A stretch of 64,000 nt of DNA from Methanocaldococcus sp. FS406-22 (GTDB lineage Archaea > AGJL01 > Methanococci > Methanococcales > Methanocaldococcaceae): contig NC_013887.1 of the NCBI RefSeq assembly GCF_000025525.1, positions 1,560,729-1,624,728 of the forward strand, given 5' to 3'. The position numbers were made by a program, and so were the translations under genes. This document shows positions 1-64,000 of this stretch, piece after piece. The notes below the pieces were generated by a model. That model was not told the DNA's origin. It did no database searches and was given only the letters and a program-made list of their open reading frames with translations. Position 1 is the first letter of the stretch. Every line of letters begins with the position of its first letter.

Positions 1-716
1 CTTGCCTCTCCATTGATAACTTGCCTTAAAATCATGATTATAGCCATTAAAACATCTATAGGTTCAAAGCCAGCAACAACCATTGGGGCATTGTATTTTT
101 CACATAGGCTATAGTAAGGTTTTAATCCAGTAATTGTTGAAACATGTCCTGGACAGATAAAGGCGTCTAAATAAACCCCCTCATTTAACAAGAACTCCAT
201 AACTGGAGGAGTTTGCCTATGGCAATTTAAAATGAAAAAGTTATCTATATCCTTATCTTTTAAACTTATTAACTCAGCTCCAGTTGTTGGGGCTGTAGTT
301 TCAAAACCTATTGCTACAAAGACAAATTTTTTATCTTTCTCTTTTTTAGCCATCTTTACTGCTTCACTTATACTATAAACAATTCTAACATCACAACCTT
401 CAGACTGCTTCTCCATTAGAGATTTTTCGCTCCCTGGGACTCTGTACATGTCTCCAAGGGTTGTTATAACATAACCATTATCAGCTAAGTATATGGCTGT
501 ATCTATCTCTTTTTGTGTTGTTACACAAACAGGACATCCAGGGCCGGGAACAACGGTTATATTTTCTGGTAGAACATCCCTAATCCCATACTTGCAGATT
601 GTATGCTCATGACTTCCACAAACATGCATAATCTTTAAGGTATCTATCCTCTCAGCGAGTTTATGTATTTTATCTATGGCTTTTTTTATTAAAGCTCTAT
701 CATTTACGTTAATCAT
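1..716 (-). CDS. hypD: HypD, [NiFe]-hydrogenase maturation factor (3' end cut by window)
   Basis: HypD is the iron-sulfur scaffold that, with HypC, assembles the Fe(CN)2CO group of [NiFe] hydrogenases in the cytoplasm. The translated minus strand begins MINVNDRAL and carries the family's cysteine motifs CGSHEHTIC (about residues 32-40) and PGPGCPVC (about 60-67), followed by GFETTAP and NCHRQTPP. The reading frame runs off the left edge, so only about 238 residues are visible. The ATG at 716 lies inside the last codons of hemD (8-base overlap), which implies translational coupling. The product fits a methanogen with several hydrogenases, including the EhbN-type subunit encoded near 35.4 kb. 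The family assignment is secure; the missing C-terminal part cannot be judged. Confidence 0.93.
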   Translation of the reverse strand, partial: MINVNDRALIKKAIDKIHKLAERIDTLKIMHVCGSHEHTICKYGIRDVLPENITVVPGPGCPVCVTTQKEIDTAIYLADNGYVITTLGDMYRVPGSEKSLMEKQSEGCDVRIVYSISEAVKMAKKEKDKKFVFVAIGFETTAPTTGAELISLKDKDIDNFFILNCHRQTPPVMEFLLNEGVYLDAFICPGHVSTITGLKPYYSLCEKYNAPMVVAGFEPIDVLMAIIMILRQVINGEA

Positions 717-1443
717 GGCTATACATCTCCTTTAATTTTTTGATAACCTCTAAAATTCCTTCAATAGTATATACTTTAGGAATTAACGGTTTAAAACCAA
801 ATTTCTCAATAACTTTAGCTGTTATTGGGCCAATAGCAACTATGTAATTATCTTTTATAATATTGGAAAATTCATCATCCACATATTTAAAAAAGTTTTT
901 GGCTGTTAATCCACTTGTAAATGTTAGAATAAATTTATCTTTTGCTATCAACTCTTTTAGTTTTTTAATATCTTTTTTTAAGTTTTCTGGCTCTACTGAT
1001 TTATATACAAAGAGCAAATCGGCATTTAAATTATTCTTTAAAACATCTCTTGTTGATGGGGTTGTTGGGATTAAAAACCTATCTCCATTTTTAATAACTT
1101 TTTTAATCTCTTCTAAGAGGGATTCAGCTGTGTATTCTTTTGGTATTATATCAGGGTCTCTACCAAAATATTTTCTAAATGTTTCAGCAGTTTTTTCTCC
1201 AATAACAGCAATTTTTTTATTTTTTATTTCTTCTTTTTCATGTTCAGTTAGTATGTTGTGTAATCCAATAACCCCACTTGGTGAAGTAAAGGCTATCCAA
1301 TTATAGTTATCTAAATCAACTTTTAAGTCTTTGTTATATACAATCTCCAATGTTGGAAATATTATTGGTTCAAATCCTTCTTTTTTTAATAAATTGGCAA
1401 AAATATCACTTCTTTCTTTAGGTCTCGTTATCACAACTTTCAT
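709..1443 (-). CDS. hemD: Uroporphyrinogen-III synthase
   Basis: Cyclises hydroxymethylbilane to uroporphyrinogen III, the branch point towards siroheme, cobamides and the methanogen nickel cofactor F430. The 244-residue protein starts MKVVITRPKERS, has the bipartite alpha/beta architecture of HemD, and carries the weakly conserved FTSPSGV (about 53-59) and FTSGLTA (about 174-180) segments typical of the family. HemD sequences diverge strongly, so the call rests on these segments, length and overall pattern. Its ATG overlaps the stop of the upstream membrane protein by four bases (ATGA) and its end overlaps hypD, so the three genes look like one transcript. Recalled counterpart: MJ0994. Confidence 0.88.
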   Translation of the reverse strand: MKVVITRPKERSDIFANLLKKEGFEPIIFPTLEIVYNKDLKVDLDNYNWIAFTSPSGVIGLHNILTEHEKEEIKNKKIAVIGEKTAETFRKYFGRDPDIIPKEYTAESLLEEIKKVIKNGDRFLIPTTPSTRDVLKNNLNADLLFVYKSVEPENLKKDIKKLKELIAKDKFILTFTSGLTAKNFFKYVDDEFSNIIKDNYIVAIGPITAKVIEKFGFKPLIPKVYTIEGILEVIKKLKEMYSHD

Positions 1444-2111
1444 GTTATCCCGTTATTTATTAAATTTAGATTTATCCTATTAAACTCCAAATAAACATAA
1501 ACTTTATTTCCCATATCAATTACATTACAATCAACTGCGTTTGTTTTTTGTAGTAATTCATTTTTAAGTTTTTCAGTATCAATTTTCTGATTATCTGGTT
1601 TTCTGAATACATATACTAAATATGTTTTATTTGAATTTAAGTCATAATATATACCAATTATGTAGTTCTCTCTATATATAAAGACATCCTTATAATCCGG
1701 GGGGATTGTATTAATTAAATCGTTCATTTCAGCTTTCCCTAAATCATCTTCATTTAGATTTTTTATTAAAACTCCATTATAATACTTAAAATCGTCAATT
1801 GGAATGTATTTGATTAAAAATCCAAGTGGCACTTTGATACCAATACTTCCATGGTTTCCTATATAAATACCATTAATAAAAATTAGAGTTTCTTTATATA
1901 TTGCTGGGAGATTTTGAAGATTAACATTATCTTTAAGCATCATAAGTGTCTTATGGTCGATATAAGTGAATTCTTTGAATGGCGAGTTTTCTATGACTTC
2001 TTTAACGTCTTCCGCTCCTCCCATATTCGTATATAAATATAAACCTAAGATAACTATGGGTAGTATATTTATTATCAACAGAAATATAGCTACCTTTTTC
2101 AATATAACCAC
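1440..2111 (-). CDS. Membrane-anchored protein of unknown function
   Basis: I do not recognise this family. The protein has one N-terminal hydrophobic segment (about residues 6-28, AIFLLIINILPIVILG region) followed by a soluble domain of about 190 residues, probably outside the cell. No cysteine cluster or catalytic motif is apparent. The GTG at 2111 sits inside the sequence GAGGTGG, which looks like the ribosome binding site. The TTG three codons downstream (2102) is therefore a likely true start, giving about 220 residues. It is the first gene of a leftward overlapping set with hemD and hypD, but this linkage gives no clear functional clue. Recalled counterpart: MJ0995, also uncharacterised. 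Confidence 0.75.
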   Translation of the reverse strand: MVILKKVAIFLLIINILPIVILGLYLYTNMGGAEDVKEVIENSPFKEFTYIDHKTLMMLKDNVNLQNLPAIYKETLIFINGIYIGNHGSIGIKVPLGFLIKYIPIDDFKYYNGVLIKNLNEDDLGKAEMNDLINTIPPDYKDVFIYRENYIIGIYYDLNSNKTYLVYVFRKPDNQKIDTEKLKNELLQKTNAVDCNVIDMGNKVYVYLEFNRINLNLINNGIT

Positions 2112-2126
2112 CTCTATACTGTAATA

Positions 2127-2159
2127 TAGGACTTCGCAGGAATATAGTTTTTTGCAGAA
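2127..2159. repeat. Degenerate half-copies of two dispersed repeat ends
   Basis: TAGGACTTCGCAGGAA (2127-2142) matches the end of the MITE-like family seen at 55517 and 24052 with one T missing. It is followed at once by TATAGTTTTTTGCAGAA (2143-2159), a 16-of-17 match to the inverted end of the 44347-44459 element. No partner arm is found nearby, so this looks like a decayed remnant in the spacer between two divergent genes. Confidence 0.5.
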
Positions 2160-2243
2160 TTATGCCTTTGCATCTGTAAGCTTTATTAAACATATAAACT
2201 GTGAAAAGTTCTATAAAATTAATATTATATTTTTGGTGAGAAA

Positions 2244-3599
2244 ATGATTAACTTAGAAAAAATAGAAAAAATGTTAGAAGTTGGAGATTATGCAGATATT
2301 AGAATAAATTTTGGAGAGAGCAATACAATAACATTAAAAGATGGTAAAATAGAAGAGATTTCATCTGGCTTTGGGAATGGAGTTGCTGTTAGAGTTTTGT
2401 ATAAAAATGGCTGGGGATTTGTTACATCAAACATAGTAAATGAAGAGGAAATTGAAAAGCTAATAAATAAAGCATATAAAATAGCTAAAATTTCCAATGA
2501 ATATTCAGAAAAAGAGATTATATTAAAAGATTATAAAGCAATAATTGACAGTTATAAAATGATTGGAAAAATAAATCCAACTGACATTGATATTGAAGAA
2601 AAGAAAGAGATTATTATAGATACTTATAAAAATATGACAGATGAAAAGATTAAGAGCATTTCTGTTAGTTATTCAGATGTATTTGGGAAAAGAGTATTTA
2701 TGAATAGCGAAGGCTCAAGAATTGAGGGAGAGATAACGAGATGCATAATGTATATGAACTGTGTTGCTAAGGAAAACGGAAATTTACAGTATGGAGCTGA
2801 AAGAACTGGTGGCTTTGGATTTGAGAAAATAAAAGATAATTATTTAAATTTAGCTTTGGAAGCAAAAAATAGAGCTTTAAGATTATTAAAAGCAAAGCCA
2901 TGTCCAAAAGGTAAATTTAAAGTTATCTTAGACCCAGAGTTGGCTGGAGTGTTTATACATGAGGCAGTAGGGCATGCAGCAGAGGCAGATTTAGTTTTGC
3001 AGAATGATAGTGTATTTAAAGATAAGATAGGAGAGAGAGTTGGAAGCGAGTATGTTACAGTTATAGACGATGCTACAATTGATGGGGCTTTTGGTTCTTA
3101 TAAATATGATGATGAGGGAGTTGAAGGTAAAAAAACCATTATAATTGAAAACGGGATTTTAAAAACCTATCTACATTCAAGAGAAACTTCTGGAAGGATG
3201 GATGCTGAGCTAACAGGAAATGGTAGAGCTGAGGGATTAAATAAGCCAATTGTAAGGATGAGTAACACCTTTATAAAACCTGGAGATTGGAGTTTTGAAG
3301 AGCTTTTAGAGGATACAAAAGAGGGAATATTTTTAAAGGGTTCGAGAGGAGGGCAGGTTGATACTGGTAAAGGATTATTCCAATTCAGTGCAGTTGAAGC
3401 TTATTTAATTGAAAATGGTGAGCTAACTCAAGTTTTAAAAGATGCTGGATTAAGTGGGGAGATTTTAGATATTTTATTTAAGGTCGATGCAGTTACAAAA
3501 GACTTTGAGCTGAGTGTTGGCTACTGTGGAAAGGACGGGCAGAGTGTTCCAGTTGGAGATGGTGGAGGGTGTGTTAGGACGATAGCAACTGTTTCCTAA
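2244..3599 (+). CDS. tldD: TldD/PmbA-family metalloprotease, TldD type
   Basis: TldD proteins are cytosolic metallopeptidases that, with a TldE/PmbA partner, trim unfolded peptides; in bacteria they mature microcin B17. The 451-residue protein is of family length and contains the zinc motif HEAVGHAAEAD (about residues 240-250, HExxxH), with the C-terminal CGKDGQSVPVG segment also typical of TldD. The ATG at 2244 has GGTGA six bases upstream. A TATA-like element (AACATATAAAC, near 2190) precedes it. The natural archaeal substrate is unknown, and no partner gene is present in this window. Recalled counterpart: MJ0996. Confidence 0.92.
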   Translation: MINLEKIEKMLEVGDYADIRINFGESNTITLKDGKIEEISSGFGNGVAVRVLYKNGWGFVTSNIVNEEEIEKLINKAYKIAKISNEYSEKEIILKDYKAIIDSYKMIGKINPTDIDIEEKKEIIIDTYKNMTDEKIKSISVSYSDVFGKRVFMNSEGSRIEGEITRCIMYMNCVAKENGNLQYGAERTGGFGFEKIKDNYLNLALEAKNRALRLLKAKPCPKGKFKVILDPELAGVFIHEAVGHAAEADLVLQNDSVFKDKIGERVGSEYVTVIDDATIDGAFGSYKYDDEGVEGKKTIIIENGILKTYLHSRETSGRMDAELTGNGRAEGLNKPIVRMSNTFIKPGDWSFEELLEDTKEGIFLKGSRGGQVDTGKGLFQFSAVEAYLIENGELTQVLKDAGLSGEILDILFKVDAVTKDFELSVGYCGKDGQSVPVGDGGGCVRTIATVS

Positions 3600-3718
3600 G
3601 TTTTTAACTACTAATTTTTTATTTTTGAATTTTAATTAAATATTTAAATTTATAGATTTAAAGTAAAATAAAAAATAAAAATTTAAAAAGCTAAAAAGTT
3701 ATTTATTCAGAGGAGGAG

Positions 3719-5347
3719 TTAAAATTCGTCACCTCCTCCCATGTCTCCTCCTTCTCCTCCCTTGTCTTCTTTAACTTTCTCAGCAGCTATGACGTCATCG
3801 ATTCTTAAGAGCATGACTGATGCCTCTGTAGCTGAGTCAATTGCCTGTGTCTTGACTTTCAATGGTTCAACAACCCCTTTCTCCATCATATCAACTACTT
3901 CTCCTTCGAAGACGTCTAATCCGTAGACTTCTCCGCCTTCTTTCTCGTGAGCAGCTCTCAACTTAACGAGCATGTCAATTGGGTCTAATCCTGAGTTCTC
4001 AGCTAATGTTCTTGGTATTACTTCTAAAGCATCAGCGAATGCCTTAACTGCTAACTGCTCTCTTCCAGCAACTGTTTCAGCGAATTTTCTTAATCTCTTA
4101 GCTAATTCTATCTCAGTTGCTCCCCCACCAGCAACAATCTTACCTTCTTCTAATGCACACTTGACAACTCCAATTGCATCATCAATTGCTCTTGCAACTT
4201 CTTCAACAACGTGCTCTGTTGAACCTCTTGCTAAGATTGTTACAGCCTTTGGATGCTTGCACTCTTCAACGAATATCATTGCATCTCCAGCAACTTTTCT
4301 CTCTTCAACTAATCCAGCTTCTCCAAGGTCTTCTGGTGTTAAGTCATCAATTTTTGTTATTATTCTTGCTCCTGTAGCTTTAGCTAATTTCTCCATGTCT
4401 GACTTCTTAACTCTTCTTACTGCTAAGATTCCTTTCTTAGCTAAGTAGTGCTGAGCTAAGTCATCAATTCCTTTTTGACAGAAGACAACATTAGCTCCTG
4501 TAGCAGCTATTTTCTCAACCATGTCTTTAATCATCTTCTCTTCTTGCTCAATGAACTCCATTAACTTAGCTGGGTCAGTAATTCTTATCTCTGCATCAGT
4601 TTCTGTTTCTTTGACTTCAATTGGGCAGTTTAACAATGCAATCTTAGCGTTTTCAACTTTCTTTGGCATTTGTGGGTTGACTCTCTCTTTGTCAATAACA
4701 ACTCCTCTAATTAAGGTTGTTTCTTCAATTGGAGCTCCTTCCTTCTTCTCAACTTTAATTAAGTCCTTATCAACTTTTCCAGTTTCTTCATCAACAACTG
4801 TTCTAACTGCCTCAACGACGATTTCAGCTAACTGCTCTCTTGCTTTCTCTGCTCCTTTACCAGTAATTGATGTCATTGCAATTTTCTTTAACATTTCAGT
4901 GTCATCTGGTTTAACTTCTTTAGCAACTGACTTTAACTCTTCAATTGCTTTATTTCTTGCCATCTCGTATCCATTGATGATGACTGATGGGTGGATGTTT
5001 TGGTCTAACAACTCTTCAGCTTTTCTTAACAACTCTCCAGCAATAACGACTGCTGTTGTTGTACCGTCTCCAACTTCTTTTTCTTGGGTTTTAGCAACTT
5101 CAATTAACATCTTAGCAGCTGGGTGCTCAACACTCATTTCTTTTAATATTGTAACCCCGTCGTTTGTAACAACTATATCTCCTAATTCATCAACTAACAT
5201 TTTGTCCATTCCTTTTGGTCCTAATGTTGTTCTAACTGTCTCAGCGATAATTCTACCTGCTAAGATGTTCATTCTTTGAGCGTCTCTTCCAACATATCTT
5301 TTAACATTTTGTGGTAATACTACTATAGGTGCTCCTGCCATTGCCAT
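3719..5347 (-). CDS. ths: Thermosome subunit (group II chaperonin)
   Basis: ATP-driven cytosolic folding chamber built of two stacked rings. From ATG 5347 the protein is 542 residues. Visible motifs are the ATP-binding segments [11 protein letters not shown] and GDGTTTAVV near the N-terminus, the [10 protein letters not shown] segment near residue 400, and the Gly-Gly-Met rich tail ([13 protein letters not shown]) found in thermosomes. Longer starts are possible, but the GTG at 5356 is inside the ribosome binding site GAGGTGATG, so ATG 5347 (MAMAGAP) or ATG 5353 is preferred. Codon use is strongly biased, as expected for a highly expressed gene. It has its own strong promoter and is divergent from hisS. 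Only one subunit gene is seen here. Confidence 0.97.
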
Positions 5348-5399
5348 TTTCATCACCTCAGGTTGTTACCTTGTTCGGTATATATATGTTGATGAGATT

Positions 5400-5416
5400 C
5401 TATATATACTTTTCGG
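5400..5416 (-). promoter_or_regulatory. Thermosome promoter (BRE + TATA box)
   Basis: On the minus strand CCGAAA followed by AGTATATATA is an excellent archaeal BRE/TATA pair. It is about 55 bases before the thermosome start codon. A second run of alternating TA (5379-5387) lies downstream near the expected start of transcription. Confidence 0.7.
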
Positions 5417-5545
5417 TTGTGTTCATGGTTAGTTCACTATCAATCCTTATGAATATAAAAATATTTTTGCAAACCACGTTGTAAAACAAAGATTTTATAA
5501 ATTGGCTTTGCTATTCTATTTTAACAAAAAACAAAAGTATTAAGG

Positions 5546-6796
5546 ATGATAGGAATGTTCCAAAAACCAAGAGGAACAAGGGACTTTTTACCAGAAGAGA
5601 TGAAAAAAAGAAGATTTATTGAAAACAAGTTGAGAGAAGTATTTGAGAGATATGGTTACAAAGAGATATTAACTCCAACCTTTGAAACTTTTGAGTTGAT
5701 AGCAAAAAAAACAGGAGAAGAGATTAGAAAGCAGTTGTATGTGTTTAAAGACCATGGTGGAAGAGAAATGGCTTTAAGGCCAGAGATGACATCTCCAGTT
5801 GTTAGATTCTATTTAAATGAATTAAAGAATTTGCAAAAACCCTTAAGGCTTTATTACTTTGCCAATTGCTTTAGATATGAAAGACCACAGGCAGGGAGGT
5901 TTAGAGAGTTTTGGCAGATGGGTTGTGAGCTAATTGGATGTAAAGAGCCATTGGCAGATGCTGAAGTTTTAAATTTAGCAATGGATGGATTGATAAATAT
6001 TGGTTTGGATTTTGATGTTCATATAGGACATCTGGGAGTTTTAAAAGGTGTGTTAGAGGAGTTTAATGTTAGTGAGGAAGAAGAGGTTAAAATAAGAAGG
6101 TTGATAGATAAGGAAGATTATGAAAATTTAGAAGTTTATTTAAATGAAATTTTGGGAGAGGAGAAGAAAGAGTTAATATTTGATATATTAAAATTTAAAG
6201 GAGGGAGAGAGATTTTAGATGAACTAAAAGAGATATTGAAAGATTTCCCAAAATCTATAGAGGCGATAAAAAACTTAGAAAAGATTTTAGAATTTGTTAT
6301 TCATGATAAATACACAATAAACCTTGGAATTGCGAGGGGTTTAGATTACTACACTGGAATGGTATTTGAGATATATGGAAAGAAGGGAGCTAAGCAGATA
6401 TGTGGTGGAGGGAGATATGATAATTTAATAGAGACGTTTGGAGGAGAACCAACACCAGCTGTTGGTTTTGCCTATGGATTTGATAGAATTATGATGAATA
6501 TCGATGATTTAGATATTGAGGAAGAAGGCATCTTAATAATCCCAGTAAAAAAAGATAAGGAATTAATTAAAAAATCATTGATTATAGCTGATAAGTTAAG
6601 AAAGGCAGGAAAAATAGTGGAACTTGAAATTATGGGTAGAAAGTTGAGAAAGGCATTAGATTACGCAAATTCAAGAGGATTTAAGAAGGTAATTATTGTT
6701 GGAGAGAAAGAGCTTAATGAGGGGAAGGTAACTTTAAAGGACATGATTACAGGAGAGCAAAAATTAATTAGTATAGATGAATTGGTAAATATTTAA
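5546..6796 (+). CDS. hisS: Histidyl-tRNA synthetase
   Basis: Class II aminoacyl-tRNA synthetase charging tRNA-His. Motif 1 region (TPTFE), motif 2 ([15 protein letters not shown], about residues 114-128), the histidine-specific ARGLDYYTG (about 262-270) and motif 3 (GFAYGFDRI) are all present, followed by the C-terminal anticodon-binding domain. Length of 416 residues is normal for the family. The start is ambiguous between ATG 5546 and ATG 5555; homologues often begin at the MFQKP of the second. The spacer upstream (shared with the divergent thermosome gene) has TTTATAAA near 5493. Recalled counterpart: MJ1000. Confidence 0.97.
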
Positions 6797-6840
6797 TCTT
6801 AATTCTTAGTTTCTCTATAATTTTTATTTCTGGGATGTTT

Positions 6841-7707
6841 ATGGTGAAGATAACAATTTTATCCCCAGAAGGAAAAAGTTGCAGTGTATGGAGCTTAAAA
6901 AATGAGATTGAAAAATTAGGGGCTGAGTGTGATATATTTTTATTATCACATCCTGAAACATTAATGAGTTATGATTTTAAATTAGAAACGGACTTAATTC
7001 ATTCAAGATGCGGAATAGGAGATTATTTTGACCGGCTAACTTTGTATTCTTGGCAATTTATAAATGCATTGGAAGTTGAGGGCTGTAGATTTATAAATCC
7101 AATTAAAACTCTCTACCTTACATCAGATAAGTTTAAATGCATAAAGTTACTTGCAAAGAATAATATAAAGACACCAAAAACAGCATTAATTAGAGATTAT
7201 GAGGATGCAGTTAAATTTATTGAGAAATATAATATTGAGTTTCCAGTAATTGTAAAAAATTCCTTCTCAAAGTGTGGTTTGAAAGTATTTATGGCAAAAA
7301 ATTATAATGAGTTGAAGGAACTTACAAAGAATGCAATATGGGAAGGGAAGATTATACAGGAGTTTATTGATTTTAAGGAAAATGGCTTATATAAGGATAT
7401 GAGAATATTAGTTGTTGATGGAGAAGTTGTTGGTGGCTATAGAAGAGTTAGCAGAGATTTTAGAACCAACCTATATTTAGGGAATATCGTCGAGAAACTA
7501 AATATTGATGAGGAACTTGAAGAATTGGCTTTAAAATGTGCCGAGTTATCTGAGGCTGTAATTTTAGGAGTAGATGTATTACCAACAAAAGACAGTTATT
7601 ATGTTATTGAACTCAACTCTTCCCCAGGAACTAAGGGCTTTAGAGATATAGGAATAAATGCAGATAGAAAGATAGCTGAAGCTTTAATTAGGTATGCAAA
7701 ATCTTAA
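6841..7707 (+). CDS. cofF: Coenzyme F420:L-glutamate alpha-ligase, RimK-like ATP-grasp
   Basis: Adds the terminal alpha-linked glutamate to gamma-polyglutamyl F420-2, capping the tail of the methanogen deazaflavin cofactor. The 288-residue protein is a RimK-type ATP-grasp enzyme: IHSRCGIGD in the N-terminal domain, FPVIVKNSF (ATP-binding lysine, about 135), QEFIDFKE hinge, and the metal-ligand segment VIELNSSPGTKGF near 257-269. The recalled homologue MJ1001 was shown biochemically to be CofF. ATG 6841 is preferred over ATG 6835 because TGGGA lies five bases before it. The last 14 codons are repeated downstream (see 7779-7823). RimK-like paralogues such as MptN are the main alternative. Confidence 0.92.
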   Translation: MVKITILSPEGKSCSVWSLKNEIEKLGAECDIFLLSHPETLMSYDFKLETDLIHSRCGIGDYFDRLTLYSWQFINALEVEGCRFINPIKTLYLTSDKFKCIKLLAKNNIKTPKTALIRDYEDAVKFIEKYNIEFPVIVKNSFSKCGLKVFMAKNYNELKELTKNAIWEGKIIQEFIDFKENGLYKDMRILVVDGEVVGGYRRVSRDFRTNLYLGNIVEKLNIDEELEELALKCAELSEAVILGVDVLPTKDSYYVIELNSSPGTKGFRDIGINADRKIAEALIRYAKS

Positions 7708-7711
7708 AGAG

Positions 7712-7742
7712 ACATTAAGGGGACGAAATCCCCTTTTAATGT
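7712..7742 (+). terminator. Stem-loop behind cofF
   Basis: ACATTAAGGGGA (7712-7723) pairs with TCCCCTTTTAATGT (7729-7742) except for two bulged bases, giving a GC-topped hairpin a few bases after the cofF stop codon. It could be a processing or termination signal, or part of an inserted sequence that displaced the old gene end. Confidence 0.4.
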
Positions 7743-7778
7743 ATCCGTTTTGATAAAGCTTTTACTAAAAGGTGTATG

Positions 7779-7823
7779 TAGATAAAAAATAGCAGAGGCA
7801 TTAGTTAGATACGCAAAGAGATA
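7779..7823 (+). pseudogene. Duplicated, frameshifted 3' end of cofF
   Basis: This stretch repeats the final 14 codons and stop of cofF (7661-7707). It would encode IAEALVRYAKR-stop against the gene's IAEALIRYAKS-stop. One base is missing within the AAA run, so the copy is frameshifted relative to DRKIAEAL. The match includes silent and conservative differences, so the duplication is not recent. About 70 bases, including a hairpin, separate the copies. Confidence 0.7.
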
Positions 7824-7838
7824 ATTTGGTGTTTAAAA

Positions 7839-8771
7839 ATGAATGTGGCAAAGTACATAATAAAGCATGGGTTGGAGTTGGCTTATGATATTAAGGCAGA
7901 TGCGTTGATGATATTTACTGAAACTGGCAAATCTTATGAACTGCTAAAATCTCTTTTAAAAAGAGATGATTATCCAAAAATAAAGAAAGTACTCGATAAG
8001 ATGACCCATAAAGATGTAAAAATAATTGTTGCCACACCAAATCAAGTAACTTATAAAAAAATTTCTTATGAAAATGAAAAGAATATTTATCCTATCTTTA
8101 TTAAACATAGAGAGGATAATAGATGTATGATAATAAGTAGTGGGATAGTGCATGCCCTTAAAATGAAAATTTTAAAAGAAAATCACAAGATTGTTGCAGT
8201 TGTAGGGGAACCAAAAACTCCTGGGAAGTTGGATACAATAATGGTTGTTAATGTAAAAGAGCATGTAAAGACAATAACTTTGTATGAACTCTTTGAAACA
8301 TTGGATGAAAAACAGAAAAAAACTTTAAAAGAGGTTATAAAATTAGCTATGGAAATTGGGAGAGAGGGGAGAGAAGGGGAGTATGTAGGAACGATTTTCG
8401 TTATTGGAGATACCTTAAACGTTATGAACATGTCAAAACCTTTAATATTAAATCCATTTGCTGGACACAATGCAAGTATATTTGATGAAAATGTAAAAGG
8501 GACTATAAAAGAGCTATCTTCTATTGATGGAGCATTTATAATTACTGATGAGGGTAAAGTAGTTTCAGCAGGTAGATTTTTAGAGACAAAAGGAGATGTT
8601 GATATACCAAAAGGTTTAGGAGCAAGACATGTAGCTGCTGCATGTATAACAAAAAATACAAATGCAATAGCTGTGACTGTCTCTCAGAGTGGAGGAGTGG
8701 TTAGAGTATTTAAAGATGGAAAGATTGTTTTTGAGACTGACCCAAGGGCAAATATAATATTCTTTGATTAG
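7839..8771 (+). CDS. dacZ: Diadenylate cyclase (cyclic di-AMP synthase), DacZ type
   Basis: Condenses two ATP into the second messenger cyclic di-AMP in the cytoplasm. The C-terminal third is a DAC domain: DGAFIITDEGKVVSAG (about residues 229-244) holds the DGA signature, and GLGARHVAAACIT (about 257-269) is the RHR-type signature with RHV in place of RHR. Both loops build the ATP site. The N-terminal 200 residues resemble the alpha/beta domain reported in archaeal DacZ proteins (related to the pyruvate kinase C-terminal domain); that assignment is from family knowledge. hacA begins eight bases after the stop and a CBS protein gene lies one gene further, a possible effector. Recalled counterpart: MJ1002. 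No phosphodiesterase gene is evident in this window. Confidence 0.88.
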   Translation: MNVAKYIIKHGLELAYDIKADALMIFTETGKSYELLKSLLKRDDYPKIKKVLDKMTHKDVKIIVATPNQVTYKKISYENEKNIYPIFIKHREDNRCMIISSGIVHALKMKILKENHKIVAVVGEPKTPGKLDTIMVVNVKEHVKTITLYELFETLDEKQKKTLKEVIKLAMEIGREGREGEYVGTIFVIGDTLNVMNMSKPLILNPFAGHNASIFDENVKGTIKELSSIDGAFIITDEGKVVSAGRFLETKGDVDIPKGLGARHVAAACITKNTNAIAVTVSQSGGVVRVFKDGKIVFETDPRANIIFFD

Positions 8772-8779
8772 GTGGTAGT

Positions 8780-10042
8780 GTGGCATTGGTGGAGAAGATA
8801 CTATCAAAAAAAGTTGGTTATGAGGTTTGTGCAGGAGATAGCATTGAAGTTGAAGTTGATTTGGCAATGACTCATGATGGGACTACACCTTTAGCTTACA
8901 AAGCTTTAAAAGAGATGAGTGATAGCGTTTGGAATCCAGATAAGATAGTTGTTGCATTCGACCACAACGTCCCAGCAAACACAGTTAAAGCTGCTGAGAT
9001 GCAAAAATTGGCTTTAGAGTTTGTTAAAAGGTTTAATATTAAAAAGTTTCATAAGGGTGGAGAAGGGATATGCCATCAAATATTAGCTGAGAATTATGTT
9101 TTACCAAACATGTTCGTAGCTGGTGGAGACAGCCATACATGCACACATGGGGCTTTTGGAGCTTTTGCCACTGGGTTTGGAGCTACTGACATGGCTTACA
9201 TCTATGCAACAGGAGAGACATGGATTAAAGTGCCTAAAACTATTAGGGTTGATATTGTTGGGAAAAATGAAAATATCTCTCCAAAAGATATTGTTTTAAG
9301 GGTTTGCAAAGAAATTGGAAGGAGAGGAGCGACATATATGGCTATTGAATATGGTGGAGAGGTTGTTAAAAACATGGATATGGATGGGAGGCTAACATTA
9401 TGTAACATGGCAATAGAGATGGGAGGTAAGACTGGAGTTATAGAGGCTGATGATATAACCTATAATTATTTAAAGAAAGAAAGAAATCTGAGTGATGAGG
9501 AAATTGTAAAACTAAAAAAAGAAAGAATAACTGTAGATAGGGATGAAGCAAACTACTATAAAGAAATTGAGATTGATATAACAGATATGGAGGAGCAGAT
9601 AGCAGTTCCTCATCATCCAGATAACGTAAAACCAGTTAGTGAGGTTGAAGGTACTGAAATAAATCAAGTTTTTATAGGTAGTTGTACAAATGGGAGATTG
9701 AGTGATTTAAGAGAGGCAGCTAAGTATTTAAAAGGCAGGGAGATTCATAAAGATGTTAAATTAATTGTCATTCCAGCATCAAAAAAGGTTTTTATGCAGG
9801 CTTTAAAAGAGGGGCTTATTGATATATTTGTCAAAGCTGGGGCTATGATTTGCACTCCTGGATGTGGCCCTTGCTTAGGAGCTCATCAAGGAGTTTTAGC
9901 TGAGGGAGAGGTTTGTTTATCAACGACAAATAGAAACTTCAGAGGGAGGATGGGGCATATAAACAGCTATATCTACTTGGCATCTCCAAAGATTGCCGCT
10001 ATAAGTGCAGTTAAAGGGTATATAACCAATAGATTGGATTAA
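8780..10042 (+). CDS. hacA: Methanogen homoaconitase, large subunit
   Basis: [4Fe-4S] hydro-lyase of the 2-oxosuberate pathway to coenzyme B, isomerising (R)-homocitrate and its longer homologues; it acts with a small subunit encoded elsewhere. The 420-residue protein has the LeuC/aconitase cluster ligands in GSCTNGR (about residue 298) and CTPGCGPCLG (about 357-366), and the GGDSHTCTHG segment. Start is GTG 8780, with GGTGGT just upstream. Isopropylmalate isomerase large subunit (LeuC) is the close paralogue; the very strong resemblance to the recalled MJ1003 favours HacA. It is close behind dacZ and probably co-transcribed. Confidence 0.88.
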   Translation: MALVEKILSKKVGYEVCAGDSIEVEVDLAMTHDGTTPLAYKALKEMSDSVWNPDKIVVAFDHNVPANTVKAAEMQKLALEFVKRFNIKKFHKGGEGICHQILAENYVLPNMFVAGGDSHTCTHGAFGAFATGFGATDMAYIYATGETWIKVPKTIRVDIVGKNENISPKDIVLRVCKEIGRRGATYMAIEYGGEVVKNMDMDGRLTLCNMAIEMGGKTGVIEADDITYNYLKKERNLSDEEIVKLKKERITVDRDEANYYKEIEIDITDMEEQIAVPHHPDNVKPVSEVEGTEINQVFIGSCTNGRLSDLREAAKYLKGREIHKDVKLIVIPASKKVFMQALKEGLIDIFVKAGAMICTPGCGPCLGAHQGVLAEGEVCLSTTNRNFRGRMGHINSYIYLASPKIAAISAVKGYITNRLD

Positions 10043-10132
10043 TAGAATAGGTATTAAAATTTCTAAAGAGATAGAAATAAAAACATTAAGCCAAATAACA
10101 TTATTTTATCATAAACATTTTCTTGTGATACT

Positions 10133-10777
10133 ATGAAAGTTAGAGATTTGATGGATAAAAATTTTGCTAAGATATATGTGGATGAGACCGTTGAGGATGC
10201 AATAAACTTATTAAAAAAGAAGAAGAGATTCTCTGCACCTATTGTTGATAAGGAGGATAAATTAGTTGGTTGGGTAACTACATTAGAGTTGTTAGGCATA
10301 TCAGAAAAAGATTTTAAAAAGCCAATAACAGAGTTTATGAGACCTGCTGAGGAGGTTATTACTGTATATGAAGATAATGAGGCAAGAGATGTGGTTTTAA
10401 AGTTCGTTAAGTATAAAGTTGTTAGCATCCCAGTTTTAACAAGGGATGGTAGAGTTGTAGGAATGGTTAGAAACTGTGATGTTGTTAAAACGTTAGCTAA
10501 GTTGTATGAAATCCCAGTGTATAAGATATTTAAGGAATTGCATAATCATATTGGAGATATAAGCTGGGAGGAGTTAATGGAAGCAGCAGCGGTTGTAACA
10601 AAGAGAATGACTGGAAAGGAAATAACCCCAAAAGAGTATGAAGAGAGAATTAAAAAAACAACATTTGGAAAGGCAATTTGGGCTTGTGGTGGTTTGGAAA
10701 AGTTCTTTGTTGGACTTATTGAGATAGGTATGGTTGCATTGGCAAGAAAATTGGCAAAAAGAAGGAAAGGGGGTTGA
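10133..10777 (+). CDS. CBS-pair protein with C-terminal helical domain
   Basis: Two consecutive CBS motifs fill residues 1-125 (MKVRDLMDKN...SAPIVDKEDKLVGWVT and FMRPAEEVITV...SIPVLTRDGRVVGMV). CBS pairs bind adenosine nucleotides and act as regulatory sensors. The remaining 90 residues are not a family I recognise; they include a conserved-looking GKAIWACGGLEKFF segment and a basic tail (ARKLAKRRKGG). No enzyme domain is attached. The gene abuts the next one with no gap (stop TGA at 10777, ATG at 10778). Closeness to dacZ suggests, but does not prove, a nucleotide-messenger role. Function is otherwise unknown. Confidence 0.85.
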   Translation: MKVRDLMDKNFAKIYVDETVEDAINLLKKKKRFSAPIVDKEDKLVGWVTTLELLGISEKDFKKPITEFMRPAEEVITVYEDNEARDVVLKFVKYKVVSIPVLTRDGRVVGMVRNCDVVKTLAKLYEIPVYKIFKELHNHIGDISWEELMEAAAVVTKRMTGKEITPKEYEERIKKTTFGKAIWACGGLEKFFVGLIEIGMVALARKLAKRRKGG

Positions 10778-11173
10778 ATGAGGATAGAGGATGAAATAAA
10801 AAACATGATTGAGAGGAAGGATTATGATTTCTGGGAGTTTTTAAAAAAGGCTTATGAGAATAATATAAAGTTAGATATTGGGCACTTCATCCTTTTAAAT
10901 ATTCTTATTGGAGTTGATGATTTATACCATAAACTATCAGAGAAGTTTGGAGAAGAAGAAGCAAGAAAAATATTGGAAAGGAATAAAATATTTGCAAAAA
11001 ACTCTGATTTTATATCTGGAGAGTTTTTAAAAGATTATATTGATAGAAAGAGTAGAGTAGCAGTGCATAACAGAATAAAGGATTTAAAAACACTTGGCTT
11101 TAAAATAGAGAGTAAGTCGGGACCTTTTGGTGGATATAAAATAGTTGGTTATCCAGAATGGTTTAAGAAATAA
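10778..11173 (+). CDS. Small winged-helix-like protein
   Basis: A 131-residue protein of unrecognised family. The N-terminal 80 residues are predicted helical and charged. The C-terminal part (RVAVHNRIKDLKTLGFKIE, then GPFGGYKIVGY) reads like a recognition helix followed by the wing of a winged helix domain, so DNA binding is plausible. It starts immediately after the stop of the CBS protein gene, strongly implying a shared transcript and perhaps a joint regulatory job. No ligand motif is visible. I cannot name a homologue with confidence. Confidence 0.78.
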   Translation: MRIEDEIKNMIERKDYDFWEFLKKAYENNIKLDIGHFILLNILIGVDDLYHKLSEKFGEEEARKILERNKIFAKNSDFISGEFLKDYIDRKSRVAVHNRIKDLKTLGFKIESKSGPFGGYKIVGYPEWFKK

Positions 11174-11210
11174 CGCTTTTTTATTATTTTTAGTAGTAAA
11201 GGTGAAGATT

Positions 11211-12245
11211 ATGAAATTCTACAATAGAGAGAAAGAATTACATTATCTAAAAACCTACTGCCAATTAGAACCAAACTCTATTTTATTCGTTTATGGGCCT
11301 AAATCGTCAGGTAAAACAACTGTTATGTTAAGAGTTATTGAGGAGTTATCTAAGAGGGATGATTTGGTATTTTTCTATTATGATTTAAGAAGATATGCAA
11401 CACCAACAAAAGAAGAGTTTTTAAAAATATTTTTTGAAAAATCGGATAAAAAGTATGTGTTAAATAGATTTGAGGTTAATCTAAAAATATGGAAGTTTGG
11501 AGTTGAAGAAAAGTTTAATTTTGATGAATCATCTCTAAATGATGTGTTTGATAAGATTTACGAAGGAATTGAAGCAGTTGTTAGAGATGGAAAAAAGCCA
11601 GTTTTAATTATAGATGAGCTGCAGAAATTAAAAAATATCTACTTTAATGGAAATGGTAAAGATAAATCTTTATTGAATGAGTTATTTAATCTCTTTGTGC
11701 ATTTGACTAAAGTAAGACATCTATGCCATGTTATTTGTCTAACTTCTGATACCTTATTTATTGAAGAGATATATCAAAACTCTACTTTAGAAAATACTTC
11801 CGAATATTATCTAATTGATTGGTTAAGAAAAGGAACTATAAGAGAGATTTTAAAAGAAGAAGGTTTTAATGAGGAAGAGATTAATTATGCCTTAAATTAT
11901 CTATCCTTACCTTATGAAATCTCCCAATTAATAAATAATAAAAAATTAGGTTTATCTGTTGAACAAACTATAAGACAGTGGATAAATATTGAGAGGGATA
12001 AAATCCTATATTTAATATCAACTCAAAAAGAATTTGAAATGGAAAGGTTATTTAATACTTTAAAATTATTTGAAAATAAAATAAAAGTTGATATTAGTGA
12101 AATTATAAAAAACAATCTCATAGATGAAATTAAATTTTTAATTAAAAATGAGATTCTATTTTATGATGTGATTAATGGTATTGTAAAACCAATTTCGATA
12201 AAGAAGTGGTATGCTATAAAGGAAGTAATTTTAGCAAATAAATAA
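11211..12245 (+). CDS. Archaeal ATPase (AAA/STAND-like, ATPase_2 family)
   Basis: A 344-residue member of the archaeal ATPase family, expanded in Methanocaldococcus. The start MKFYNREKELHYL is the family's usual opening. Walker A is GPKSSGKTT (about residues 28-36) and Walker B is PVLIIDELQKL (about 130-140). The C-terminal third resembles the winged-helix and linker region of this family. ATG 11211 is chosen because GGTGA precedes it by six bases; an upstream GTG in the same frame lies within the preceding gene. Roles in this family are mostly unknown; some are linked to DNA mobility or toxin-like systems. AT content looks slightly higher than in neighbouring housekeeping genes. Confidence 0.88.
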   Translation: MKFYNREKELHYLKTYCQLEPNSILFVYGPKSSGKTTVMLRVIEELSKRDDLVFFYYDLRRYATPTKEEFLKIFFEKSDKKYVLNRFEVNLKIWKFGVEEKFNFDESSLNDVFDKIYEGIEAVVRDGKKPVLIIDELQKLKNIYFNGNGKDKSLLNELFNLFVHLTKVRHLCHVICLTSDTLFIEEIYQNSTLENTSEYYLIDWLRKGTIREILKEEGFNEEEINYALNYLSLPYEISQLINNKKLGLSVEQTIRQWINIERDKILYLISTQKEFEMERLFNTLKLFENKIKVDISEIIKNNLIDEIKFLIKNEILFYDVINGIVKPISIKKWYAIKEVILANK

Positions 12246-12345
12246 CTTTTTAATTAAATGTATGAATATATTGCAGAGTTATTTATTTAAACCTTAACTA
12301 TTTTTATTAAATTAAAAACGCTCTAAAAGATTAATGGTGATTTAC

Positions 12346-14985
12346 ATGGAGATGCCAAAGGATTACAATATAGAGATTGAGAAACAAATACAAAAAAAGT
12401 GGGAAGAAAGTAAAATTTACAAATTTGATGAAGAGAGTAATAAGCCACCATATATTATTGACACTCCTCCACCATATCCAACTGGTAGATTACACTTAGG
12501 ACATGCTTTAAACTGGACTTACATGGATATAATAGCAAGATACAAGAGAATGAAAGGATTTAATGTTTTATTCCCACAAGGTTGGGATTGCCATGGATTA
12601 CCAACAGAGGTTAAGGTTGAAGAGATACACGGCATAACAAAGTCAGATATTGATAGACATAAATTTAGAGAGTTGTGTATTGAGCTAACAAAAGAAAACA
12701 TTGAAAAAATGAGAAGACAGATAAAATCTTTAGGAATTTCTATTGATTGGGATAGGGAGTATATAACAATGACCCCGGAGTATATTAAAAAATCCCAAAC
12801 TGCCTTTGTTAGGATGTATAAAGATGGATTAATTTACAGAGGAAAATTCCCAGTAAATTGGTGTCCAAGATGTCAAACAGCTATTGCATTTGCTGAAGTT
12901 GAGTATAAAGAGAGAGAAAGTAAGCTAAACTATATAAAATTCCCTGCTGCTGATGGAGATGGATATTTGTTGATAGCAACAACAAGACCTGAATTAATGG
13001 CTGCGTGTGTTGCTATCTTAGTTCATCCAGAAGATGAGAGATACAAGCATTTAATTGGAAAGGAGTTTATAGTTCCATTGTTTGGGCATAAGGTTAAGTT
13101 ATTGGCTGATGAGGACGTAGAGAAGGAGTTTGGTACTGGAGCGGTTATGGTTTGTACATTTGGTGATAAGACAGACGTTTTATGGGTCAATAGGCATAAA
13201 TTGGAAATTAAGAAGGCAATTGATGAGAAGGGAGAATTAACAGAAATAGCTGGAAAGTATAAAGGATTAAAGACAGAGGAAGCAAGAGAGAAGATTATTG
13301 AAGATTTAAAGAAAGAGGGTTATTTAGTTAAGCAAGAACCAATAAAACAGAATGTTGGTGTTTGTTGGAGATGTAAGACACCAATTGAAATTATCGTTAC
13401 TGAACAGTGGTTTGTCAATGTTAGAAAGTTAATTCCAAAAATTAGAGAGGTTGCTGATGAGATTAAATGGGTTCCAGAGCACATGAAAATTAGACTGCTG
13501 AATTGGATTGAGGATATGGATTGGGACTGGGTTATAAGTAGGCAGAGGATTTTTGCTACACCAATACCCGTTTGGTATTGTCCAAAGTGTGGAAATGTAG
13601 TTGTTGCTAAAGAAGAAGATTTGCCAATAGACCCAACTAAAACAAGCTATGTTTGTGATAAGTGTGGAAACACTGATTTAATCCCAGAGACAGATGTTTT
13701 AGATACATGGATGGACTCTTCAATAACACCAATGGTTATAACAAAGTGGTTGGATGATGATGAATTCTTTGAGAAGCATTATCCTGTCCAACTAAGACCA
13801 CAAGGACATGATATAATTAGGACGTGGGCTTTCTATACCATAGTTAAGTCAATAGCTTTAACTGGTAAGAAGCCATGGAATGAGATTGTTATAAATGGAA
13901 TGGTGTTTGGAGAAGATGGGCATAAGATGAGTAAAAGTAGAGGAAATGTTGTAGAGCCAGATGAAATTATAACCAAGTATGGAGCTGATGCTTTAAGATT
14001 GTGGGCAAGTAACAGCGTTGTTGGAGACGATGTCCAATTCTTATGGAAAGAGGTTGATTACGGCTATAGATTCTTAAGGAAGTTCTGGAATGCCTGTAGA
14101 TTTGCTAAAATGCACATAAGTGATGATATTATTGATGAATTAAAGAAACCAATGGAAATTAGCAACCCAATTGATTTATGGATTTTGAGTAAGTTGCAGA
14201 AGTTAATTGAAAGAGTTGATAGAGATTTAGAGAATTATAGGTTTAATACAATAGTAGAAATTTACAAATTCGTCTGGCATGAGTTCTGTGACAACTACAT
14301 AGAGATGGTTAAATACAGACTGTATGGTGATGATGAAGAGGCAAAGAAAGAAGCAAGATGGACATTATACTATGTAATTGACAAATTAGTTAGATTACTT
14401 TGTCCATTCGCTCCACACTTCTCTGACTATATGGCAGAAATTTATAAAATAGATAATCTCCACTTCTCATTCCCAGAAATTGATGAGAGATTTATAAATG
14501 AAGAGGCAGAGAGATTTGGAGAGATAGCTAAAAATACAGTTATTTCAATTAGAAGATTTAAAGCAAATTCAGGGATGGCCTTAAATGCTCCATTAAAATA
14601 CGTTGAGATTTATACAGAAGATGAAGAGACATACAATGCGTTAGTTAAAACAGCTGAGGACATTAAAGGAACATTAAAAATTGAAGAACTCAAAATAATT
14701 AAAGGCAAACCAGCCCTTGAATCAAAGATTGTTGAAATAATCCCTGATAAATCAAAGATAGGGCCTGAGTTTAAAAAGAATGCCAAGTATGTTATGGACT
14801 TAATTAAGAATGCAGATGAAGAGACACTTGAAAAGATAATTAACGAAGGAGGTTTAGAAACAGAATATGGAGTTATTAGGAAAGAACACATTAAAGATGT
14901 CAAGAGAGCTTTGTTCTGTGAAGGAGAGGAAGTAGATTCAGTTGATATTGAAGGAGTTTTAGCAATGGCAATAATTAGAAAATAA
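12346..14985 (+). CDS. valS: Valyl-tRNA synthetase
   Basis: Class Ia synthetase charging tRNA-Val, with editing of mischarged threonine. The HIGH signature is HLGH in [12 protein letters not shown] (about residues 42-53). The KMSKS signature is KMSKSRGN near 527. Between them lies the CP1 editing insertion with [12 protein letters not shown]. Three zinc-ribbon-type cysteine pairs (CPRC, CWRC, and CPKCGN/CDKCGN) are visible, as in archaeal ValRS. ATG 12346 follows GGTGAT by five bases; the upstream ATG 12334 overlaps that site. The protein is 879 residues from this start, normal for the family. It is convergent with ilvE over a T-rich spacer. Confidence 0.97.
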
Positions 14986-15030
14986 AAAATATATAATGAA
15001 ATAAACTAAATTTTTTAACTTTTTTATTTT

Positions 15031-15897
15031 TTATTCATCATAAATTTTTATTCCCCATTTTGTTCTAATTTCTTTAAACTTTTCTTTTAATTTTTTGGTA
15101 ATCTCTCCAACTTGTTTATTGTTTATAACTCTACCATCTATCTCAAAGACAGGCACTATCTCAGCAGCTGTTCCTGTGATAAAGAGTTCATCAGCAGTGT
15201 ATAAATCATGTAAGGTTAATGGTTCTTCAACAACCTCAATGCCCTCTTCTTTAGCTAATTTTATAACGACATCTCTTGTAATTCCTTTTAAGATACTCTG
15301 ATAAACTGGAGGGGTCTTTAAAATTCCATTTTTAACTATAAAAATATTATCTCCGGTTCCTTCAACAACAAATCCCTTATCATCCAATAAAAATGCCTCA
15401 TCAACTCCAGCATAGTTTGCTTGAATCTTTGCTAAGACACTGTTTAAATAATTGAGTGATTTAACTGCTGGATTTAAAACATCTACTGGCAGTCTTCTAA
15501 CTGAAACGGTTATAACTCTAATCCCCTCCTCTCCTAATAATGGAGGCATAGGAATTGCTATACAGAAAATAGTTGGTTCATTACATTTTCTTGGGTCTAA
15601 CCCTAAGTCACCAACTCCTCTTGTAACAACCAATCTTATATAGGCATCTCTCAGATTATTAACTCTCAATGTTTCTAAAACAACATCAATCATCTCTTCT
15701 TTCGTCAATGGGATGTCTATGCAGAGAGATTTTGCTGAATCATACAATCTGTCTATATGCTCTTTCAACATAAAAACAACGCCATCATAAGCCCTAATCC
15801 CTTCAAAAACTCCATCTCCATATAATAAACCATGGTCAAAGACAGAAACCTTTGCATCTTTCTCATCAACAAACTTTCCGTTCAAATATATTTTCAT
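15031..15897 (-). CDS. ilvE: Branched-chain amino acid aminotransferase
   Basis: PLP enzyme (fold type IV) making valine, leucine and isoleucine from their 2-oxo acids. The start [10 protein letters not shown], the segment [18 protein letters not shown] (residues about 20-37), the PLP lysine region [11 protein letters not shown] (about 150-160), the [21 protein letters not shown] segment and the C-terminal [12 protein letters not shown] are all diagnostic. ATG 15897 is preceded by GGTGGAG; a longer frame to 15924 lacks a site. Length of 288 residues equals the family norm. D-amino-acid transaminase and aminodeoxychorismate lyase are relatives, but motif match favours IlvE. The gene downstream on this strand is none; it converges with valS. 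Confidence 0.95.
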
Positions 15898-15989
15898 AAT
15901 CTCCACCTTTAACTGGCTATGCAAAATAAAAATAATTAGTAAAATAATATAAAATTTTTTTGTTGTGATTCTCTCATATTATAAAAAAG

Positions 15990-16661
15990 TTATTGATTCA
16001 TTTTTTCTTCTAATTCCTCCTCTTTTATCCTTTCTCCAGTAATCATATAAACAACTCTATCCCCTATTGAAGCAACGATATTTCCACTCCTCTCTAAATA
16101 TTTAGCGGCAAAAATTATCTCAGTAGCTAAAGTTAAATTTTTCGGGTCTTCGAGGATTTTGCTTATCATACTTCTATATAATTGCTCATACAAATCATCT
16201 AATCTTTTGTCCATTTCATAAACTTCTCTTGCTAACTTCTCATCCCTATTTTTAAAAGATATCATTGCATTTCTTAGCATATTAACTAAGTAATCTTTCA
16301 TAACAATTAATAACTCATTCTTTCTCTTCCCCTCTAAATTGGATTTTAGCAGTATTTTACATATCTTTGATGCATTATCTCCAACTTTCTCCAACTTTGA
16401 AGATATTTTAATAGCTGTCATTAACTCCCTCAAATCTCCAGATACTGGATGATATAACGCAATTGCTTTGACACACTTATCTTCAATCTCAATCTCCATT
16501 AAATCTATCTCATTATCTCTCTTTCTCACCTGTTTTGCGAGCTCTATATCCCCCTCTGTAAATGCTTTTACAGCATCTTCTATCTGTTCAATACATAAAT
16601 CACCCATCTTCATTAAATCCTCTTCTATCTCTTTTAATACTTCATCAAATTTTTTTACCAT
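15990..16661 (-). CDS. phoU: PhoU phosphate uptake regulator
   Basis: Cytosolic helical protein that damps phosphate import through the Pst transporter. The 223-residue protein is entirely helical, with the two PhoU repeats ([12 protein letters not shown]...[30 protein letters not shown] and a second repeat ending [25 protein letters not shown]). The ER-x-GD/EKVGDNA segments are the family's metal-cluster residues. It is the last gene of the leftward pst operon, 24 bases after pstB, with GGTGAA as ribosome binding site. The order pstS-C-A-B-phoU is the classic one. Confidence 0.95.
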
Positions 16662-16685
16662 TGTAATTCACCTTATAAAGTAATT

Positions 16686-17450
16686 TTAACCAAATCTACC
16701 ACTGATATAATCATCCGTCTCCTTCTTCTGTGGGTTTAAGAATATCTGCTCTGTCTCTCCAAACTCAATTAACTTCCCCATTAAGAAAAATGCTGTGTAA
16801 TCTGAAACTCTACTTGCTTGCTGCATGTTATGGGTAACAACAACAATTGTATAATCCTTAGCTAATTCAACCATCAATTCCTCTATCTTTAGGGTAGAAA
16901 TTGGGTCTAAGGCAGAGGTTGGCTCATCCATTAATAAAACCTCTGGTTTAACGGCTATGGCTCTTGCTATGCACAATCTCTGTTGTTGCCCCCCAGATAA
17001 TGATAAAGCGTTTTTGTGCAATTCATCTTTAACTTCATCCCATAAAGCCGCTTTCTTTAACGCCCATTCAACTATCTTATCTAATTCTTTTTTATCTTTG
17101 ATTCCGTGAATTCTTGGACCAAATGCAACATTATCGTATATGCTCATAGCAAAAGGATTTGGCTTTTGAAATACCATTCCTACTCTCTTTCTTAGCTCAT
17201 AAACATCAACATCTTTATCATAAATGTTTTTTCCGTCCAATAAAACCTCTCCTTTTATCCTAACATTACTTATTAAATCATTTAGCCGATTTAAACATCT
17301 TAAGAATGTTGATTTACCACATCCACTTGGCCCAATCAAAGCAGTTATTTTATTCTCATAAATTGGGATGTTTATATCAAATAGTGCCTGTTTTTCTCCA
17401 TACCACAAATTTAAGTTTTTTGTTTCCATCTTTACCTTTGCCATTTCCAT
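16686..17450 (-). CDS. pstB: Phosphate ABC transporter ATPase
   Basis: ATP-hydrolysing subunit of the high-affinity phosphate importer, on the inner face of the membrane. Walker [10 protein letters not shown] (about residue 40), Q-loop VFQKPNPF, signature LSGGQQQR (about 150), Walker [15 protein letters not shown], and switch histidine VVVTHNM are intact. The phrase [10 protein letters not shown] is typical of PstB. 254 residues is normal. ATG 17450 or ATG 17444 could be used, since AAGGG lies just before both. Next to pstA and phoU. Confidence 0.97.
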
Positions 17451-17468
17451 CCCTTTCTATTTTTTATT

Positions 17469-18314
17469 TTATAGCTTTATATCATCCTTTAAAGCATATC
17501 TTATTGGGACAAATATCGCTAAAAATATTATGAGCATTACTAAAGCTGCTCCCCATGCCATTTGGTGGTCTTCTATCGAAGGGCTTTGAACTAACGTATA
17601 GATGAGGAGAGGAATTGCCCCAACTGGCTCTAATGGATTTGTTGGATAAACCTCATAAAGCCCTCCAGCGGTGAATAGCAGAGGAGCAGTTTCCCCTGCA
17701 ACTTTAGCCATTCCTATTAAAATTCCTGTTAATATTCCTTTTTTAGCCATCTTTGTAACAACTTTAAATATAACCTGTGCCCTTGTGCATCCTAAAGCAT
17801 AACCCCCCTCTTTATAAATTTTTGGGACTTCTGCCATTGCCTCCTCTGTATAAACTGCTACATAAGGAGTTAATATTAAAGCTAAAGCCAAAGCTCCGGC
17901 TAAAGCTGAAAATGTTCCCATTGGAACAACTAAAATTCCCATAACAAATGTCCCAACCAGTATAGTTGGGAACTCCAACATTATCTGCAAAAGCATCTTT
18001 GTAGCTCTTCCAATAAAGCTATTTGGGAATTCATAAGCATAAGCTCCAGCTAAGAAAGCTAAAGGTAATCCAATAAGTGTTGCTAAAAATGTTAGCATCA
18101 ACGTCCCAACGATTGCCGGTCCTATTCCTCCCTCACTTAAAGTCCCAGTTATGAAAGTTAATCCCCTTTCCATTATTATTGGCATTCCTTTTAAGACAAT
18201 TGAAATAATGATGTGGAATAATGGAAGTATTGCTAATAAAGTTAATGCACCAACAACAAATAGAAATATTTTATCTTTAATCATCCTAATAGCTTTATGT
18301 TTAATGGGAGACAT
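17469..18314 (-). CDS. pstA: Phosphate ABC transporter permease PstA
   Basis: Integral membrane permease pairing with PstC. The 281-residue protein shows about six hydrophobic segments, beginning at residues 13-35, and the cytoplasmic coupling segment EAMAEVPKIYKEGGYALGCTRAQV (read here only as its EAx3PxxxxEGxxALG core) which docks onto PstB. Its start codon lies 14 bases inside the end of pstC, so the two are translationally coupled. The conserved GETAPLLFTA sequence near residue 205 is typical of PstA. Confidence 0.95.
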   Translation of the reverse strand: MSPIKHKAIRMIKDKIFLFVVGALTLLAILPLFHIIISIVLKGMPIIMERGLTFITGTLSEGGIGPAIVGTLMLTFLATLIGLPLAFLAGAYAYEFPNSFIGRATKMLLQIMLEFPTILVGTFVMGILVVPMGTFSALAGALALALILTPYVAVYTEEAMAEVPKIYKEGGYALGCTRAQVIFKVVTKMAKKGILTGILIGMAKVAGETAPLLFTAGGLYEVYPTNPLEPVGAIPLLIYTLVQSPSIEDHQMAWGAALVMLIIFLAIFVPIRYALKDDIKL

Positions 18315-19239
18315 GCTCTCTCCACCTCTTCAAATAATAAATTCCAATGATATTAATAACCAGCCCTATAACAAACAGCACCAATCCAGCGGCGTAAAGA
18401 ACTGAAGTCATGTATTCATACAAAACTGCATTTCCTAACTGATTTGCTATCAATGATGAGATTGTATAGCCCGGAGCAAAGAGCTTGTAAGTTAGGTTGA
18501 AAGAGTTTCCAATAACCAGTGAAACAGCAACCGTCTCTCCCAGAGCCCTACCAAAAGCCAATATAAGCCCAGAAATTATAGCTGGTCTTATGTATTTTAT
18601 CAAAACCTTGGTAGTTTCATACCTTGTAGCTCCTAAAGCCACCAATCCCTCTTTATAAACAGATGGAATCATTGCATAGGCCTCTCTAATAATAGCCGCG
18701 GCAAATGGAGTAACCATTATTCCCAACAAAATTCCTGCTGATAAATAACAATAACCGGATAATGGAGGGTAATTAAAGAGAGGGATGAATGAAAAGTGTT
18801 CATATAAAAACTTCATAACGTGGTCTCTCAACAAAGGAACTAATATAAAAGCTCCCCATATCCCATAGATTATTGTTGGCAATCCAGCCATAATATCTGA
18901 GATTACTATTAAAGGATACTTTAGTTTTTTTGGGGCATAGTCATTAACAAATATTGCATAAGCTAGGGATAAAGGTAAAGCTATCAAAACAGCAATCGTT
19001 GCAGTATAAATGCTACCCCAAATTGGTGCTGCTAATCCATAAACTTCTTTTGATGCTTCTTCTGCGGCCTGCCAAACATTTGTTATAAACAAATCAATTC
19101 CATACCTCTCAATAGCCGGGAGTGCGTTGAAGAAGTAAAACCCCAATATTAGCACAAACAGGATAAAAACGATAAATATTGCTGGCAATGTTATTATTTT
19201 AAATTCATCCACTTTTTTTAGCATCTTTTTCAAATCCAT
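18301..19239 (-). CDS. pstC: Phosphate ABC transporter permease PstC
   Basis: Integral membrane permease partner of PstA. The 312-residue protein has six or more hydrophobic segments, first at about 18-40, and the coupling core EAYAMIPSVYKEG-ALGATR. The GRALGETVAVSLVIGN segment near residue 230 is a PstC hallmark. It follows pstS after a 245-base spacer that contains a repeat element, so its expression relative to pstS may be set by that spacer. It overlaps pstA by 14 bases. Confidence 0.95.
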   Translation of the reverse strand: MDLKKMLKKVDEFKIITLPAIFIVFILFVLILGFYFFNALPAIERYGIDLFITNVWQAAEEASKEVYGLAAPIWGSIYTATIAVLIALPLSLAYAIFVNDYAPKKLKYPLIVISDIMAGLPTIIYGIWGAFILVPLLRDHVMKFLYEHFSFIPLFNYPPLSGYCYLSAGILLGIMVTPFAAAIIREAYAMIPSVYKEGLVALGATRYETTKVLIKYIRPAIISGLILAFGRALGETVAVSLVIGNSFNLTYKLFAPGYTISSLIANQLGNAVLYEYMTSVLYAAGLVLFVIGLVINIIGIYYLKRWREHVSH

Positions 19240-19330
19240 AGTTTCTACCTAAGTTAGTATTTTATTACACTAATTGTGAATTAATTGTTAATTAAAATAG
19301 GATTAAGGTAGTATTTATACCTTACTTAAA

Positions 19331-19418
19331 TAGACTTTCGCATTTTATATTCTCAATAAGGAACTTAGACGTGTAAGGGAGTCAACATGCAATAGAACCT
19401 CTATTTTTGTGAAGTCTC
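19331..19418. repeat. Diverged copy of the GGACTTTC MITE-like family, in the pstS-pstC spacer
   Basis: Ends are TAGACTTTCGCA (19331-19342) and TGTGAAGTCT (19408-19417), imperfect inverted repeats related to the perfect ends of the copies at 24052 and 55517. The centre, GGAACTTAGACGTGTAAGGGA (19360-19380), matches the reverse complement of the 55561-55581 centre at 20 of 21 positions. The 245-base spacer holds nothing else I can recognise except AT-rich sequence. Confidence 0.75.
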
Positions 19419-19484
19419 ATTAAAAATCAGATTGTAAGAATCTTTAATTTTTAAAGCTAAAAAATAAAAAAGACTGAATTAGAT

Positions 19485-20612
19485 TTATTCTTTTATCATA
19501 TTTACAGCATTTAGTCCAATCTTAGCAACATCTTCTGGTAATCCTACATACCCTGGAGCTAAGTGTTCTGGTTTTTGCCCTTCAGTTAATACCCATGTTA
19601 AGAAGTCTTTTATAGCCTTGGCTTTTTCTGGTGAGTAGTGCTTACCATTTTTGTTTTCCCAGACTAATAAGTGGGTGAATGCAACTATTGGATAGGCATT
19701 ATCTCCAGGAGCATCCAACATCTGCTTTAAATCTTCCTTATAACCTTCTGTTGGGTTAGGAATATTTGCTTTAACTTCTGAAACTGCTGCTTTTATTGTC
19801 TCATCTGTTGGCTTAACATATTTACCATTTTTGTTTTCTAATGCCGCAACAGGTAATTTATTTTCAACTGCATAAGATAACTCTGTATATCCAATTGAAT
19901 ACGGTGTTGATTTTATTATTGCAACAACTCCTGGGTTACCCTTTCCAGCAACTCCCCTACCCATCTCATCAACAGGCCAATTTACGACTTTTCCAGCTCC
20001 AACTTTATCAGCCCACTCCTTACTAATTAAGCTTAAGTATGTTGTGAATATAGCTGTTGTTCCACTTGCATCACTTCTATGGACAACGATAATCTTTTTA
20101 TGAGGTAACTTATCAGCAATATCTGGATTTATTTTTTTGATTCTTTCATCGTCCCAATATACAATTTTACCTAAGAATATGTCAGCTAATACATCCCTAC
20201 TTAATTTTAAGGTTTTATCTCCAATTTCTGGGATATTGTAAGTTACAACAACTGCCCCAACAATCTCTGGGAATTGTAATGGCTGGTCTCCAGTTTTTAA
20301 AAATTTATTCCACATGCTTTCTTTAACTGGGGGGTCAGTCCTTCCAATGTCAGTTAGACCCTTTAAAAATGCCTCTTGTCCGTATCCTGAACCTCCTCCC
20401 TCATATTCAATCTTGACATTTGGATGGGTTTTTTGATAATCTTCAATCCATTTCTCGATTTGGTATTTTGGAAATGTTGCTCCTGTAGTTCTAATTATTA
20501 TTTTGGAAGGCTTTTCATTGGTTGAGGGCTGATTTCCTCCTACACATCCTGCCATAGATATTATTGGGACTATTAAGCACAGCCCCAATATCACTGCCAA
20601 TATTTTTTTCAC
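19485..20612 (-). CDS. pstS: Phosphate-binding lipoprotein PstS
   Basis: Extracytoplasmic phosphate receptor of the Pst importer. The N-terminus is a lipoprotein signal peptide: MKKI, a hydrophobic stretch to about residue 20, then SMAGC with the lipid-anchored cysteine near 22. Phosphate-binding-protein phrases are present: TTGATFPKYQ, GSGYGQEAFLKGLTDIGRTDPP, HRSDASGTTAIFTTYL and YSIGYTELSYA. The 375-residue length fits. It is the first gene of the operon and has its own strong promoter about 57 bases upstream. Likely induced by phosphate shortage, though no Pho-box homologue can be defined from one sequence. Confidence 0.96.
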   Translation of the reverse strand: MKKILAVILGLCLIVPIISMAGCVGGNQPSTNEKPSKIIIRTTGATFPKYQIEKWIEDYQKTHPNVKIEYEGGGSGYGQEAFLKGLTDIGRTDPPVKESMWNKFLKTGDQPLQFPEIVGAVVVTYNIPEIGDKTLKLSRDVLADIFLGKIVYWDDERIKKINPDIADKLPHKKIIVVHRSDASGTTAIFTTYLSLISKEWADKVGAGKVVNWPVDEMGRGVAGKGNPGVVAIIKSTPYSIGYTELSYAVENKLPVAALENKNGKYVKPTDETIKAAVSEVKANIPNPTEGYKEDLKQMLDAPGDNAYPIVAFTHLLVWENKNGKHYSPEKAKAIKDFLTWVLTEGQKPEHLAPGYVGLPEDVAKIGLNAVNMIKE

Positions 20613-20668
20613 GGCATCACCTTTTGTAGGTTGTAGCTAATTTACGATAGATATTAAGATACACAATG

Positions 20669-20684
20669 GTATATAAAGTTTTCT
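20669..20684 (-). promoter_or_regulatory. pst operon promoter
   Basis: On the minus strand AGAAAACTTTATATACC combines a purine-rich BRE with a TTTATATA box, the Methanocaldococcus consensus as I recall it. It lies about 57 bases before the pstS start codon. Confidence 0.6.
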
Positions 20685-20770
20685 ATTTTGAATTAAAGTT
20701 CATATTTTATGAACATTCAATTTTAATAATTAAAAACCGATATTTAAAAATAAACAACTCATGTGAAACC

Positions 20771-21655
20771 ATGGAATTTTCAGAATGGACAAAAAATAAA
20801 AGAAAATTAAACAACCTATATGAATTAAAAAGAGATATTATAGAACAATTTAAAGAAAAACATGCTTTAGATGAAGGTATTGTAGTTATGGCAAGTGGTG
20901 GAAAGGATAGCTCAACAGCTATTGCCTTAGCTAAGGATTTGGGGTTAAATATAGAATATTTAATACACTTCTACCATAGATGGAGTTGGGATGTATCAAA
21001 AAAAATGGTTGAAAAACTCTCTAAAAAATTTAATATTCCAGTCATATATTACGATATTACAGATGAGCTTTTAAAAAGGACTAAAGGAGCTAAAGGGAGC
21101 AGTATCTGCAGAATATGTAAAAATATCATGAAGGATAAGGCAGTAGATATAGCCAAAGAGAAGGGCATTAGAATAATCATGACTGGAGATTCAGCCCTTG
21201 AAAAGGTTTCTGGAGCAGTTATGAACTATCTAAGAGATGTTTATGGAGAGGTAGTTTATAACAGAATGGAATTAACCCCAGTTCCACAAAAATACAGCAA
21301 AGGAAAGGATAAGGAGGTTTTATTCTTTAGACCTTTGATAAGACTGGCTTTTGAAGATGTTTTAAAGCTAATGGATTATTACAACTTAAAGATAGAGAGA
21401 GCTTGTGAAGTAGGGGATAAAATTGGATTTTGGAGGGAGGGATGTTGTTTGCAGTATGCTGATGAAAACTCTCAGTTAGATGAAAATTTATTTAACGAAC
21501 TCTACAAATATAATAAAATAGCTACAGAGATAGCAAAGAAGCATGGTTTTAGGGCATCTATAAAACTACCCTCTAAGAAAATTATAGTTGTGCCTAAAAA
21601 AGAGGAATATATAAATTTAATTAAAAACGCTTTGAGGGATATGGATGAAAGTTAA
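20771..21655 (+). CDS. PP-loop ATPase, probably tRNA sulfuration or nucleotide-activating type
   Basis: A 294-residue cytosolic enzyme of the adenine nucleotide alpha hydrolase superfamily. The PP-loop is [14 protein letters not shown] (about residues 38-51). Downstream come two cysteine pairs, CRICKN (about 113-118) and REGCCLQY (about 237-244), which could bind metal or carry sulfur as in TtuA/TtcA-like tRNA thiolases. Specific substrate is not evident. ATG 20771 is chosen because the upstream part of the frame has biased composition and overlaps the pstS promoter. The next gene overlaps its end by 11 bases. Recalled counterpart: MJ1016. Confidence 0.82.
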
Positions 21656-22244
21656 AGTTTATAGAGTTAGTGGAGTTACGGGCATTTTTTTAATACTGCT
21701 GATTTTACTGCTATTGGTAGTTTTGGCTATAATTGCCTTGCCAATATTCTTAGCTTTAATGCTGATATTTGGAGGATACTTTTTATTGAAATATAGGATA
21801 AAATCATTTTTCAGGAAAATTTGGTATAAACTTAGAAGAAAAAAGATAAAGATTGAGGATGCATCAAAAAATGGTGAGGTAAAGATAAATTTTGCCAAAA
21901 GAATAGAGATAGAAGATGGCACAACTAAGATAGAGAATATAAATAGTTTATTAACTCATTTAGATGAAAATACAAAAGTTTTTACCTATTATTTAAAAAA
22001 TATTGGAGCAGAGTTTAGAGATGATGGCATTTACTTTAGAGGGTATAAGATATATCCAATCTATAAAAAATCATATCCAATAAATGAGATTATAAGCCTA
22101 AAATATCCAGAAAACACTGATGCAGTGATTTTGGGATTAAAAGGTAGCCCAGATGAACCAAAGTTTTTATATCTAATTCCAAAAGAGTTTTTAAAAGATA
22201 GGATGAGCATCTCTGAACTAAAAAGATTTGAAATTAACTTATAG
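21645..22244 (+). CDS. Two-span membrane protein of unknown function
   Basis: 199 residues. After a short N-terminus there is one long hydrophobic region (about residues 13-50, containing [20 protein letters not shown] and a second span) and then a basic stretch ([13 protein letters not shown]). A soluble C-terminal domain of about 140 residues is presumably cytoplasmic by the positive-inside rule. No known motif is visible. The start overlaps the PP-loop gene by 11 bases, so they are probably co-translated. It converges on serA with a 6-base overlap of the coding ends. I cannot assign a function. Confidence 0.75.
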
Positions 22245-23813
22245 GTTTACAATAGCGATATCTTTAATGTTTGGAATCTTCTTTAGCTTTTCAACAACTT
22301 CATCTGGGACTGTATGGTCTAAGTTTATAAGCATTACACTATCTCCTCCCGGCTCTTTTCTACCTACCTGCATACCGGCAATGTTTATACCATAATCTCC
22401 TAAGGTTACGCCAACCCTACCAATTATGCCAGGTCTGTCGATATGTTTAACGATAGCTAAAACCCCCTCTGGGATGAAACTAACTTCATATCCATCAACT
22501 TCTAAGATAACCGGCTTATTATTTATTATTGCCCCAACTATTGAAAACTTCTTCTTATCACTCTCAGCAATTATTTTTATTGCATTTCCATACTTCTCCT
22601 CAGAAGTTGTGCTTTCAACTACATTGATATTTCTGTTTTTAGCTATAATTGGGGCGTTAACTAAATTAATTCCAGCTAATAATATTGGTGATAAAAGTCC
22701 TTTTAAGAATGCCCTCTTTATTAAATCAGTGTTTTCTTTGGCAAGTTCTCCAGAATATACAAGCTCAACCCTACTAACAGAGCCATCCAACACTTGCATA
22801 ACAATGTTTCCAAGCATCTCTGCCAGCAACATATATGGCTTTAGCTTCCCTAACTTCTCTTGGGGAATGTTTGGCATGTTTACAACATTTTCAGCTAGCT
22901 CTCCTCTTAAAATCTTCTTTATCTGCTCTGCCACTATAGTTCCAGCTGCTTTCTGTGCCTCTTCAGTTGAAGCTCCTTGGTGTGGAGTTCCTATAACATT
23001 GTCTAATGTTAATAATGGGTTATCCTTAGGAGGTTCTTCCTCAAATACATCCAATGCTGCTGCTCTAATTTTGCCTTCTTTTAATGCCTCATATAGGGCT
23101 TTTTCATCTATAAGTCCCCCTCTAGCACAATTGACAATTATAGCATTCTTTTTCATTAGAGCTATTTGTTCTTTTCCAATCATATGTCTTGTCTTTGGTG
23201 TTAATGGGACATGCAAGGTTATAAAATCAGCTCTCTTGCAGAGTTCATTAATATCATCAACTAACTCAACCCCCATGCTTTCAGCAACTTCTTTTGGGAT
23301 GTATGGGTCGTAACCAATAATATTCATGCCAAATGCCTTAGCTCTCTTAACAACTTGTTGCCCTATCCTTCCTAAACCAATAACTCCAAGTGTTTTTCCA
23401 TACAACTCAATGCCTTTAAACCTCTTTCTATCCCATTCTCCTCTCTTCAATGATGCTGTTGCTTGAGGGATGTTTCTTGCAGCAGCGAGCATTAAACCCA
23501 TTGTTAGCTCTGCAACTGAAATTGATGAAGCATCTGGGGCATTAACTACTATAATCCCCTTCTCTGTTGCTGCATCAACGTCTATGTTATCTACTCCAAC
23601 CCCAGCCCTACCAATAACCTTTAATTTTTCAGCTTTCTCAATAACATCTCTTGTAACTTTCGTCCCACTCCTAACAACCAAAACATCTGCATCTTTAATT
23701 TTTTCCAATAACTCTTCCTTTGTTAAGCCCGTTGCTACCTCAACCTCTCCAACTTCTTCCAATATTTTTATTGCATCCTCATGTAACGGGTCTGTAACTA
23801 ATATCTTAACCAT
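22239..23813 (-). CDS. serA: D-3-phosphoglycerate dehydrogenase
   Basis: First step of serine synthesis: oxidises 3-phosphoglycerate to phosphohydroxypyruvate with NAD. From ATG 23813 the protein is 524 residues. N-terminal dehydrogenase domain with GLGRIGQQV (Rossmann loop, about residue 146), RxG in [10 protein letters not shown], catalytic His in GTPHQGAST. It continues with the intervening (ASB) domain and a C-terminal ACT domain ([29 protein letters not shown] core) for feedback by serine. ATG 23813 has GGTGG upstream; a longer frame to 23852 has none. Confidence 0.97.
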
Positions 23814-23998
23814 AACTATCCACCAAACATTTTTACTATCAATCACTATCAATAACCATAAGTTATAAAATAGATGTTGTCTTTAGCAATACCATAGATG
23901 ATTATCCAATCACATATATATAAAATTCTCTTATAATCTATAGTGTTTTTCAAAATTCTTTAGAATAACCTTTTAGTAAAAAGCTTAACCAAAACCTA

Positions 23999-24026
23999 AC
24001 ACCTCCTCGCTTACGCTCGGAGGTGT
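23999..24026. repeat. Short GC-rich hairpin
   Basis: ACACCTCC pairs perfectly with GGAGGTGT across a 12-base loop (TCGCTTACGCTC). It is the first of four stem-loops in the 464-base spacer between the divergent serA and carA genes. The spacer holds no reading frame I can support. Confidence 0.55.
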
Positions 24027-24051
24027 AAATTAGAAAATTTTGGGGTATACC

Positions 24052-24145
24052 CACAGGACTTTCACAGTTTTTTAGATTATTAAGGAATTTAGATGCTAAT
24101 GGCATCAATATTCAATAAAAAAATTATTCCTGTGAAAGTCCTGTG
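24052..24145. repeat. MITE-like element with perfect 16-bp inverted ends
   Basis: CACAGGACTTTCACAG (24052-24067) and CTGTGAAAGTCCTGTG (24130-24145) are exact inverted repeats. The core of the end, GGACTTTC, and the centre AAGGAATTTAGATGCTAATGG (24082-24102) match the copies at 19331 and 55517. At 94 bp it has no coding capacity, so any movement would need a transposase elsewhere. Confidence 0.8.
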
Positions 24146-24150
24146 CCAAT

Positions 24151-24167
24151 TAGGGGCATAGCCCCTA
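24151..24167. repeat. Tiny perfect hairpin
   Basis: TAGGGGC and GCCCCTA are perfect inverted repeats around ATA, five bases after the MITE-like element. Its role is unknown; it may be part of a larger composite repeat. Confidence 0.45.
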
Positions 24168-24176
24168 TGGCTTCTA

Positions 24177-24229
24177 GAATAACTAAGGCACTTATGAACG
24201 CCTTCCTTTGGAAGGCGTTCAAATATTCC
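24177..24229 (+). repeat. Second hairpin family (GAACGCCTTCC core), copy 1
   Basis: GAACGCCTTCC (24196-24206) and GGAAGGCGTTC (24210-24220) form an 11-bp perfect stem with a TTT loop. The flanks GAATA-CTAAGGCAC and CAAATATTCC align with the copy at 44381-44436 in the opposite orientation, so the repeated unit is about 55 bp, larger than the hairpin. Confidence 0.75.
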
Positions 24230-24236
24230 TAATTAA

Positions 24237-24246
24237 TTTTATATAA
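24237..24246 (+). promoter_or_regulatory. carA TATA box
   Basis: TTTTATATAA is a strong archaeal TATA box 32 bases before the carA start codon. The implied leader is very short. Confidence 0.55.
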
Positions 24247-24277
24247 CCTTTTTGAAAAACACTATTTTGGTGGAATT

Positions 24278-25342
24278 ATGGAGGCAGTGTTAATCTTAGA
24301 AGATGGAACAATTTTAAAAGGAAAAGGTTTTGGAGCAGAGAAGGAAGTTTTTGGAGAGTTGGTTTTTACAACAGTTATGACTGGCTATGTTGAAGTTTTG
24401 ACCGACCCCTCATATAAAGGGCAGATAGTGATGATGACTTACCCATTGGAAGGGAATTATGGGGTTAAAAAGGATTGGTTTGAATCTGATGGTATAAAGG
24501 CAGAGGGTTTTGTTGTTAGAGAGGTTACAAGTAAAGCATTAGATGATTTTTTAAAAGAGTATGACATCCCCGGAATTCAAGATATTGATACAAGGTTTTT
24601 AACAAGAAAAATTAGAGATAAAGGGGTTGTTAAGAGCTGTTTAAAGGTTGCTGAGGAGATAACTGATGATGAAATATCTGAGTTGTTAGAGAAGGTTAAA
24701 AAGTATAGCGATATATCAGATATTGATTTAGTTCCATTGGTTTCAACAAAAGAACCAAAGATTTATAGAGCAGAAAACAAAAAAGCAAGATGTGTTTTAA
24801 TTGATTGTGGAGTTAAGATGAATATTATAAGAAGCTTAGTTAAAAGGAACTGTGAAGTTGTTCAAGTCCCTTATAACACAAAATATGATGAAATCTTAGA
24901 TTATAAGCCAGATTTTGTTTTAATCTCTAACGGACCAGGAGACCCAGCAAGGCTGAAAGAAGTTATTGAAAATATTAAAAACTTAATCGGTGTTGTCCCA
25001 ATAACTGGAATTTGTTTAGGTAATCAGCTTTTAGCTTTAGCATTTGGTGGAGAAACATACAAGATGAAATTTGGACATAGAGGAGGAAACCAGCCAGTTA
25101 AAAACTTAGAGACACAAAAAGTTTATATAACATCCCAAAACCATGGATTTGCTGTTAAAGAAGAAAGTTTGCCAGATGATGTAGAGGTGAGCTTTATAAA
25201 CCTAAATGATATGACTGTTGAGGGTATTAGGCATAAAGATTTGCCAATCTTCTCAATTCAATTTCACCCAGAGGCAAGACCGGGACCTCATGATACCATG
25301 TTTTTGTTTGATGAGATGATAAAGCTGAAAGATAGGAAATAA
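24278..25342 (+). CDS. carA: Carbamoyl-phosphate synthase small (glutaminase) subunit
   Basis: Releases ammonia from glutamine and passes it to the CarB large subunit for carbamoyl phosphate, feeding arginine and pyrimidine synthesis. The 354-residue protein has the CarA N-terminal domain ([21 protein letters not shown]) and a class I glutamine amidotransferase domain with nucleophile Cys in [10 protein letters not shown] (about residue 248) and catalytic His/Glu in [11 protein letters not shown] (about 331-341). ATG 24278 follows GGTGGA. CarB is not in this window. Confidence 0.97.
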
Positions 25343-25423
25343 CTCCTAAAAAATATTTTATTTTTATTATTTAATTTAATTAAATTTAATTTAAAAACAA
25401 TTTTTATCTAAATGGGGAGAACC

Positions 25424-26191
25424 ATGGATTATGATGAGTTAAAATCCTTAGAAGGTATTCCAAAGATGATTTATGATGAACTAAGTAAAAACAAAAAAGT
25501 CAATACTCTATTAAAAATGTCAAATATCATGGCTGTTGGTAGATTAGGCTATAACGACCACGGAAAAACACATGCTAAAATAGTGGCGAACAATGCAATA
25601 AAGATGTTAAAAATTTTGTATAAAAAAGGAATAGAACCAAGCTTTATGAGAGATTGCAAGGGTAGCTTTGAAGATTCCCTTGTTATAACTCTTTTGGGAG
25701 CTTATCTCCATGATATTGGAAATGCCGTGCATAGGGATATACACCATTTACATTCGGCATATTTGGCTTTGGATATCGTTGAGAGCATATTAAAAAAATA
25801 CTATAAGGAGGAGAAAGCTTATCAGATGACTACTGAGGTTTTACATGCCATTTATTCTCACAGTGAAGGTATTATGGGCTTAACAATAGAAGCGGGAGTT
25901 ATAGCTGTTGCAGATGGAACGGATATGACTAAAGGTAGATCGAGAGTCCCAATATGCAAAAAATGCTATGATATACATTCAGTTTCAGCGGCTTCTATTG
26001 AAAAAGTTGAGATAAAAGAAGGGAATGAAAAGCCGATACAAATTGAGGTAATATTATCAAATGAAGCAGGGATATTCCAAATCCAGGAGGTTTTAGGGGA
26101 AAAAATAAAATGGAGTGGAATAAAAGATTATGTCTCTGTATATGCGAGAGTTGAAAAAGAAAAACCGGTATTTGAGGAAATCATGATTTAA
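25424..26191 (+). CDS. HD-domain phosphohydrolase
   Basis: 255-residue metal-dependent phosphohydrolase of the HD superfamily. Metal ligands are visible as H in DHGKTHAKIV (about residues 46-55) and the HD pair in LLGAYLHDIGNAVHR (about 90-104), followed by more histidines (DIHHLHSAY) and a final Asp in VADGTDMTKGRSR. The C-terminal 70 residues form a separate small domain. Substrate is unknown; nucleotides or cyclic nucleotides are typical for the fold, so a role in cyclic di-AMP turnover is a remote possibility only. ATG 25424 lies after GGGGAGA; the ATG at 25412 overlaps that site. Recalled counterpart: MJ1020. Confidence 0.85.
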   Translation: MDYDELKSLEGIPKMIYDELSKNKKVNTLLKMSNIMAVGRLGYNDHGKTHAKIVANNAIKMLKILYKKGIEPSFMRDCKGSFEDSLVITLLGAYLHDIGNAVHRDIHHLHSAYLALDIVESILKKYYKEEKAYQMTTEVLHAIYSHSEGIMGLTIEAGVIAVADGTDMTKGRSRVPICKKCYDIHSVSAASIEKVEIKEGNEKPIQIEVILSNEAGIFQIQEVLGEKIKWSGIKDYVSVYARVEKEKPVFEEIMI

Positions 26192-26196
26192 AAATT

Positions 26197-26688
26197 TTAA
26201 TTACATACTTTTTCTTTTTGCTCTTTGCCCTTATATTCTAAATTTTCTAAGTATTTTGAAAACTCTTTTAAATCTGAAGTTCCTATTTTCGATATTGATT
26301 CGTTTATTATTATAGCCCTTAACTCATTCTCAACTGTTTTAAGTTTATCATTCAGCTCCTCTATCTCCTTATTTATATTCCATCTCACAGTTTCAAGTTC
26401 TTCTGTATTTATTTTCTCTACAGCATCTAACATTTTAACAATTCTCATGAAAACTGGGATGTTTGTAAATTTACTTAATCTTGGCAATATTGATTTTATA
26501 ATATCAGCATCTCTTTTAAGATGCTTTAAATTTATATCTAAGTTTTCAAAATCTTCAAGGATATTTTCTAAATAGCTAATTTCATCTTTTGTCTTTATAT
26601 ATTCCCTTAATAAATCCCTCAATCTTTCTTTCTCTTTAAAGTTTTTGTCCTTTAATAGCAATAGCTCAGCTACCCTTTCAATCTCCAT
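26197..26688 (-). CDS. Coiled-coil protein of unknown function
   Basis: 163 residues, charged and almost wholly helical, with heptad-like spacing of Leu/Ile (ELLLLKDKNFKEKERLRDLLREYIKTKDEISYLENIL region and a second run near residues 85-130). No cysteine cluster, membrane segment or enzyme motif is seen. It begins seven bases after the archaeosine synthase gene on the same strand, so the two are probably co-transcribed. Whether it helps that enzyme is unknown. The end converges with the HD protein gene. Confidence 0.75.
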   Translation of the reverse strand: MEIERVAELLLLKDKNFKEKERLRDLLREYIKTKDEISYLENILEDFENLDINLKHLKRDADIIKSILPRLSKFTNIPVFMRIVKMLDAVEKINTEELETVRWNINKEIEELNDKLKTVENELRAIIINESISKIGTSDLKEFSKYLENLEYKGKEQKEKVCN

Positions 26689-26695
26689 TAACTAT

Positions 26696-28309
26696 TCACC
26701 TTTTAACGTTTCTTATATTTACTAAAGCTCCATGCTTTGCCTTTTTCATTTCAAAGCCACTCATCAAAGCTCTTCCAATTCCTAAGAATATGTTATCTTT
26801 AATTAAGACAACTTCGTCATTATAGGAGATGTTTTTATTGCAATCAACAAATCCAGGAGGGAAGAGAGAACCTTTTTTAATTTCATAATTTACTTCAACA
26901 TAGTTAATATCCCTCCCCCCAGCATTCCACAGCAGTTCTCCCCCAGCTAAGGTTAAGATGAGCAAACCATTTTTTGGATTTATTGATGCTATTTGCTGAT
27001 TTTTATTATTAATTTTTGTGAATATCTGTCCCTTATGATTTATAAATATTTCGTTAGGAATGAAATTTACTCCAAACTGAAACTTTGATAGCTGTTGAAT
27101 ATTATGAATCCTTTGCCCTTTTTTATTTATATTTTTATTTTTTGTTAGTTCTTTGTAATTTTTTAGCGTATCTGTTAAATTTTTTAAAGCTTCTTCTGAT
27201 GTTGGATTTCCTTCAGAAGTTATAACAATATCCTCTAACTCCAAAATATCGAGGTAGTGTTCTGGTAAATGAGCTATAACAACATAATCATCAAATTTTT
27301 CTTCAACTTTCTTTAGGAAGTTTTTTAAGCAGCTATTTATTAGCTCTATCTCTTCAAAACACCACTCTCCAGTTACTGGGATGTCATAATTAACAACTCC
27401 TTCTAAAGCTCTCGGCACTAAGCCGTAAGGAGATGTTAAGATGACTTCTTCAACAACAACTTTTGCAGATTTTATTGCCTTTATAAACTTTTGGTGAGAT
27501 TGAGATGTTGAGTAGGGCTTTTTTGATGAGCATGGCAATAGGACAATAATATTTGAATACGGTTCATATCTATCTAATCTCTCTAAGTATTTTTTAACTT
27601 CTGGAATGTTGATATTTGTAGTTACGATAATTTTATTCTCTTTTGATAACGGGATGTTTCTTAAATCTGGCTCATACCTTCTATAATTAGCCCACAAGTA
27701 TGGATGAGATATAGATGTTTCTTCAACAACATTTCTTAAAAATCCATTTTTTATGGCAAATCTGATTTCTTCCAATATTTCTTCATAAATTTTTTTGTTG
27801 TGATTATATAGCTCCTCAAAGTTGTAGTTATCTACCTTTATAGCCCTATTTTTTGTAAATTTGTAGCCCATTGATGCATATAACTTAGCTAATGAGTCAT
27901 CAAAGTAATCAACACCCATATAAACCAATAATGGCATTTCCCAAGGAAACACTGCTGGGAAGTAGATAGCTGAGTTTGGAGATATTTCCTCCCTAATTTT
28001 TGGTATTATCTGCAGTTCTTTTCTCTCTATTAATCTTCTTCCATCTGCTATAATATATAAATCGACATCCTCCAATTCAATTAAATCAACGTACTTACCA
28101 AAGTTTAGTATTTGATATTTAAATACATTACCTTTATATTCAACAGTTCCAATAAAGGATTTTTTAAATATTGGAGTTAGTTCTCTAAATGTATCAAAGG
28201 GCATCTTTATTCCATCAGCTTTAACATCAATTTCGATTAGCTTTGGAGTTAGCTCTTTATCATTCTCTTTGCACAATCTTCCGATATCGTAAGCTATAGG
28301 TTCAAGCAT
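26696..28309 (-). CDS. arcS: Archaeosine synthase (TGT paralogue)
   Basis: Converts preQ0 at position 15 of archaeal tRNAs to archaeosine; the modification stabilises tRNA at high temperature. The 537-residue protein resembles the catalytic fold of tRNA-guanine transglycosylase in its N-terminal half but has the ArcS-specific motif PCSSKKPYSTSQSH (about residues 260-273) and a C-terminal PUA RNA-binding domain (KNISYNDEVVLIKDNIFLGIGRA region, read in part). The recalled homologue MJ1022 is the biochemically characterised ArcS. It starts divergently from the ABC exporter genes. Confidence 0.92.
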   Translation of the reverse strand: MLEPIAYDIGRLCKENDKELTPKLIEIDVKADGIKMPFDTFRELTPIFKKSFIGTVEYKGNVFKYQILNFGKYVDLIELEDVDLYIIADGRRLIERKELQIIPKIREEISPNSAIYFPAVFPWEMPLLVYMGVDYFDDSLAKLYASMGYKFTKNRAIKVDNYNFEELYNHNKKIYEEILEEIRFAIKNGFLRNVVEETSISHPYLWANYRRYEPDLRNIPLSKENKIIVTTNINIPEVKKYLERLDRYEPYSNIIVLLPCSSKKPYSTSQSHQKFIKAIKSAKVVVEEVILTSPYGLVPRALEGVVNYDIPVTGEWCFEEIELINSCLKNFLKKVEEKFDDYVVIAHLPEHYLDILELEDIVITSEGNPTSEEALKNLTDTLKNYKELTKNKNINKKGQRIHNIQQLSKFQFGVNFIPNEIFINHKGQIFTKINNKNQQIASINPKNGLLILTLAGGELLWNAGGRDINYVEVNYEIKKGSLFPPGFVDCNKNISYNDEVVLIKDNIFLGIGRALMSGFEMKKAKHGALVNIRNVKR

Positions 28310-28412
28310 TTTATCACATTTAATGTTTTAATGTTTTAATTTTAAAATTCTGAAATAATTTTAAGTAAATTTTTATAACTACCTTTATTATAAAATTAAT
28401 GATTGTGGGATT

Positions 28413-29204
28413 ATGAAATCAAAGATTAAGGTAGAGAACTTAACAAAATACTTTGGAGATAAAAAGGTTTTAGACAATATCTCCTTTGAAGTTTATGAAG
28501 GGGAGATTTTTGGATTATTAGGGCATAATGGGGCTGGAAAGACAACAACTTTAAGGATATTGGCTGGAATTATTGAGGATTATGAGGGCTATGTGGAAGT
28601 TAATGGAAGAATTGGTTATTTGCCAGAGGAGAGGGGGCTTTATAGAGATGAGAAAGTTGTAGATGTATTAAAATTTTTTGGTGAGTTGGCTGGAATGAAG
28701 AAAGATGAGATTATTAAAAGCATAGATTATTGGCTGAATAAACTAAAGATTAGCAATTACAAAAACTCAAAAATTAAAGAGTTATCTAAAGGGAATCAAC
28801 AGAAAGTTCAATTTATTGTTTCGGTTATTCATAATCCAGATATTGTTATTTTGGATGAGCCATTTTCTGGGTTAGATGTTGTTAATGTTAAGCTATTGAG
28901 GGATATAATATTTGAGCTAAAGGAAGGGGGAAAAACAGTCATATTATCAACTCACCAATTAGAGAAGGTAGAGAGGCTGTGTGATAGAGTTTTAATCTTA
29001 AAGAAAGGAAAGGCAATTCATTACGGAAAGATTGAAGATATTTGCAGAAAAATGGCATACATTGAGTATTTAGATAACGGAAAGTTAATAAAAAAGGAAA
29101 TGCCTTATGAAGAAGCAATAAAAATTTTGAAAGAGAAATCTGAAGATGTTATTAAATTTGAGGTTAGATATTCATTGGAAGAGCTGTTTTTGGTGGAACA
29201 ATGA
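28413..29204 (+). CDS. ABC transporter ATPase, NatA/CcmA-like exporter
   Basis: 263-residue ATP-binding subunit. Walker A GHNGAGKTT (about residues 37-45), signature LSKGNQQK (about 128-135), Walker B DIVILDEPFSGLD and the switch His in LSTHQLEKVER are intact. The YLPEERGLYRD segment and a C-terminal extension (about 215-263) are typical of the Na+-ATPase/ABC-2 exporter class rather than importers. The next gene encodes its permease with a four-base overlap. The substrate is unknown. Recalled counterpart: MJ1023. Confidence 0.93.
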   Translation: MKSKIKVENLTKYFGDKKVLDNISFEVYEGEIFGLLGHNGAGKTTTLRILAGIIEDYEGYVEVNGRIGYLPEERGLYRDEKVVDVLKFFGELAGMKKDEIIKSIDYWLNKLKISNYKNSKIKELSKGNQQKVQFIVSVIHNPDIVILDEPFSGLDVVNVKLLRDIIFELKEGGKTVILSTHQLEKVERLCDRVLILKKGKAIHYGKIEDICRKMAYIEYLDNGKLIKKEMPYEEAIKILKEKSEDVIKFEVRYSLEELFLVEQ

Positions 29205-30394
29205 AATTAGATGTCAAAAAAATTTTAACTATTGGGAAGAGAGAAGTCTTTAGCAATATAAAAAGAAAACAGTTTTTAATAGCTACTATTATAGGGCCTT
29301 TAATTATAATTGCATTAGCAATAATTGGAAGTTTTATGATGTTTGATATTAAAGAGATAAAGGTTGGATATGTTGATGAGTTTGGTTTAGATATTCCAAA
29401 TAAAGTTGTAGAAAACAACTTTGGAAAAAACACTACCCTATATTTTATAAAATATGTAGATATTGAGAAAGGTAAAGAGGATGTTTTAAATAAAAGCATA
29501 GATGCTTTAATAATTATTCCAAAGGATTACTTAGATTCTGGGAAGATAATAATTTATTCCACAACAAAATCTCCGAATCCAATAATTACAGATGCTTTAA
29601 ATAAATTTCTATTAAAAAAGCTTTTAAAAGGAAAGGTTGATAATAAAACATACAATAGGGTTATAAATCCAATGAATCTTGAAATTTATTCCATCTCTAA
29701 AAAAGGATTTGAAAAAGAGACGTTTTTATCTCAATTATTACCAATTGGATTTGTATTTTTGTTATATATGGCAATTTCTTCATTATCTGGGATTATTGTT
29801 TCATCAATTATTGAAGAGAAACAAAATAGAATAATGGAGCTTTTGCTGTGTTATGCATCAGCTGAAAATCTTATGTTTGGTAAGATATTAGGGATTTCAG
29901 CTGTTGGTTTATTGCAAATAGGTATTTGGCTGTTATTTGCTTTACCAATAGTTTTAGTATATGCTGTTAAGATATCTTTATCTTTGACAATTTTTGCCTT
30001 AGTTTATTTTATACTTGGGTATTTATTCTATTCTTCTCTACTCTGCGGTTTCTCATCTTTATTTTCCCATCCAAAAGATGCATCTCAACTAATGTCTCCA
30101 ATAATAATCATCCAACTACTTCCAATAATGTTTATGAACACGATAATGGTTAATCCAAACCATTATATGGCTAAAATACTTTCCTATATTCCATTCACAG
30201 CCCCTTATGCAGTTGTTTTGAGAGCGAGTGTAACTCAACTGCCTTTAACAGAGGTTGCGTTATCAACAGCTATTATGCTTGTTAGTATAGTGATATCCTT
30301 TGTCTTATCAATAAAGCTGTTTAAAATTGGTGTATTGTTGTATGAAGAGAATTTAACATTAAAAAGAGTTATAAAAATTATCTTTAAAAAATAA
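29201..30394 (+). CDS. ABC-2 family permease (NatB-like)
   Basis: 397-residue membrane subunit. One hydrophobic segment near residues 27-50 precedes a large extracytoplasmic loop of about 130 residues, then five more spans cluster from about 185 to 380. The phrase SSIIEEKQNRIMELLLCYASAENLMFGK contains the EEK-x-R-x-MELLL core characteristic of NatB/ABC-2 permeases. It overlaps the ATPase gene by four bases (ATGA). Probably an exporter of sodium ions, a drug or a lipid-like compound; the sequence does not say which. Confidence 0.9.
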   Translation: MKLDVKKILTIGKREVFSNIKRKQFLIATIIGPLIIIALAIIGSFMMFDIKEIKVGYVDEFGLDIPNKVVENNFGKNTTLYFIKYVDIEKGKEDVLNKSIDALIIIPKDYLDSGKIIIYSTTKSPNPIITDALNKFLLKKLLKGKVDNKTYNRVINPMNLEIYSISKKGFEKETFLSQLLPIGFVFLLYMAISSLSGIIVSSIIEEKQNRIMELLLCYASAENLMFGKILGISAVGLLQIGIWLLFALPIVLVYAVKISLSLTIFALVYFILGYLFYSSLLCGFSSLFSHPKDASQLMSPIIIIQLLPIMFMNTIMVNPNHYMAKILSYIPFTAPYAVVLRASVTQLPLTEVALSTAIMLVSIVISFVLSIKLFKIGVLLYEENLTLKRVIKIIFKK

Positions 30395-30662
30395 TTATTA
30401 ATTATTTTTTTGTTTTAAAATTTAAAGATTTAATTTTTTAAACTACTTTATTTATTGGAAACTTTAATAACTTTCTTTTTACATTTTACTATGTTGTTAA
30501 AGGTTGTTACAAAAAACGCAACTACTTAGTGATGTTTAAATATTAAAAATCTAAAATAAAATTATCAAATGATATATGTAAAAAGTAATTAAAACCTTTT
30601 TATTTTTATTTAAATTTAATTTTTTTGTTATTTTAATATTTTATAAATATTGGGGAGGAACT

Positions 30663-30809
30663 ATGGGCATAACATTTGGAATTATGTTTTTAGATATAAA
30701 TCGACTAAGTTGGAAGTATAAATTAGGGATTGGAATTTTAATATTAATTGTAATAATTTTGGGAATTATTTGGATTAGAAATATTTATTTAAATAAGTGC
30801 AAAAAATAG
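30663..30809 (+). CDS. 48-residue single-span membrane peptide
   Basis: A small frame with an unusually good ribosome binding site (GGGGAGGA, four bases before ATG 30663). The product has a short polar N-terminus, one hydrophobic span (about residues 20-38, LGIGILILIVIILGIIWI) and a basic tail (YLNKCKK). It starts an accessory island of membrane proteins after the ABC exporter. No family is recognised and function is unknown. Confidence 0.55.
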   Translation: MGITFGIMFLDINRLSWKYKLGIGILILIVIILGIIWIRNIYLNKCKK

Positions 30810-30963
30810 TACTTAATTGACTCTGCTATGCATTGTAGGAAGTGCCTATGCCACATCAACAAATTTGTCGGGAATAACTACCTCTAAATTATCAGACAAT
30901 AAAAAATTGCCCTGCAATGAAGTTGGTATAAAAATTTTATTTATTTTATTATTGGTGAAATTA

Positions 30964-31401
30964 ATGTTAAATGAAATAAAGGAGAACTTAAAATACGTAA
31001 AATCAACTTTAAAATTTATTGGAAGCATTGTTTTACTCATTGGTGTGGTATATTATGCCTGTGGTTATGATTCTTCTTATTACAATGGAATTTATTCCAT
31101 ATTGTATAAAGTTGTTGGTGTGTTATTTGGATGGTTGATATTATTGTTATTTATAAGTATTGGAACTTATTTTAAAAATAAAGGAAGAAAAAAAGATTTT
31201 ATGAACTTTTTAATAATGGTGTCGTTGTTTGCGATAATTCCACTCATTATTATAACATTATCTACCGCTCTTTTAATAATTGGTGATTATTTAATGGGAA
31301 AAATTAATCCATTAGTTGTATTATTCATAAAAATAACTGCTATATTTTTGATATTATTATCATATACGATGACATTGTGTATGAATCTTAAAAAAAAATG
31401 A
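30964..31401 (+). CDS. Four-span membrane protein, lineage-specific
   Basis: From ATG 30964 (GGTGA four bases upstream) the protein is 145 residues with four hydrophobic segments near 18-35, 52-75, 84-112 and 118-142, and short basic loops. I do not recognise the family. The same frame is open upstream to a TTG at 30817; that extension (SAYATSTNLSGITT region) has richer GC and a polar composition unlike the rest and looks like a relic of another gene or a repeat, so I leave it out. The island has AT content higher than neighbours. Confidence 0.6.
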   Translation: MLNEIKENLKYVKSTLKFIGSIVLLIGVVYYACGYDSSYYNGIYSILYKVVGVLFGWLILLLFISIGTYFKNKGRKKDFMNFLIMVSLFAIIPLIIITLSTALLIIGDYLMGKINPLVVLFIKITAIFLILLSYTMTLCMNLKKK

Positions 31402-31431
31402 GATTTTAGATTTGAAATAGCGATAATGTGG

Positions 31432-31459
31432 ATATTTACATAATATGTTATGTAAATAT
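31432..31459. promoter_or_regulatory. Perfect 12-bp inverted repeat, operator-like
   Basis: ATATTTACATAA and TTATGTAAATAT form a perfect inverted repeat with a TATG loop, about 80 bases before the next membrane-protein gene. The half-site TTTACATAA is typical in shape of a dimeric winged-helix regulator site. The identity of any regulator is unknown. Confidence 0.45.
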
Positions 31460-31539
31460 AGACAAAATCGTGAATAATGATAAAAGCATTTGAATAAGGA
31501 TATTTTATTTCATTTAAAAATTATTTTTTGGTGGAATAA

Positions 31540-32040
31540 ATGTTAAAAAATCTCAATATAAAGATACTCACTATATTTATATTGCCGTTTATTGTTTATT
31601 TGGTCTTAAAAATTATGTTAAAATATGAGGATTTTAGTATGCTATTTTTAATGTGGTATATTGGCTATATTATGCTTATATTTGGTAGAGATTTAAAAAT
31701 AAAGCCATATAATGTAGTGGGGACGATTTTATATCTATCATTTATAACATTATGGATTATCGTCTCATTAATTACACAACAAAATTTAGTATGTGGATTT
31801 TTTGGGGAATATATTAATTACTGGATATTTTTAACCGCATGGATTACAATTGGATATTATATAGCTTGGAGGGAGGAAATGATAAATAATGAGAGAAAAA
31901 ATCTTAGATATGCCACATTGTTTTCAATAGTGTATTTGATATTTTTGATATTGTTTGATATTAATAACATTTATGCTTTTTTATTTGGAGCACTAATACT
32001 AATGTTAATATTAGTATTTAAGAGGGGATATAATGGATAA
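31540..32040 (+). CDS. Six-span membrane protein, lineage-specific
   Basis: 166 residues, ATG 31540 preceded by GGTGGA. About six hydrophobic segments cover most of the protein (near 8-26, 33-48, 60-80, 88-106, 122-138, 142-160). Charged residues lie in short loops only. No family is recognised. It overlaps the next gene by eight bases, so the two membrane proteins are coupled and may form one complex. Confidence 0.65.
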   Translation: MLKNLNIKILTIFILPFIVYLVLKIMLKYEDFSMLFLMWYIGYIMLIFGRDLKIKPYNVVGTILYLSFITLWIIVSLITQQNLVCGFFGEYINYWIFLTAWITIGYYIAWREEMINNERKNLRYATLFSIVYLIFLILFDINNIYAFLFGALILMLILVFKRGYNG

Positions 32041-32491
32041 AAAGCTGTTGGGGATTAGAAATATTGGAGTTTTTTCTATAGTTGGAATGATTTTTGGAGG
32101 TTTGTTTGGGTATTTGTGTATGGTTTATTACCTCATATTTATAGACTCTTATTTGAGAATACCTCATAAATTCTACCCAATAAAGTCATTTTTATTATTA
32201 GTTTTTATATTTGTAATGATGATTTTATTTGGTTACCTCGGGAACTGTTTAGATGACGAATCAAGGGCTGTTAAAGAATTTAAAAATTTTAAAATAATGA
32301 CTATCTCCATAATAGTTGGAACAATAATATATTCTGCAATGTTGCTAATTATTGTGTTAGTGAGTGGCGATGTAATTTTAACATACAATCCCAATACAAT
32401 CAATGGCATAACATGGATAGGCGGAATGATTATAATCCTCTGCACTTATCTCTTTATCAAAAAAAGATTCTATTCAACACAAAATCAATAA
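32033..32491 (+). CDS. Four-span membrane protein, lineage-specific
   Basis: 152 residues with four hydrophobic segments (near 12-38, 60-76, 90-114, 124-142). The start ATG lies within the last codons of the preceding gene (ATGGATAA overlap). The C-terminus is short and basic. No motif or family is recognised. Together with the genes at 30663, 30964 and 31540 it forms an island that does not match the conserved order on either side. Confidence 0.65.
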   Translation: MDKKLLGIRNIGVFSIVGMIFGGLFGYLCMVYYLIFIDSYLRIPHKFYPIKSFLLLVFIFVMMILFGYLGNCLDDESRAVKEFKNFKIMTISIIVGTIIYSAMLLIIVLVSGDVILTYNPNTINGITWIGGMIIILCTYLFIKKRFYSTQNQ

Positions 32492-32628
32492 TCTTTTTAC
32501 ATTCTAAGAACTCAATATCAGAGCTTTAATCATGCATTATTGGAACTCACAAAGCATCTACAAGAGAAAAGTTTAAACTCCCAATAATTGGAAAAATAAT
32601 AGCTGAAAAAATAGCAAAACCTTTATAA
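32492..32628 (+). pseudogene. Relic of a protein C-terminus
   Basis: Reading through an internal stop, this frame gives LHSKNSISEL-stop-SCIIGTHKASTREKF and then KLPIIGKIIAEKIAKPL followed by TAA at 32626-32628. The balanced charge and helix-friendly pattern look like real protein, not random AT-rich sequence. There is no start codon or ribosome binding site. The source gene is not recognised. The relic's stop overlaps the end of the convergent cysteine desulfidase gene by six bases. Confidence 0.4.
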
Positions 32629-33789
32629 AAAATAATTATTTTTTGTTTTCAATATTTTTATTATCTCATCATCTACTGGCTTCATTGCCTTTGCAATCCT
32701 TCCAATATTTTCTATGCACTCTTTAAAGTCCTTTCCAACAATTCCGTTAGTGTAAGGAACTTTAGAGAATAAAGATAGATATATTGCAAATACACCAGAA
32801 GCTATCTTTAAAGCACAGCCAATTTTTCCACCGTCACAAACAATACCTGGAAGATTTGCTGTAAAGCTCTTAATGCTTTCTTCAATCTTATCAGCTCCAA
32901 ATATATAGTATGATAAACCAGAAACTGCCCCAATTCCCCCTCTGTTTACACATCCACACATTGCTGAGATGTAGGATGAATAATAAGCTGAATATATAGT
33001 TGTTAAGGCAGATAGAGTTATAGATTTAATTAATCTCTCTTCATCATTTCCTTTTATCTCATCATAAGCAATTATTGGTAAAGTAGCTGTTAATCCCATA
33101 TTTCCACTACCAGCAATAGCCATGGCTGGTTTATTAACTCCAATCATTCTATTATAAACTGCTGAAACTGTTTTTTTAAGCATATGATTTAAAATATCGT
33201 CATCCAACTCTAAGCTAATAAAATCTTCTGGCACTTCTGGTGTTGAAAGGTTTTTGTTGGTTTCTATTGTTTCTTTTATAATATTAACAATATCTTCTGG
33301 AATGTTCTCAATATAATCAATGAAATCTTTGAGAGTTAATTTTTTGTAAGCATTTTTTAACTCATCAGATAGAGCTTTTCCAGAATGACTGCCTTTAGTT
33401 TCAGCTTCATAAGTTTTATCAGCTTTTATAATTGCTTTACAATAAACATCTGAATCAATCACTTCAATTTTTAATTTATTTTCTATGAATTTTTCTAATT
33501 CCCCGTCATATTTTATATCTTTAAATATCTCAAGCTTATTATCTTTATTACCCAACAAACCACCAACAACTGCTGGTAGTATTCCAAATTTGTTTGTATT
33601 TGGAACACCAACTGAAAAGGCATTTTTAAAAGTCCCTTTATCTAAGATTAACCTAATCTCTTTTATTGAATACAAATCCTCTGGCTTTGCTTTCGCAACA
33701 GTATAACCAATTAACCCAACCTCTGTGCATCCTAATGCCTTAACTACCTCATTTTTTAAAACTTCTGTTATTAGCTCATTTTTGTCCAT
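32623..33789 (-). CDS. L-cysteine desulfidase ([4Fe-4S], UPF0597 family)
   Basis: Breaks L-cysteine into pyruvate, ammonia and sulfide. The recalled homologue MJ1025 was purified as an oxygen-labile [4Fe-4S] enzyme with this activity. The 388-residue protein belongs to the UPF0597/serine dehydratase alpha-like family. Conserved cysteines are visible in ALGCTEVG (about residue 22), SAMCGCVNRGGIG (about 278-290) and GIVCDGGKIGCALK (about 318-331). ATG 33789 is preferred because AGGTG lies just before it, whereas the GTG at 33798 is inside that site. The likely role is sulfide supply or cysteine disposal. Confidence 0.88.
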   Translation of the reverse strand: MDKNELITEVLKNEVVKALGCTEVGLIGYTVAKAKPEDLYSIKEIRLILDKGTFKNAFSVGVPNTNKFGILPAVVGGLLGNKDNKLEIFKDIKYDGELEKFIENKLKIEVIDSDVYCKAIIKADKTYEAETKGSHSGKALSDELKNAYKKLTLKDFIDYIENIPEDIVNIIKETIETNKNLSTPEVPEDFISLELDDDILNHMLKKTVSAVYNRMIGVNKPAMAIAGSGNMGLTATLPIIAYDEIKGNDEERLIKSITLSALTTIYSAYYSSYISAMCGCVNRGGIGAVSGLSYYIFGADKIEESIKSFTANLPGIVCDGGKIGCALKIASGVFAIYLSLFSKVPYTNGIVGKDFKECIENIGRIAKAMKPVDDEIIKILKTKNNYFL

Positions 33790-33906
33790 AAAAGACACCT
33801 AAAATTATTTTAAGAACTTTATTAACTTGAAATTTTTAGTTATTAGACATTCAAAGGATATAATAATATTATTAGTTCCTAAGAAGTTAGTCATAATAAT
33901 AATATT

Positions 33907-35187
33907 TTATCTCTTTCCCAACTCTTCAACCATTAACAAAGCACAGTAATCTCCACAAATTGAACATGCTTTCTTTTCCTTTGAAGGTATCTCCTCCCTC
34001 ATCTTTTTTGCTTTCTCTTTATCTATTGCTAATTCAAACTGTTTTTCCCAATCATGGTTTTTCCTTGCATAAGCCATCTCTATCTCTTTTTCCCATGCTA
34101 ATTTATTTCCTTTAGCAACATCAGCAGCTTGAGCAGCTATTTTAGCGGCTATAACTCCTTCTTTGACGTCCTCTATTGTTGGTAACCTTAAATGCTCACT
34201 TGGGGTTACATAGCAGAGGAAATCAGCTCCATAGTAACCAGCTAATGCCCCTCCTATTGCAGATGTTATGTGGTCATAACCAGGAGCTATATCTGTAACT
34301 ATTGGCCCTAAAACATAGAATGGGGCATTTTTACATAAACTTTTTTGCAATCTTATGTTTGTCTCTATGTAGTTTATAGGGATGTGTCCAGGTCCTTCTA
34401 CCATACATTGAACCCCTTTCTCCCTACATCTTTCAACTAACTCTCCTAAGGTAATGAGTTCTTCAATTTGAGCTCTGTCTGTGTTATCTGCTAAACATCC
34501 TGGTCTCATTCCATCTCCTAAGCTTATGGTTACATCATATTCTTTAAGAATTTCCAATAAATAATCAAAGTTTTTGTATAAGGGATTTTCTTCGTTGTGA
34601 TATAGGATATAGGCAGTTAAAAATGCTCCCCCTCTACTTACAACACCCATTATTCTTCCACTTTTCCTTAATCTCTCAACGGATTGCTTTGTAACTCCAC
34701 AGTGTAAAGTCATGAAATCTACTCCTTCCTTTGCCTGTTTTTCAATAACCTTAAACATTAAATCTTCATTCATATCAATAACTCTTCCATACTTCTCTCT
34801 CGCTAATTTTCCAACTTCGTAGATTGGAACTGTTCCAATAGGGATTTTAACAGCATCCATTATTGCTTTTCTTATCTCTTCCAAATTACCCCCAGTACTT
34901 AAATCCATTACTGCATCTGCCCCATACTTTTCAGCAATTTTTGCCTTTTTTATCTCTAACTCTATATCAACACAATCTGGGGAAGTTCCAATGTTTGCAT
35001 TTACCTTAGTTCTCAAATACTGTCCAATTCCTATGGGTTCAGTATCCCTATTAACATTTTTTGGGATAACAACATAACCTTTAGCTATAAGCTTTCTAAG
35101 TTTTTCAGTATCAATTTTTTCTTTTTCAGCGACAATTTTCATCTCTTCAGTGATAATTCCATTCTTTGCATCATCCATTTGAGTCAT
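33907..35187 (-). CDS. thiC: Phosphomethylpyrimidine synthase (radical SAM)
   Basis: Rearranges aminoimidazole ribotide to the hydroxymethylpyrimidine phosphate half of thiamin. 426 residues from ATG 35187, which has GGTGA upstream. Typical ThiC sequence includes ANIGTSPD near residue 65, TGGNLEEIR, GCLADNTDRAQ, VMVEGPGH (here QCMVEGPGHIP) and the C-terminal cluster CSICGDYCALLM. That cluster reads CX2CX3C, one residue shorter than the CX2CX4C of bacterial ThiC. I see no TPP riboswitch fold upstream. It is divergent from the ehbN-type gene with a shared AT-rich promoter region. Confidence 0.95.
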   Translation of the reverse strand: MTQMDDAKNGIITEEMKIVAEKEKIDTEKLRKLIAKGYVVIPKNVNRDTEPIGIGQYLRTKVNANIGTSPDCVDIELEIKKAKIAEKYGADAVMDLSTGGNLEEIRKAIMDAVKIPIGTVPIYEVGKLAREKYGRVIDMNEDLMFKVIEKQAKEGVDFMTLHCGVTKQSVERLRKSGRIMGVVSRGGAFLTAYILYHNEENPLYKNFDYLLEILKEYDVTISLGDGMRPGCLADNTDRAQIEELITLGELVERCREKGVQCMVEGPGHIPINYIETNIRLQKSLCKNAPFYVLGPIVTDIAPGYDHITSAIGGALAGYYGADFLCYVTPSEHLRLPTIEDVKEGVIAAKIAAQAADVAKGNKLAWEKEIEMAYARKNHDWEKQFELAIDKEKAKKMREEIPSKEKKACSICGDYCALLMVEELGKR

Positions 35188-35241
35188 AACAATCACCAGA
35201 TTTGTAATAATAGAGTATCTCGATAAATTTATTAAAACAAA

Positions 35242-35253
35242 ACTATATAAAAG
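35242..35253. promoter_or_regulatory. TATA region between thiC and ehbN
   Basis: ACTATATAAAAG reads as a TATA box for ehbN on the plus strand and CTTTTATATAGT for thiC on the minus strand. Distances to the two start codons (about 100 and 60 bases) allow either use. Confidence 0.45.
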
Positions 35254-35263
35254 GTTAGGTAAA

Positions 35264-35285
35264 TTATCATTATTAATTATGATAA
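35264..35285. promoter_or_regulatory. Operator-like inverted repeat at the predicted ehbN transcription start
   Basis: TTATCAT-TATTAATT-ATGATAA has 7-bp perfect arms and an 8-base spacer. It begins about 14 bases after the TATA element, over the expected start of plus-strand transcription, where a bound repressor would block initiation. Confidence 0.45.
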
Positions 35286-35351
35286 ATTATCTACCCATAC
35301 CTTATGAGTCATATACTTACTTATCATGTTTATAGTTATTGGGTGTTGTTC

Positions 35352-36476
35352 ATGAAGTATGAGGGAGAGATAGCTATAGGTCCAGTTCATCCTACAATGC
35401 TTGAACCACACAGATTAAGATTATTTATTGAAGATGAAATCATAAAAGAGGCTGAATTAACTATTGGTGTCAATTATAGAGGTATAGAGCTTATCATGGA
35501 AGGTCTTCCTCCAGAAAAAATAAGCATTTTATCAGAAAAGATTTGTGGAATCTGCTCTCACATTCATGTATGGTGTAATGTTACAGTTACTGAAAGAGGA
35601 TGTGATATAGAAGTCCCAGAGAGAGCAGAATACATAAGAGCAATAGTTGAAGAATTGGAGAGATTACATTCCCACATGTTACTGTTTGGGCATGCATTTG
35701 AAGTTTTAGGTTTTGAGACAATGGCTTTTAGGGCATTTATGATTAGAGAACCAATAATGCAAATTTTAGGAGAGATTACTGGAGGAAGAGCCCAATATTC
35801 TTGCCCAATAATAGGAGGAATTAGGCCAAGATGTAATATAAATGAGAGTAAAATCCCTGCATTATTAGAAAGGTTGGAAAAGTTTGAAGAAAACTTAAAG
35901 AAGTTGTTGGAGAGAACTGTTAATGACCCAATGATTATGGCAAGGATTAAGGATGTTGGTGTCTTGGATAAAAAAACTGCTAAAAAGTTGCATGCTGTTG
36001 GACCTACAGCGAGGGGTTCTGGGATACATAGCGATATGAGAAAGATGGGGCAAGTTCCTGTTTATGATAACTTTGAGTTTGAAGAGATTTTGTTTGACGA
36101 TGGAGATGTGTTTAGCAGATTGGCGGTTAGGTTCTATGAGTGCTTTGAAAGCGTTAAAATCATTAAGCAGGGTTTAAAGATATTGCCAGAGTTAGATAAA
36201 AAGATATACAACCCAAACTATGAATTAAAGCCTTTTAAACCAATAAATATCTATAACGAAGCTCAAAGAGGGCAAGTTTATTATTCCTATGGCTTAGATG
36301 AACATGGAAGGGTTAGGCAGGTAAAGATTAGGACTCCAACAGCAACAAACTTGGCTTGTATGGAAGCTATACTGCCGGGGCATCATGTTTCAGATGCTGA
36401 ATTAATTATAGCAAGCTGTGACCCATGCTTTACATGCACAGATAGGATGATTGTTGTTAAAGAAAAGAAAGTTTAA
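35352..36476 (+). CDS. ehbN: Energy-converting [NiFe] hydrogenase large subunit, EhbN-like
   Basis: Catalytic subunit of a membrane-bound Ech-type hydrogenase that uses ion gradients to reduce ferredoxin for CO2 fixation. Both Ni-ligand motifs are intact: KICGICSH (about residues 61-68) and [10 protein letters not shown] near the C-terminus. There is no long C-terminal processing tail. The 374-residue length and GVNYRGIE segment match the Ech/complex I 49-kDa family. ATG 35352 is chosen over an upstream frame of odd composition. From memory MJ1027 is EhbN, encoded apart from the main ehb cluster; EhaO is the alternative. HypD at the left edge would help mature it. Confidence 0.87.
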
Positions 36477-36572
36477 GAATTAATATAATTAAATTATTAA
36501 TTAAATTAATAATCCTATCTTGTCTCTATTTTTTGATTTTTCGATTAATATATAGACATAGATGATTTTAAA

Positions 36573-36582
36573 TTTTATATAT
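36573..36582 (+). promoter_or_regulatory. top6B TATA box
   Basis: TTTTATATAT, with A-rich sequence before it, lies about 52 bases upstream of the top6B start codon, a normal distance for an archaeal promoter with a short leader. Confidence 0.5.
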
Positions 36583-36633
36583 TAATTTTAACATAAGAAA
36601 TTAATTTGCAAAATAACTTTAATGGTGGGATAT

Positions 36634-38604
36634 ATGAGTGAAGCTTTATTTAAAGAATTTAAAGAACATTCAGTTGCTGAATTTTTCAGAAAAAACAAAC
36701 ACATGCTTGGATACAGTGGAAAAATTAGAAGTTTAACAACTATAATACATGAATTGGTTACAAATAGCTTAGATGCGTGTGAAGAAGCTGGCATTTTACC
36801 AGATATAAAAGTTGAAATTGAAAAATTGGGAGCTGACCACTACAAAGTAGCGGTTGAAGATAACGGTCCAGGAATTCCTTTAGAATTCATTCCAAAAGTA
36901 TTTGGGAAAATGTTGGCTGGTTCTAAAATGCATAGATTTATTCAATCAAGAGGACAGCAAGGGATAGGGGCTGCTGGTGTCTTATTATTTTCACAAATAA
37001 CCACAGGAAAGCCGTTAAAGATTACTACTTCAACTGGAGATGGCAATATCTATGAAGTTGAAGTAAAGATGAATGTTGAAAAAAATGAAGGAGAGATTGT
37101 ATCAAAAAAAGTAAGGAAAGGAAAGTGGAGAGGGACAAGGGTAGAGGGAGAGTTTAAAGAAGTTAGCTACAACAGAGGAGAGTTTGGACCTTTTGAATAT
37201 TTGAGAAGGATAAGTTTAGCAACACCACACGCAAAAATTGTATTAAAAGATCCTTATGGAGAGGTTGTATTTGATAGAGTTGTTGATGAACTGCCTAAAA
37301 AACCAGAGGAAATGAAACCCCACCCTTATGGTTTAACCACTGATGAACTTTTATACATTGCGAGAAAGACAAAATCAAAGAAAGTTTCTTCAATGCTTGT
37401 TTCTGAGCTTTCAAGAGTTACAACAAAGAGGATTAAAGAGCTTTCAAATTACATGCTTAGAGACTTGATATTAAAGAAATTTAAAGATAGCGTATTTTGG
37501 AACATGGTTGTTTCCTGTTATTTAGATATAGATATTGAGAGCTATTTAAATAGATTTAAAGATTATATTAGCGATGATGAGATAGAAACCGTTAGAATGT
37601 TAATTAAAAACCTTCCAGAGAGCTTAGATGAGTTAAAGAGATACGCTTTAAAGTATGTAACAATGGAATATTTATTTAATAAGCTAAGTGAAGAGGAGAT
37701 AAACAAAATAAAAAACCACTTTAAGAAGATACCTGAAAACTTTATGGAATGGGCTGAAAAGAACTATTTATCAGCTACAGCTGTTGATGAACTAAATAAA
37801 AAAGTTAAAAATATTGTAAAAAATCCAGAAGACTTTATTGCTGAAATAAAAAATAAAGGGCTAATATCTGATGAAGAACTAAAAAAATTTGAAGATGAAG
37901 TTAAAAATATCTTAAATAAAAACCCTAAGGAATTAACTTGGGATGAGGCAGAGATGATTGTTAATTGTCTCCAAAGCATGGAATTTATGGCTCCACCAAC
38001 TACTGGATTAAGACCTATTGGGGCAGAAAATATAGAAAAATCATTAAAAGAGCTTTTACAGCCAGATTTTGTTAAAGCAATTACAAGAAATCCAAAAACT
38101 TATAGAGGGGGAATTCCATTCGCTGTTGAGGTTGGTATAGCTTACGGAGGAAATGCAGGAAGGCAGGGTGATGAAGGAAGAAGAATGGAGATTATGAGAT
38201 TTGCTAACCACGTTCCTTTGCTATATGATGCATCAGCCTGTGGTTTGACTAAGGCAGTGAAAAGTATAAATTGGAAGAGGTATGGGTTGAGAGGGGAAGA
38301 TGCTCCAATAACAGTGTTTGTTAATTTAATATCTACATTTATTCCTTACACTTCAGCAGGAAAGCAGGCAGTTGCTTGCAGTGAAAATGAGAATGAAGAG
38401 ATTTATAATGAGATTAGACATGCGTTGATGATTTGTGGTAGAGAATTGGAGAAGTATTTATCAAGAATTAGAAGAGAGGCAGAGGAAGAAAAGAAGAGGA
38501 AGTATGTTATGAAGTATGCAAGAATCTTTGCTGAGGCTTTAGCTAATATATTAAATAAGCCAGTTGATGAAATTGAGGAGAAAGTTGTTAAGTTGTTGGA
38601 GTAG
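36634..38604 (+). CDS. top6B: DNA topoisomerase VI subunit B
   Basis: ATP-binding subunit of the type IIB topoisomerase that relaxes and decatenates DNA, working with Top6A (not in this window). The GHKL ATPase motifs are all present: N-box [14 protein letters not shown] (about residues 32-45), G1 VEDNGPGIP (about 74-82) and G2 [10 protein letters not shown] (about 103-112). The central helix-two-turn-helix and transducer domains follow. 656 residues is longer than some homologues, with an extended helical segment near 300-430. ATG 36634 has GGTGGG upstream. Recalled counterpart: MJ1028. Confidence 0.96.
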
Positions 38605-38651
38605 ATTTTCTATTTTAAACTAATATACAATTTTATGTAATCCCAATTTAA

Positions 38652-39942
<1,291 letters not shown>

Positions 39943-39965
39943 CCAATATAAAACTATGTGATATT

Positions 39966-40880
39966 ATGGATGTTGTTTTAATTGTTTTAATTTTAGTTTT
40001 AGTCGGGTATTTCTCAAAAATCTTTGAAATTTTAAAGGAAGAGCATGCAAAAATTCTAAACAACATTGTTATTTACATTGCTATGCCCTCAACTATATTT
40101 TTAACCATATTAAAAAATGTCTCTTCATCTCAGATATTAGAATTTTTAAAGCTTCCATTGGTTATTTTTCTATCTTGCTTGTTTGTTGGAATATTGGCTT
40201 ATTTACTTGGAAAGCACATTTTTAAATTAAAAGATGGGAAACTTGGTGGGTTAATATTAGTTTCAATGCTTGGAAATACTGGATTTTTAGGATATCCAGT
40301 AGCTTTAGGAATGTTTGGTGAGGAGGGATTAGCGAGAGCTATTTTTTGTGATTTAGGAGGAGTCTTTGCCACAATGCTATTAGGAACTTATGTTGGGATA
40401 AAGTTTGGAAAAGGAAGGGGTAAAAATATCTTAAAAGAGATGGCTAAATTTCCCCCTTTAATAACAGGAATTTTTACAATAATATTGGTATTTTTTGGTT
40501 TTAAGTTAGAGTATCTGCCAAATTTTATCTTAAAATCTTTAAATTATCTGTCTTCAGCAACTGTTCCTTTAATTATGATGTCTTTGGGCTTATCTCTCTC
40601 ACCAAAAGCTTTAAAGTTTGGAGTTTTTTGGGGGATAATTGTTTCAATGTTTAGATTTATTGTATCTCCAGCAACTGCTTTTACACTCTCTGAACTAATC
40701 AATATAAAAGGCTTAGATAAACAGGTGTTGTTAGTTGAAAGTTCAATGCCCTCAGCAATGATGACGCTTGTTTTGGGAACTTTATATGATTTAGATGTTA
40801 AGTTAATAGCATCATCTATATTTATTACAACAACATTTTCTTTATTGGTTATTGCTATTTGGGGATGGATTTTTCATTAA
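39966..40880 (+). CDS. Auxin efflux carrier (AEC) family permease
   Basis: 304-residue integral membrane protein with about ten hydrophobic segments, in two halves of five, the pattern of the AEC/bile-acid transporter fold. The phrases IYIAMPSTIFLTIL near the start and ESSMPSAMMTLVLG near residue 258 contain the paired unwound-helix prolines of the family. The substrate is unknown; bacterial relatives export malate or auxin-like acids. Probably co-transcribed with coaD. Recalled counterpart: MJ1031. Confidence 0.86.
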   Translation: MDVVLIVLILVLVGYFSKIFEILKEEHAKILNNIVIYIAMPSTIFLTILKNVSSSQILEFLKLPLVIFLSCLFVGILAYLLGKHIFKLKDGKLGGLILVSMLGNTGFLGYPVALGMFGEEGLARAIFCDLGGVFATMLLGTYVGIKFGKGRGKNILKEMAKFPPLITGIFTIILVFFGFKLEYLPNFILKSLNYLSSATVPLIMMSLGLSLSPKALKFGVFWGIIVSMFRFIVSPATAFTLSELINIKGLDKQVLLVESSMPSAMMTLVLGTLYDLDVKLIASSIFITTTFSLLVIAIWGWIFH

Positions 40881-41001
40881 CAGGATTAAAGATATATATA
40901 AGATAGACTAACCTATCTATTGTTTGTTCTTAATGTTTATTATTTTATCAATGTTATTACCTTTGTTATTACCTTTATCTGCCTATTAAGAGGGAGTAAA
41001 G

Positions 41002-42060
41002 ATGGAAGGGAATGGAGTAAAAAATTATCTTGTTCTTGTTGTTGATATTGATGATGATATTGGAAGAAAAGCTGGTTTAAACACACCAATTTTAGGGAGG
41101 GAAGAAAATATAAAGGCACTGATAAAATTAGGTTTGGCAGACCCTGGAGATAGTGACGTTAATGCAATTCTTGGAGGGGTTAAGATTTATGATGAGTTAA
41201 AAGCAAGTGGAAAAGATGTTGAAATAGCAACAATTTCTGGAGATGTTAATGTTGAATCAGAGAAATGTGCATTAAGAATAAAGGAGCAGATTGACTTTTT
41301 ATTGTATTTGTATAATCCAGATTTTATTTATTTGGTCTCTGACGGAAAAGAGGATGAGATGATTTTGAAATACTTAGAGTCAAAAAATGTTTTTGTGTGG
41401 AAGAAGAGGGTTGTTGTTAAACAGAGTGAAACCTTAGAATCCACTTACTATTTAATTCAGGAGTTTATTAAAAAGACTATGGAGGAATATATCCCATTAA
41501 TTCTAACGTTTATTGGTTTTTCTTTGATATTGTATGCAATATTTGCAGACATAGGTTGGAGGATTGTTGTTGGAATTATTGGTTTGTACATATTGGCAGA
41601 GGGAGTGGGTGTTAGAAAGTTATTAATGGAGAAAATTAAAAAGAAAGAAGAGTTTGAAATTGGGAGAGTTTTTCCTATTTCAGCAACCATCTCTCTGTTT
41701 ATATTGATTATTGGTCTTACATACTCAATAAGTTCATCGCACTCAACGATACTAAATGAATTTATAGGCAAATTTTTGTTACACTTTGTGGATTCTTTAG
41801 TATTAGCTTCATTAATCTTAATGGTTGGGAAGTTTGTAGATAACGTTATACACTCTGAACAAAAGCTTTTAGAAATCTTTAAAAAGTATTTCTTCTATTT
41901 GATATGTATATTTATTTCAAGAGAATTAATCATTACTGGTGGAAATTATTTGCTGGGAAAAATTGGGTTTATAACGTTTGTTATGTATGTGATAATTTAT
42001 ATATCCATTACAATCATTCTTTCCGTCATTCTATTTACTAAGAGTCCAAATGAAGATTAA
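41002..42060 (+). CDS. DUF373 membrane protein
   Basis: 352 residues. The N-terminal 150 residues are soluble, starting with LVLVVDIDDDIGRKAGL, with acidic clusters and GREENI and ADPGDSDVNAI phrases that mark the archaeal DUF373 family. The C-terminal 200 residues contain about six hydrophobic spans. The DIDDD acidic run might hold a metal, but no enzyme activity is known for the family. ATG 41002 follows GAGGGAG. The corA gene follows after 27 bases, suggesting a possible link to ion transport. Recalled counterpart: MJ1032. Confidence 0.82.
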   Translation: MEGNGVKNYLVLVVDIDDDIGRKAGLNTPILGREENIKALIKLGLADPGDSDVNAILGGVKIYDELKASGKDVEIATISGDVNVESEKCALRIKEQIDFLLYLYNPDFIYLVSDGKEDEMILKYLESKNVFVWKKRVVVKQSETLESTYYLIQEFIKKTMEEYIPLILTFIGFSLILYAIFADIGWRIVVGIIGLYILAEGVGVRKLLMEKIKKKEEFEIGRVFPISATISLFILIIGLTYSISSSHSTILNEFIGKFLLHFVDSLVLASLILMVGKFVDNVIHSEQKLLEIFKKYFFYLICIFISRELIITGGNYLLGKIGFITFVMYVIIYISITIILSVILFTKSPNED

Positions 42061-42087
42061 ATTAATCAAACATTACAAAGGGCTAAT

Positions 42088-43041
42088 ATGATTACGGTAA
42101 TCGCTATAACTAAAGATGGTAGCATTGTTGAATCAAAACTTGATGAAATTAGCTTTGAAGATTATAAACTTATTTGGATTGATTGCTATGACCCAAAAGA
42201 TGAAGAGTTATATAAACTTTCCAAAAAAATTGGCATTCCTGTCTCTGATTTGCAGATTGGTTTAGATGAGCAGGAAATTCCAAGGGTAGAGGAAGACGAA
42301 GACTTTTACCTAATTATTTACAAAGCTCCACTATTTGAGGAGGATATTATAACAACATCTCTTGGTATCTATATTAAAAATAATATACTATTGACGATTC
42401 ACTCAGACAAAATAAAGGCAATTGGAAGATTACATAAATTAATATCAACAAAAAAACCAAGAATTGTATTTGAAAGAGGAATCGGCTTTCTATTGTATCA
42501 CATATTAAATGAGATTACAAGGAGTTATTCGAGAATTTTAATGAACTTAGAAGATGAGTTAGAGGAATTAGAGGATAAATTATTGATTGGTTATGATAGA
42601 GAGGTTATGGAAAGCATTTTAAGCTTAAGGAAAACCTTAGTTTATTTTCATAAATCTTTAATAGCCAATAGGGATGTTTTAGTTCTATTAAAGAGGAAAT
42701 ATCTTCCAATAACTACAAGAGAGGACAGGGAGAACTTTGAAGACCTCTACTACGACACTTTGCAGTTGATTGATATGTCAGCAACCTATAGGGAGGTTTT
42801 AACATCAATGATGGATATTACTTTATCATTAGAAAATATAAAGATGAACCAAATTATGAAAATTTTGACAATGGTTACAACAATTTTCGCTGTTCCCATG
42901 TGGATTACTGGAATATATGGAATGAACTTCTCCTATTTGCCTTTAGCAAATAATCCTCAAGGTTTTTGGCTTGTAATGGCTTTGATGGTTGTAATAATTA
43001 TGATATTTGTCTATATATTTAGAAGGTCAGGATGGATTTAG
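42088..43041 (+). CDS. corA: CorA-type magnesium transporter
   Basis: Pentameric Mg2+ channel of the cell membrane. 317 residues: a long cytosolic alpha/beta domain with coiled helices, then two C-terminal spans. The signature GMN is in GIYGMNF (about residue 275) between the spans, with basic residues (FRRSGWI) at the very end. Length and layout match CorA of Methanocaldococcus, for which crystal structures exist. srp19 starts ten bases after the stop. Confidence 0.96.
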   Translation: MITVIAITKDGSIVESKLDEISFEDYKLIWIDCYDPKDEELYKLSKKIGIPVSDLQIGLDEQEIPRVEEDEDFYLIIYKAPLFEEDIITTSLGIYIKNNILLTIHSDKIKAIGRLHKLISTKKPRIVFERGIGFLLYHILNEITRSYSRILMNLEDELEELEDKLLIGYDREVMESILSLRKTLVYFHKSLIANRDVLVLLKRKYLPITTREDRENFEDLYYDTLQLIDMSATYREVLTSMMDITLSLENIKMNQIMKILTMVTTIFAVPMWITGIYGMNFSYLPLANNPQGFWLVMALMVVIIMIFVYIFRRSGWI

Positions 43042-43050
43042 AGGGAGAAA

Positions 43051-43314
43051 ATGATTATCTGGCCAGCATATATTGACAAAAAGAAAAGTAGGAAAGAAGG
43101 CAGAAGAGTTCCAGAAGATTTGGCTATAGAAAATGTAAAATTGAAAGATATCGAAAAGGCATTAAAAAAGCTTGGCTTAGAACCAAAGGTTTATAGGGAT
43201 AAAAGATATCCAAGGCAACATTGGGAGATATGTGGATGCATAGAGGTTGATTACAAAGGAAATAAATTGCAATTGCTAAAAGAGATTTGTAAAACAATCA
43301 AAAGAAAGGAATAA
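43051..43314 (+). CDS. srp19: Signal recognition particle 19 kDa protein
   Basis: Binds the two loop tips of 7S SRP RNA and primes binding of SRP54. 87 residues, the short archaeal size. The opening IIWPAYIDKKKSRKEGRRVP and the later YPRQHWEI segment are the RNA-contacting parts. ATG 43051 is preceded by GAGGGAG. It converges with mtd. The 7S RNA gene is not in this window. Confidence 0.96.
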   Translation: MIIWPAYIDKKKSRKEGRRVPEDLAIENVKLKDIEKALKKLGLEPKVYRDKRYPRQHWEICGCIEVDYKGNKLQLLKEICKTIKRKE

Positions 43315-43321
43315 AAATGAT

Positions 43322-44155
43322 TTATTGTGGTTTCTCCATTAATGCTTTTTTACTCAATATTTTACCTTCTGGGTGGTGTGGTTTTCTACTAACTGTGTCC
43401 ATTGCTTTTTCTAACTCTCTTGCTTCATCTACCAATTTGGCAGCATATCTAATCATTTCATGAGCTGAGGCAACAATTGGGATGTATTTCTCAGCCTCTT
43501 TTGTCATGAAGCATCCTTTAACATCAACGTCTCCAACCTTCTCAGCTATAACAAAGGCTGCCATTGCCTTTGCCTTTGCGTAAGGGTTGGTGAATTCCAT
43601 AGCTTCAACTGCCTTCTGCTCGGTGATAACAATTTTTGGTAATTCTGGCTTTTTTCCTTCTTTAACTGCATCAATCATCTTATCAATTGCTTCTTGAACA
43701 ATTCTTAAAGCTCCAGTTCCAGCCAAAACTCTTATAACGTCTGAGTTAAATAAAGCCATTTCAACAGGGTCTAAAAACTCTCTTCTTGCGCCAATCATTG
43801 GGTCGCACTTTATAATTATGTAGCCAAGCCCTTGCTGTTCCATTTCATCCTTAACTCTTAAACCTGGAGCATCTCCAATAATCACTGCAGGAATTCCGCT
43901 TTGGCTTAAAATTTCTCTTGCTTTTTTTGGCCCTGGAGCTGCTGGGTTAGGGCCTATATAAATAATGAAATCAGGTTTAACTTCTTCAACCATCTTTTTT
44001 GTAACTTCTTCAACTGATTCTGGGTCCATCTTTGCCCCACTACCTAAAACTCTAACTGCTATATCTTTTCTATCTGCTCTCTCATCTAATGCCAAATCAA
44101 CAACTGGGGACATTCCAATGTTACCACACTTTATTATTCCTATTTTTACTACCAA
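43322..44155 (-). CDS. mtd: F420-dependent methylenetetrahydromethanopterin dehydrogenase
   Basis: Core methanogenesis enzyme: reversibly reduces methenyl-H4MPT to methylene-H4MPT with F420H2 in the cytosol. The 277-residue protein starts VVKIGIIKCGNIG and carries SGAKMDPESVEE, GPNPAAPGPKKARE and KCDPMIGARREFLDP, all diagnostic of Mtd. The start appears to be TTG 44155, three bases after GGGTGAT; the frame has no nearby ATG. Use of a TTG start for such a highly expressed gene is notable but plausible here, as rpoH and rps7 do the same. Confidence 0.97.
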   Translation of the reverse strand: MVVKIGIIKCGNIGMSPVVDLALDERADRKDIAVRVLGSGAKMDPESVEEVTKKMVEEVKPDFIIYIGPNPAAPGPKKAREILSQSGIPAVIIGDAPGLRVKDEMEQQGLGYIIIKCDPMIGARREFLDPVEMALFNSDVIRVLAGTGALRIVQEAIDKMIDAVKEGKKPELPKIVITEQKAVEAMEFTNPYAKAKAMAAFVIAEKVGDVDVKGCFMTKEAEKYIPIVASAHEMIRYAAKLVDEARELEKAMDTVSRKPHHPEGKILSKKALMEKPQ

Positions 44156-44346
44156 ATTATCACCCTTTATTACTTAATGTGGATATTAGTATTATCCAAG
44201 CTTGTTCAATAAATATCTTACTACTTATCTGGAGTATTCATTTGATATATAATATCTTTAGAATTTGATATTAAAAAATAATAACTATTCATTTAACTAA
44301 TATCTAATATTAGGAATACTAATAACCCCAAATTACTAAGCTTAAA

Positions 44347-44459
44347 TATAGTTTTTTGCAAAACTTATTAACATCAATATGGAAGATTTGAACGCCTTCC
44401 TTTGAGAAGGCGTTCGTTATGTGCCTTATTCATTCCAAGATATTTTGCAAAAAACTATA
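44347..44459. repeat. 113-bp element with perfect 17-bp inverted ends, nesting a hairpin repeat
   Basis: TATAGTTTTTTGCAAAA (44347-44363) and TTTTGCAAAAAACTATA (44443-44459) are exact inverted repeats. Inside lies copy 2 of the GAACGCCTT hairpin family (stem 44390-44398 with 44407-44415), which aligns over about 55 bp (44381-44436) with 24177-24229 in reverse orientation. The whole element sits in the 360-base spacer between mtd and the ZIP-like gene; otherwise the spacer is AT-rich with direct copies of CTAATATTAG-like sequence near 44305. Confidence 0.8.
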
Positions 44460-44515
44460 AAATGAAAATAGAAATAATAACAATAAAAGTAAAGATAATT
44501 TACTTGGTGGCTGCC

Positions 44516-45211
44516 ATGAATGAAATTCCAATATTTATTGCAATTTTAAGTTTCATTATTATGTGCATTGGGGAAATTTTGGCATATTATTCCGTATCTT
44601 TAAAATATAAATATGAATTCGAGGCTATTTCTTTTGGATTTATATTTGGAGTTGCAACTTTAATACTGATTCCAAAATCTTTCTCTAAAGCATTTGCAGT
44701 ATTTGTAATTTTAGGAATGGTTACTGTTTATCTTATTGAGACATATCTTGCATACTGCCCATTATCAAAAAAATACTGCATAGAGTGTAATGGATTAGAA
44801 AAAGAGCTTAAAATTAAGTTTATTTACCCAATATCATTCTTTATCCACACATTTATAGATGGACTTATTATAGCTGTCTCGTATATTAGTAATATTGGCC
44901 TTCCTCTATATCTTGCCATATTAATGCATAAACTACCAGCTGGATTTGTTCTAATGTCTCCACTGAAGGGAGTTTATAAAAATCCATTCTATATAGGGGT
45001 TGCTGTATCTTTAGGCACTGTTATAGGGACTGTCGTTGGATTAATAACATTGAAAAATATCTCTCCAAAAATACTCTTGGCATTTTCTGGAGGTGTGTTT
45101 TTAGGGGCATTCCTTATGCTTGTCCCTCACATCTATGAACATAAAAAAGAAAAATCTTTTTTATATATTCTTTTAGGCTATATATTGGTTGGTGTTTTAA
45201 CACTTCACTAA
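44516..45211 (+). CDS. ZIP-family metal transporter
   Basis: 231 residues with about eight hydrophobic segments. Two ZIP metal-site helices are recognisable: [10 protein letters not shown] (about residues 121-130, HxxxDG) and [12 protein letters not shown] (about 142-153, HK in place of HE). A cysteine-bearing loop ([13 protein letters not shown], about 79-91) may bind a metal. The replacement of the usual HE glutamate may alter specificity. ATG 44516 has GGTGG just before it; an upstream frame to 44402 runs through the repeat and is not credible. Confidence 0.85.
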
Positions 45212-45257
45212 GTTTAATAAATCTTTTTGCAGTTTATATATTAAAAACAGAATATTT

Positions 45258-45275
45258 ATTCCTGTAAAAGCCCTA
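45258..45275. repeat. Half-copy of the MITE-like end upstream of trpB
   Basis: ATTCCTGTAAAAGCCCTA resembles the right end ATTCCTGTGAAAGTCCTG of the 24052-24145 element at about 15 of 18 positions. No left partner is seen, so it is probably a decayed remnant. Confidence 0.4.
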
Positions 45276-45347
45276 TATTCAAAATGTATAAGTATGCATT
45301 ATTATAATTATTTCAGAAATCTAATTACATTTCTTGAGGTGTTCATC

Positions 45348-46553
45348 TTGAAGAAATACAAAGACATGTATCCAGATGAAAATGGAAAATTTGGTATTTA
45401 TGGAGGTAAATTTGTTCCAGAAACATTGATGCCAGCTATAGCTGAATTGGAAGAGGCATTTAAAAGATTTTGGATAAACAATGAAGGGAACTTTAGAGAA
45501 GAGTTCTATGCTTTATTAAGAGACTACGTTGGGAGACCTACTCCTCTATACTATGCTGAGAGATTGAGTGAAGAATTGGGATGTAAAGTTTATTTAAAGA
45601 GAGAGGATTTAGCCCACTTAGGAGCTCATAAAATAAACAATGCCTTAGGGCAAGCTTTATTAGCTAAAAAGATGGGTAAGAAGAGGGTTATAGCTGAAAC
45701 TGGAGCTGGACAGCATGGAGTAGCAACAGCAGCAGCATGTGCAAAGCTTGGTTTGGAATGCGTTATCTATATGGGAGCTAAGGACGTTGAGAGGCAAAAG
45801 CTAAACGTCTTTAGGATGGAGTTGATGGGAGCTAAGGTTATTCCAGTATTTGGTGGCTCACAGACATTAAAAGATGCTGTAAATGAGGCGTTGAGGGATT
45901 GGACAACCAACGTTAGAACTACCTACTACTTGCTTGGCTCTGCTCTCGGCCCTCATCCATATCCAATGATGGTTAGAGAGTTTCAGAGAGTTATTGGTAA
46001 GGAGATTAGAGAGCAGATATTAGAGAAAGAAGGAAGGCTGCCAGATGTTATCGTTGCATGCGTTGGAGGAGGAAGTAATGCAATAGGGGCATTTTATGAG
46101 TTTTTGGATGATGATGTTGAGCTTTATGCTGTTGAGGCAGGAGGTAAAGGGATAGAAACAGGTATGCATGGAGCATCACTCTGTGCTGGAGAAGTTGGAG
46201 TTTTGCATGGAGCTAAGATTTACGTTAAAGAGGATGAATTTGGACAGATAGAAGAGAGTTACAGCATCTCAGCTGGTTTGGACTACCCAGGAGTAGGGCC
46301 TGAGTTATCATTTTTAAAGGATGAGGGAAGGATTAAGGCAGTTTGTGTAACTGATGATGAAGCTTTAGAGGCTTTCCAATTACTATGTAGATTAGAGGGT
46401 ATTTTGCCAGCATTGGAAAGCTCTCATGCCTTAGCTTATGCTGTTAAATTAGCAGATAAGTTGGATAAAGATGACATAATGGTTATTAATTTGTCTGGAA
46501 GAGGAGATAAAGACGTTCATACAGTTGCTAAGGCTTTAGGGAGAGAGATTTAA
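45348..46553 (+). CDS. trpB: Tryptophan synthase beta subunit
   Basis: Condenses indole and serine to tryptophan with PLP. 401 residues from TTG 45348, which follows GAGGTG by six bases; the longer frame lacks a site. PLP lysine is in [15 protein letters not shown] (about residues 89-103), phosphate loop is GGGSNAIG (about 232-239), and HGVATAAA and GLDYPGVGP segments are standard for TrpB1. The trpA gene follows 31 bases after the stop. The remaining trp genes are not in this window. Confidence 0.96.
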
Positions 46554-46584
46554 AATTATTTTATCAAACATTTTGGGGGATATT

Positions 46585-47424
46585 ATGAAAATATCAGAAA
46601 AATTTGAAGAACTAAAAAAGAAGGGAGAAAAGGCATTTGTTGCGTTTTATGTTGGAGGAGACCCAGATTTAGAGATTTCAGAAAAGGCTTTGGAGGTTAT
46701 CTGCAAACATGCTGATATTGTTGAGATAGGTATTCCGTTTTCAGACCCAGTTGCAGATGGGATTACCATACAAAAGGCAGATGTTAGGGCTTTAAACAGT
46801 GGTATGAATCCATTAAAAGCATTTGAGTTGGCTAAAAGATTGAATGAAAAAGCTCCAAATGTCCCAAAGGTTTTCTTAACCTACTATAACATAATATTTA
46901 AAATGGGTGAGGAAGAGTTTGTTAAAAAATGTAAGGAAGTTGGTATAGCTGGAATTATAGTCCCAGACTTACCAATTGAAGAGGCAGACAGCCTATATAA
47001 CTGCTGTAAGAAGTATGGAGTTGATTTGATATTTTTGGTAGCCCCTACAACACCGGATGATAGGCTTAAAAAAATTTTGGAGAAGTGCAGTGGGTTTGTT
47101 TATGTTGTCTCTGTAACTGGGATTACTGGAGCAAGAGAGAAAGTAGCTGAAGAGACAAAAGAGCTTATAAAGAGGGTTAAAAAGTTTTCAAAAGTCCCAG
47201 CATGTGTTGGTTTTGGAATCTCAAAGAGGGAACATGTTGAGGAAATAACTGATATAGCTGATGGTGCTATCGTTGGAAGTGCAATTGTTAAGATTGTCGA
47301 AAAATATGTTGATGAGAATGGGAAGATAAAAGATGAGGAAAAATTTTTAAAAGAGTTAGAGGAGTTTGTTAAAAATTTAAAGGAGGGAACTAAAAAGAAA
47401 GCTAAGATAGCTGTGAAGAATTAA
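46585..47424 (+). CDS. trpA: Tryptophan synthase alpha subunit
   Basis: Cleaves indoleglycerol phosphate and channels indole to TrpB. 279-residue TIM barrel. The catalytic acid is in VEIGIPFSDPVADG (about residues 46-59), the second acid in IVPDLPIEEAD, and phosphate loops are in GFGISKREHV and DGAIVGSAIV. ATG 46585 follows GGGGGAT; an in-frame TTG at 46573 is part of that site. A 170-base AT-rich spacer with no gene follows before rpoH. Confidence 0.96.
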   Translation: MKISEKFEELKKKGEKAFVAFYVGGDPDLEISEKALEVICKHADIVEIGIPFSDPVADGITIQKADVRALNSGMNPLKAFELAKRLNEKAPNVPKVFLTYYNIIFKMGEEEFVKKCKEVGIAGIIVPDLPIEEADSLYNCCKKYGVDLIFLVAPTTPDDRLKKILEKCSGFVYVVSVTGITGAREKVAEETKELIKRVKKFSKVPACVGFGISKREHVEEITDIADGAIVGSAIVKIVEKYVDENGKIKDEEKFLKELEEFVKNLKEGTKKKAKIAVKN

Positions 47425-47556
47425 CAATAAATTTAAATGAAAAAATATCTTTATAGAGCAATAAAAGTAAAAAATAAATATGAGAAAAAAATATTTTTAA
47501 GGATGCATCACATTTATCCATCATTATCTCAAATCTCTTTTAACTTAATTTTATCA

Positions 47557-47569
47557 TTAATTATATTTA
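47557..47569 (+). promoter_or_regulatory. Possible promoter of the RNA polymerase superoperon
   Basis: TTAATTATATTTA lies about 30 bases before rpoH and is the best TATA candidate in the spacer. It is weaker than the pst and thermosome boxes, and other AT-rich positions could serve. Confidence 0.35.
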
Positions 47570-47594
47570 AACAAAATGGTAGGGAGGAGTAACC

Positions 47595-47831
47595 TTGAAG
47601 GTCACAGACCACATACTGGTTCCAAAGCATGAAATAGTTCCTAAAGAAGAAGTTGAGGAGATTTTGAAGAGATACAATATAAAGATTCAGCAACTGCCAA
47701 AAATTTATGAAGACGACCCTGTTATTCAGGAGATTGGAGCTAAAGAGGGAGATGTCATTAGAATAATTAGAAATAGCCCAACTGCTGGAGTTAGTGTAGC
47801 TTATAGGTTAGTCATTAAAAGGATTATTTAA
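47595..47831 (+). CDS. rpoH: RNA polymerase subunit H
   Basis: Small archaeal subunit homologous to the C-terminal domain of eukaryotic RPB5, near the jaw of the enzyme. 78 residues; begins KVTDHILVPKHEI and ends with a beta-rich part (GDVIRIIRNSPTAGVSVAYRLV). TTG start at 47595 follows GGGAGGAG. It opens the polymerase operon, 5 bases to 14 bases ahead of rpoB2 depending on the start used. Confidence 0.96.
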   Translation: MKVTDHILVPKHEIVPKEEVEEILKRYNIKIQQLPKIYEDDPVIQEIGAKEGDVIRIIRNSPTAGVSVAYRLVIKRII

Positions 47832-47845
47832 AATAGGTGGCAATC

Positions 47846-49333
47846 ATGAGAGAATTAGTAGATGCTTATTTTAAAGAACATGGTTTAATAGACCACCAGA
47901 TAGAGTCATACAACGATTTTGTGGAAAACAGATTACAAAAAATTATTGATGAAGTTGGTTATATTGAAACAGAGATTACTGGTGGATATAAAGTTAAATT
48001 AGGGAAAATTAAAGTAGGAAAACCTGTTATTAAGGAGGCAGATGGTTCAATAAGACCAATAACTCCAATGGAAGCGAGGATTAGAGATTTAACATATTCA
48101 GTTCCATTATACTTAGAGATGACCCCAATTATTGGTGAAGGGGAGAATGAGATAGTAGGAGAAACAGTAGAAGTTTATATTGGTGAACTTCCAGTAATGC
48201 TTGGTTCAAAAATCTGTCACTTGTACGGAAAATCAAGAGAAGAGCTTATAGAGTTGGGGGAAGACCCTGAAGACCCCTTTGGCTATTTTATAATCAATGG
48301 GACTGAAAAGGTTTTAATTACCCAAGAAGATTTAATTCCAAATAGAATTTTGTGTGAAAAGGCAGAGAGAAGTGGGAAACTTGTAGATGTTGCAAAAGTG
48401 TTCTCAACAAGACATGGATTTAGGGCTTTATGTACAGTAGAAAGACATCCTGATGGTTTGTTATATGCTACATTCCCAGGAATGCCAGGGCAGATTCCAT
48501 TGGTTATATTGATGAAAGCACTTGGGGCTGAGACAGATAAAGACATTATTGAGGCAATTAATGATGAAAGATTCTTTATGGAGATTGTTTTAAATATCCA
48601 AGAGATTAGGGAAGAGCACAATATAAACACTCCTGAAGAAGCTTTAGAGTTTATTGGAAAGAGAGTAGCTCCAGGGCAGGCAAAGGATTATAGATTAAAG
48701 AGGGCTGAAACAGTTTTATGCAACTATTTACTGCCACATTTAGGAGTTACAAAAGAAGATTTCCCAAAGAAAATTAGATTCTTAGGAATAATGACAAGAA
48801 ACGCTTTAGAACTTTACTTTGGATATAGAGGAGAGGATGATAAAGACCACTACGCATATAAGAGGGCTAAGTTAGCAGGAGACTTAATGGAAGATTTGTT
48901 TAGATATGCTTTCAGCCAACTTGTTAAGGATATAAAATACCAATTGGAGAGACAGACATTGAGAAACAAAACCCCATCAATTCAAGCTGCTGTAAGGAGT
49001 GATATATTAACTGAAAGAATTAAACACGCTATGGCAACTGGGACATGGGTTGGAGGAAAAACTGGGGTAAGCCAGCTCTTAGATAGAACAAGTTACTTAG
49101 CTACAAACTCTCAATTGAGAAGGATTGTTTCACCATTATCAAGGTCACAGCCACACTTTGAAGCAAGAGAACTGCATGGAACACACTGGGGTAAGATATG
49201 TCCATCAGAAACTCCAGAGGGGCCAAACTGTGGTCTTGTTAAGAACTTTGCTATAATGTGTAAAGTTACAAGAGAAGAGGATGACAGCAAAGTTATTGAA
49301 TTATTAAAATCCTTTGGAATTAACCTCTCTTAA
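47846..49333 (+). CDS. rpoB2: RNA polymerase subunit B'' (N-terminal half of beta)
   Basis: Forms the lobe and protrusion of the archaeal polymerase; methanogens split the beta homologue in two genes. 495 residues from ATG 47846 (GGTGG upstream). Typical phrases: GYFIINGTEKVLI, the GTWVGGKTGVSQLLDR segment, and HGTHWGKICPSETPEGPNCGLVKN (read here in part), the fork-region motif near the end. The split from rpoB1 is the usual position after the GPNCGLVKN region. No intein. Confidence 0.97.
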   Translation: MRELVDAYFKEHGLIDHQIESYNDFVENRLQKIIDEVGYIETEITGGYKVKLGKIKVGKPVIKEADGSIRPITPMEARIRDLTYSVPLYLEMTPIIGEGENEIVGETVEVYIGELPVMLGSKICHLYGKSREELIELGEDPEDPFGYFIINGTEKVLITQEDLIPNRILCEKAERSGKLVDVAKVFSTRHGFRALCTVERHPDGLLYATFPGMPGQIPLVILMKALGAETDKDIIEAINDERFFMEIVLNIQEIREEHNINTPEEALEFIGKRVAPGQAKDYRLKRAETVLCNYLLPHLGVTKEDFPKKIRFLGIMTRNALELYFGYRGEDDKDHYAYKRAKLAGDLMEDLFRYAFSQLVKDIKYQLERQTLRNKTPSIQAAVRSDILTERIKHAMATGTWVGGKTGVSQLLDRTSYLATNSQLRRIVSPLSRSQPHFEARELHGTHWGKICPSETPEGPNCGLVKNFAIMCKVTREEDDSKVIELLKSFGINLS

Positions 49334-49362
49334 TAAAATCTATTTAATTGTTAGTTTTTGCT

Positions 49363-49386
49363 AAGTTTTTGTTATAACAAAAACTT
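49363..49386. promoter_or_regulatory. 24-bp perfect palindrome in the rpoB2-rpoB1 spacer
   Basis: AAGTTTTTGTTA followed directly by TAACAAAAACTT is a perfect palindrome with no loop. It lies 29 bases after the rpoB2 stop and about 38 bases before the rpoB1 start. It could be an operator, a cleavage site or a chance feature. Confidence 0.5.
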
Positions 49387-49424
49387 TTCAAAGGTCTAAA
49401 TAAAAATCTCTTTAGGTGAAAAAC

Positions 49425-51326
49425 TTGGCATCAAGGGAAGTAAATATTTATGTTAATGGAAAGTTGATTGGAACTACAGATAAACCAGAAGAACTCGTTA
49501 ATTTTATTAAGGAGGCAAGAAGAAAAGGAGAACTCCCTCAATATACAACAGTTGCTTATCATGAAGAGAGTAACGACATTCACATAAACACGGATGCTGG
49601 GAGAATTGTTAGACCATTAATAGTTGTAGAGAATGGAAAACCAAAATTAACTAAGGAACATATTGAGAAATTAAAGAAAGGAGAGATTACATTTTCAGAT
49701 TTAGTTAAAGAAGGGATTATTGAGTATTTAGATGCTGAAGAAGAGGAGAATGCTTATATAGCTTTATCCGAAGAAGAGCTAACTGAGAAACACACCCACT
49801 TAGAGATAGACCCACTCACAATATTGGGTATTGGGGCAGGGGTTGCTCCATATCCAGAACACAACTCAGCTCCAAGAATTACAATGGCTGCAGCAATGGG
49901 GAAACAATCCTTAGGAATTCCAATGAGCAATATAAAATGGAGATTAGATACAAGAGGGCATTATCTCCACTATCCACAAGTACCAATTGTTAGAACTAAG
50001 CATCAAGAGATTTTAGGATTTGATAAGAGACCTGCAGGACAGAACTTTGTTGTAGCCATTATGAGCTATGAAGGATACAACATGGAGGATGCTATCGTCT
50101 TTAATAAATCAGCTATTGATAGAGGTTTAGGAAGAAGCACATTCTTTAGAACTTACGATGCATGTGAGAGGAGGTATCCTGGAGGACAGATGGATAGATT
50201 TGAGATTCCTGATAAGGGAGTTAGAGGTTATAGATCAGAAGAAGCTTATAAATACTTAGAAGAGGATGGAATTGCCGCTGTAGAAGCTCATGTAAAAGGT
50301 GGAGATGTAATTGTTGGTAAAACCTCCCCACCAAGATTCTTAGAGGAGCATGAGATAACAATCCAAGTTAAACCACAGAGAAGAGATTCATCAGTTGTTG
50401 TAAGACATGGAGAGGAAGGATATATTGATAAGGTTATATTAACCGAAACAAAAGAAGGAAATAGATTAGTTAAAGTCAAAGTTAGAGATTTAAGAATTCC
50501 AGAGCTTGGAGATAAGTTTGCTTCAAGACATGGGCAGAAGGGGGTTATTGGGCTTACAGTTCCACAGGAAGATTTACCATTTACAGAGAGTGGGATAGTT
50601 CCAGATATTATAATTAACCCACACGCAATTCCATCAAGAATGACCGTTGGGCAGTTATTAGAGATGCTTGGAGGTAAAGTAGGAGCTTTAGAGGGAAGAA
50701 GAATAGATGGAACTATATTTAGCGGAGAAAAAGAGTGGGATTTAAGAAAAGCTTTAGAGGCTTTAGGATTTAAGCACCATGGTAAAGAGGTTATGTATGA
50801 TGGTAAAACAGGAAAGAAGTTTGAGGTAGAGATTTACATTGGTATAGCATACTACCAGAAATTGCACCACTTAGTTGCTGGAAAGATACATGCAAGAAGT
50901 AGAGGGCCTGTCCAAGTGTTAACAAGACAGCCAACAGAAGGTAGGGCAAGAGAGGGAGGTTTAAGGTTTGGAGAGATGGAAAGGGATGTATTGATAGGGC
51001 ATGGTGCAGCTATGCTATTAAAAGAGAGACTTATGGATGAATCTGACCCTTACGATATCTGTATCTGTTCAAAATGTGGAGATTTCGCTATATTAGATTA
51101 CAAGAGAGGTATAAAATACTGTCCAATATGTGGAGAGATTGAAAACCTCTACAACTCTAAGAAGATACCATTTGTCAGAATACCTTATGCATTTAAGCTG
51201 TTGTTGGATGAGTTGAAGAGTATGTGCATCCTACCAAGAATTAAGGTTAGAGATAAGGTTGAATTAGAGGACTTTAAAGACTTTGTTGAAAAATTAGAGA
51301 AGGAGAAAGTTGAAGAGAAACAATAA
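49425..51326 (+). CDS. rpoB1: RNA polymerase subunit B' (C-terminal half of beta)
   Basis: Contains the wall, hybrid-binding and clamp-attached parts of beta. 633 residues. The segments [29 protein letters not shown] (about residues 363-377) and the C-terminal zinc ribbon with CSKCGDFA and CPICGE are present. Start is judged to be TTG 49425 ([11 protein letters not shown]) because the GTG at 49416 sits in the binding site AGGTGA. The 91-base spacer before it carries a 24-bp palindrome. No intein. Confidence 0.97.
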
Positions 51327-51394
51327 TTTCCTAAATTTTAAACTTACTAAATTTTAAAATTTTAAAATTAAATCCTTAACTCCTGGTGATGTTG

Positions 51395-54064
51395 ATGGAG
51401 AGGTATGATATCCCAAAAGAAATTGGAGAAATAATGTTTGGTTTGTTATCTCCTGATTACATAAGAAAGATGTCAGTGGCTAAGATAGTTACACCAGATA
51501 CCTATGATGAGGATGGTTATCCAATAGATGGAGGTTTAATGGACACAAGATTAGGGGTTATAGACCCTGGTTTAGTTTGTAAAACATGTGGAGGAAGAAT
51601 TGGAGAATGTCCAGGGCATTTTGGACATATAGAGTTAGCTAAACCAGTAATTCATATAGGATTTGCCAAAACAATATACAAGATATTGAAGGCAGTTTGT
51701 CCACACTGTGGAAGAGTAGCAATAAGTGAAGCTAAAAGAAGAGAGATTTTAGAAAAGATGAAAAAGTTGGAGAGAGACGGTGGAAACAAGTGGGAGGTTT
51801 GTGAAGAAGTTTATAAAGAGGCTTCAAAAGTTACGATCTGTCCATACTGTGGGGAGATTAAATATGATATAAAGTTTGAGAAGCCTACAACATACTATAG
51901 AATTGATGGTAATGAAGAAAAAACACTAACTCCATCAGACGTTAGAGAAATCTTAGAGAAGATTCCAGACGAAGATTGCATCTTATTAGGATTAAATCCA
52001 GAGGTTGCAAGACCAGAGTGGATGGTTCTCACAGTTCTACCAGTTCCTCCTGTAACAGTAAGACCATCAATCACCTTAGAGACTGGAGAAAGAAGTGAAG
52101 ATGATTTAACTCACAAGTTAGTTGATATCATTAGAATTAACAATAGATTAGAGGAAAACATTGAAGGAGGAGCACCAAACTTAATTATTGAGGACTTGTG
52201 GAATCTCTTGCAGTATCATGTTAACACATACTTCGACAACGAAGCTCCTGGAATCCCCCCAGCTAAGCACAGAAGTGGAAGACCATTAAAAACTTTAGCC
52301 CAAAGATTGAAAGGTAAAGAGGGAAGATTCAGGTACAACTTAGCTGGTAAGAGGGTTAACTTCTCATCAAGAACTGTCATCTCTCCAGACCCATGCTTAA
52401 GTATTAATGAGGTTGGAGTTCCAGAGGTTGTGGCTAAAGAGCTAACTGTCCCAGAGAAGGTAACAAAATACAACATTGAGAGAATTAGGCAATTATTAAG
52501 AAATGGTTCAGAGAAACACCCAGGGGTTAATTATGTTATAAGAAAGATGGTTGGTAGGGATGGGACAGAGCAAGAATTTAAGGTTAAGATAACTGAAAGC
52601 AATAAAGATTTCTGGGCAGAGAATATAAAAGAAGGAGATATTGTTGAAAGACATTTAATGGATGGAGATATCGTTTTATACAACAGACAGCCATCATTGC
52701 ACAGAATGTCTATTATGGCACATAGAGTTAGAGTCCTCCCATACAGAACATTTAGACACAACTTGTGTGTCTGTCCACCATATAACGCTGACTTCGACGG
52801 AGACGAGATGAACTTACATGTCCCACAGTCAGAGGAAGCAAGAGCAGAGGCAGAGGCTTTAATGTTGGTAGAGAAACATATCCTCTCTCCAAGATTCGGA
52901 GGGCCGATTATTGGAGCTATACACGACTTTATCTCAGGAGCTTATCTCTTAACTTCAAACTACTTCACAAAAGATGAAGCTACCCTAATTCTAAGAAGTG
53001 GAGGAATAAAGGATGAGTTATGGGAGCCAGATAAAGTAGAGAATGGAGTTCCGTTATATTCAGGTAAGAAGATATTCAGTAAAGCATTACCAAAAGGATT
53101 AAACTTGAGGTATAAGGCAAAGATTTGTAGAAAGTGTGATGAGTGTAAGAAAGAGGACTGTCCTTATGATGCTTATGTAGTAATAAAAGATGGAGAGCTA
53201 ATCAAAGGAGTTATTGATAAAAACGGTTACGGGGCAGAGGCAGGTTTAATCTTACACACAATAGTTAAAGAATTCGGTCCAGAAGCTGGGAGGAAGTTCT
53301 TAGATTCAGCTACTAAGATGGCAATAAGGGCAGTGATGCTAAGAGGATTTACAACAGGTATTGATGATGAAGATTTACCAGAAGAAGCATTAAAAGAGAT
53401 TGAAAAAGTTTTAGATGAAGCAGAAGAAAAAGTTAAAGAAATTATTGAAAAATATGAAAGAGGAGAACTTGAATTGCTTCCAGGTTTAAACTTGGAAGAG
53501 TCAAGAGAGGCATATATAAGCAATGTTTTAAGAGAGGCAAGGGATAAAGCAGGGGCAATCGCTGAAAGATACTTAGGTTTAGACAACCATGCAGTTATCA
53601 TGGCAGTTACTGGGGCAAGAGGGAATATCTTAAACTTAACACAGATGGCGGCATGTTTAGGGCAGCAGTCAGTTAGAGGTAAAAGGATCTTTAGAGGTTA
53701 TAGAGGTAGAGTTCTCCCACACTTCGAAAAAGGAGATTTAGGAGCAAAATCTCACGGGTTTGTTAGAAGTAGTTATAAGAAAGGTTTGAGTCCAACAGAA
53801 TTCTTCTTCCACGCAATGGGAGGTAGGGAAGGATTGGTTGACCAGGCAGTTAGAACAGCTCAGTCTGGTTACATGCAGAGAAGATTAATTAACGCTTTAC
53901 AAGACTTAAAAACAGAGTTTGATGGAACAGTTAGAGATTCAAGAGGAATTATGATTCAGTTTAAATATGGAGAGGATGGAATTGACCCAATGCTTGCAGA
54001 TAGAGGTAAGGCAGTTAATATTGACAGAATAATTGATAAAGTTAAGATGAAATACAACAAATAA
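51395..54064 (+). CDS. rpoA1: RNA polymerase subunit A' (N-terminal part of beta')
   Basis: Holds the catalytic magnesium. 889 residues from ATG 51395 (GGTGAT upstream). The metal-binding loop YNADFDGDEMNLHVP is near residue 465, the N-terminal zinc site is CKTCGGRIGECPGHFGH, a second cysteine pair is CPHCGRVA, and the bridge-helix region has GGREGLVDQAVRTAQSGYMQRRL (read here in part). No intein interrupts any of these, whereas I recall that the M. jannaschii A' gene carries one. rpoA2 follows after 49 bases. Confidence 0.97.
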   Translation: MERYDIPKEIGEIMFGLLSPDYIRKMSVAKIVTPDTYDEDGYPIDGGLMDTRLGVIDPGLVCKTCGGRIGECPGHFGHIELAKPVIHIGFAKTIYKILKAVCPHCGRVAISEAKRREILEKMKKLERDGGNKWEVCEEVYKEASKVTICPYCGEIKYDIKFEKPTTYYRIDGNEEKTLTPSDVREILEKIPDEDCILLGLNPEVARPEWMVLTVLPVPPVTVRPSITLETGERSEDDLTHKLVDIIRINNRLEENIEGGAPNLIIEDLWNLLQYHVNTYFDNEAPGIPPAKHRSGRPLKTLAQRLKGKEGRFRYNLAGKRVNFSSRTVISPDPCLSINEVGVPEVVAKELTVPEKVTKYNIERIRQLLRNGSEKHPGVNYVIRKMVGRDGTEQEFKVKITESNKDFWAENIKEGDIVERHLMDGDIVLYNRQPSLHRMSIMAHRVRVLPYRTFRHNLCVCPPYNADFDGDEMNLHVPQSEEARAEAEALMLVEKHILSPRFGGPIIGAIHDFISGAYLLTSNYFTKDEATLILRSGGIKDELWEPDKVENGVPLYSGKKIFSKALPKGLNLRYKAKICRKCDECKKEDCPYDAYVVIKDGELIKGVIDKNGYGAEAGLILHTIVKEFGPEAGRKFLDSATKMAIRAVMLRGFTTGIDDEDLPEEALKEIEKVLDEAEEKVKEIIEKYERGELELLPGLNLEESREAYISNVLREARDKAGAIAERYLGLDNHAVIMAVTGARGNILNLTQMAACLGQQSVRGKRIFRGYRGRVLPHFEKGDLGAKSHGFVRSSYKKGLSPTEFFFHAMGGREGLVDQAVRTAQSGYMQRRLINALQDLKTEFDGTVRDSRGIMIQFKYGEDGIDPMLADRGKAVNIDRIIDKVKMKYNK

Positions 54065-54071
54065 GTTTTAA

Positions 54072-55277
<1,206 letters not shown>

Positions 55278-55342
55278 AGTTTTTATATTAAAATTCACTT
55301 TTAACATATAAACATCTATTATAATAAATAACTATTTTGTAA

Positions 55343-55406
55343 GGGATGATGAGACATCGATGTTCTGATTAACTTATAAATGATGAACGCGCCCTTCTCT
55401 GACCTT
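55343..55406 (+). ncRNA. C/D box guide RNA (2'-O-methylation guide)
   Basis: All four boxes are present in order: C (ATGATGA, 55346-55352), D' (CTGA, 55365-55368), C' (ATGATGA, 55380-55386) and D (CTGA, 55399-55402). A short terminal stem AAGG/CCTT encloses them. Two 12-base guides lie just upstream of D' (GACATCGATGTT) and D (ACGCGCCCTTCT), the archaeal geometry; the D'-C' gap of 11 bases is a little long. Such RNAs bind L7Ae, Nop5 and fibrillarin. The targets, presumably rRNA or tRNA, are not assigned. The locus is inside the polymerase-ribosomal operon spacer. Confidence 0.88.
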
Positions 55407-55516
55407 CAAAAAATTTAAACAAAAATCAACACAATTTTTGATATTTTTATTCATCCAAAAAGTATATAAATATAGAGAAACTATTATCGAAAACCAATAT
55501 TCTTACCGGTAGGGAG

Positions 55517-55615
55517 TTAGGACTTTCGCAGGAGTAAATGTTTTATGTTGAATATTAACATCCCTTAGACGTCTAAGTTCCAAAGTTAAAATATATTTGC
55601 CTGCGAAAGTCCTAA
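55517..55615. repeat. MITE-like element with perfect 16-bp inverted ends
   Basis: TTAGGACTTTCGCAGG (55517-55532) and CCTGCGAAAGTCCTAA (55600-55615) are exact inverted repeats. The centre TCCCTTAGACGTCTAAGTTCC (55561-55581) holds a 14-bp palindrome and matches the 19360-19380 centre in reverse. Outside the ends, CCGGTAGGGA and TCCCTCCGG add further imperfect pairing, so the RNA could fold into a long hairpin just before rpl30e. Confidence 0.8.
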
Positions 55616-55654
55616 GAAATCCCTCCGGAGTAAAAAATGAGAAGGAGGGAGACT

Positions 55655-55969
55655 ATGGATGTGAATAAAGCAATTAGAACCGCAGTAGATACAGGTAAAG
55701 TAATTTTAGGTTCAAAAAGAACAATAAAATTCGTTAAACACGGAGAAGGTAAGTTAGTAGTTTTAGCAGGAAACATTCCAAAGGACTTAGAGGAAGATGT
55801 CAAATACTATGCTAAGTTATCGAACATCCCAGTTTATCAACACAAAATAACATCATTAGAACTGGGAGCGGTTTGTGGGAAACCTTTCCCAGTTGCTGCT
55901 CTTTTGGTTTTAGATGAAGGGCTCTCAAACATTATGGAGCTGGTAGAGAAGAAGGAAGGTGGTGAATAA
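55655..55969 (+). CDS. rpl30e: Ribosomal protein L30e
   Basis: Large-subunit protein of the L7Ae/L30e RNA-binding family. 104 residues from ATG 55655, which has GGAGGGAG just upstream; the longer frame starts inside this site. Recognisable segments are [23 protein letters not shown] and the C-terminal [17 protein letters not shown] part. In archaea this gene normally follows rpoA2 directly; here a guide RNA and a repeat separate them. The nusA start shares one base with its stop. Confidence 0.95.
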
Positions 55970-56532
55970 TGGCTAAGGTAAGATTAACAACAGAAGAAAT
56001 TATGAAAATTGGATTTTTTGAAAAAATTGCTAATGTTCCTATAATCGACTGTATATTAAATGATGAAAGGGTCGCTTTTATTGTGAAGGAGGGAGATGTA
56101 GGAGCGGCAATTGGGAAGGGTGGAGAGAACGTTAAAACAGCAGAGGAGAAATTTGGAAAGAAAGTTGATATTATTGAATACTCAGACGACTGGAGGAAGT
56201 TTATAAGAAATATATTTGCACCAATACAGTTAGAGGATGTATGGGTTAAGAGAGTAGGGAAAGATGTTGTTGCTTTTATCAAAATAAATCCAAAAGTTAG
56301 AAGAGCGGTTTTTGGAGAAAAAGGTAAAAACTTAGAAAGAGCTTTAAAGATTTTAAAAAGACATACAAAAATTACAAAAATAAAAGTTATTGTTGAAAAT
56401 CAAAGATTTAAAAGAAGAGGAGCAAGAAAACCTGTAGCCAAAGAGCAGCAGCAAGAACAAGCTGAAAAACAACCTGAAGCTGCTCAAGAAGTTGAAGCTC
56501 AACAGGATGTAAAAGAAACTACTAACGAGTAA
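55969..56532 (+). CDS. nusA: Archaeal NusA, KH-domain transcription factor
   Basis: RNA-binding protein with two KH domains and no S1 domain, thought to help termination or antitermination. 187 residues: KH1 around VGAAIGKGGENVKTAEE (about residues 44-60), KH2 around RRAVFGEKGKNLERALK (about 109-125). An unusual low-complexity C-terminal tail of about 35 residues is rich in Gln and Glu (KEQQQEQAEKQPEAAQ...). It starts within the stop codon of rpl30e. Confidence 0.94.
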   Translation: MAKVRLTTEEIMKIGFFEKIANVPIIDCILNDERVAFIVKEGDVGAAIGKGGENVKTAEEKFGKKVDIIEYSDDWRKFIRNIFAPIQLEDVWVKRVGKDVVAFIKINPKVRRAVFGEKGKNLERALKILKRHTKITKIKVIVENQRFKRRGARKPVAKEQQQEQAEKQPEAAQEVEAQQDVKETTNE

Positions 56533-56628
56533 AAAATATTTATATGTATATGCTGTTTGAAATTTATTGAAGATTAAATTAATAATGTCATAATCTAAAC
56601 ATACAATTAAAAAGTAAAGGTGAAGATT

Positions 56629-57075
56629 ATGAGTGGAAGTAAATCACCAAGAGGAGAATTTGCTGGAAGAAAATTAAGATTAAAAAGAAAATGGTGTAGA
56701 TGGCACGACTATAAATATGTTAGAAGAGTTTTAAAATTGAAGGAGAAGTATGACCCATTAGAAGGAGCACCAATGGCAAGAGGAATAGTTATTGAAAAAG
56801 TTGGTTTAGAGGCAAAGCAGCCAAACTCAGCTATTAGAAAGTGTGTCAGAGTTCAGTTAATTAAAAACGGTAGAGTTGTCACTGCTTTCTGTCCAGGAAA
56901 CCACGCTATAAACTTCATTGATGAGCACGATGAAGTTATTATTGAAGGTATTGGAGGGCCTAAAGGGCCAAGAGCTAAGGGGGACATTCCAGGAGTTAAG
57001 TATAAGGTTATAATGGTTGGTAGAAACTCATTGAGAGAATTAGTTAGAGGAAGACAAGAGAAAATCAAAAGATAA
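56629..57075 (+). CDS. rps12: Ribosomal protein S12 (uS12)
   Basis: Decoding-centre protein of the small subunit. 148 residues from ATG 56629 (GGTGA upstream). The universally conserved [15 protein letters not shown] (about residues 64-78) and [21 protein letters not shown] (shown as [15 protein letters not shown]) loops are present. A TATA-like TTTATATG near 56541 suggests an internal promoter for the rps12-rps7-fusA part. Confidence 0.97.
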
Positions 57076-57132
57076 ATTTCCATACCTAATATTTATTAAA
57101 AATTTTGAAAGAGTTAGAGATGAGGTGGTAAT

Positions 57133-57708
57133 TTGGAACTTGATGAAATTAAGATATTTGGAAAATGGAGTACAAAGGATGTTGTTGTTAAAGACCCAGG
57201 TTTAAGAAACTACATAAACTTAACACCAATCTATGTCCCACATACAGCAGGAAGATACACAAAGAGACAGTTTGAAAAAGCAAAAATGAACATTGTTGAG
57301 AGATTAGTAAATAAAGTTATGAGAAGAGAAGAAAATACAGGTAAAAAATTAAAAGCATTAAAAATAGTTGAAAATGCTTTTGAAATTATTGAAAAAAGAA
57401 CTAAGCAAAACCCAATTCAAGTTTTAGTGGATGCAATTGAAAACGCTGGACCAAGAGAAGATACAACAAGAATTTCATATGGAGGAATTGTCTATTTACA
57501 ATCAGTTGATTGTTCATCATTAAGAAGAATTGATGTTGCTTTAAGAAACATCGCTATTGGAGCTTACATGGCTGCTCACAAAAGCAAGAAGCCAATTGAA
57601 GAGGCATTAGCTGAAGAGATAATTGCAGCTGCAAGAGGAGACATGCAGAAAAGCTATGCAGTTAGGAAGAAAGAAGAGACAGAGAGAGTTGCTCAGTCAG
57701 CAAGATAA
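57133..57708 (+). CDS. rps7: Ribosomal protein S7 (uS7)
   Basis: Primary 16S rRNA binding protein near the exit site. 191 residues; TTG start at 57133 with GAGGTGG five bases upstream. The conserved [16 protein letters not shown] segment (about residues 97-112) and the C-terminal [13 protein letters not shown] helix are typical of the archaeal protein. Confidence 0.96.
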
Positions 57709-57823
57709 ATTTATACTATATGTGCCTTTTCAATACTATATCAACCTTTATCATCTCAACGACCTACTAAGCTTTTAAACTTTTAGCAAATTAACTCAAC
57801 AACTAAAAATAAGGTGAAGGGAT

Positions 57824-60004
57824 ATGGGAAAAAGAGCAAAGATGATTGCTAAAATTAAGGAGTTAATGGAAAAGTACGATAGAATAAGAAATATTGGAAT
57901 CTGTGCACACATTGACCACGGAAAAACAACATTATCAGATAACTTATTAGCTGGAGCAGGAATGATTTCAAAAGAATTAGCTGGAGAGCAATTAGCTTTA
58001 GATTTTGATGAAGAGGAGGCACAAAGAGGAATTACAATCTTCGCTGCAAACGTTTCAATGGTTCACACCTATGAAGGAAAAGAGTATTTAATTAACTTAA
58101 TTGACACCCCAGGACACGTTGATTTTGGAGGAGACGTTACAAGAGCTATGAGAGCTATTGACGGGGCAATAGTTGTTGTATGTGCTGTTGAGGGGGTTAT
58201 GCCTCAAACAGAGACTGTCTTAAGGCAGGCTTTAAGAGAGAGAGTTAAGCCAGTTCTCTTCATTAACAAGGTAGATAGATTAATTAACGAGTTGAAATTA
58301 ACACCAGAAGAGTTGCAGAGCAGATTTATCAAAATTATCAATGACATTAACAACTTAATTAGAAAGATGGCTCCAGAAGAGTTTAAAGACAAATGGTTAG
58401 TTAGAGTTGAAGATGGAAGTGTTGCGTTTGGTTCAGCTTACAACAACTGGGCAATTTCAGTTCCATTTATGAAGAAGAGTGGAATTACATTCAAAGATAT
58501 AATCAAGTACTGTGAAGAAGATAAGCAAGATGAATTAGCTGAAAAAGCTCCATTACACGAAGTTGTTTTAGATATGGTTATTAAACACTTACCAAGCCCA
58601 CCAGAAGCTCAGAAATACAGAATTCCACACTTATGGAAAGGAGATTTGGAATCAGAAGCTGGAAAAGCTATGCTTAACTGCGACCCTAACGGACCATTAG
58701 CAGGAGTTATTACTAAGATTATCATGGACAAACACGCTGGAGCTGTTTCAGTTTGTAGATTATTCAGTGGTAGAATTAAGCAGGGAGACGAAGTTTATAT
58801 GGTAAATAACCAGCAGAAGGCAAAGATTCAGCAAGTATCTGTCTTCATGGGACCAGAGAGAATTCCGGTAGAGAGCATTTCAGCAGGAAACATCTGTGCA
58901 TTAGTTGGTTTAAAAGAGGCTTCAGCAGGAGAAACAATCTGTTCCCCAGATAAGATAATTGAACCATTCGAAGCTATAACACACATCAGTGAGCCAGTTA
59001 TTACAGTAGCTATTGAGGCAAAGAACACCAAGGACTTACCAAAATTAATTGAAGTTTTAAGACAGGTTGCAAGAGAAGACCCAACAGTTAGAGTAGAAAT
59101 TAATGAAGAGACTGGAGAGCACTTATTGAGTGGTATGGGAGAGTTACACATTGAGATTATCACAAAGTTAAAGATTGAGAGAGATGCAGGAATTCCAGTT
59201 GAGGTTGGGCAGCCAATCGTTGTCTACAGAGAGACAGTAACAGATAAATCTCCAGTAATTGAGAGTAAATCACCAAACAAGCATAACAAACTTTACTTTG
59301 TAGTTGAACCATTAGAAGAGGGAGTTTTACAAGCATACAAAGAAGGTAAAATCCCAGATGTAGATACAAAGAGGAAGTTAGATGACAAGATTGTTCAGGA
59401 ATTAATTAAGGCAGGAATGGACCCAGAAGAGGCTAAGAGAGTAATGTGTATCTATGAAGGAAACGTCCTCATTAACATGACAAGAGGTATTGTTCATTTA
59501 GATGAAGTTAAAGAGCTAATTATCCAAGGGTTCAAAGAGGCTATGAGAAATGGGCCTTTAGCAGCAGAGAAGTGTCAGGGAGTTAAAGTCAAGTTAATGG
59601 ATGCTGTCTTACACGAGGATGCAATCCACAGAGGGCCAGCACAAATGATTCCAGCAGCAAGATTTGGTATTAGAGATGCAATGATGCAAGCAAAACCAGT
59701 ATTATTAGAGCCAATGCAGTTCGTATTCATTAACACACCTCAGGACTTCATGGGAGCAGCGATGAGAGAGATTAGCAACAGAAGAGGACAAATCTTAGAT
59801 ATGGAGCAAGAAGGAGATATGGCAATTATTAAAGCTAAGTGTCCTGTTGCAGAGATGTTTGGATTCGCTGGAGCTATTAGGGGAGCTACACAGGGTAGAT
59901 GTCTCTGGAGTATAGAGTTTGCTGGATATGAAAAAGTCCCAAGAGAGATGCAAGAGCAATTAATTAAGCAAATTAGAGAAAGAAAAGGACTTAAATTAGA
60001 ATAA
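57824..60004 (+). CDS. fusA: Translation elongation factor 2
   Basis: GTPase that moves tRNA and mRNA through the ribosome. 726 residues. G1 is AHIDHGKTT (about residues 28-36), G3 [11 protein letters not shown]4 NKVD, and switch I contains the [11 protein letters not shown] segment. The diphthamide site lies near residue 600 in [11 protein letters not shown]. It ends the superoperon. The spacer that follows contains an H/ACA-like RNA and then a homing endonuclease gene. No intein. Confidence 0.97.
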
Positions 60005-60066
60005 ATTCCCTACTTTAGGATATCTTCACCTTTATTTTTTAATAAACTTAAAAAACTATTTTTACC

Positions 60067-60135
60067 CCCTACGGCCCACGCTCTCGACATGGCAGAGCCA
60101 AGGATGAGAGAGGGTAGGATATAGGGGGGACATTT
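60067..60135 (+). ncRNA. H/ACA box guide RNA with K-turn (pseudouridylation guide)
   Basis: A GC-rich island in an AT-rich spacer folds as one H/ACA unit. The basal stem is CCCCCTA (60067-60073) with TAGGGGG (60122-60128). The upper stem is CTCTC (60083-60087) with GAGAG (60110-60114). A K-turn follows, with GA (60088-60089) facing TGA (60107-60109), then the tip TGGC-AGA-GCCA. ACA is at 60130-60132, three bases before the likely 3' end. From the top of the internal loop to ACA there are 15 bases, matching the known 14-16 rule. The guide strands are CGGCCCACG and GGTAGGA. I have not identified the rRNA target. Confidence 0.82.
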
Positions 60136-60168
60136 CTCTTAATATTTATCACTTATTTTGTTGATAAC

Positions 60169-60984
60169 ATGGTTAATCTTAAAGAACTTTCTCAAAAAGA
60201 GATTTTGGAGCTTATAGATTATGTTAGATTATTAAGGAAGCAAAATTTTAGCTATTCTCAAATATCCAAAAAGATTGAGATTGAGAGAGATATTAAAATT
60301 TCTAAATCTACGATTATTAGGTGGTGTAAAAATACAAACAACCCTTTCAATAAAATAAAATTTTTGGATTTATCTCCATCTCCTGAACTTTCCTATATAA
60401 TTGGTGTCTATTTTGGAGATGGTAACATTTATTATAGAAAAAAGACAGGAGCTTACTATTTTAGAGTTAAAGTTGTTGATAAGGACTTTGCAGAAGTTGT
60501 TAAAGATGATTTAATAAAAATCGGATTAAATCCAACAGTTAGCCATATTGAAGAGAAAACAAGAAGCAATAGATGGTATGTTGAGGCAAGTAGTAAAAGT
60601 TTGTATAAGTTTTTAAATCAAAATAAGGAAGAGCTTTTTAAAATTGCTGAAAAATATCCTGAAGATTTTTTAAGAGGATTTTTTGATAGTGAGGGATACG
60701 TTACTTCAGATAAAATAGCATTAGAAAATTATGATTTAGAACTTTTGGAATTTTCAAAAGAGTTATTAAAAAAGTTAGATATACATTCAACAATCCACAT
60801 AGCAAAGAAAAAAGGAACTGAATCAAATATTAGAGGTGAAATTTACCATTATAAAGACGATTTTTATAGATTATCAATCCATAGAAAAGAATCTATTAAG
60901 AACTTTGCTACAAAAATTGGTTTTTCTATAAAAAGAAAACAAGATAAACTTCAAAAGCTCTTAAAATCCATAGATAAACATTAA
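60169..60984 (+). CDS. Free-standing LAGLIDADG homing endonuclease with N-terminal HTH
   Basis: 271 residues. Two LAGLIDADG helices are visible, YIIGVYFGDGN (about residues 76-86) and FLRGFFDSEGYV (about 167-178), each with the catalytic acid (D and E). The N-terminal 60 residues look like a helix-turn-helix (SYSQISKKI...SKSTIIRWCK). It is not embedded in an intein or intron. It sits between an H/ACA RNA gene and the initiator tRNA gene. Similar free-standing proteins occur in M. jannaschii as I recall. It may be an active mobile gene or a domesticated DNA-binding protein. Confidence 0.88.
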   Translation: MVNLKELSQKEILELIDYVRLLRKQNFSYSQISKKIEIERDIKISKSTIIRWCKNTNNPFNKIKFLDLSPSPELSYIIGVYFGDGNIYYRKKTGAYYFRVKVVDKDFAEVVKDDLIKIGLNPTVSHIEEKTRSNRWYVEASSKSLYKFLNQNKEELFKIAEKYPEDFLRGFFDSEGYVTSDKIALENYDLELLEFSKELLKKLDIHSTIHIAKKKGTESNIRGEIYHYKDDFYRLSIHRKESIKNFATKIGFSIKRKQDKLQKLLKSIDKH

Positions 60985-61032
60985 TTTCTATATCTAAATA
61001 TGTAAATATAATATATCAAAATATACAAATAG

Positions 61033-61108
61033 TAGCGGGGGGAGGATTTGAACCTCCGATCTCCGGGTTATGAGCCCGGCGGGATGGACCTGGCTACCCT
61101 ACCCCGCT
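61033..61108 (-). tRNA. Initiator tRNA-Met (CAU)
   Basis: 76 bases fold as a full cloverleaf: acceptor AGCGGGG/CCCCGCT, D stem GGG/CCC, anticodon arm CCGGG-CTCATAA-CCCGG with anticodon CAT, T arm GGAGG-TTCAAAT-CCTCC, and discriminator A. The first pair is A:T and the anticodon stem carries three G:C pairs, the archaeal initiator hallmarks, which distinguish it from elongator methionine tRNA. CCA is not encoded and there is no intron. Confidence 0.95.
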
Positions 61109-61150
61109 TCTCTCAATCTAAAACAGGCAGAATTACTATAACTACAAACT

Positions 61151-61160
61151 GATATATAAA
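61151..61160 (-). promoter_or_regulatory. tRNA-iMet TATA box
   Basis: TTTATATATC on the minus strand lies 42 bases before the tRNA 5' end. This predicts transcription beginning about 20 bases upstream, leaving a short leader removed by RNase P. Confidence 0.6.
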
Positions 61161-61212
61161 GATTTTGGTTTAGTGTATATTAATGACACAACCATAAAAA
61201 TTTGAAAAGTTG

Positions 61213-62550
61213 TTATTCTAAAGATTTATCAAGCTCTGCAATTAAATTTTTAATTTCCTCGACCTTTTCTTTCATTGTTTCTTCATCATTTGCTTCTAAA
61301 TTTAATCTTAACAACGGCTCAGTATTTGAAGGCCTTAAATTAAACCAGAAGTTTTTACAATAAATAGATATTCCATCCAACTCTTCAAGCTCACAATCTT
61401 TAAAATACTCCTTTATCTTTTCCATAATGTACTTTTGATCTTTAACTTTAAAGTTTATTTCCCCACTGTGAGGATATTTGCTAAATTCTTTATTTAGTTC
61501 GGATAAAGTTTTTCCTTCTTCTTCCATGGCTTTTAAAATATAGCTTAAAGCTAATAATGGGCTTTCAAAATAACCAATTTCTTTAAAGTAAAAGTGATTA
61601 CTTAGCTCTCCAGCAAATTCAGCGTCTATTTCATGCATTAACTTTTTAATGAAATAGTGCCCAACTCTACTTTTTATTGGTATTCCTCCAAATTTCTCAA
61701 TGATTTCTGGAACTATCTTAGAGCATCTTAAATCATAAACTATCTTAGCTTTTGGCTTTTCTTTTAAAATCTCTTCTGCTATTATTGCTGTTAATATATC
61801 TCCCCTCAAAACATTTCCATTTTCATCTACTATTCCTAATCTGTCCCCATCTCCATCAAAAATTAAACCTAAATCACAGTTATTTTCTTTAACTGCTCTT
61901 ATAATATCTTTTAAGCATTCCATCTTTAATGTGTCTGGCTGATGAGCAGGGAAAGACCCGTCAGGATAATCGTTTATAAAAACTGCGTTATCAAACAACT
62001 CACTCAAAATTTCTTTCTCAGCTATTGTTGTAGCCCCATTGGCAAAATCAACAGCTATCTTTTTATCTGATGTTTCACACCTCTTCAAAAAGAACTTTTT
62101 ATACTCCTTGATAATATCAACCTTTAAGTCATCCAAATTTATGCTTTTAGCTTCTTCTTTTACACTTTCCGTTAAATCATATTTTTTAAATATTGGTTTT
62201 ATCTCTTCTATTGGAGAAAGAGGAATGGCATCTTTATCACACATTTTAAAGCCAGTATATTCAGGAGGGTTGTGGGAGGCGGTTAAGATGATTCCCAAAT
62301 CATATTTTCCTTTAGTTCCAAAATACATTAAGGGGGTTGAAATAGTCCCTGCATAAAATACATCAGCATATTCTTTTAAACCAACTATAAAATAGGGCAA
62401 AAGCTCTTTAGAACCAATTCTAACATCATTCCCTACCAATATCTTTTTGTTTTCGAATTTTTTACCAATACATTTTCCTAAGGAATAGGCAAAGCTCTCA
62501 TCCAGTTCTTTACCATAAACTCCTCTAATATCATAAGCTTTAAATACCAT
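61213..62550 (-). CDS. Phosphomannomutase/phosphoglucomutase
   Basis: Interconverts hexose 1- and 6-phosphates for glycan and nucleotide-sugar synthesis. 445 residues of the alpha-D-phosphohexomutase family. Substrate loop YDIRGVYG at the N-terminus, phosphoserine loop TASHNPPEY (about residues 91-99, active Ser), metal loop DGDGDRLG (about 228-235), sugar loop GELSNHF and phosphate loop RPSNTEPLLRL are all intact. ATG 62550 is preferred, as GGTGAT precedes it. M. jannaschii has several paralogues; the sugar specificity is not clear. Recalled counterpart: MJ0399. Confidence 0.94.
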   Translation of the reverse strand: MVFKAYDIRGVYGKELDESFAYSLGKCIGKKFENKKILVGNDVRIGSKELLPYFIVGLKEYADVFYAGTISTPLMYFGTKGKYDLGIILTASHNPPEYTGFKMCDKDAIPLSPIEEIKPIFKKYDLTESVKEEAKSINLDDLKVDIIKEYKKFFLKRCETSDKKIAVDFANGATTIAEKEILSELFDNAVFINDYPDGSFPAHQPDTLKMECLKDIIRAVKENNCDLGLIFDGDGDRLGIVDENGNVLRGDILTAIIAEEILKEKPKAKIVYDLRCSKIVPEIIEKFGGIPIKSRVGHYFIKKLMHEIDAEFAGELSNHFYFKEIGYFESPLLALSYILKAMEEEGKTLSELNKEFSKYPHSGEINFKVKDQKYIMEKIKEYFKDCELEELDGISIYCKNFWFNLRPSNTEPLLRLNLEANDEETMKEKVEEIKNLIAELDKSLE

Positions 62551-62655
62551 CAAATCACCACAGACACAAATTTTAAATATTGATATCTGATATTTCTATA
62601 TTAAAAGTTTAACTTTATATCAAATAAAACAAATAAAATTTGTAAATGTGAGAAT

Positions 62656-63477
62656 ATGGAATTATTTAAGGACATAAAAAATCTTGGGAAACTTGTAAGG
62701 TTGGAGAGAATATTTAACAGAGATAGTGAAAAAACTGTAATTGTTCCAATGGATCATGGAGTTTCAAATGGTCCAATTAAAGGGCTTATAGATATAAGAA
62801 AGACGGTAAATGATGTTGCTGAAGGAGGAGCTAATGCTGTCCTCTTACACAAAGGAATTGTAAGACATGGGCATAGAGGATATGGCAAAGATGTTGGATT
62901 AATTATTCATCTCTCTGGTGGGACAGCTATATCACCAAACCCATTGAAGAAGGTTATCGTCACAACAGTAGAAGAAGCCATTAGAATGGGTGCTGATGCT
63001 GTCTCAGTTCATGTAAATGTTGGTTCAGAGGAAGATTGGGAGGCATACAGAGATTTGGGTATGATTGCTGAGACATGTGAATACTGGGGAATGCCATTAA
63101 TTGCTATGATGTATCCGAGAGGAAAACACATTCAAAATGAGAGAGACCCAGAATTAGTTGCTCATGCAGCGAGATTAGGAGCTGAATTAGGGGCAGATAT
63201 AGTTAAAACAAGTTATACAGGAGATATTGATTCATTTAGAGATGTTGTTAAGGGTTGTCCAGCTCCAGTTGTAGTTGCTGGAGGTCCAAAAACTAATACA
63301 GATGAGGAATTTTTACAGATGATTAAAGATGCCATGGAGGCTGGAGCTGCTGGTGTAGCAGTTGGTAGAAACATATTCCAGCACGATGATGTTGTAGGGA
63401 TAACAAGAGCTGTTTGTAAGATAGTTCATGAAAATGCAGATGTTGAAGAAGCGTTAAAAGAGATTAAAAAGAAATAA
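62656..63477 (+). CDS. ADH synthase (archaeal aromatic pathway aldolase)
   Basis: 2-amino-3,7-dideoxy-D-threo-hept-6-ulosonate synthase, first step of the alternative route to 3-dehydroquinate. 273-residue class I aldolase of the DhnA/LsrF family. [15 protein letters not shown] is near residue 31, the Schiff-base lysine lies in [12 protein letters not shown] (about residue 184), and the phosphate loop is VAGGPKTN and [12 protein letters not shown]. The closely related fructose-bisphosphate aldolase is the alternative; I recall MJ0400 as ADH synthase. TTTATATC near 62610 is a likely promoter. Confidence 0.9.
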
Positions 63478-63570
63478 AAGCCTTCTTTATTCTTCTTTAT
63501 TTTTATTTTATTTTTTAAAAATTAATTTAAATATTTGGATATATAAAATAAAAAAAAGAAAATTTTAAAT

Positions 63571-63771
63571 TTATTCCCTCCCGAATCTTCCCATCATTCT
63601 CATTCCGCATCTTCTACCCCTTCCAGGGCCTAATCCTCTCCCTCCGGGGTCGATTCTATGAATAAATGTTGCTGGAGCTCCACAGTATGGGCAAACATCT
63701 GGTTTTGGAACTCCATAAGGCACTTCTATAACTTTTTGACACTTTGCACATAAAAATCTTTTCATTTCCAT
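63571..63771 (-). CDS. Small zinc-ribbon protein with Gly-Arg tail
   Basis: 66 residues or 64 if ATG 63765 is used. A rubredoxin-like zinc ribbon is formed by CAKC (near residue 8) and CPYC (near 32). The tail GGRGLGPGRGRRCGM is rich in Gly, Arg and Met. Such small proteins occur in methanogens near iron-sulfur or molybdenum-nitrogenase-like genes as I recall, but function is unknown. It begins nine bases after the next gene on the same strand. Confidence 0.75.
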   Translation of the reverse strand: MEMKRFLCAKCQKVIEVPYGVPKPDVCPYCGAPATFIHRIDPGGRGLGPGRGRRCGMRMMGRFGRE

Positions 63772-63779
63772 TGTATCAC

Positions 63780-64000
63780 TTACTCTTTCTTTAATTCATC
63801 TAATCTCTTTTTAATTCTTGCTAACTCTTCTTCTAACATTCTTTTTTCTTCTTCCAACTCTCTTATGGTTTCTTCTAAGTACCTTCTCTCATCTGTTCCA
63901 ACATATGGGGCGTAGCCTCTGTATAAATCCCATGCATGAACTAAAGCTCCAGTTTTCTCATCAACATAGAATGCATGAGGGCCGAGACCACATCTGCATG
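63780..64000 (-). CDS. Partial small methanogen protein with coiled-coil end (5' part outside window)
   Basis: The minus strand is open from the right edge to TAA at 63780-63782, giving about 73 residues. It contains CRCGLGPHAFYVDEKTGALVHAWDLYRGY near its visible start (quoted in part: CGLGPHAFYVDEKTG) and ends in a charged coiled coil (EETIRELEEEKRMLEEELARIK region). The CGxGPH segment and GY repeats are reminiscent of DUF5320-like proteins. Function unknown. It is clearly co-transcribed with the zinc-ribbon gene that follows. Confidence 0.7.
   Translation of the reverse strand, partial: CRCGLGPHAFYVDEKTGALVHAWDLYRGYAPYVGTDERRYLEETIRELEEEKRMLEEELARIKKRLDELKKE

Follow-up and report, generated by a model that had tools for sequence, protein, structure and literature searches.

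A complete double-guide C/D box sRNA gene lies on the forward strand at positions 55341–55406 of a 64,000-nucleotide stretch of the Methanocaldococcus sp. FS406-22 genome (the whole stretch analyzed, hereafter the window). It is very likely an archaeal sRNA gene that directs 2'-O-methylation of the large-subunit rRNA, and, judging from its sequence, the RNA almost certainly targets a methyl mark to the catalytic heart of the ribosome. The anatomy of the element, its conservation, its complementarity to rRNA and its position relative to promoter-like sequences point to such a gene, which would be transcribed, assembled into an RNP and used to guide methylation.

The order of the parts is C box, 12-nt guide, D' box, C' box, second 12-nt guide, D box and a short closing stem, and the full string reads AAGG-G-ATGATGA-GACATCGATGTT-CTGA-TTAACTTATAA-ATGATGA-ACGCGCCCTTCT-CTGA-CCTT (table 1). 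Across homologues, the C' box is ATGATGA, GTGATGA or ATGAAGA. The closing stem, with four pairs here, varies from two to eight among homologues; it reaches eight perfect pairs in two of them (G010 and G016), and its covariation is weak (shuffle p = 0.045). The D'-C' spacer is longer than that of any homologue; the spacers of six further strict C/D sRNAs encoded in this genome measure 3–6 nt. Such a long spacer could reduce D'/C' activity.

Table 1. Coordinates of the sRNA parts and of neighboring promoter-like elements in the window.
Feature	Position	Strand	Remarks
Candidate TATA-like element TTTATATT in GTAAAGTTTTTATATTAAAA	55282..55289	+	Follows the rpoA2 stop; putative promoter
Closing stem, 5' half, AAGG	55341..55344	+	Pairs with 55403–55406
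C box ATGATGA	55346..55352	+	Exact RUGAUGA; invariant in 15 genomes
D' guide GACATCGATGTT	55353..55364	+	11 Watson-Crick pairs to 23S 2593–2603
D' box CTGA	55365..55368	+	Exact; invariant in homologues
D'-C' spacer TTAACTTATAA	55369..55379	+	11 nt; 2–7 nt in homologues
C' box ATGATGA	55380..55386	+	Exact
D guide ACGCGCCCTTCT	55387..55398	+	Probable target 23S G55 (E. coli G54)
D box CTGA	55399..55402	+	Exact; conserved
Closing stem, 3' half, CCTT	55403..55406	+	Partner of 55341–55344
BRE/TATA-like rpl30e promoter CCAAAAAGTATATAAATATAGAG	55455..55477	+	Downstream of the sRNA; putative promoter

The preliminary description of this DNA had proposed a complete C/D guide RNA, and four exact boxes, two 12-nt guides and a closing stem were indeed recovered; matches to 23S rRNA, conservation and the presence of a fibrillarin gene in the genome (PF01269, E = 5.9e-101, 336 bits) further support this identity. 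The sequence hallmarks of archaeal C/D sRNAs are present: a C-D'-C'-D series of boxes, with RUGAUGA at C and C' and CUGA at D and D', two guides of about 10–12 nt, at least one of them complementary to rRNA with pairing across the D+5 position, conservation of boxes and guide among relatives (15 genomes), and a terminal stem that closes the C/D kink-turn. The window holds a single instance of the four-box pattern, and none of 100 Markov-simulated 64-kb windows contains it. In the whole genome, the strict C-D'-C' pattern gave eight matches versus none in a reversed control. Six of the other matches (L217–L222) were also observed to be complete double-guide C/D sRNAs, with guides of 12–13 nt.

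Rfam analysis revealed a full-length match to snoPyro_CD (RF00095; E = 2.8e-5) whose 33.0 bits lie under the gathering score of 45 bits and hence outside formal membership of that family; at gathering thresholds, the whole window yielded nothing but a tRNA. The single-strand fold of the sRNA is no better than that of shuffled sequences (z = -0.96). Unremarkable single-strand folding is common for C/D RNAs.

In an RNA of about 60–66 nt, boxes C and D would be expected to form a kink-turn and boxes D' and C' a k-loop, and L7Ae, Nop5 and fibrillarin would bind the folded RNA. This sRNP would then guide ribose 2'-O-methylation of the large-subunit rRNA. Its D' guide would select a uridine of the peptidyl-transferase loop, local U2596 or U2500 in E. 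coli numbering, and its D guide would most likely select local G55 of domain I (E. coli G54).

The D' guide provides the clearest target. When the guides were compared with rRNAs and tRNAs under the D+5 rule, as the preliminary description had suggested, this guide without its last base was found to be a perfect complement of 23S positions 2593–2603 (ACATCGATGTC), with 11 of 11 pairs, a score equalled by none of 400 shuffled guides. In 16S rRNA, no comparable match of the D' guide and no convincing site for either guide were found. A tRNA target was also considered for the D' guide and rejected; the best of 30 tRNAs scores 6, compared with 11 on 23S rRNA. The D+5 nucleotide is U2596 of the local 23S rRNA. 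We take ACAUCGAUGUC to be aligned with E. coli 2497–2507, and hence U2596 to correspond to E. coli U2500, at which the rule predicts 2'-O-methylation. The structure of the Deinococcus radiodurans 50S subunit shows U2500 paired to A2453, within an extension of helix 89 (PMC4690841). In archaea, guide targets typically cluster near the peptidyl-transferase center (PMC4644070). No report of Um2500 in rRNA was found in the literature searched.

Chaperone roles have also been proposed for archaeal C/D sRNAs (PMC4644070; PMC7994747), and the two guides here would bind distant regions of 23S rRNA, in domains I and V. However, the D+5 geometry is intact, the pairing around the target nucleotide is perfect and the boxes are canonical, all of which make it quite unlikely that the D' guide serves chiefly as a folding chaperone of the peptidyl-transferase loop instead of as a methylation guide.

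Support for a methylation guide also comes from relatives. The D' guide, together with the C and D' boxes, was detected without mismatches in 15 genomes, comprising 13 of 14 Methanocaldococcus genomes (the one lacking a match, G006, is an incomplete assembly) and both genomes of a sister genus (g3). The guide core ACATCGATGT and the C box are identical in all 15 while the flanks diverge, and the exact 23S complement is present in all 12 guide-bearing genomes with a readable 23S site. A search of 394 archaeal genomes that tolerated a compensated base opposite position 2499 added a single guide-like match, in G179, which looks like chance, having neither a full C box nor a C' or D box behind it.

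The preliminary description had also pointed to a palindrome in the D' guide, ACATCGATGT, as a feature that could allow self-pairing. The palindrome is exact and self-pairing is possible, but as a side effect rather than a designed feature: the guide is palindromic because its 23S target is palindromic (ACAUCGAUGU), and the target is palindromic in this lineage because the C found at E. coli position 2499 is replaced by A. The palindrome is thus the mirror of the ribosomal target. The site itself spans positions 4092–4103 of the rRNA locus L003 (local 23S 2592–2603). A2499, and with it ACATCGATGT at the 23S site, is found in Methanocaldococcus, the sister genus and two further genomes (G014 and G017), and the remaining Methanococcales with a retrieved site have C, most guide-less members carrying ACCTCGATGT.

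Dimeric box C/D RNPs assembled with M. jannaschii proteins are known (PMC3608112), and one might imagine that the guide is palindromic for the sake of self-pairing, so that sRNAs dimerize through ACAUCGAUGU in a regulated or dimeric RNP. The exact palindrome and a computed guide:guide duplex of -15.5 kcal/mol at 37 °C would be compatible with such dimers. However, guide:target pairing is computed to be stronger at both temperatures considered (-18.0 kcal/mol at 37 °C; -3.7 versus -1.7 kcal/mol for guide:guide at 85 °C), and the identical palindrome in the 23S target means that the guide must be palindromic in any case. We regard selection for dimers as very improbable.

Of 14 guide-less genomes of the same order in which the site could be read, 12 carry C2499 and two, G014 and G017, carry A2499; a guide at a different offset may be present in these two. 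Thus, the presence of the guide is associated with A2499, but A2499 does not make the guide obligatory. As genomes are not independent samples, this association may reflect only one or two events. A tentative hypothesis, which we consider somewhat less than an even bet, is that U2500 is methylated, beside a lineage-specific C-to-A change at 2499, by a guide specific to this lineage and fixed in both Methanocaldococcus and its sister genus, guide and rRNA having changed together in adapting the catalytic core to heat.

The D guide ACGCGCCCTTCT pairs with 23S positions 51–61 through ten pairs, including one internal G-U, which places local G55 (E. coli G54) at D+5. In this genome alone the match is within chance, 48% of shuffles being as good. 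Comparative analysis is more telling: the G55 site is the best 23S match of the D guide in 10 of the 15 genomes, and in six of those ten (CACGCCCTTC) the G-U is replaced by A-U to give ten perfect Watson-Crick pairs. The D guide therefore probably targets G54, weakly indicated here but backed by comparison. The five relatives with homologues L091, L092, L094, L095 and L096 have different D guides and the same D' guide. Within this one sRNA family the D' guide stays constant, whereas D guides can be exchanged (guide swapping).

With respect to genomic context, the sRNA was correctly placed between rpoA2 and rpl30e, and lies within their 359-bp gap; rpoA2 ends at 55277 and the listed rpl30e ORF begins at 55637. 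The true rpl30e start is probably the ATG at 55655, just after the Shine-Dalgarno sequence GGAGGGA, and not the in-frame ATG at 55637. The TATA-like element behind rpoA2 precedes the sRNA by about 55 nt and is conserved in most syntenic relatives. The CCAAAAAGTATATAAATATAGAG element is nearly invariant in the ten genomes with the order rpoA2-sRNA-rpl30e. In another relative (G001), the sRNA precedes rpl30e without rpoA2, and in four more (G010, G002, G016 and G024) it is found beside unrelated genes. Promoter-like sequences both after the rpoA2 stop and before rpl30e suggest that the sRNA lies in a gap between transcription units. Its transcript would arise at a weak promoter of its own, located behind rpoA2, or, as is also possible, by trimming of rpoA2 readthrough RNA, and the rpl30e operon would start at its own promoter downstream of the sRNA.

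It had been suggested that the sRNA may be cut out of an operon transcript running from rpoA2 through rpl30e, coupling rRNA methylation to expression of translation genes. The shared strand, the gene order common to ten genomes and the finding that most archaeal C/D sRNAs lack promoters of their own and use those of their neighbors (PMC7994747) are in line with this proposal. However, a nearly invariant predicted TATA-type promoter separates the sRNA from rpl30e, a second conserved TATA-like element lies upstream of the sRNA, and in five relatives the sRNA has either unrelated neighbors or no rpoA2 beside it. Such coupling is therefore unlikely. A location between transcription units fits the general behavior of archaeal C/D sRNAs, which sit wherever transcription is on offer (PMC7994747).

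A separate observation concerns the rpl30e leader (55506–55628, forward strand), which folds far better than shuffled sequences (z = -8.1). Within 55503–55655, it has an outer stem CCGG.AGGGA/UCCCUCCGG and an inner stem of about 16 bp. Among 41 genomes, conservation of the leader is confined to the ten Methanocaldococcus genomes in which the gene order is rpoA2-sRNA-rpl30e; the changes in the leader include one double-sided compensatory change and several to G-U. The 3' arm UCCCUCC (55620–55626) is the complement of the rpl30e Shine-Dalgarno GGAGGGA (55644–55650); the complementarity is exact in eight of these genomes, and the remaining two keep it over six bases. At 37 °C the predicted partner of this arm is the Shine-Dalgarno, and at 85 °C it is the leader 5' arm. 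The leader is a plausible candidate for a translational switch, possibly dependent on temperature or L30e, perhaps by L30e autoregulation; autoregulation is known for the L7Ae/L30 family (PMC5539422). The leader was also considered as an rRNA mimic, which was rejected as only a few scattered 9-nt words are shared with rRNA, and no canonical kink-turn was evident in it on inspection by eye.

The sRNA closely resembles known archaeal C/D sRNAs (sR RNAs; snoPyro_CD RF00095; the seven-species RNA-Seq catalogue, Dennis et al. 2015, PMC4644070) in its boxes, double 12-nt guides, length, closing stem and a D+5 target in functional rRNA. It differs in its longer D'-C' spacer and sub-gathering Rfam score, and the literature searched names neither its guide pair nor its U2500 target. 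L217–L222 share its boxes and guide lengths but not its guides, and have shorter spacers. The same 2498–2500 segment is modified in bacteria, as Cm2498 in E. coli and m5C2499 in D. radiodurans (PMC4690841); those marks are, however, made by stand-alone methyltransferases on other nucleotides or atoms than the predicted ribose mark at U2500.

In summary, the sRNA is a genuine, conserved C/D guide of a well-known class with a clear target in the peptidyl-transferase center. An ordinary explanation resolves the puzzle of the palindrome and weakens the idea of operon coupling; a guide may be strikingly palindromic and yet be no more than the plain mirror of its target. The analysis also yields a testable prediction, namely that the active center of the ribosome in hyperthermophilic methanogens would carry Um2500 beside an unusual rRNA base.

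Follow-up and report, generated by a model that had tools for sequence, protein, structure and literature searches.

A probable single-hairpin H/ACA guide RNA in Methanocaldococcus, with a tentative target in 23S rRNA

A short GC-rich segment follows the EF-2 gene in the window, the 64-kb stretch of DNA analysed here, and raises the question of what kind of RNA it encodes, which substrate that RNA acts on and whether the neighbouring gene has any part in it. The first-pass annotation had placed an H/ACA guide RNA at 60067-60135. The structure is present, but fold and sequence put its true coordinates at 60064-60132 on the + strand. A lower stem of 7 bp leads into an open pocket, a GA stem of 10 layers runs from there up to a K-turn, and an ACA box ends the element. 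The parts are as follows; in the text, single bases are numbered by the last digits of their window positions.

60064-60132, + strand: putative H/ACA guide RNA core, from lower stem to ACA box (fold, conservation, covariance model, descriptor)
60065-60071, + strand: lower stem, 5' strand, partner of 60122-60128 (fold, covariation)
60073-60077, + strand: predicted 5' guide arm GGCCC, invariant across orthologues; complements LSU GGGCC 2619-2623
60078-60087, + strand: GA stem, 5' strand, its last bases G86 and A87 belonging to the K-turn (alignment, covariation)
60088-60102, + strand: apical stem-loop of the K-turn, with pairs C88-G102, U90-A100, G91-C99, G92-C98 and C93-G97 (fold, covariation)
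60103-60107, + strand: K-turn bulge GAU (60103-60105) and sheared G106/A107; GAUGA conserved in the alignment
60106-60115, + strand: GA stem, 3' strand (alignment, covariation)
60117-60120, + strand: predicted 3' guide arm GGAU, invariant across orthologues; complements LSU AUCC 2614-2617
60122-60128, + strand: lower stem, 3' strand (fold, covariation)
60130-60132, + strand: ACA box, the same in all 12 orthologues of the alignment and also carried by the G010 copy
57824-60004, + strand: EF-2 gene on the upstream side, a linkage that the genus does not conserve

Folding of the 81-nt stretch around the element on the + strand recovered the layout that had been predicted, at -32.1 kcal/mol (z = -3.3), a value equalled by 1 of 200 shuffles. 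The K-turn, as read from the letters, would be built of the sheared pairs G86.A107 and A87.G106 with the bulge GAU at 60103-60105, next to the 10-layer GA stem, and both its GA and its GAUGA are conserved. The ACA box starts 14 nt past the pocket-closing base U60115, within the 14-16 nt that separate an ACA (ANA) box from the pocket-closing pair; the distance had earlier been given as 15. Bases 78-80 and 113-115, earlier called guide, both sit in the GA stem, and the pocket is smaller for it.

At 61% GC, compared with 33% for the whole window, the element ranks second among 69-mers, behind a tRNA gene. The third rank is held by 63580-63648 (57% GC). A loose descriptor of the motif, which lacked a G-C criterion, was too permissive (26 matches in 40 shuffled windows) and gave way to a version with a count of G-C pairs. 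This strict descriptor, which asks for a GA tandem, a stem of 10 layers, at least 7 pairs in the lower stem and an ACA at 14-15 nt, has a single match over both strands of the 64 kb. It is the element itself, with nine G-C pairs, a number reached by only one match in 150 Markov-shuffled windows.

The element is found in 13 of 14 Methanocaldococcus genomes. DNA search detected it in 12 of them, counting the source genome of the window (G000), and the covariance model added G010. G001 is the sole genome for which neither method found an orthologue, and no member of the family was found outside Methanocaldococcus, the Methanococcaceae being without it. The orthologue in G007 lies at C1:986083-986153, and similarity in the alignment drops sharply beyond the ends of the element. 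The comparison with relatives that the first-pass annotation had proposed as a check shows the stem pairings kept. In the 12-sequence alignment, 92.3% of cells in the proposed stems are paired versus 38-58% when partners are slid, and four stem pairs are changed on both sides, two of them in the lower stem (C-G/U-A and A-U/G-C). The covariation score is 0.171 versus 0.105 for shuffled alignments, and none of 500 shuffles reaches it. The mismatch G80xG113 in the GA stem is A-U in G002 and U.G in a paralogue, and this repair supports the 10-layer reading of the stem.

That paralogue belongs to an HgcG-like H/ACA RNA family, here family B, which shares the K-turn half with the window RNA but carries different guide arms. 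Two of its members are listed below.

G000 C1:1756686-1756757, - strand: family B member (L052)
G007 C1:216281-216352: family B member (L051)

A covariance model that included one family B member scores the family at 54-74 bits across the genus, except in G001 and G010. Its top rRNA site, which serves as a positive control of our target scan, is a canonical 4+6 bp match at LSU U2020, equivalent to E. coli 1915. An H/ACA motif for L2015 has been reported in M. jannaschii (PMC4652768). The family B site agrees in class with that motif, and the family B copy in G000 is probably the same motif. Such a swap, in which the K-turn half is retained and the guide arms are exchanged, is what a guide RNA would be expected to show. 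A third H/ACA-like family, C, is represented at C1:1543348-1543438 (+ strand) of G000 (L136) and at L060-L064; it forms 4+6 bp with LSU U2600 (E. coli 2504), but with a 3-nt gap. In several Methanococcaceae it stands in tandem with family B (L034, L035, L037, L040, L041).

The original identification is borne out by the fold, by conservation and covariation, by the polarity of the strand and by a paralogue whose guide arms are swapped, and the sequence makes it very likely that the element is a single-hairpin archaeal H/ACA pseudouridine guide RNA. It is a hairpin of stem, internal loop and stem, both stems covarying, and the genome encodes the partner protein families Cbf5, Nop10 and L7Ae. 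In the archaeal H/ACA particle, L7Ae sits on the K-turn and Cbf5 on the ACA box and lower stem, while the pocket pairs with the substrate and brings one uridine to the Cbf5 active site (PMC4652768). We infer a similar assembly and activity for the window RNA. L7Ae would occupy the K-turn, and Cbf5, together with Nop10 (and Gar1), would grip the ACA box and lower stem. Pairing of the substrate with the two arms of the pocket, GGCCC and (A)GGAU, would present one uridine to Cbf5 for conversion to pseudouridine. The element almost certainly acts as a guide for the conversion of a single uridine, with its substrate probably in the large rRNA.

We sought this uridine by considering the pocket. GGCCC (73-77) and GGAU (117-120) are invariant in orthologues, and bases 72, 116 and 121 are variable. 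The target form UCCUACC-U-N-CGUGGGCCG (18 nt) suggested earlier is absent from the 16S and 23S rRNAs, which were scanned exactly. The nine invariant bases form a perfect complement to AUCC-U-GGGCC at LSU 2614-2623, with U2618, equivalent to E. coli U2522, between the two halves. In two species (G005/G006) pairing at this site extends to 12 bp (6+6). U2618 is the first-ranked rRNA site for each orthologous guide variant scored, with a mean of -21.6 over orthologous guides versus -15.3 for the runner-up. For the seven-variant average, shuffled rRNAs equal U2618 in 9 of 300 cases (support of about 0.03) and permuted guides in 2 of 300; several registers were tried, so these figures are a rough guide and not a strict probability. 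For the window RNA by itself, a match as good occurs in 47 of 200 shuffled rRNAs. The spacing is also non-canonical, with A116 unpaired and a one-base gap, or two if C77, which can pair with the base following U2618, is left unpaired as well. The standard register would instead pair A116 with the nucleotide 5' of the target and leave two bases of the target unpaired. Anomalies adjoining the target count as unfavourable for H/ACA guides (PMC4652768). Because of this register and the modest shuffled-rRNA figure, U2618 is only a lead. It is tentatively the most likely substrate, at somewhat under an even chance, and lies in domain V of 23S rRNA beside the peptidyl-transferase region.

It is about an even bet that the guide has another substrate, which could be an mRNA, a tRNA or a different rRNA site such as 16S U273 or 23S U1768. 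Such an alternative bears on the target alone and leaves the H/ACA identity intact. The irregular register at U2618 speaks for it, as do 16S U273 and two tRNA genes that contain both half-sites at different spacing. However, the rival sites score lower when averaged over orthologous guides, and no canonical-register site scores above shuffles. The tRNA half-sites, AUCC-CUUC-GGGCC, are disfavoured by their spacing and by a change at base 116 in G002; the scored tRNA scan covered 14 distinct tRNAs. Evolution of the target decides nothing. Methanococcaceae have GGGTC or GGATC at the position of the genus GGGCC, but with GGGTC a G.U pair could still form, and G001 keeps the U2618 site unchanged though it has no orthologue of the RNA.

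The element and EF-2 share a strand, with 60 nt from the stop codon to the start of the element, and the description of the RNA as lying after the EF-2 gene is accurate for the window. It does not extend to the genus, as EF-2 is upstream in 5 of 13 genomes (G000, G003, G006, G007, G011). In G012 and G008 a 309-aa protein with EF-Tu domain 2 is upstream instead, as it is in G004, G009 and G013 judging by ORF layout, and the remaining orthologues have yet other genes there. On the other side of the RNA lies a tRNA-Met gene in G000, G006, G012, G009 and G013. The closeness of the stop codon and the order common to five genomes could suggest that the element serves EF-2 as a terminator or structured 3' UTR and is not an independent guide RNA. 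We find this highly improbable, as other orthologues stand behind different genes, no T-run follows the stem, and the conserved K-turn and ACA box are required by no terminator. The EF-2 linkage is incidental, and EF-2 is outside the system. In G012 (L003) the upstream side resembles G008 (L009) and the downstream side the window, placing a rearrangement breakpoint near the RNA gene. Between the RNA and tRNA-Met, window 60169-60984 (+ strand) holds a free-standing LAGLIDADG_3 endonuclease ORF, which is present in G000, G006 and G012, survives only as a short trace in G007 and is missing beside the RNA in G009 and G013.

A functional RNA encoded by the minus strand is hardly credible: that strand gives a slightly more stable fold (-33.6 kcal/mol, z = -4.2), but it has no ACA box after the stem, the covariance model scores it at 24 bits versus 99 on the + strand, and the U.G or G.U wobbles in seven cells of the + strand would read as A.C mismatches. 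The wobble cells and model scores place the RNA on the + strand despite the marginally better opposite fold.

Within this well-known class, the guide RNA is a new member, or at least one not yet filed. The literature covered, which did not extend to the GC-rich screens or the P. abyssi H/ACA paper, names one M. jannaschii H/ACA motif (L2015) and does not mention the element; the element may plausibly correspond to one of the GC-rich RNAs of M. jannaschii. No report of a pseudouridine at 23S U2618 (E. coli U2522) was found in the literature searched. That a genus-restricted H/ACA RNA places one there, with the guide base adjacent to the GA stem unpaired, is on present evidence rather unlikely. 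If so, a pocket register so far deemed unfavourable would be in use. The family adds to Methanocaldococcus, whose H/ACA proteins are in use in vitro and whose guide set is poorly described, a conserved H/ACA RNA absent from Rfam. It also offers one testable pseudouridine prediction in domain V of 23S rRNA, which would probe how strict the guide register is.

No Rfam family matches the element even at relaxed threshold, including HgcE, HgcF, HgcG and snoR9 (RF00060, RF00058, RF00064, RF00065), which are of the same functional kind. Productive archaeal H/ACA RNAs have been defined by a '10/5/9' fold (PMC4652768). Like these RNAs, among them the Pyrococcus Pa motifs (PMC4652768), the window RNA has a 10-layer GA stem up to the K-turn, an ACA 14 nt from the closing pair, guide arms in the internal loop and a lower stem with additional layers beyond its 7 bp. 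Unlike them (PMC4652768), it is a single hairpin, its GA stem contains a GxG mismatch, and its best target match leaves A116 unpaired. Family B differs from it in arms aimed at E. coli 1915 and in being present in Methanococcaceae as well, but has a near-identical K-turn half and the same lower-stem design, and is paralogous by covariance model.
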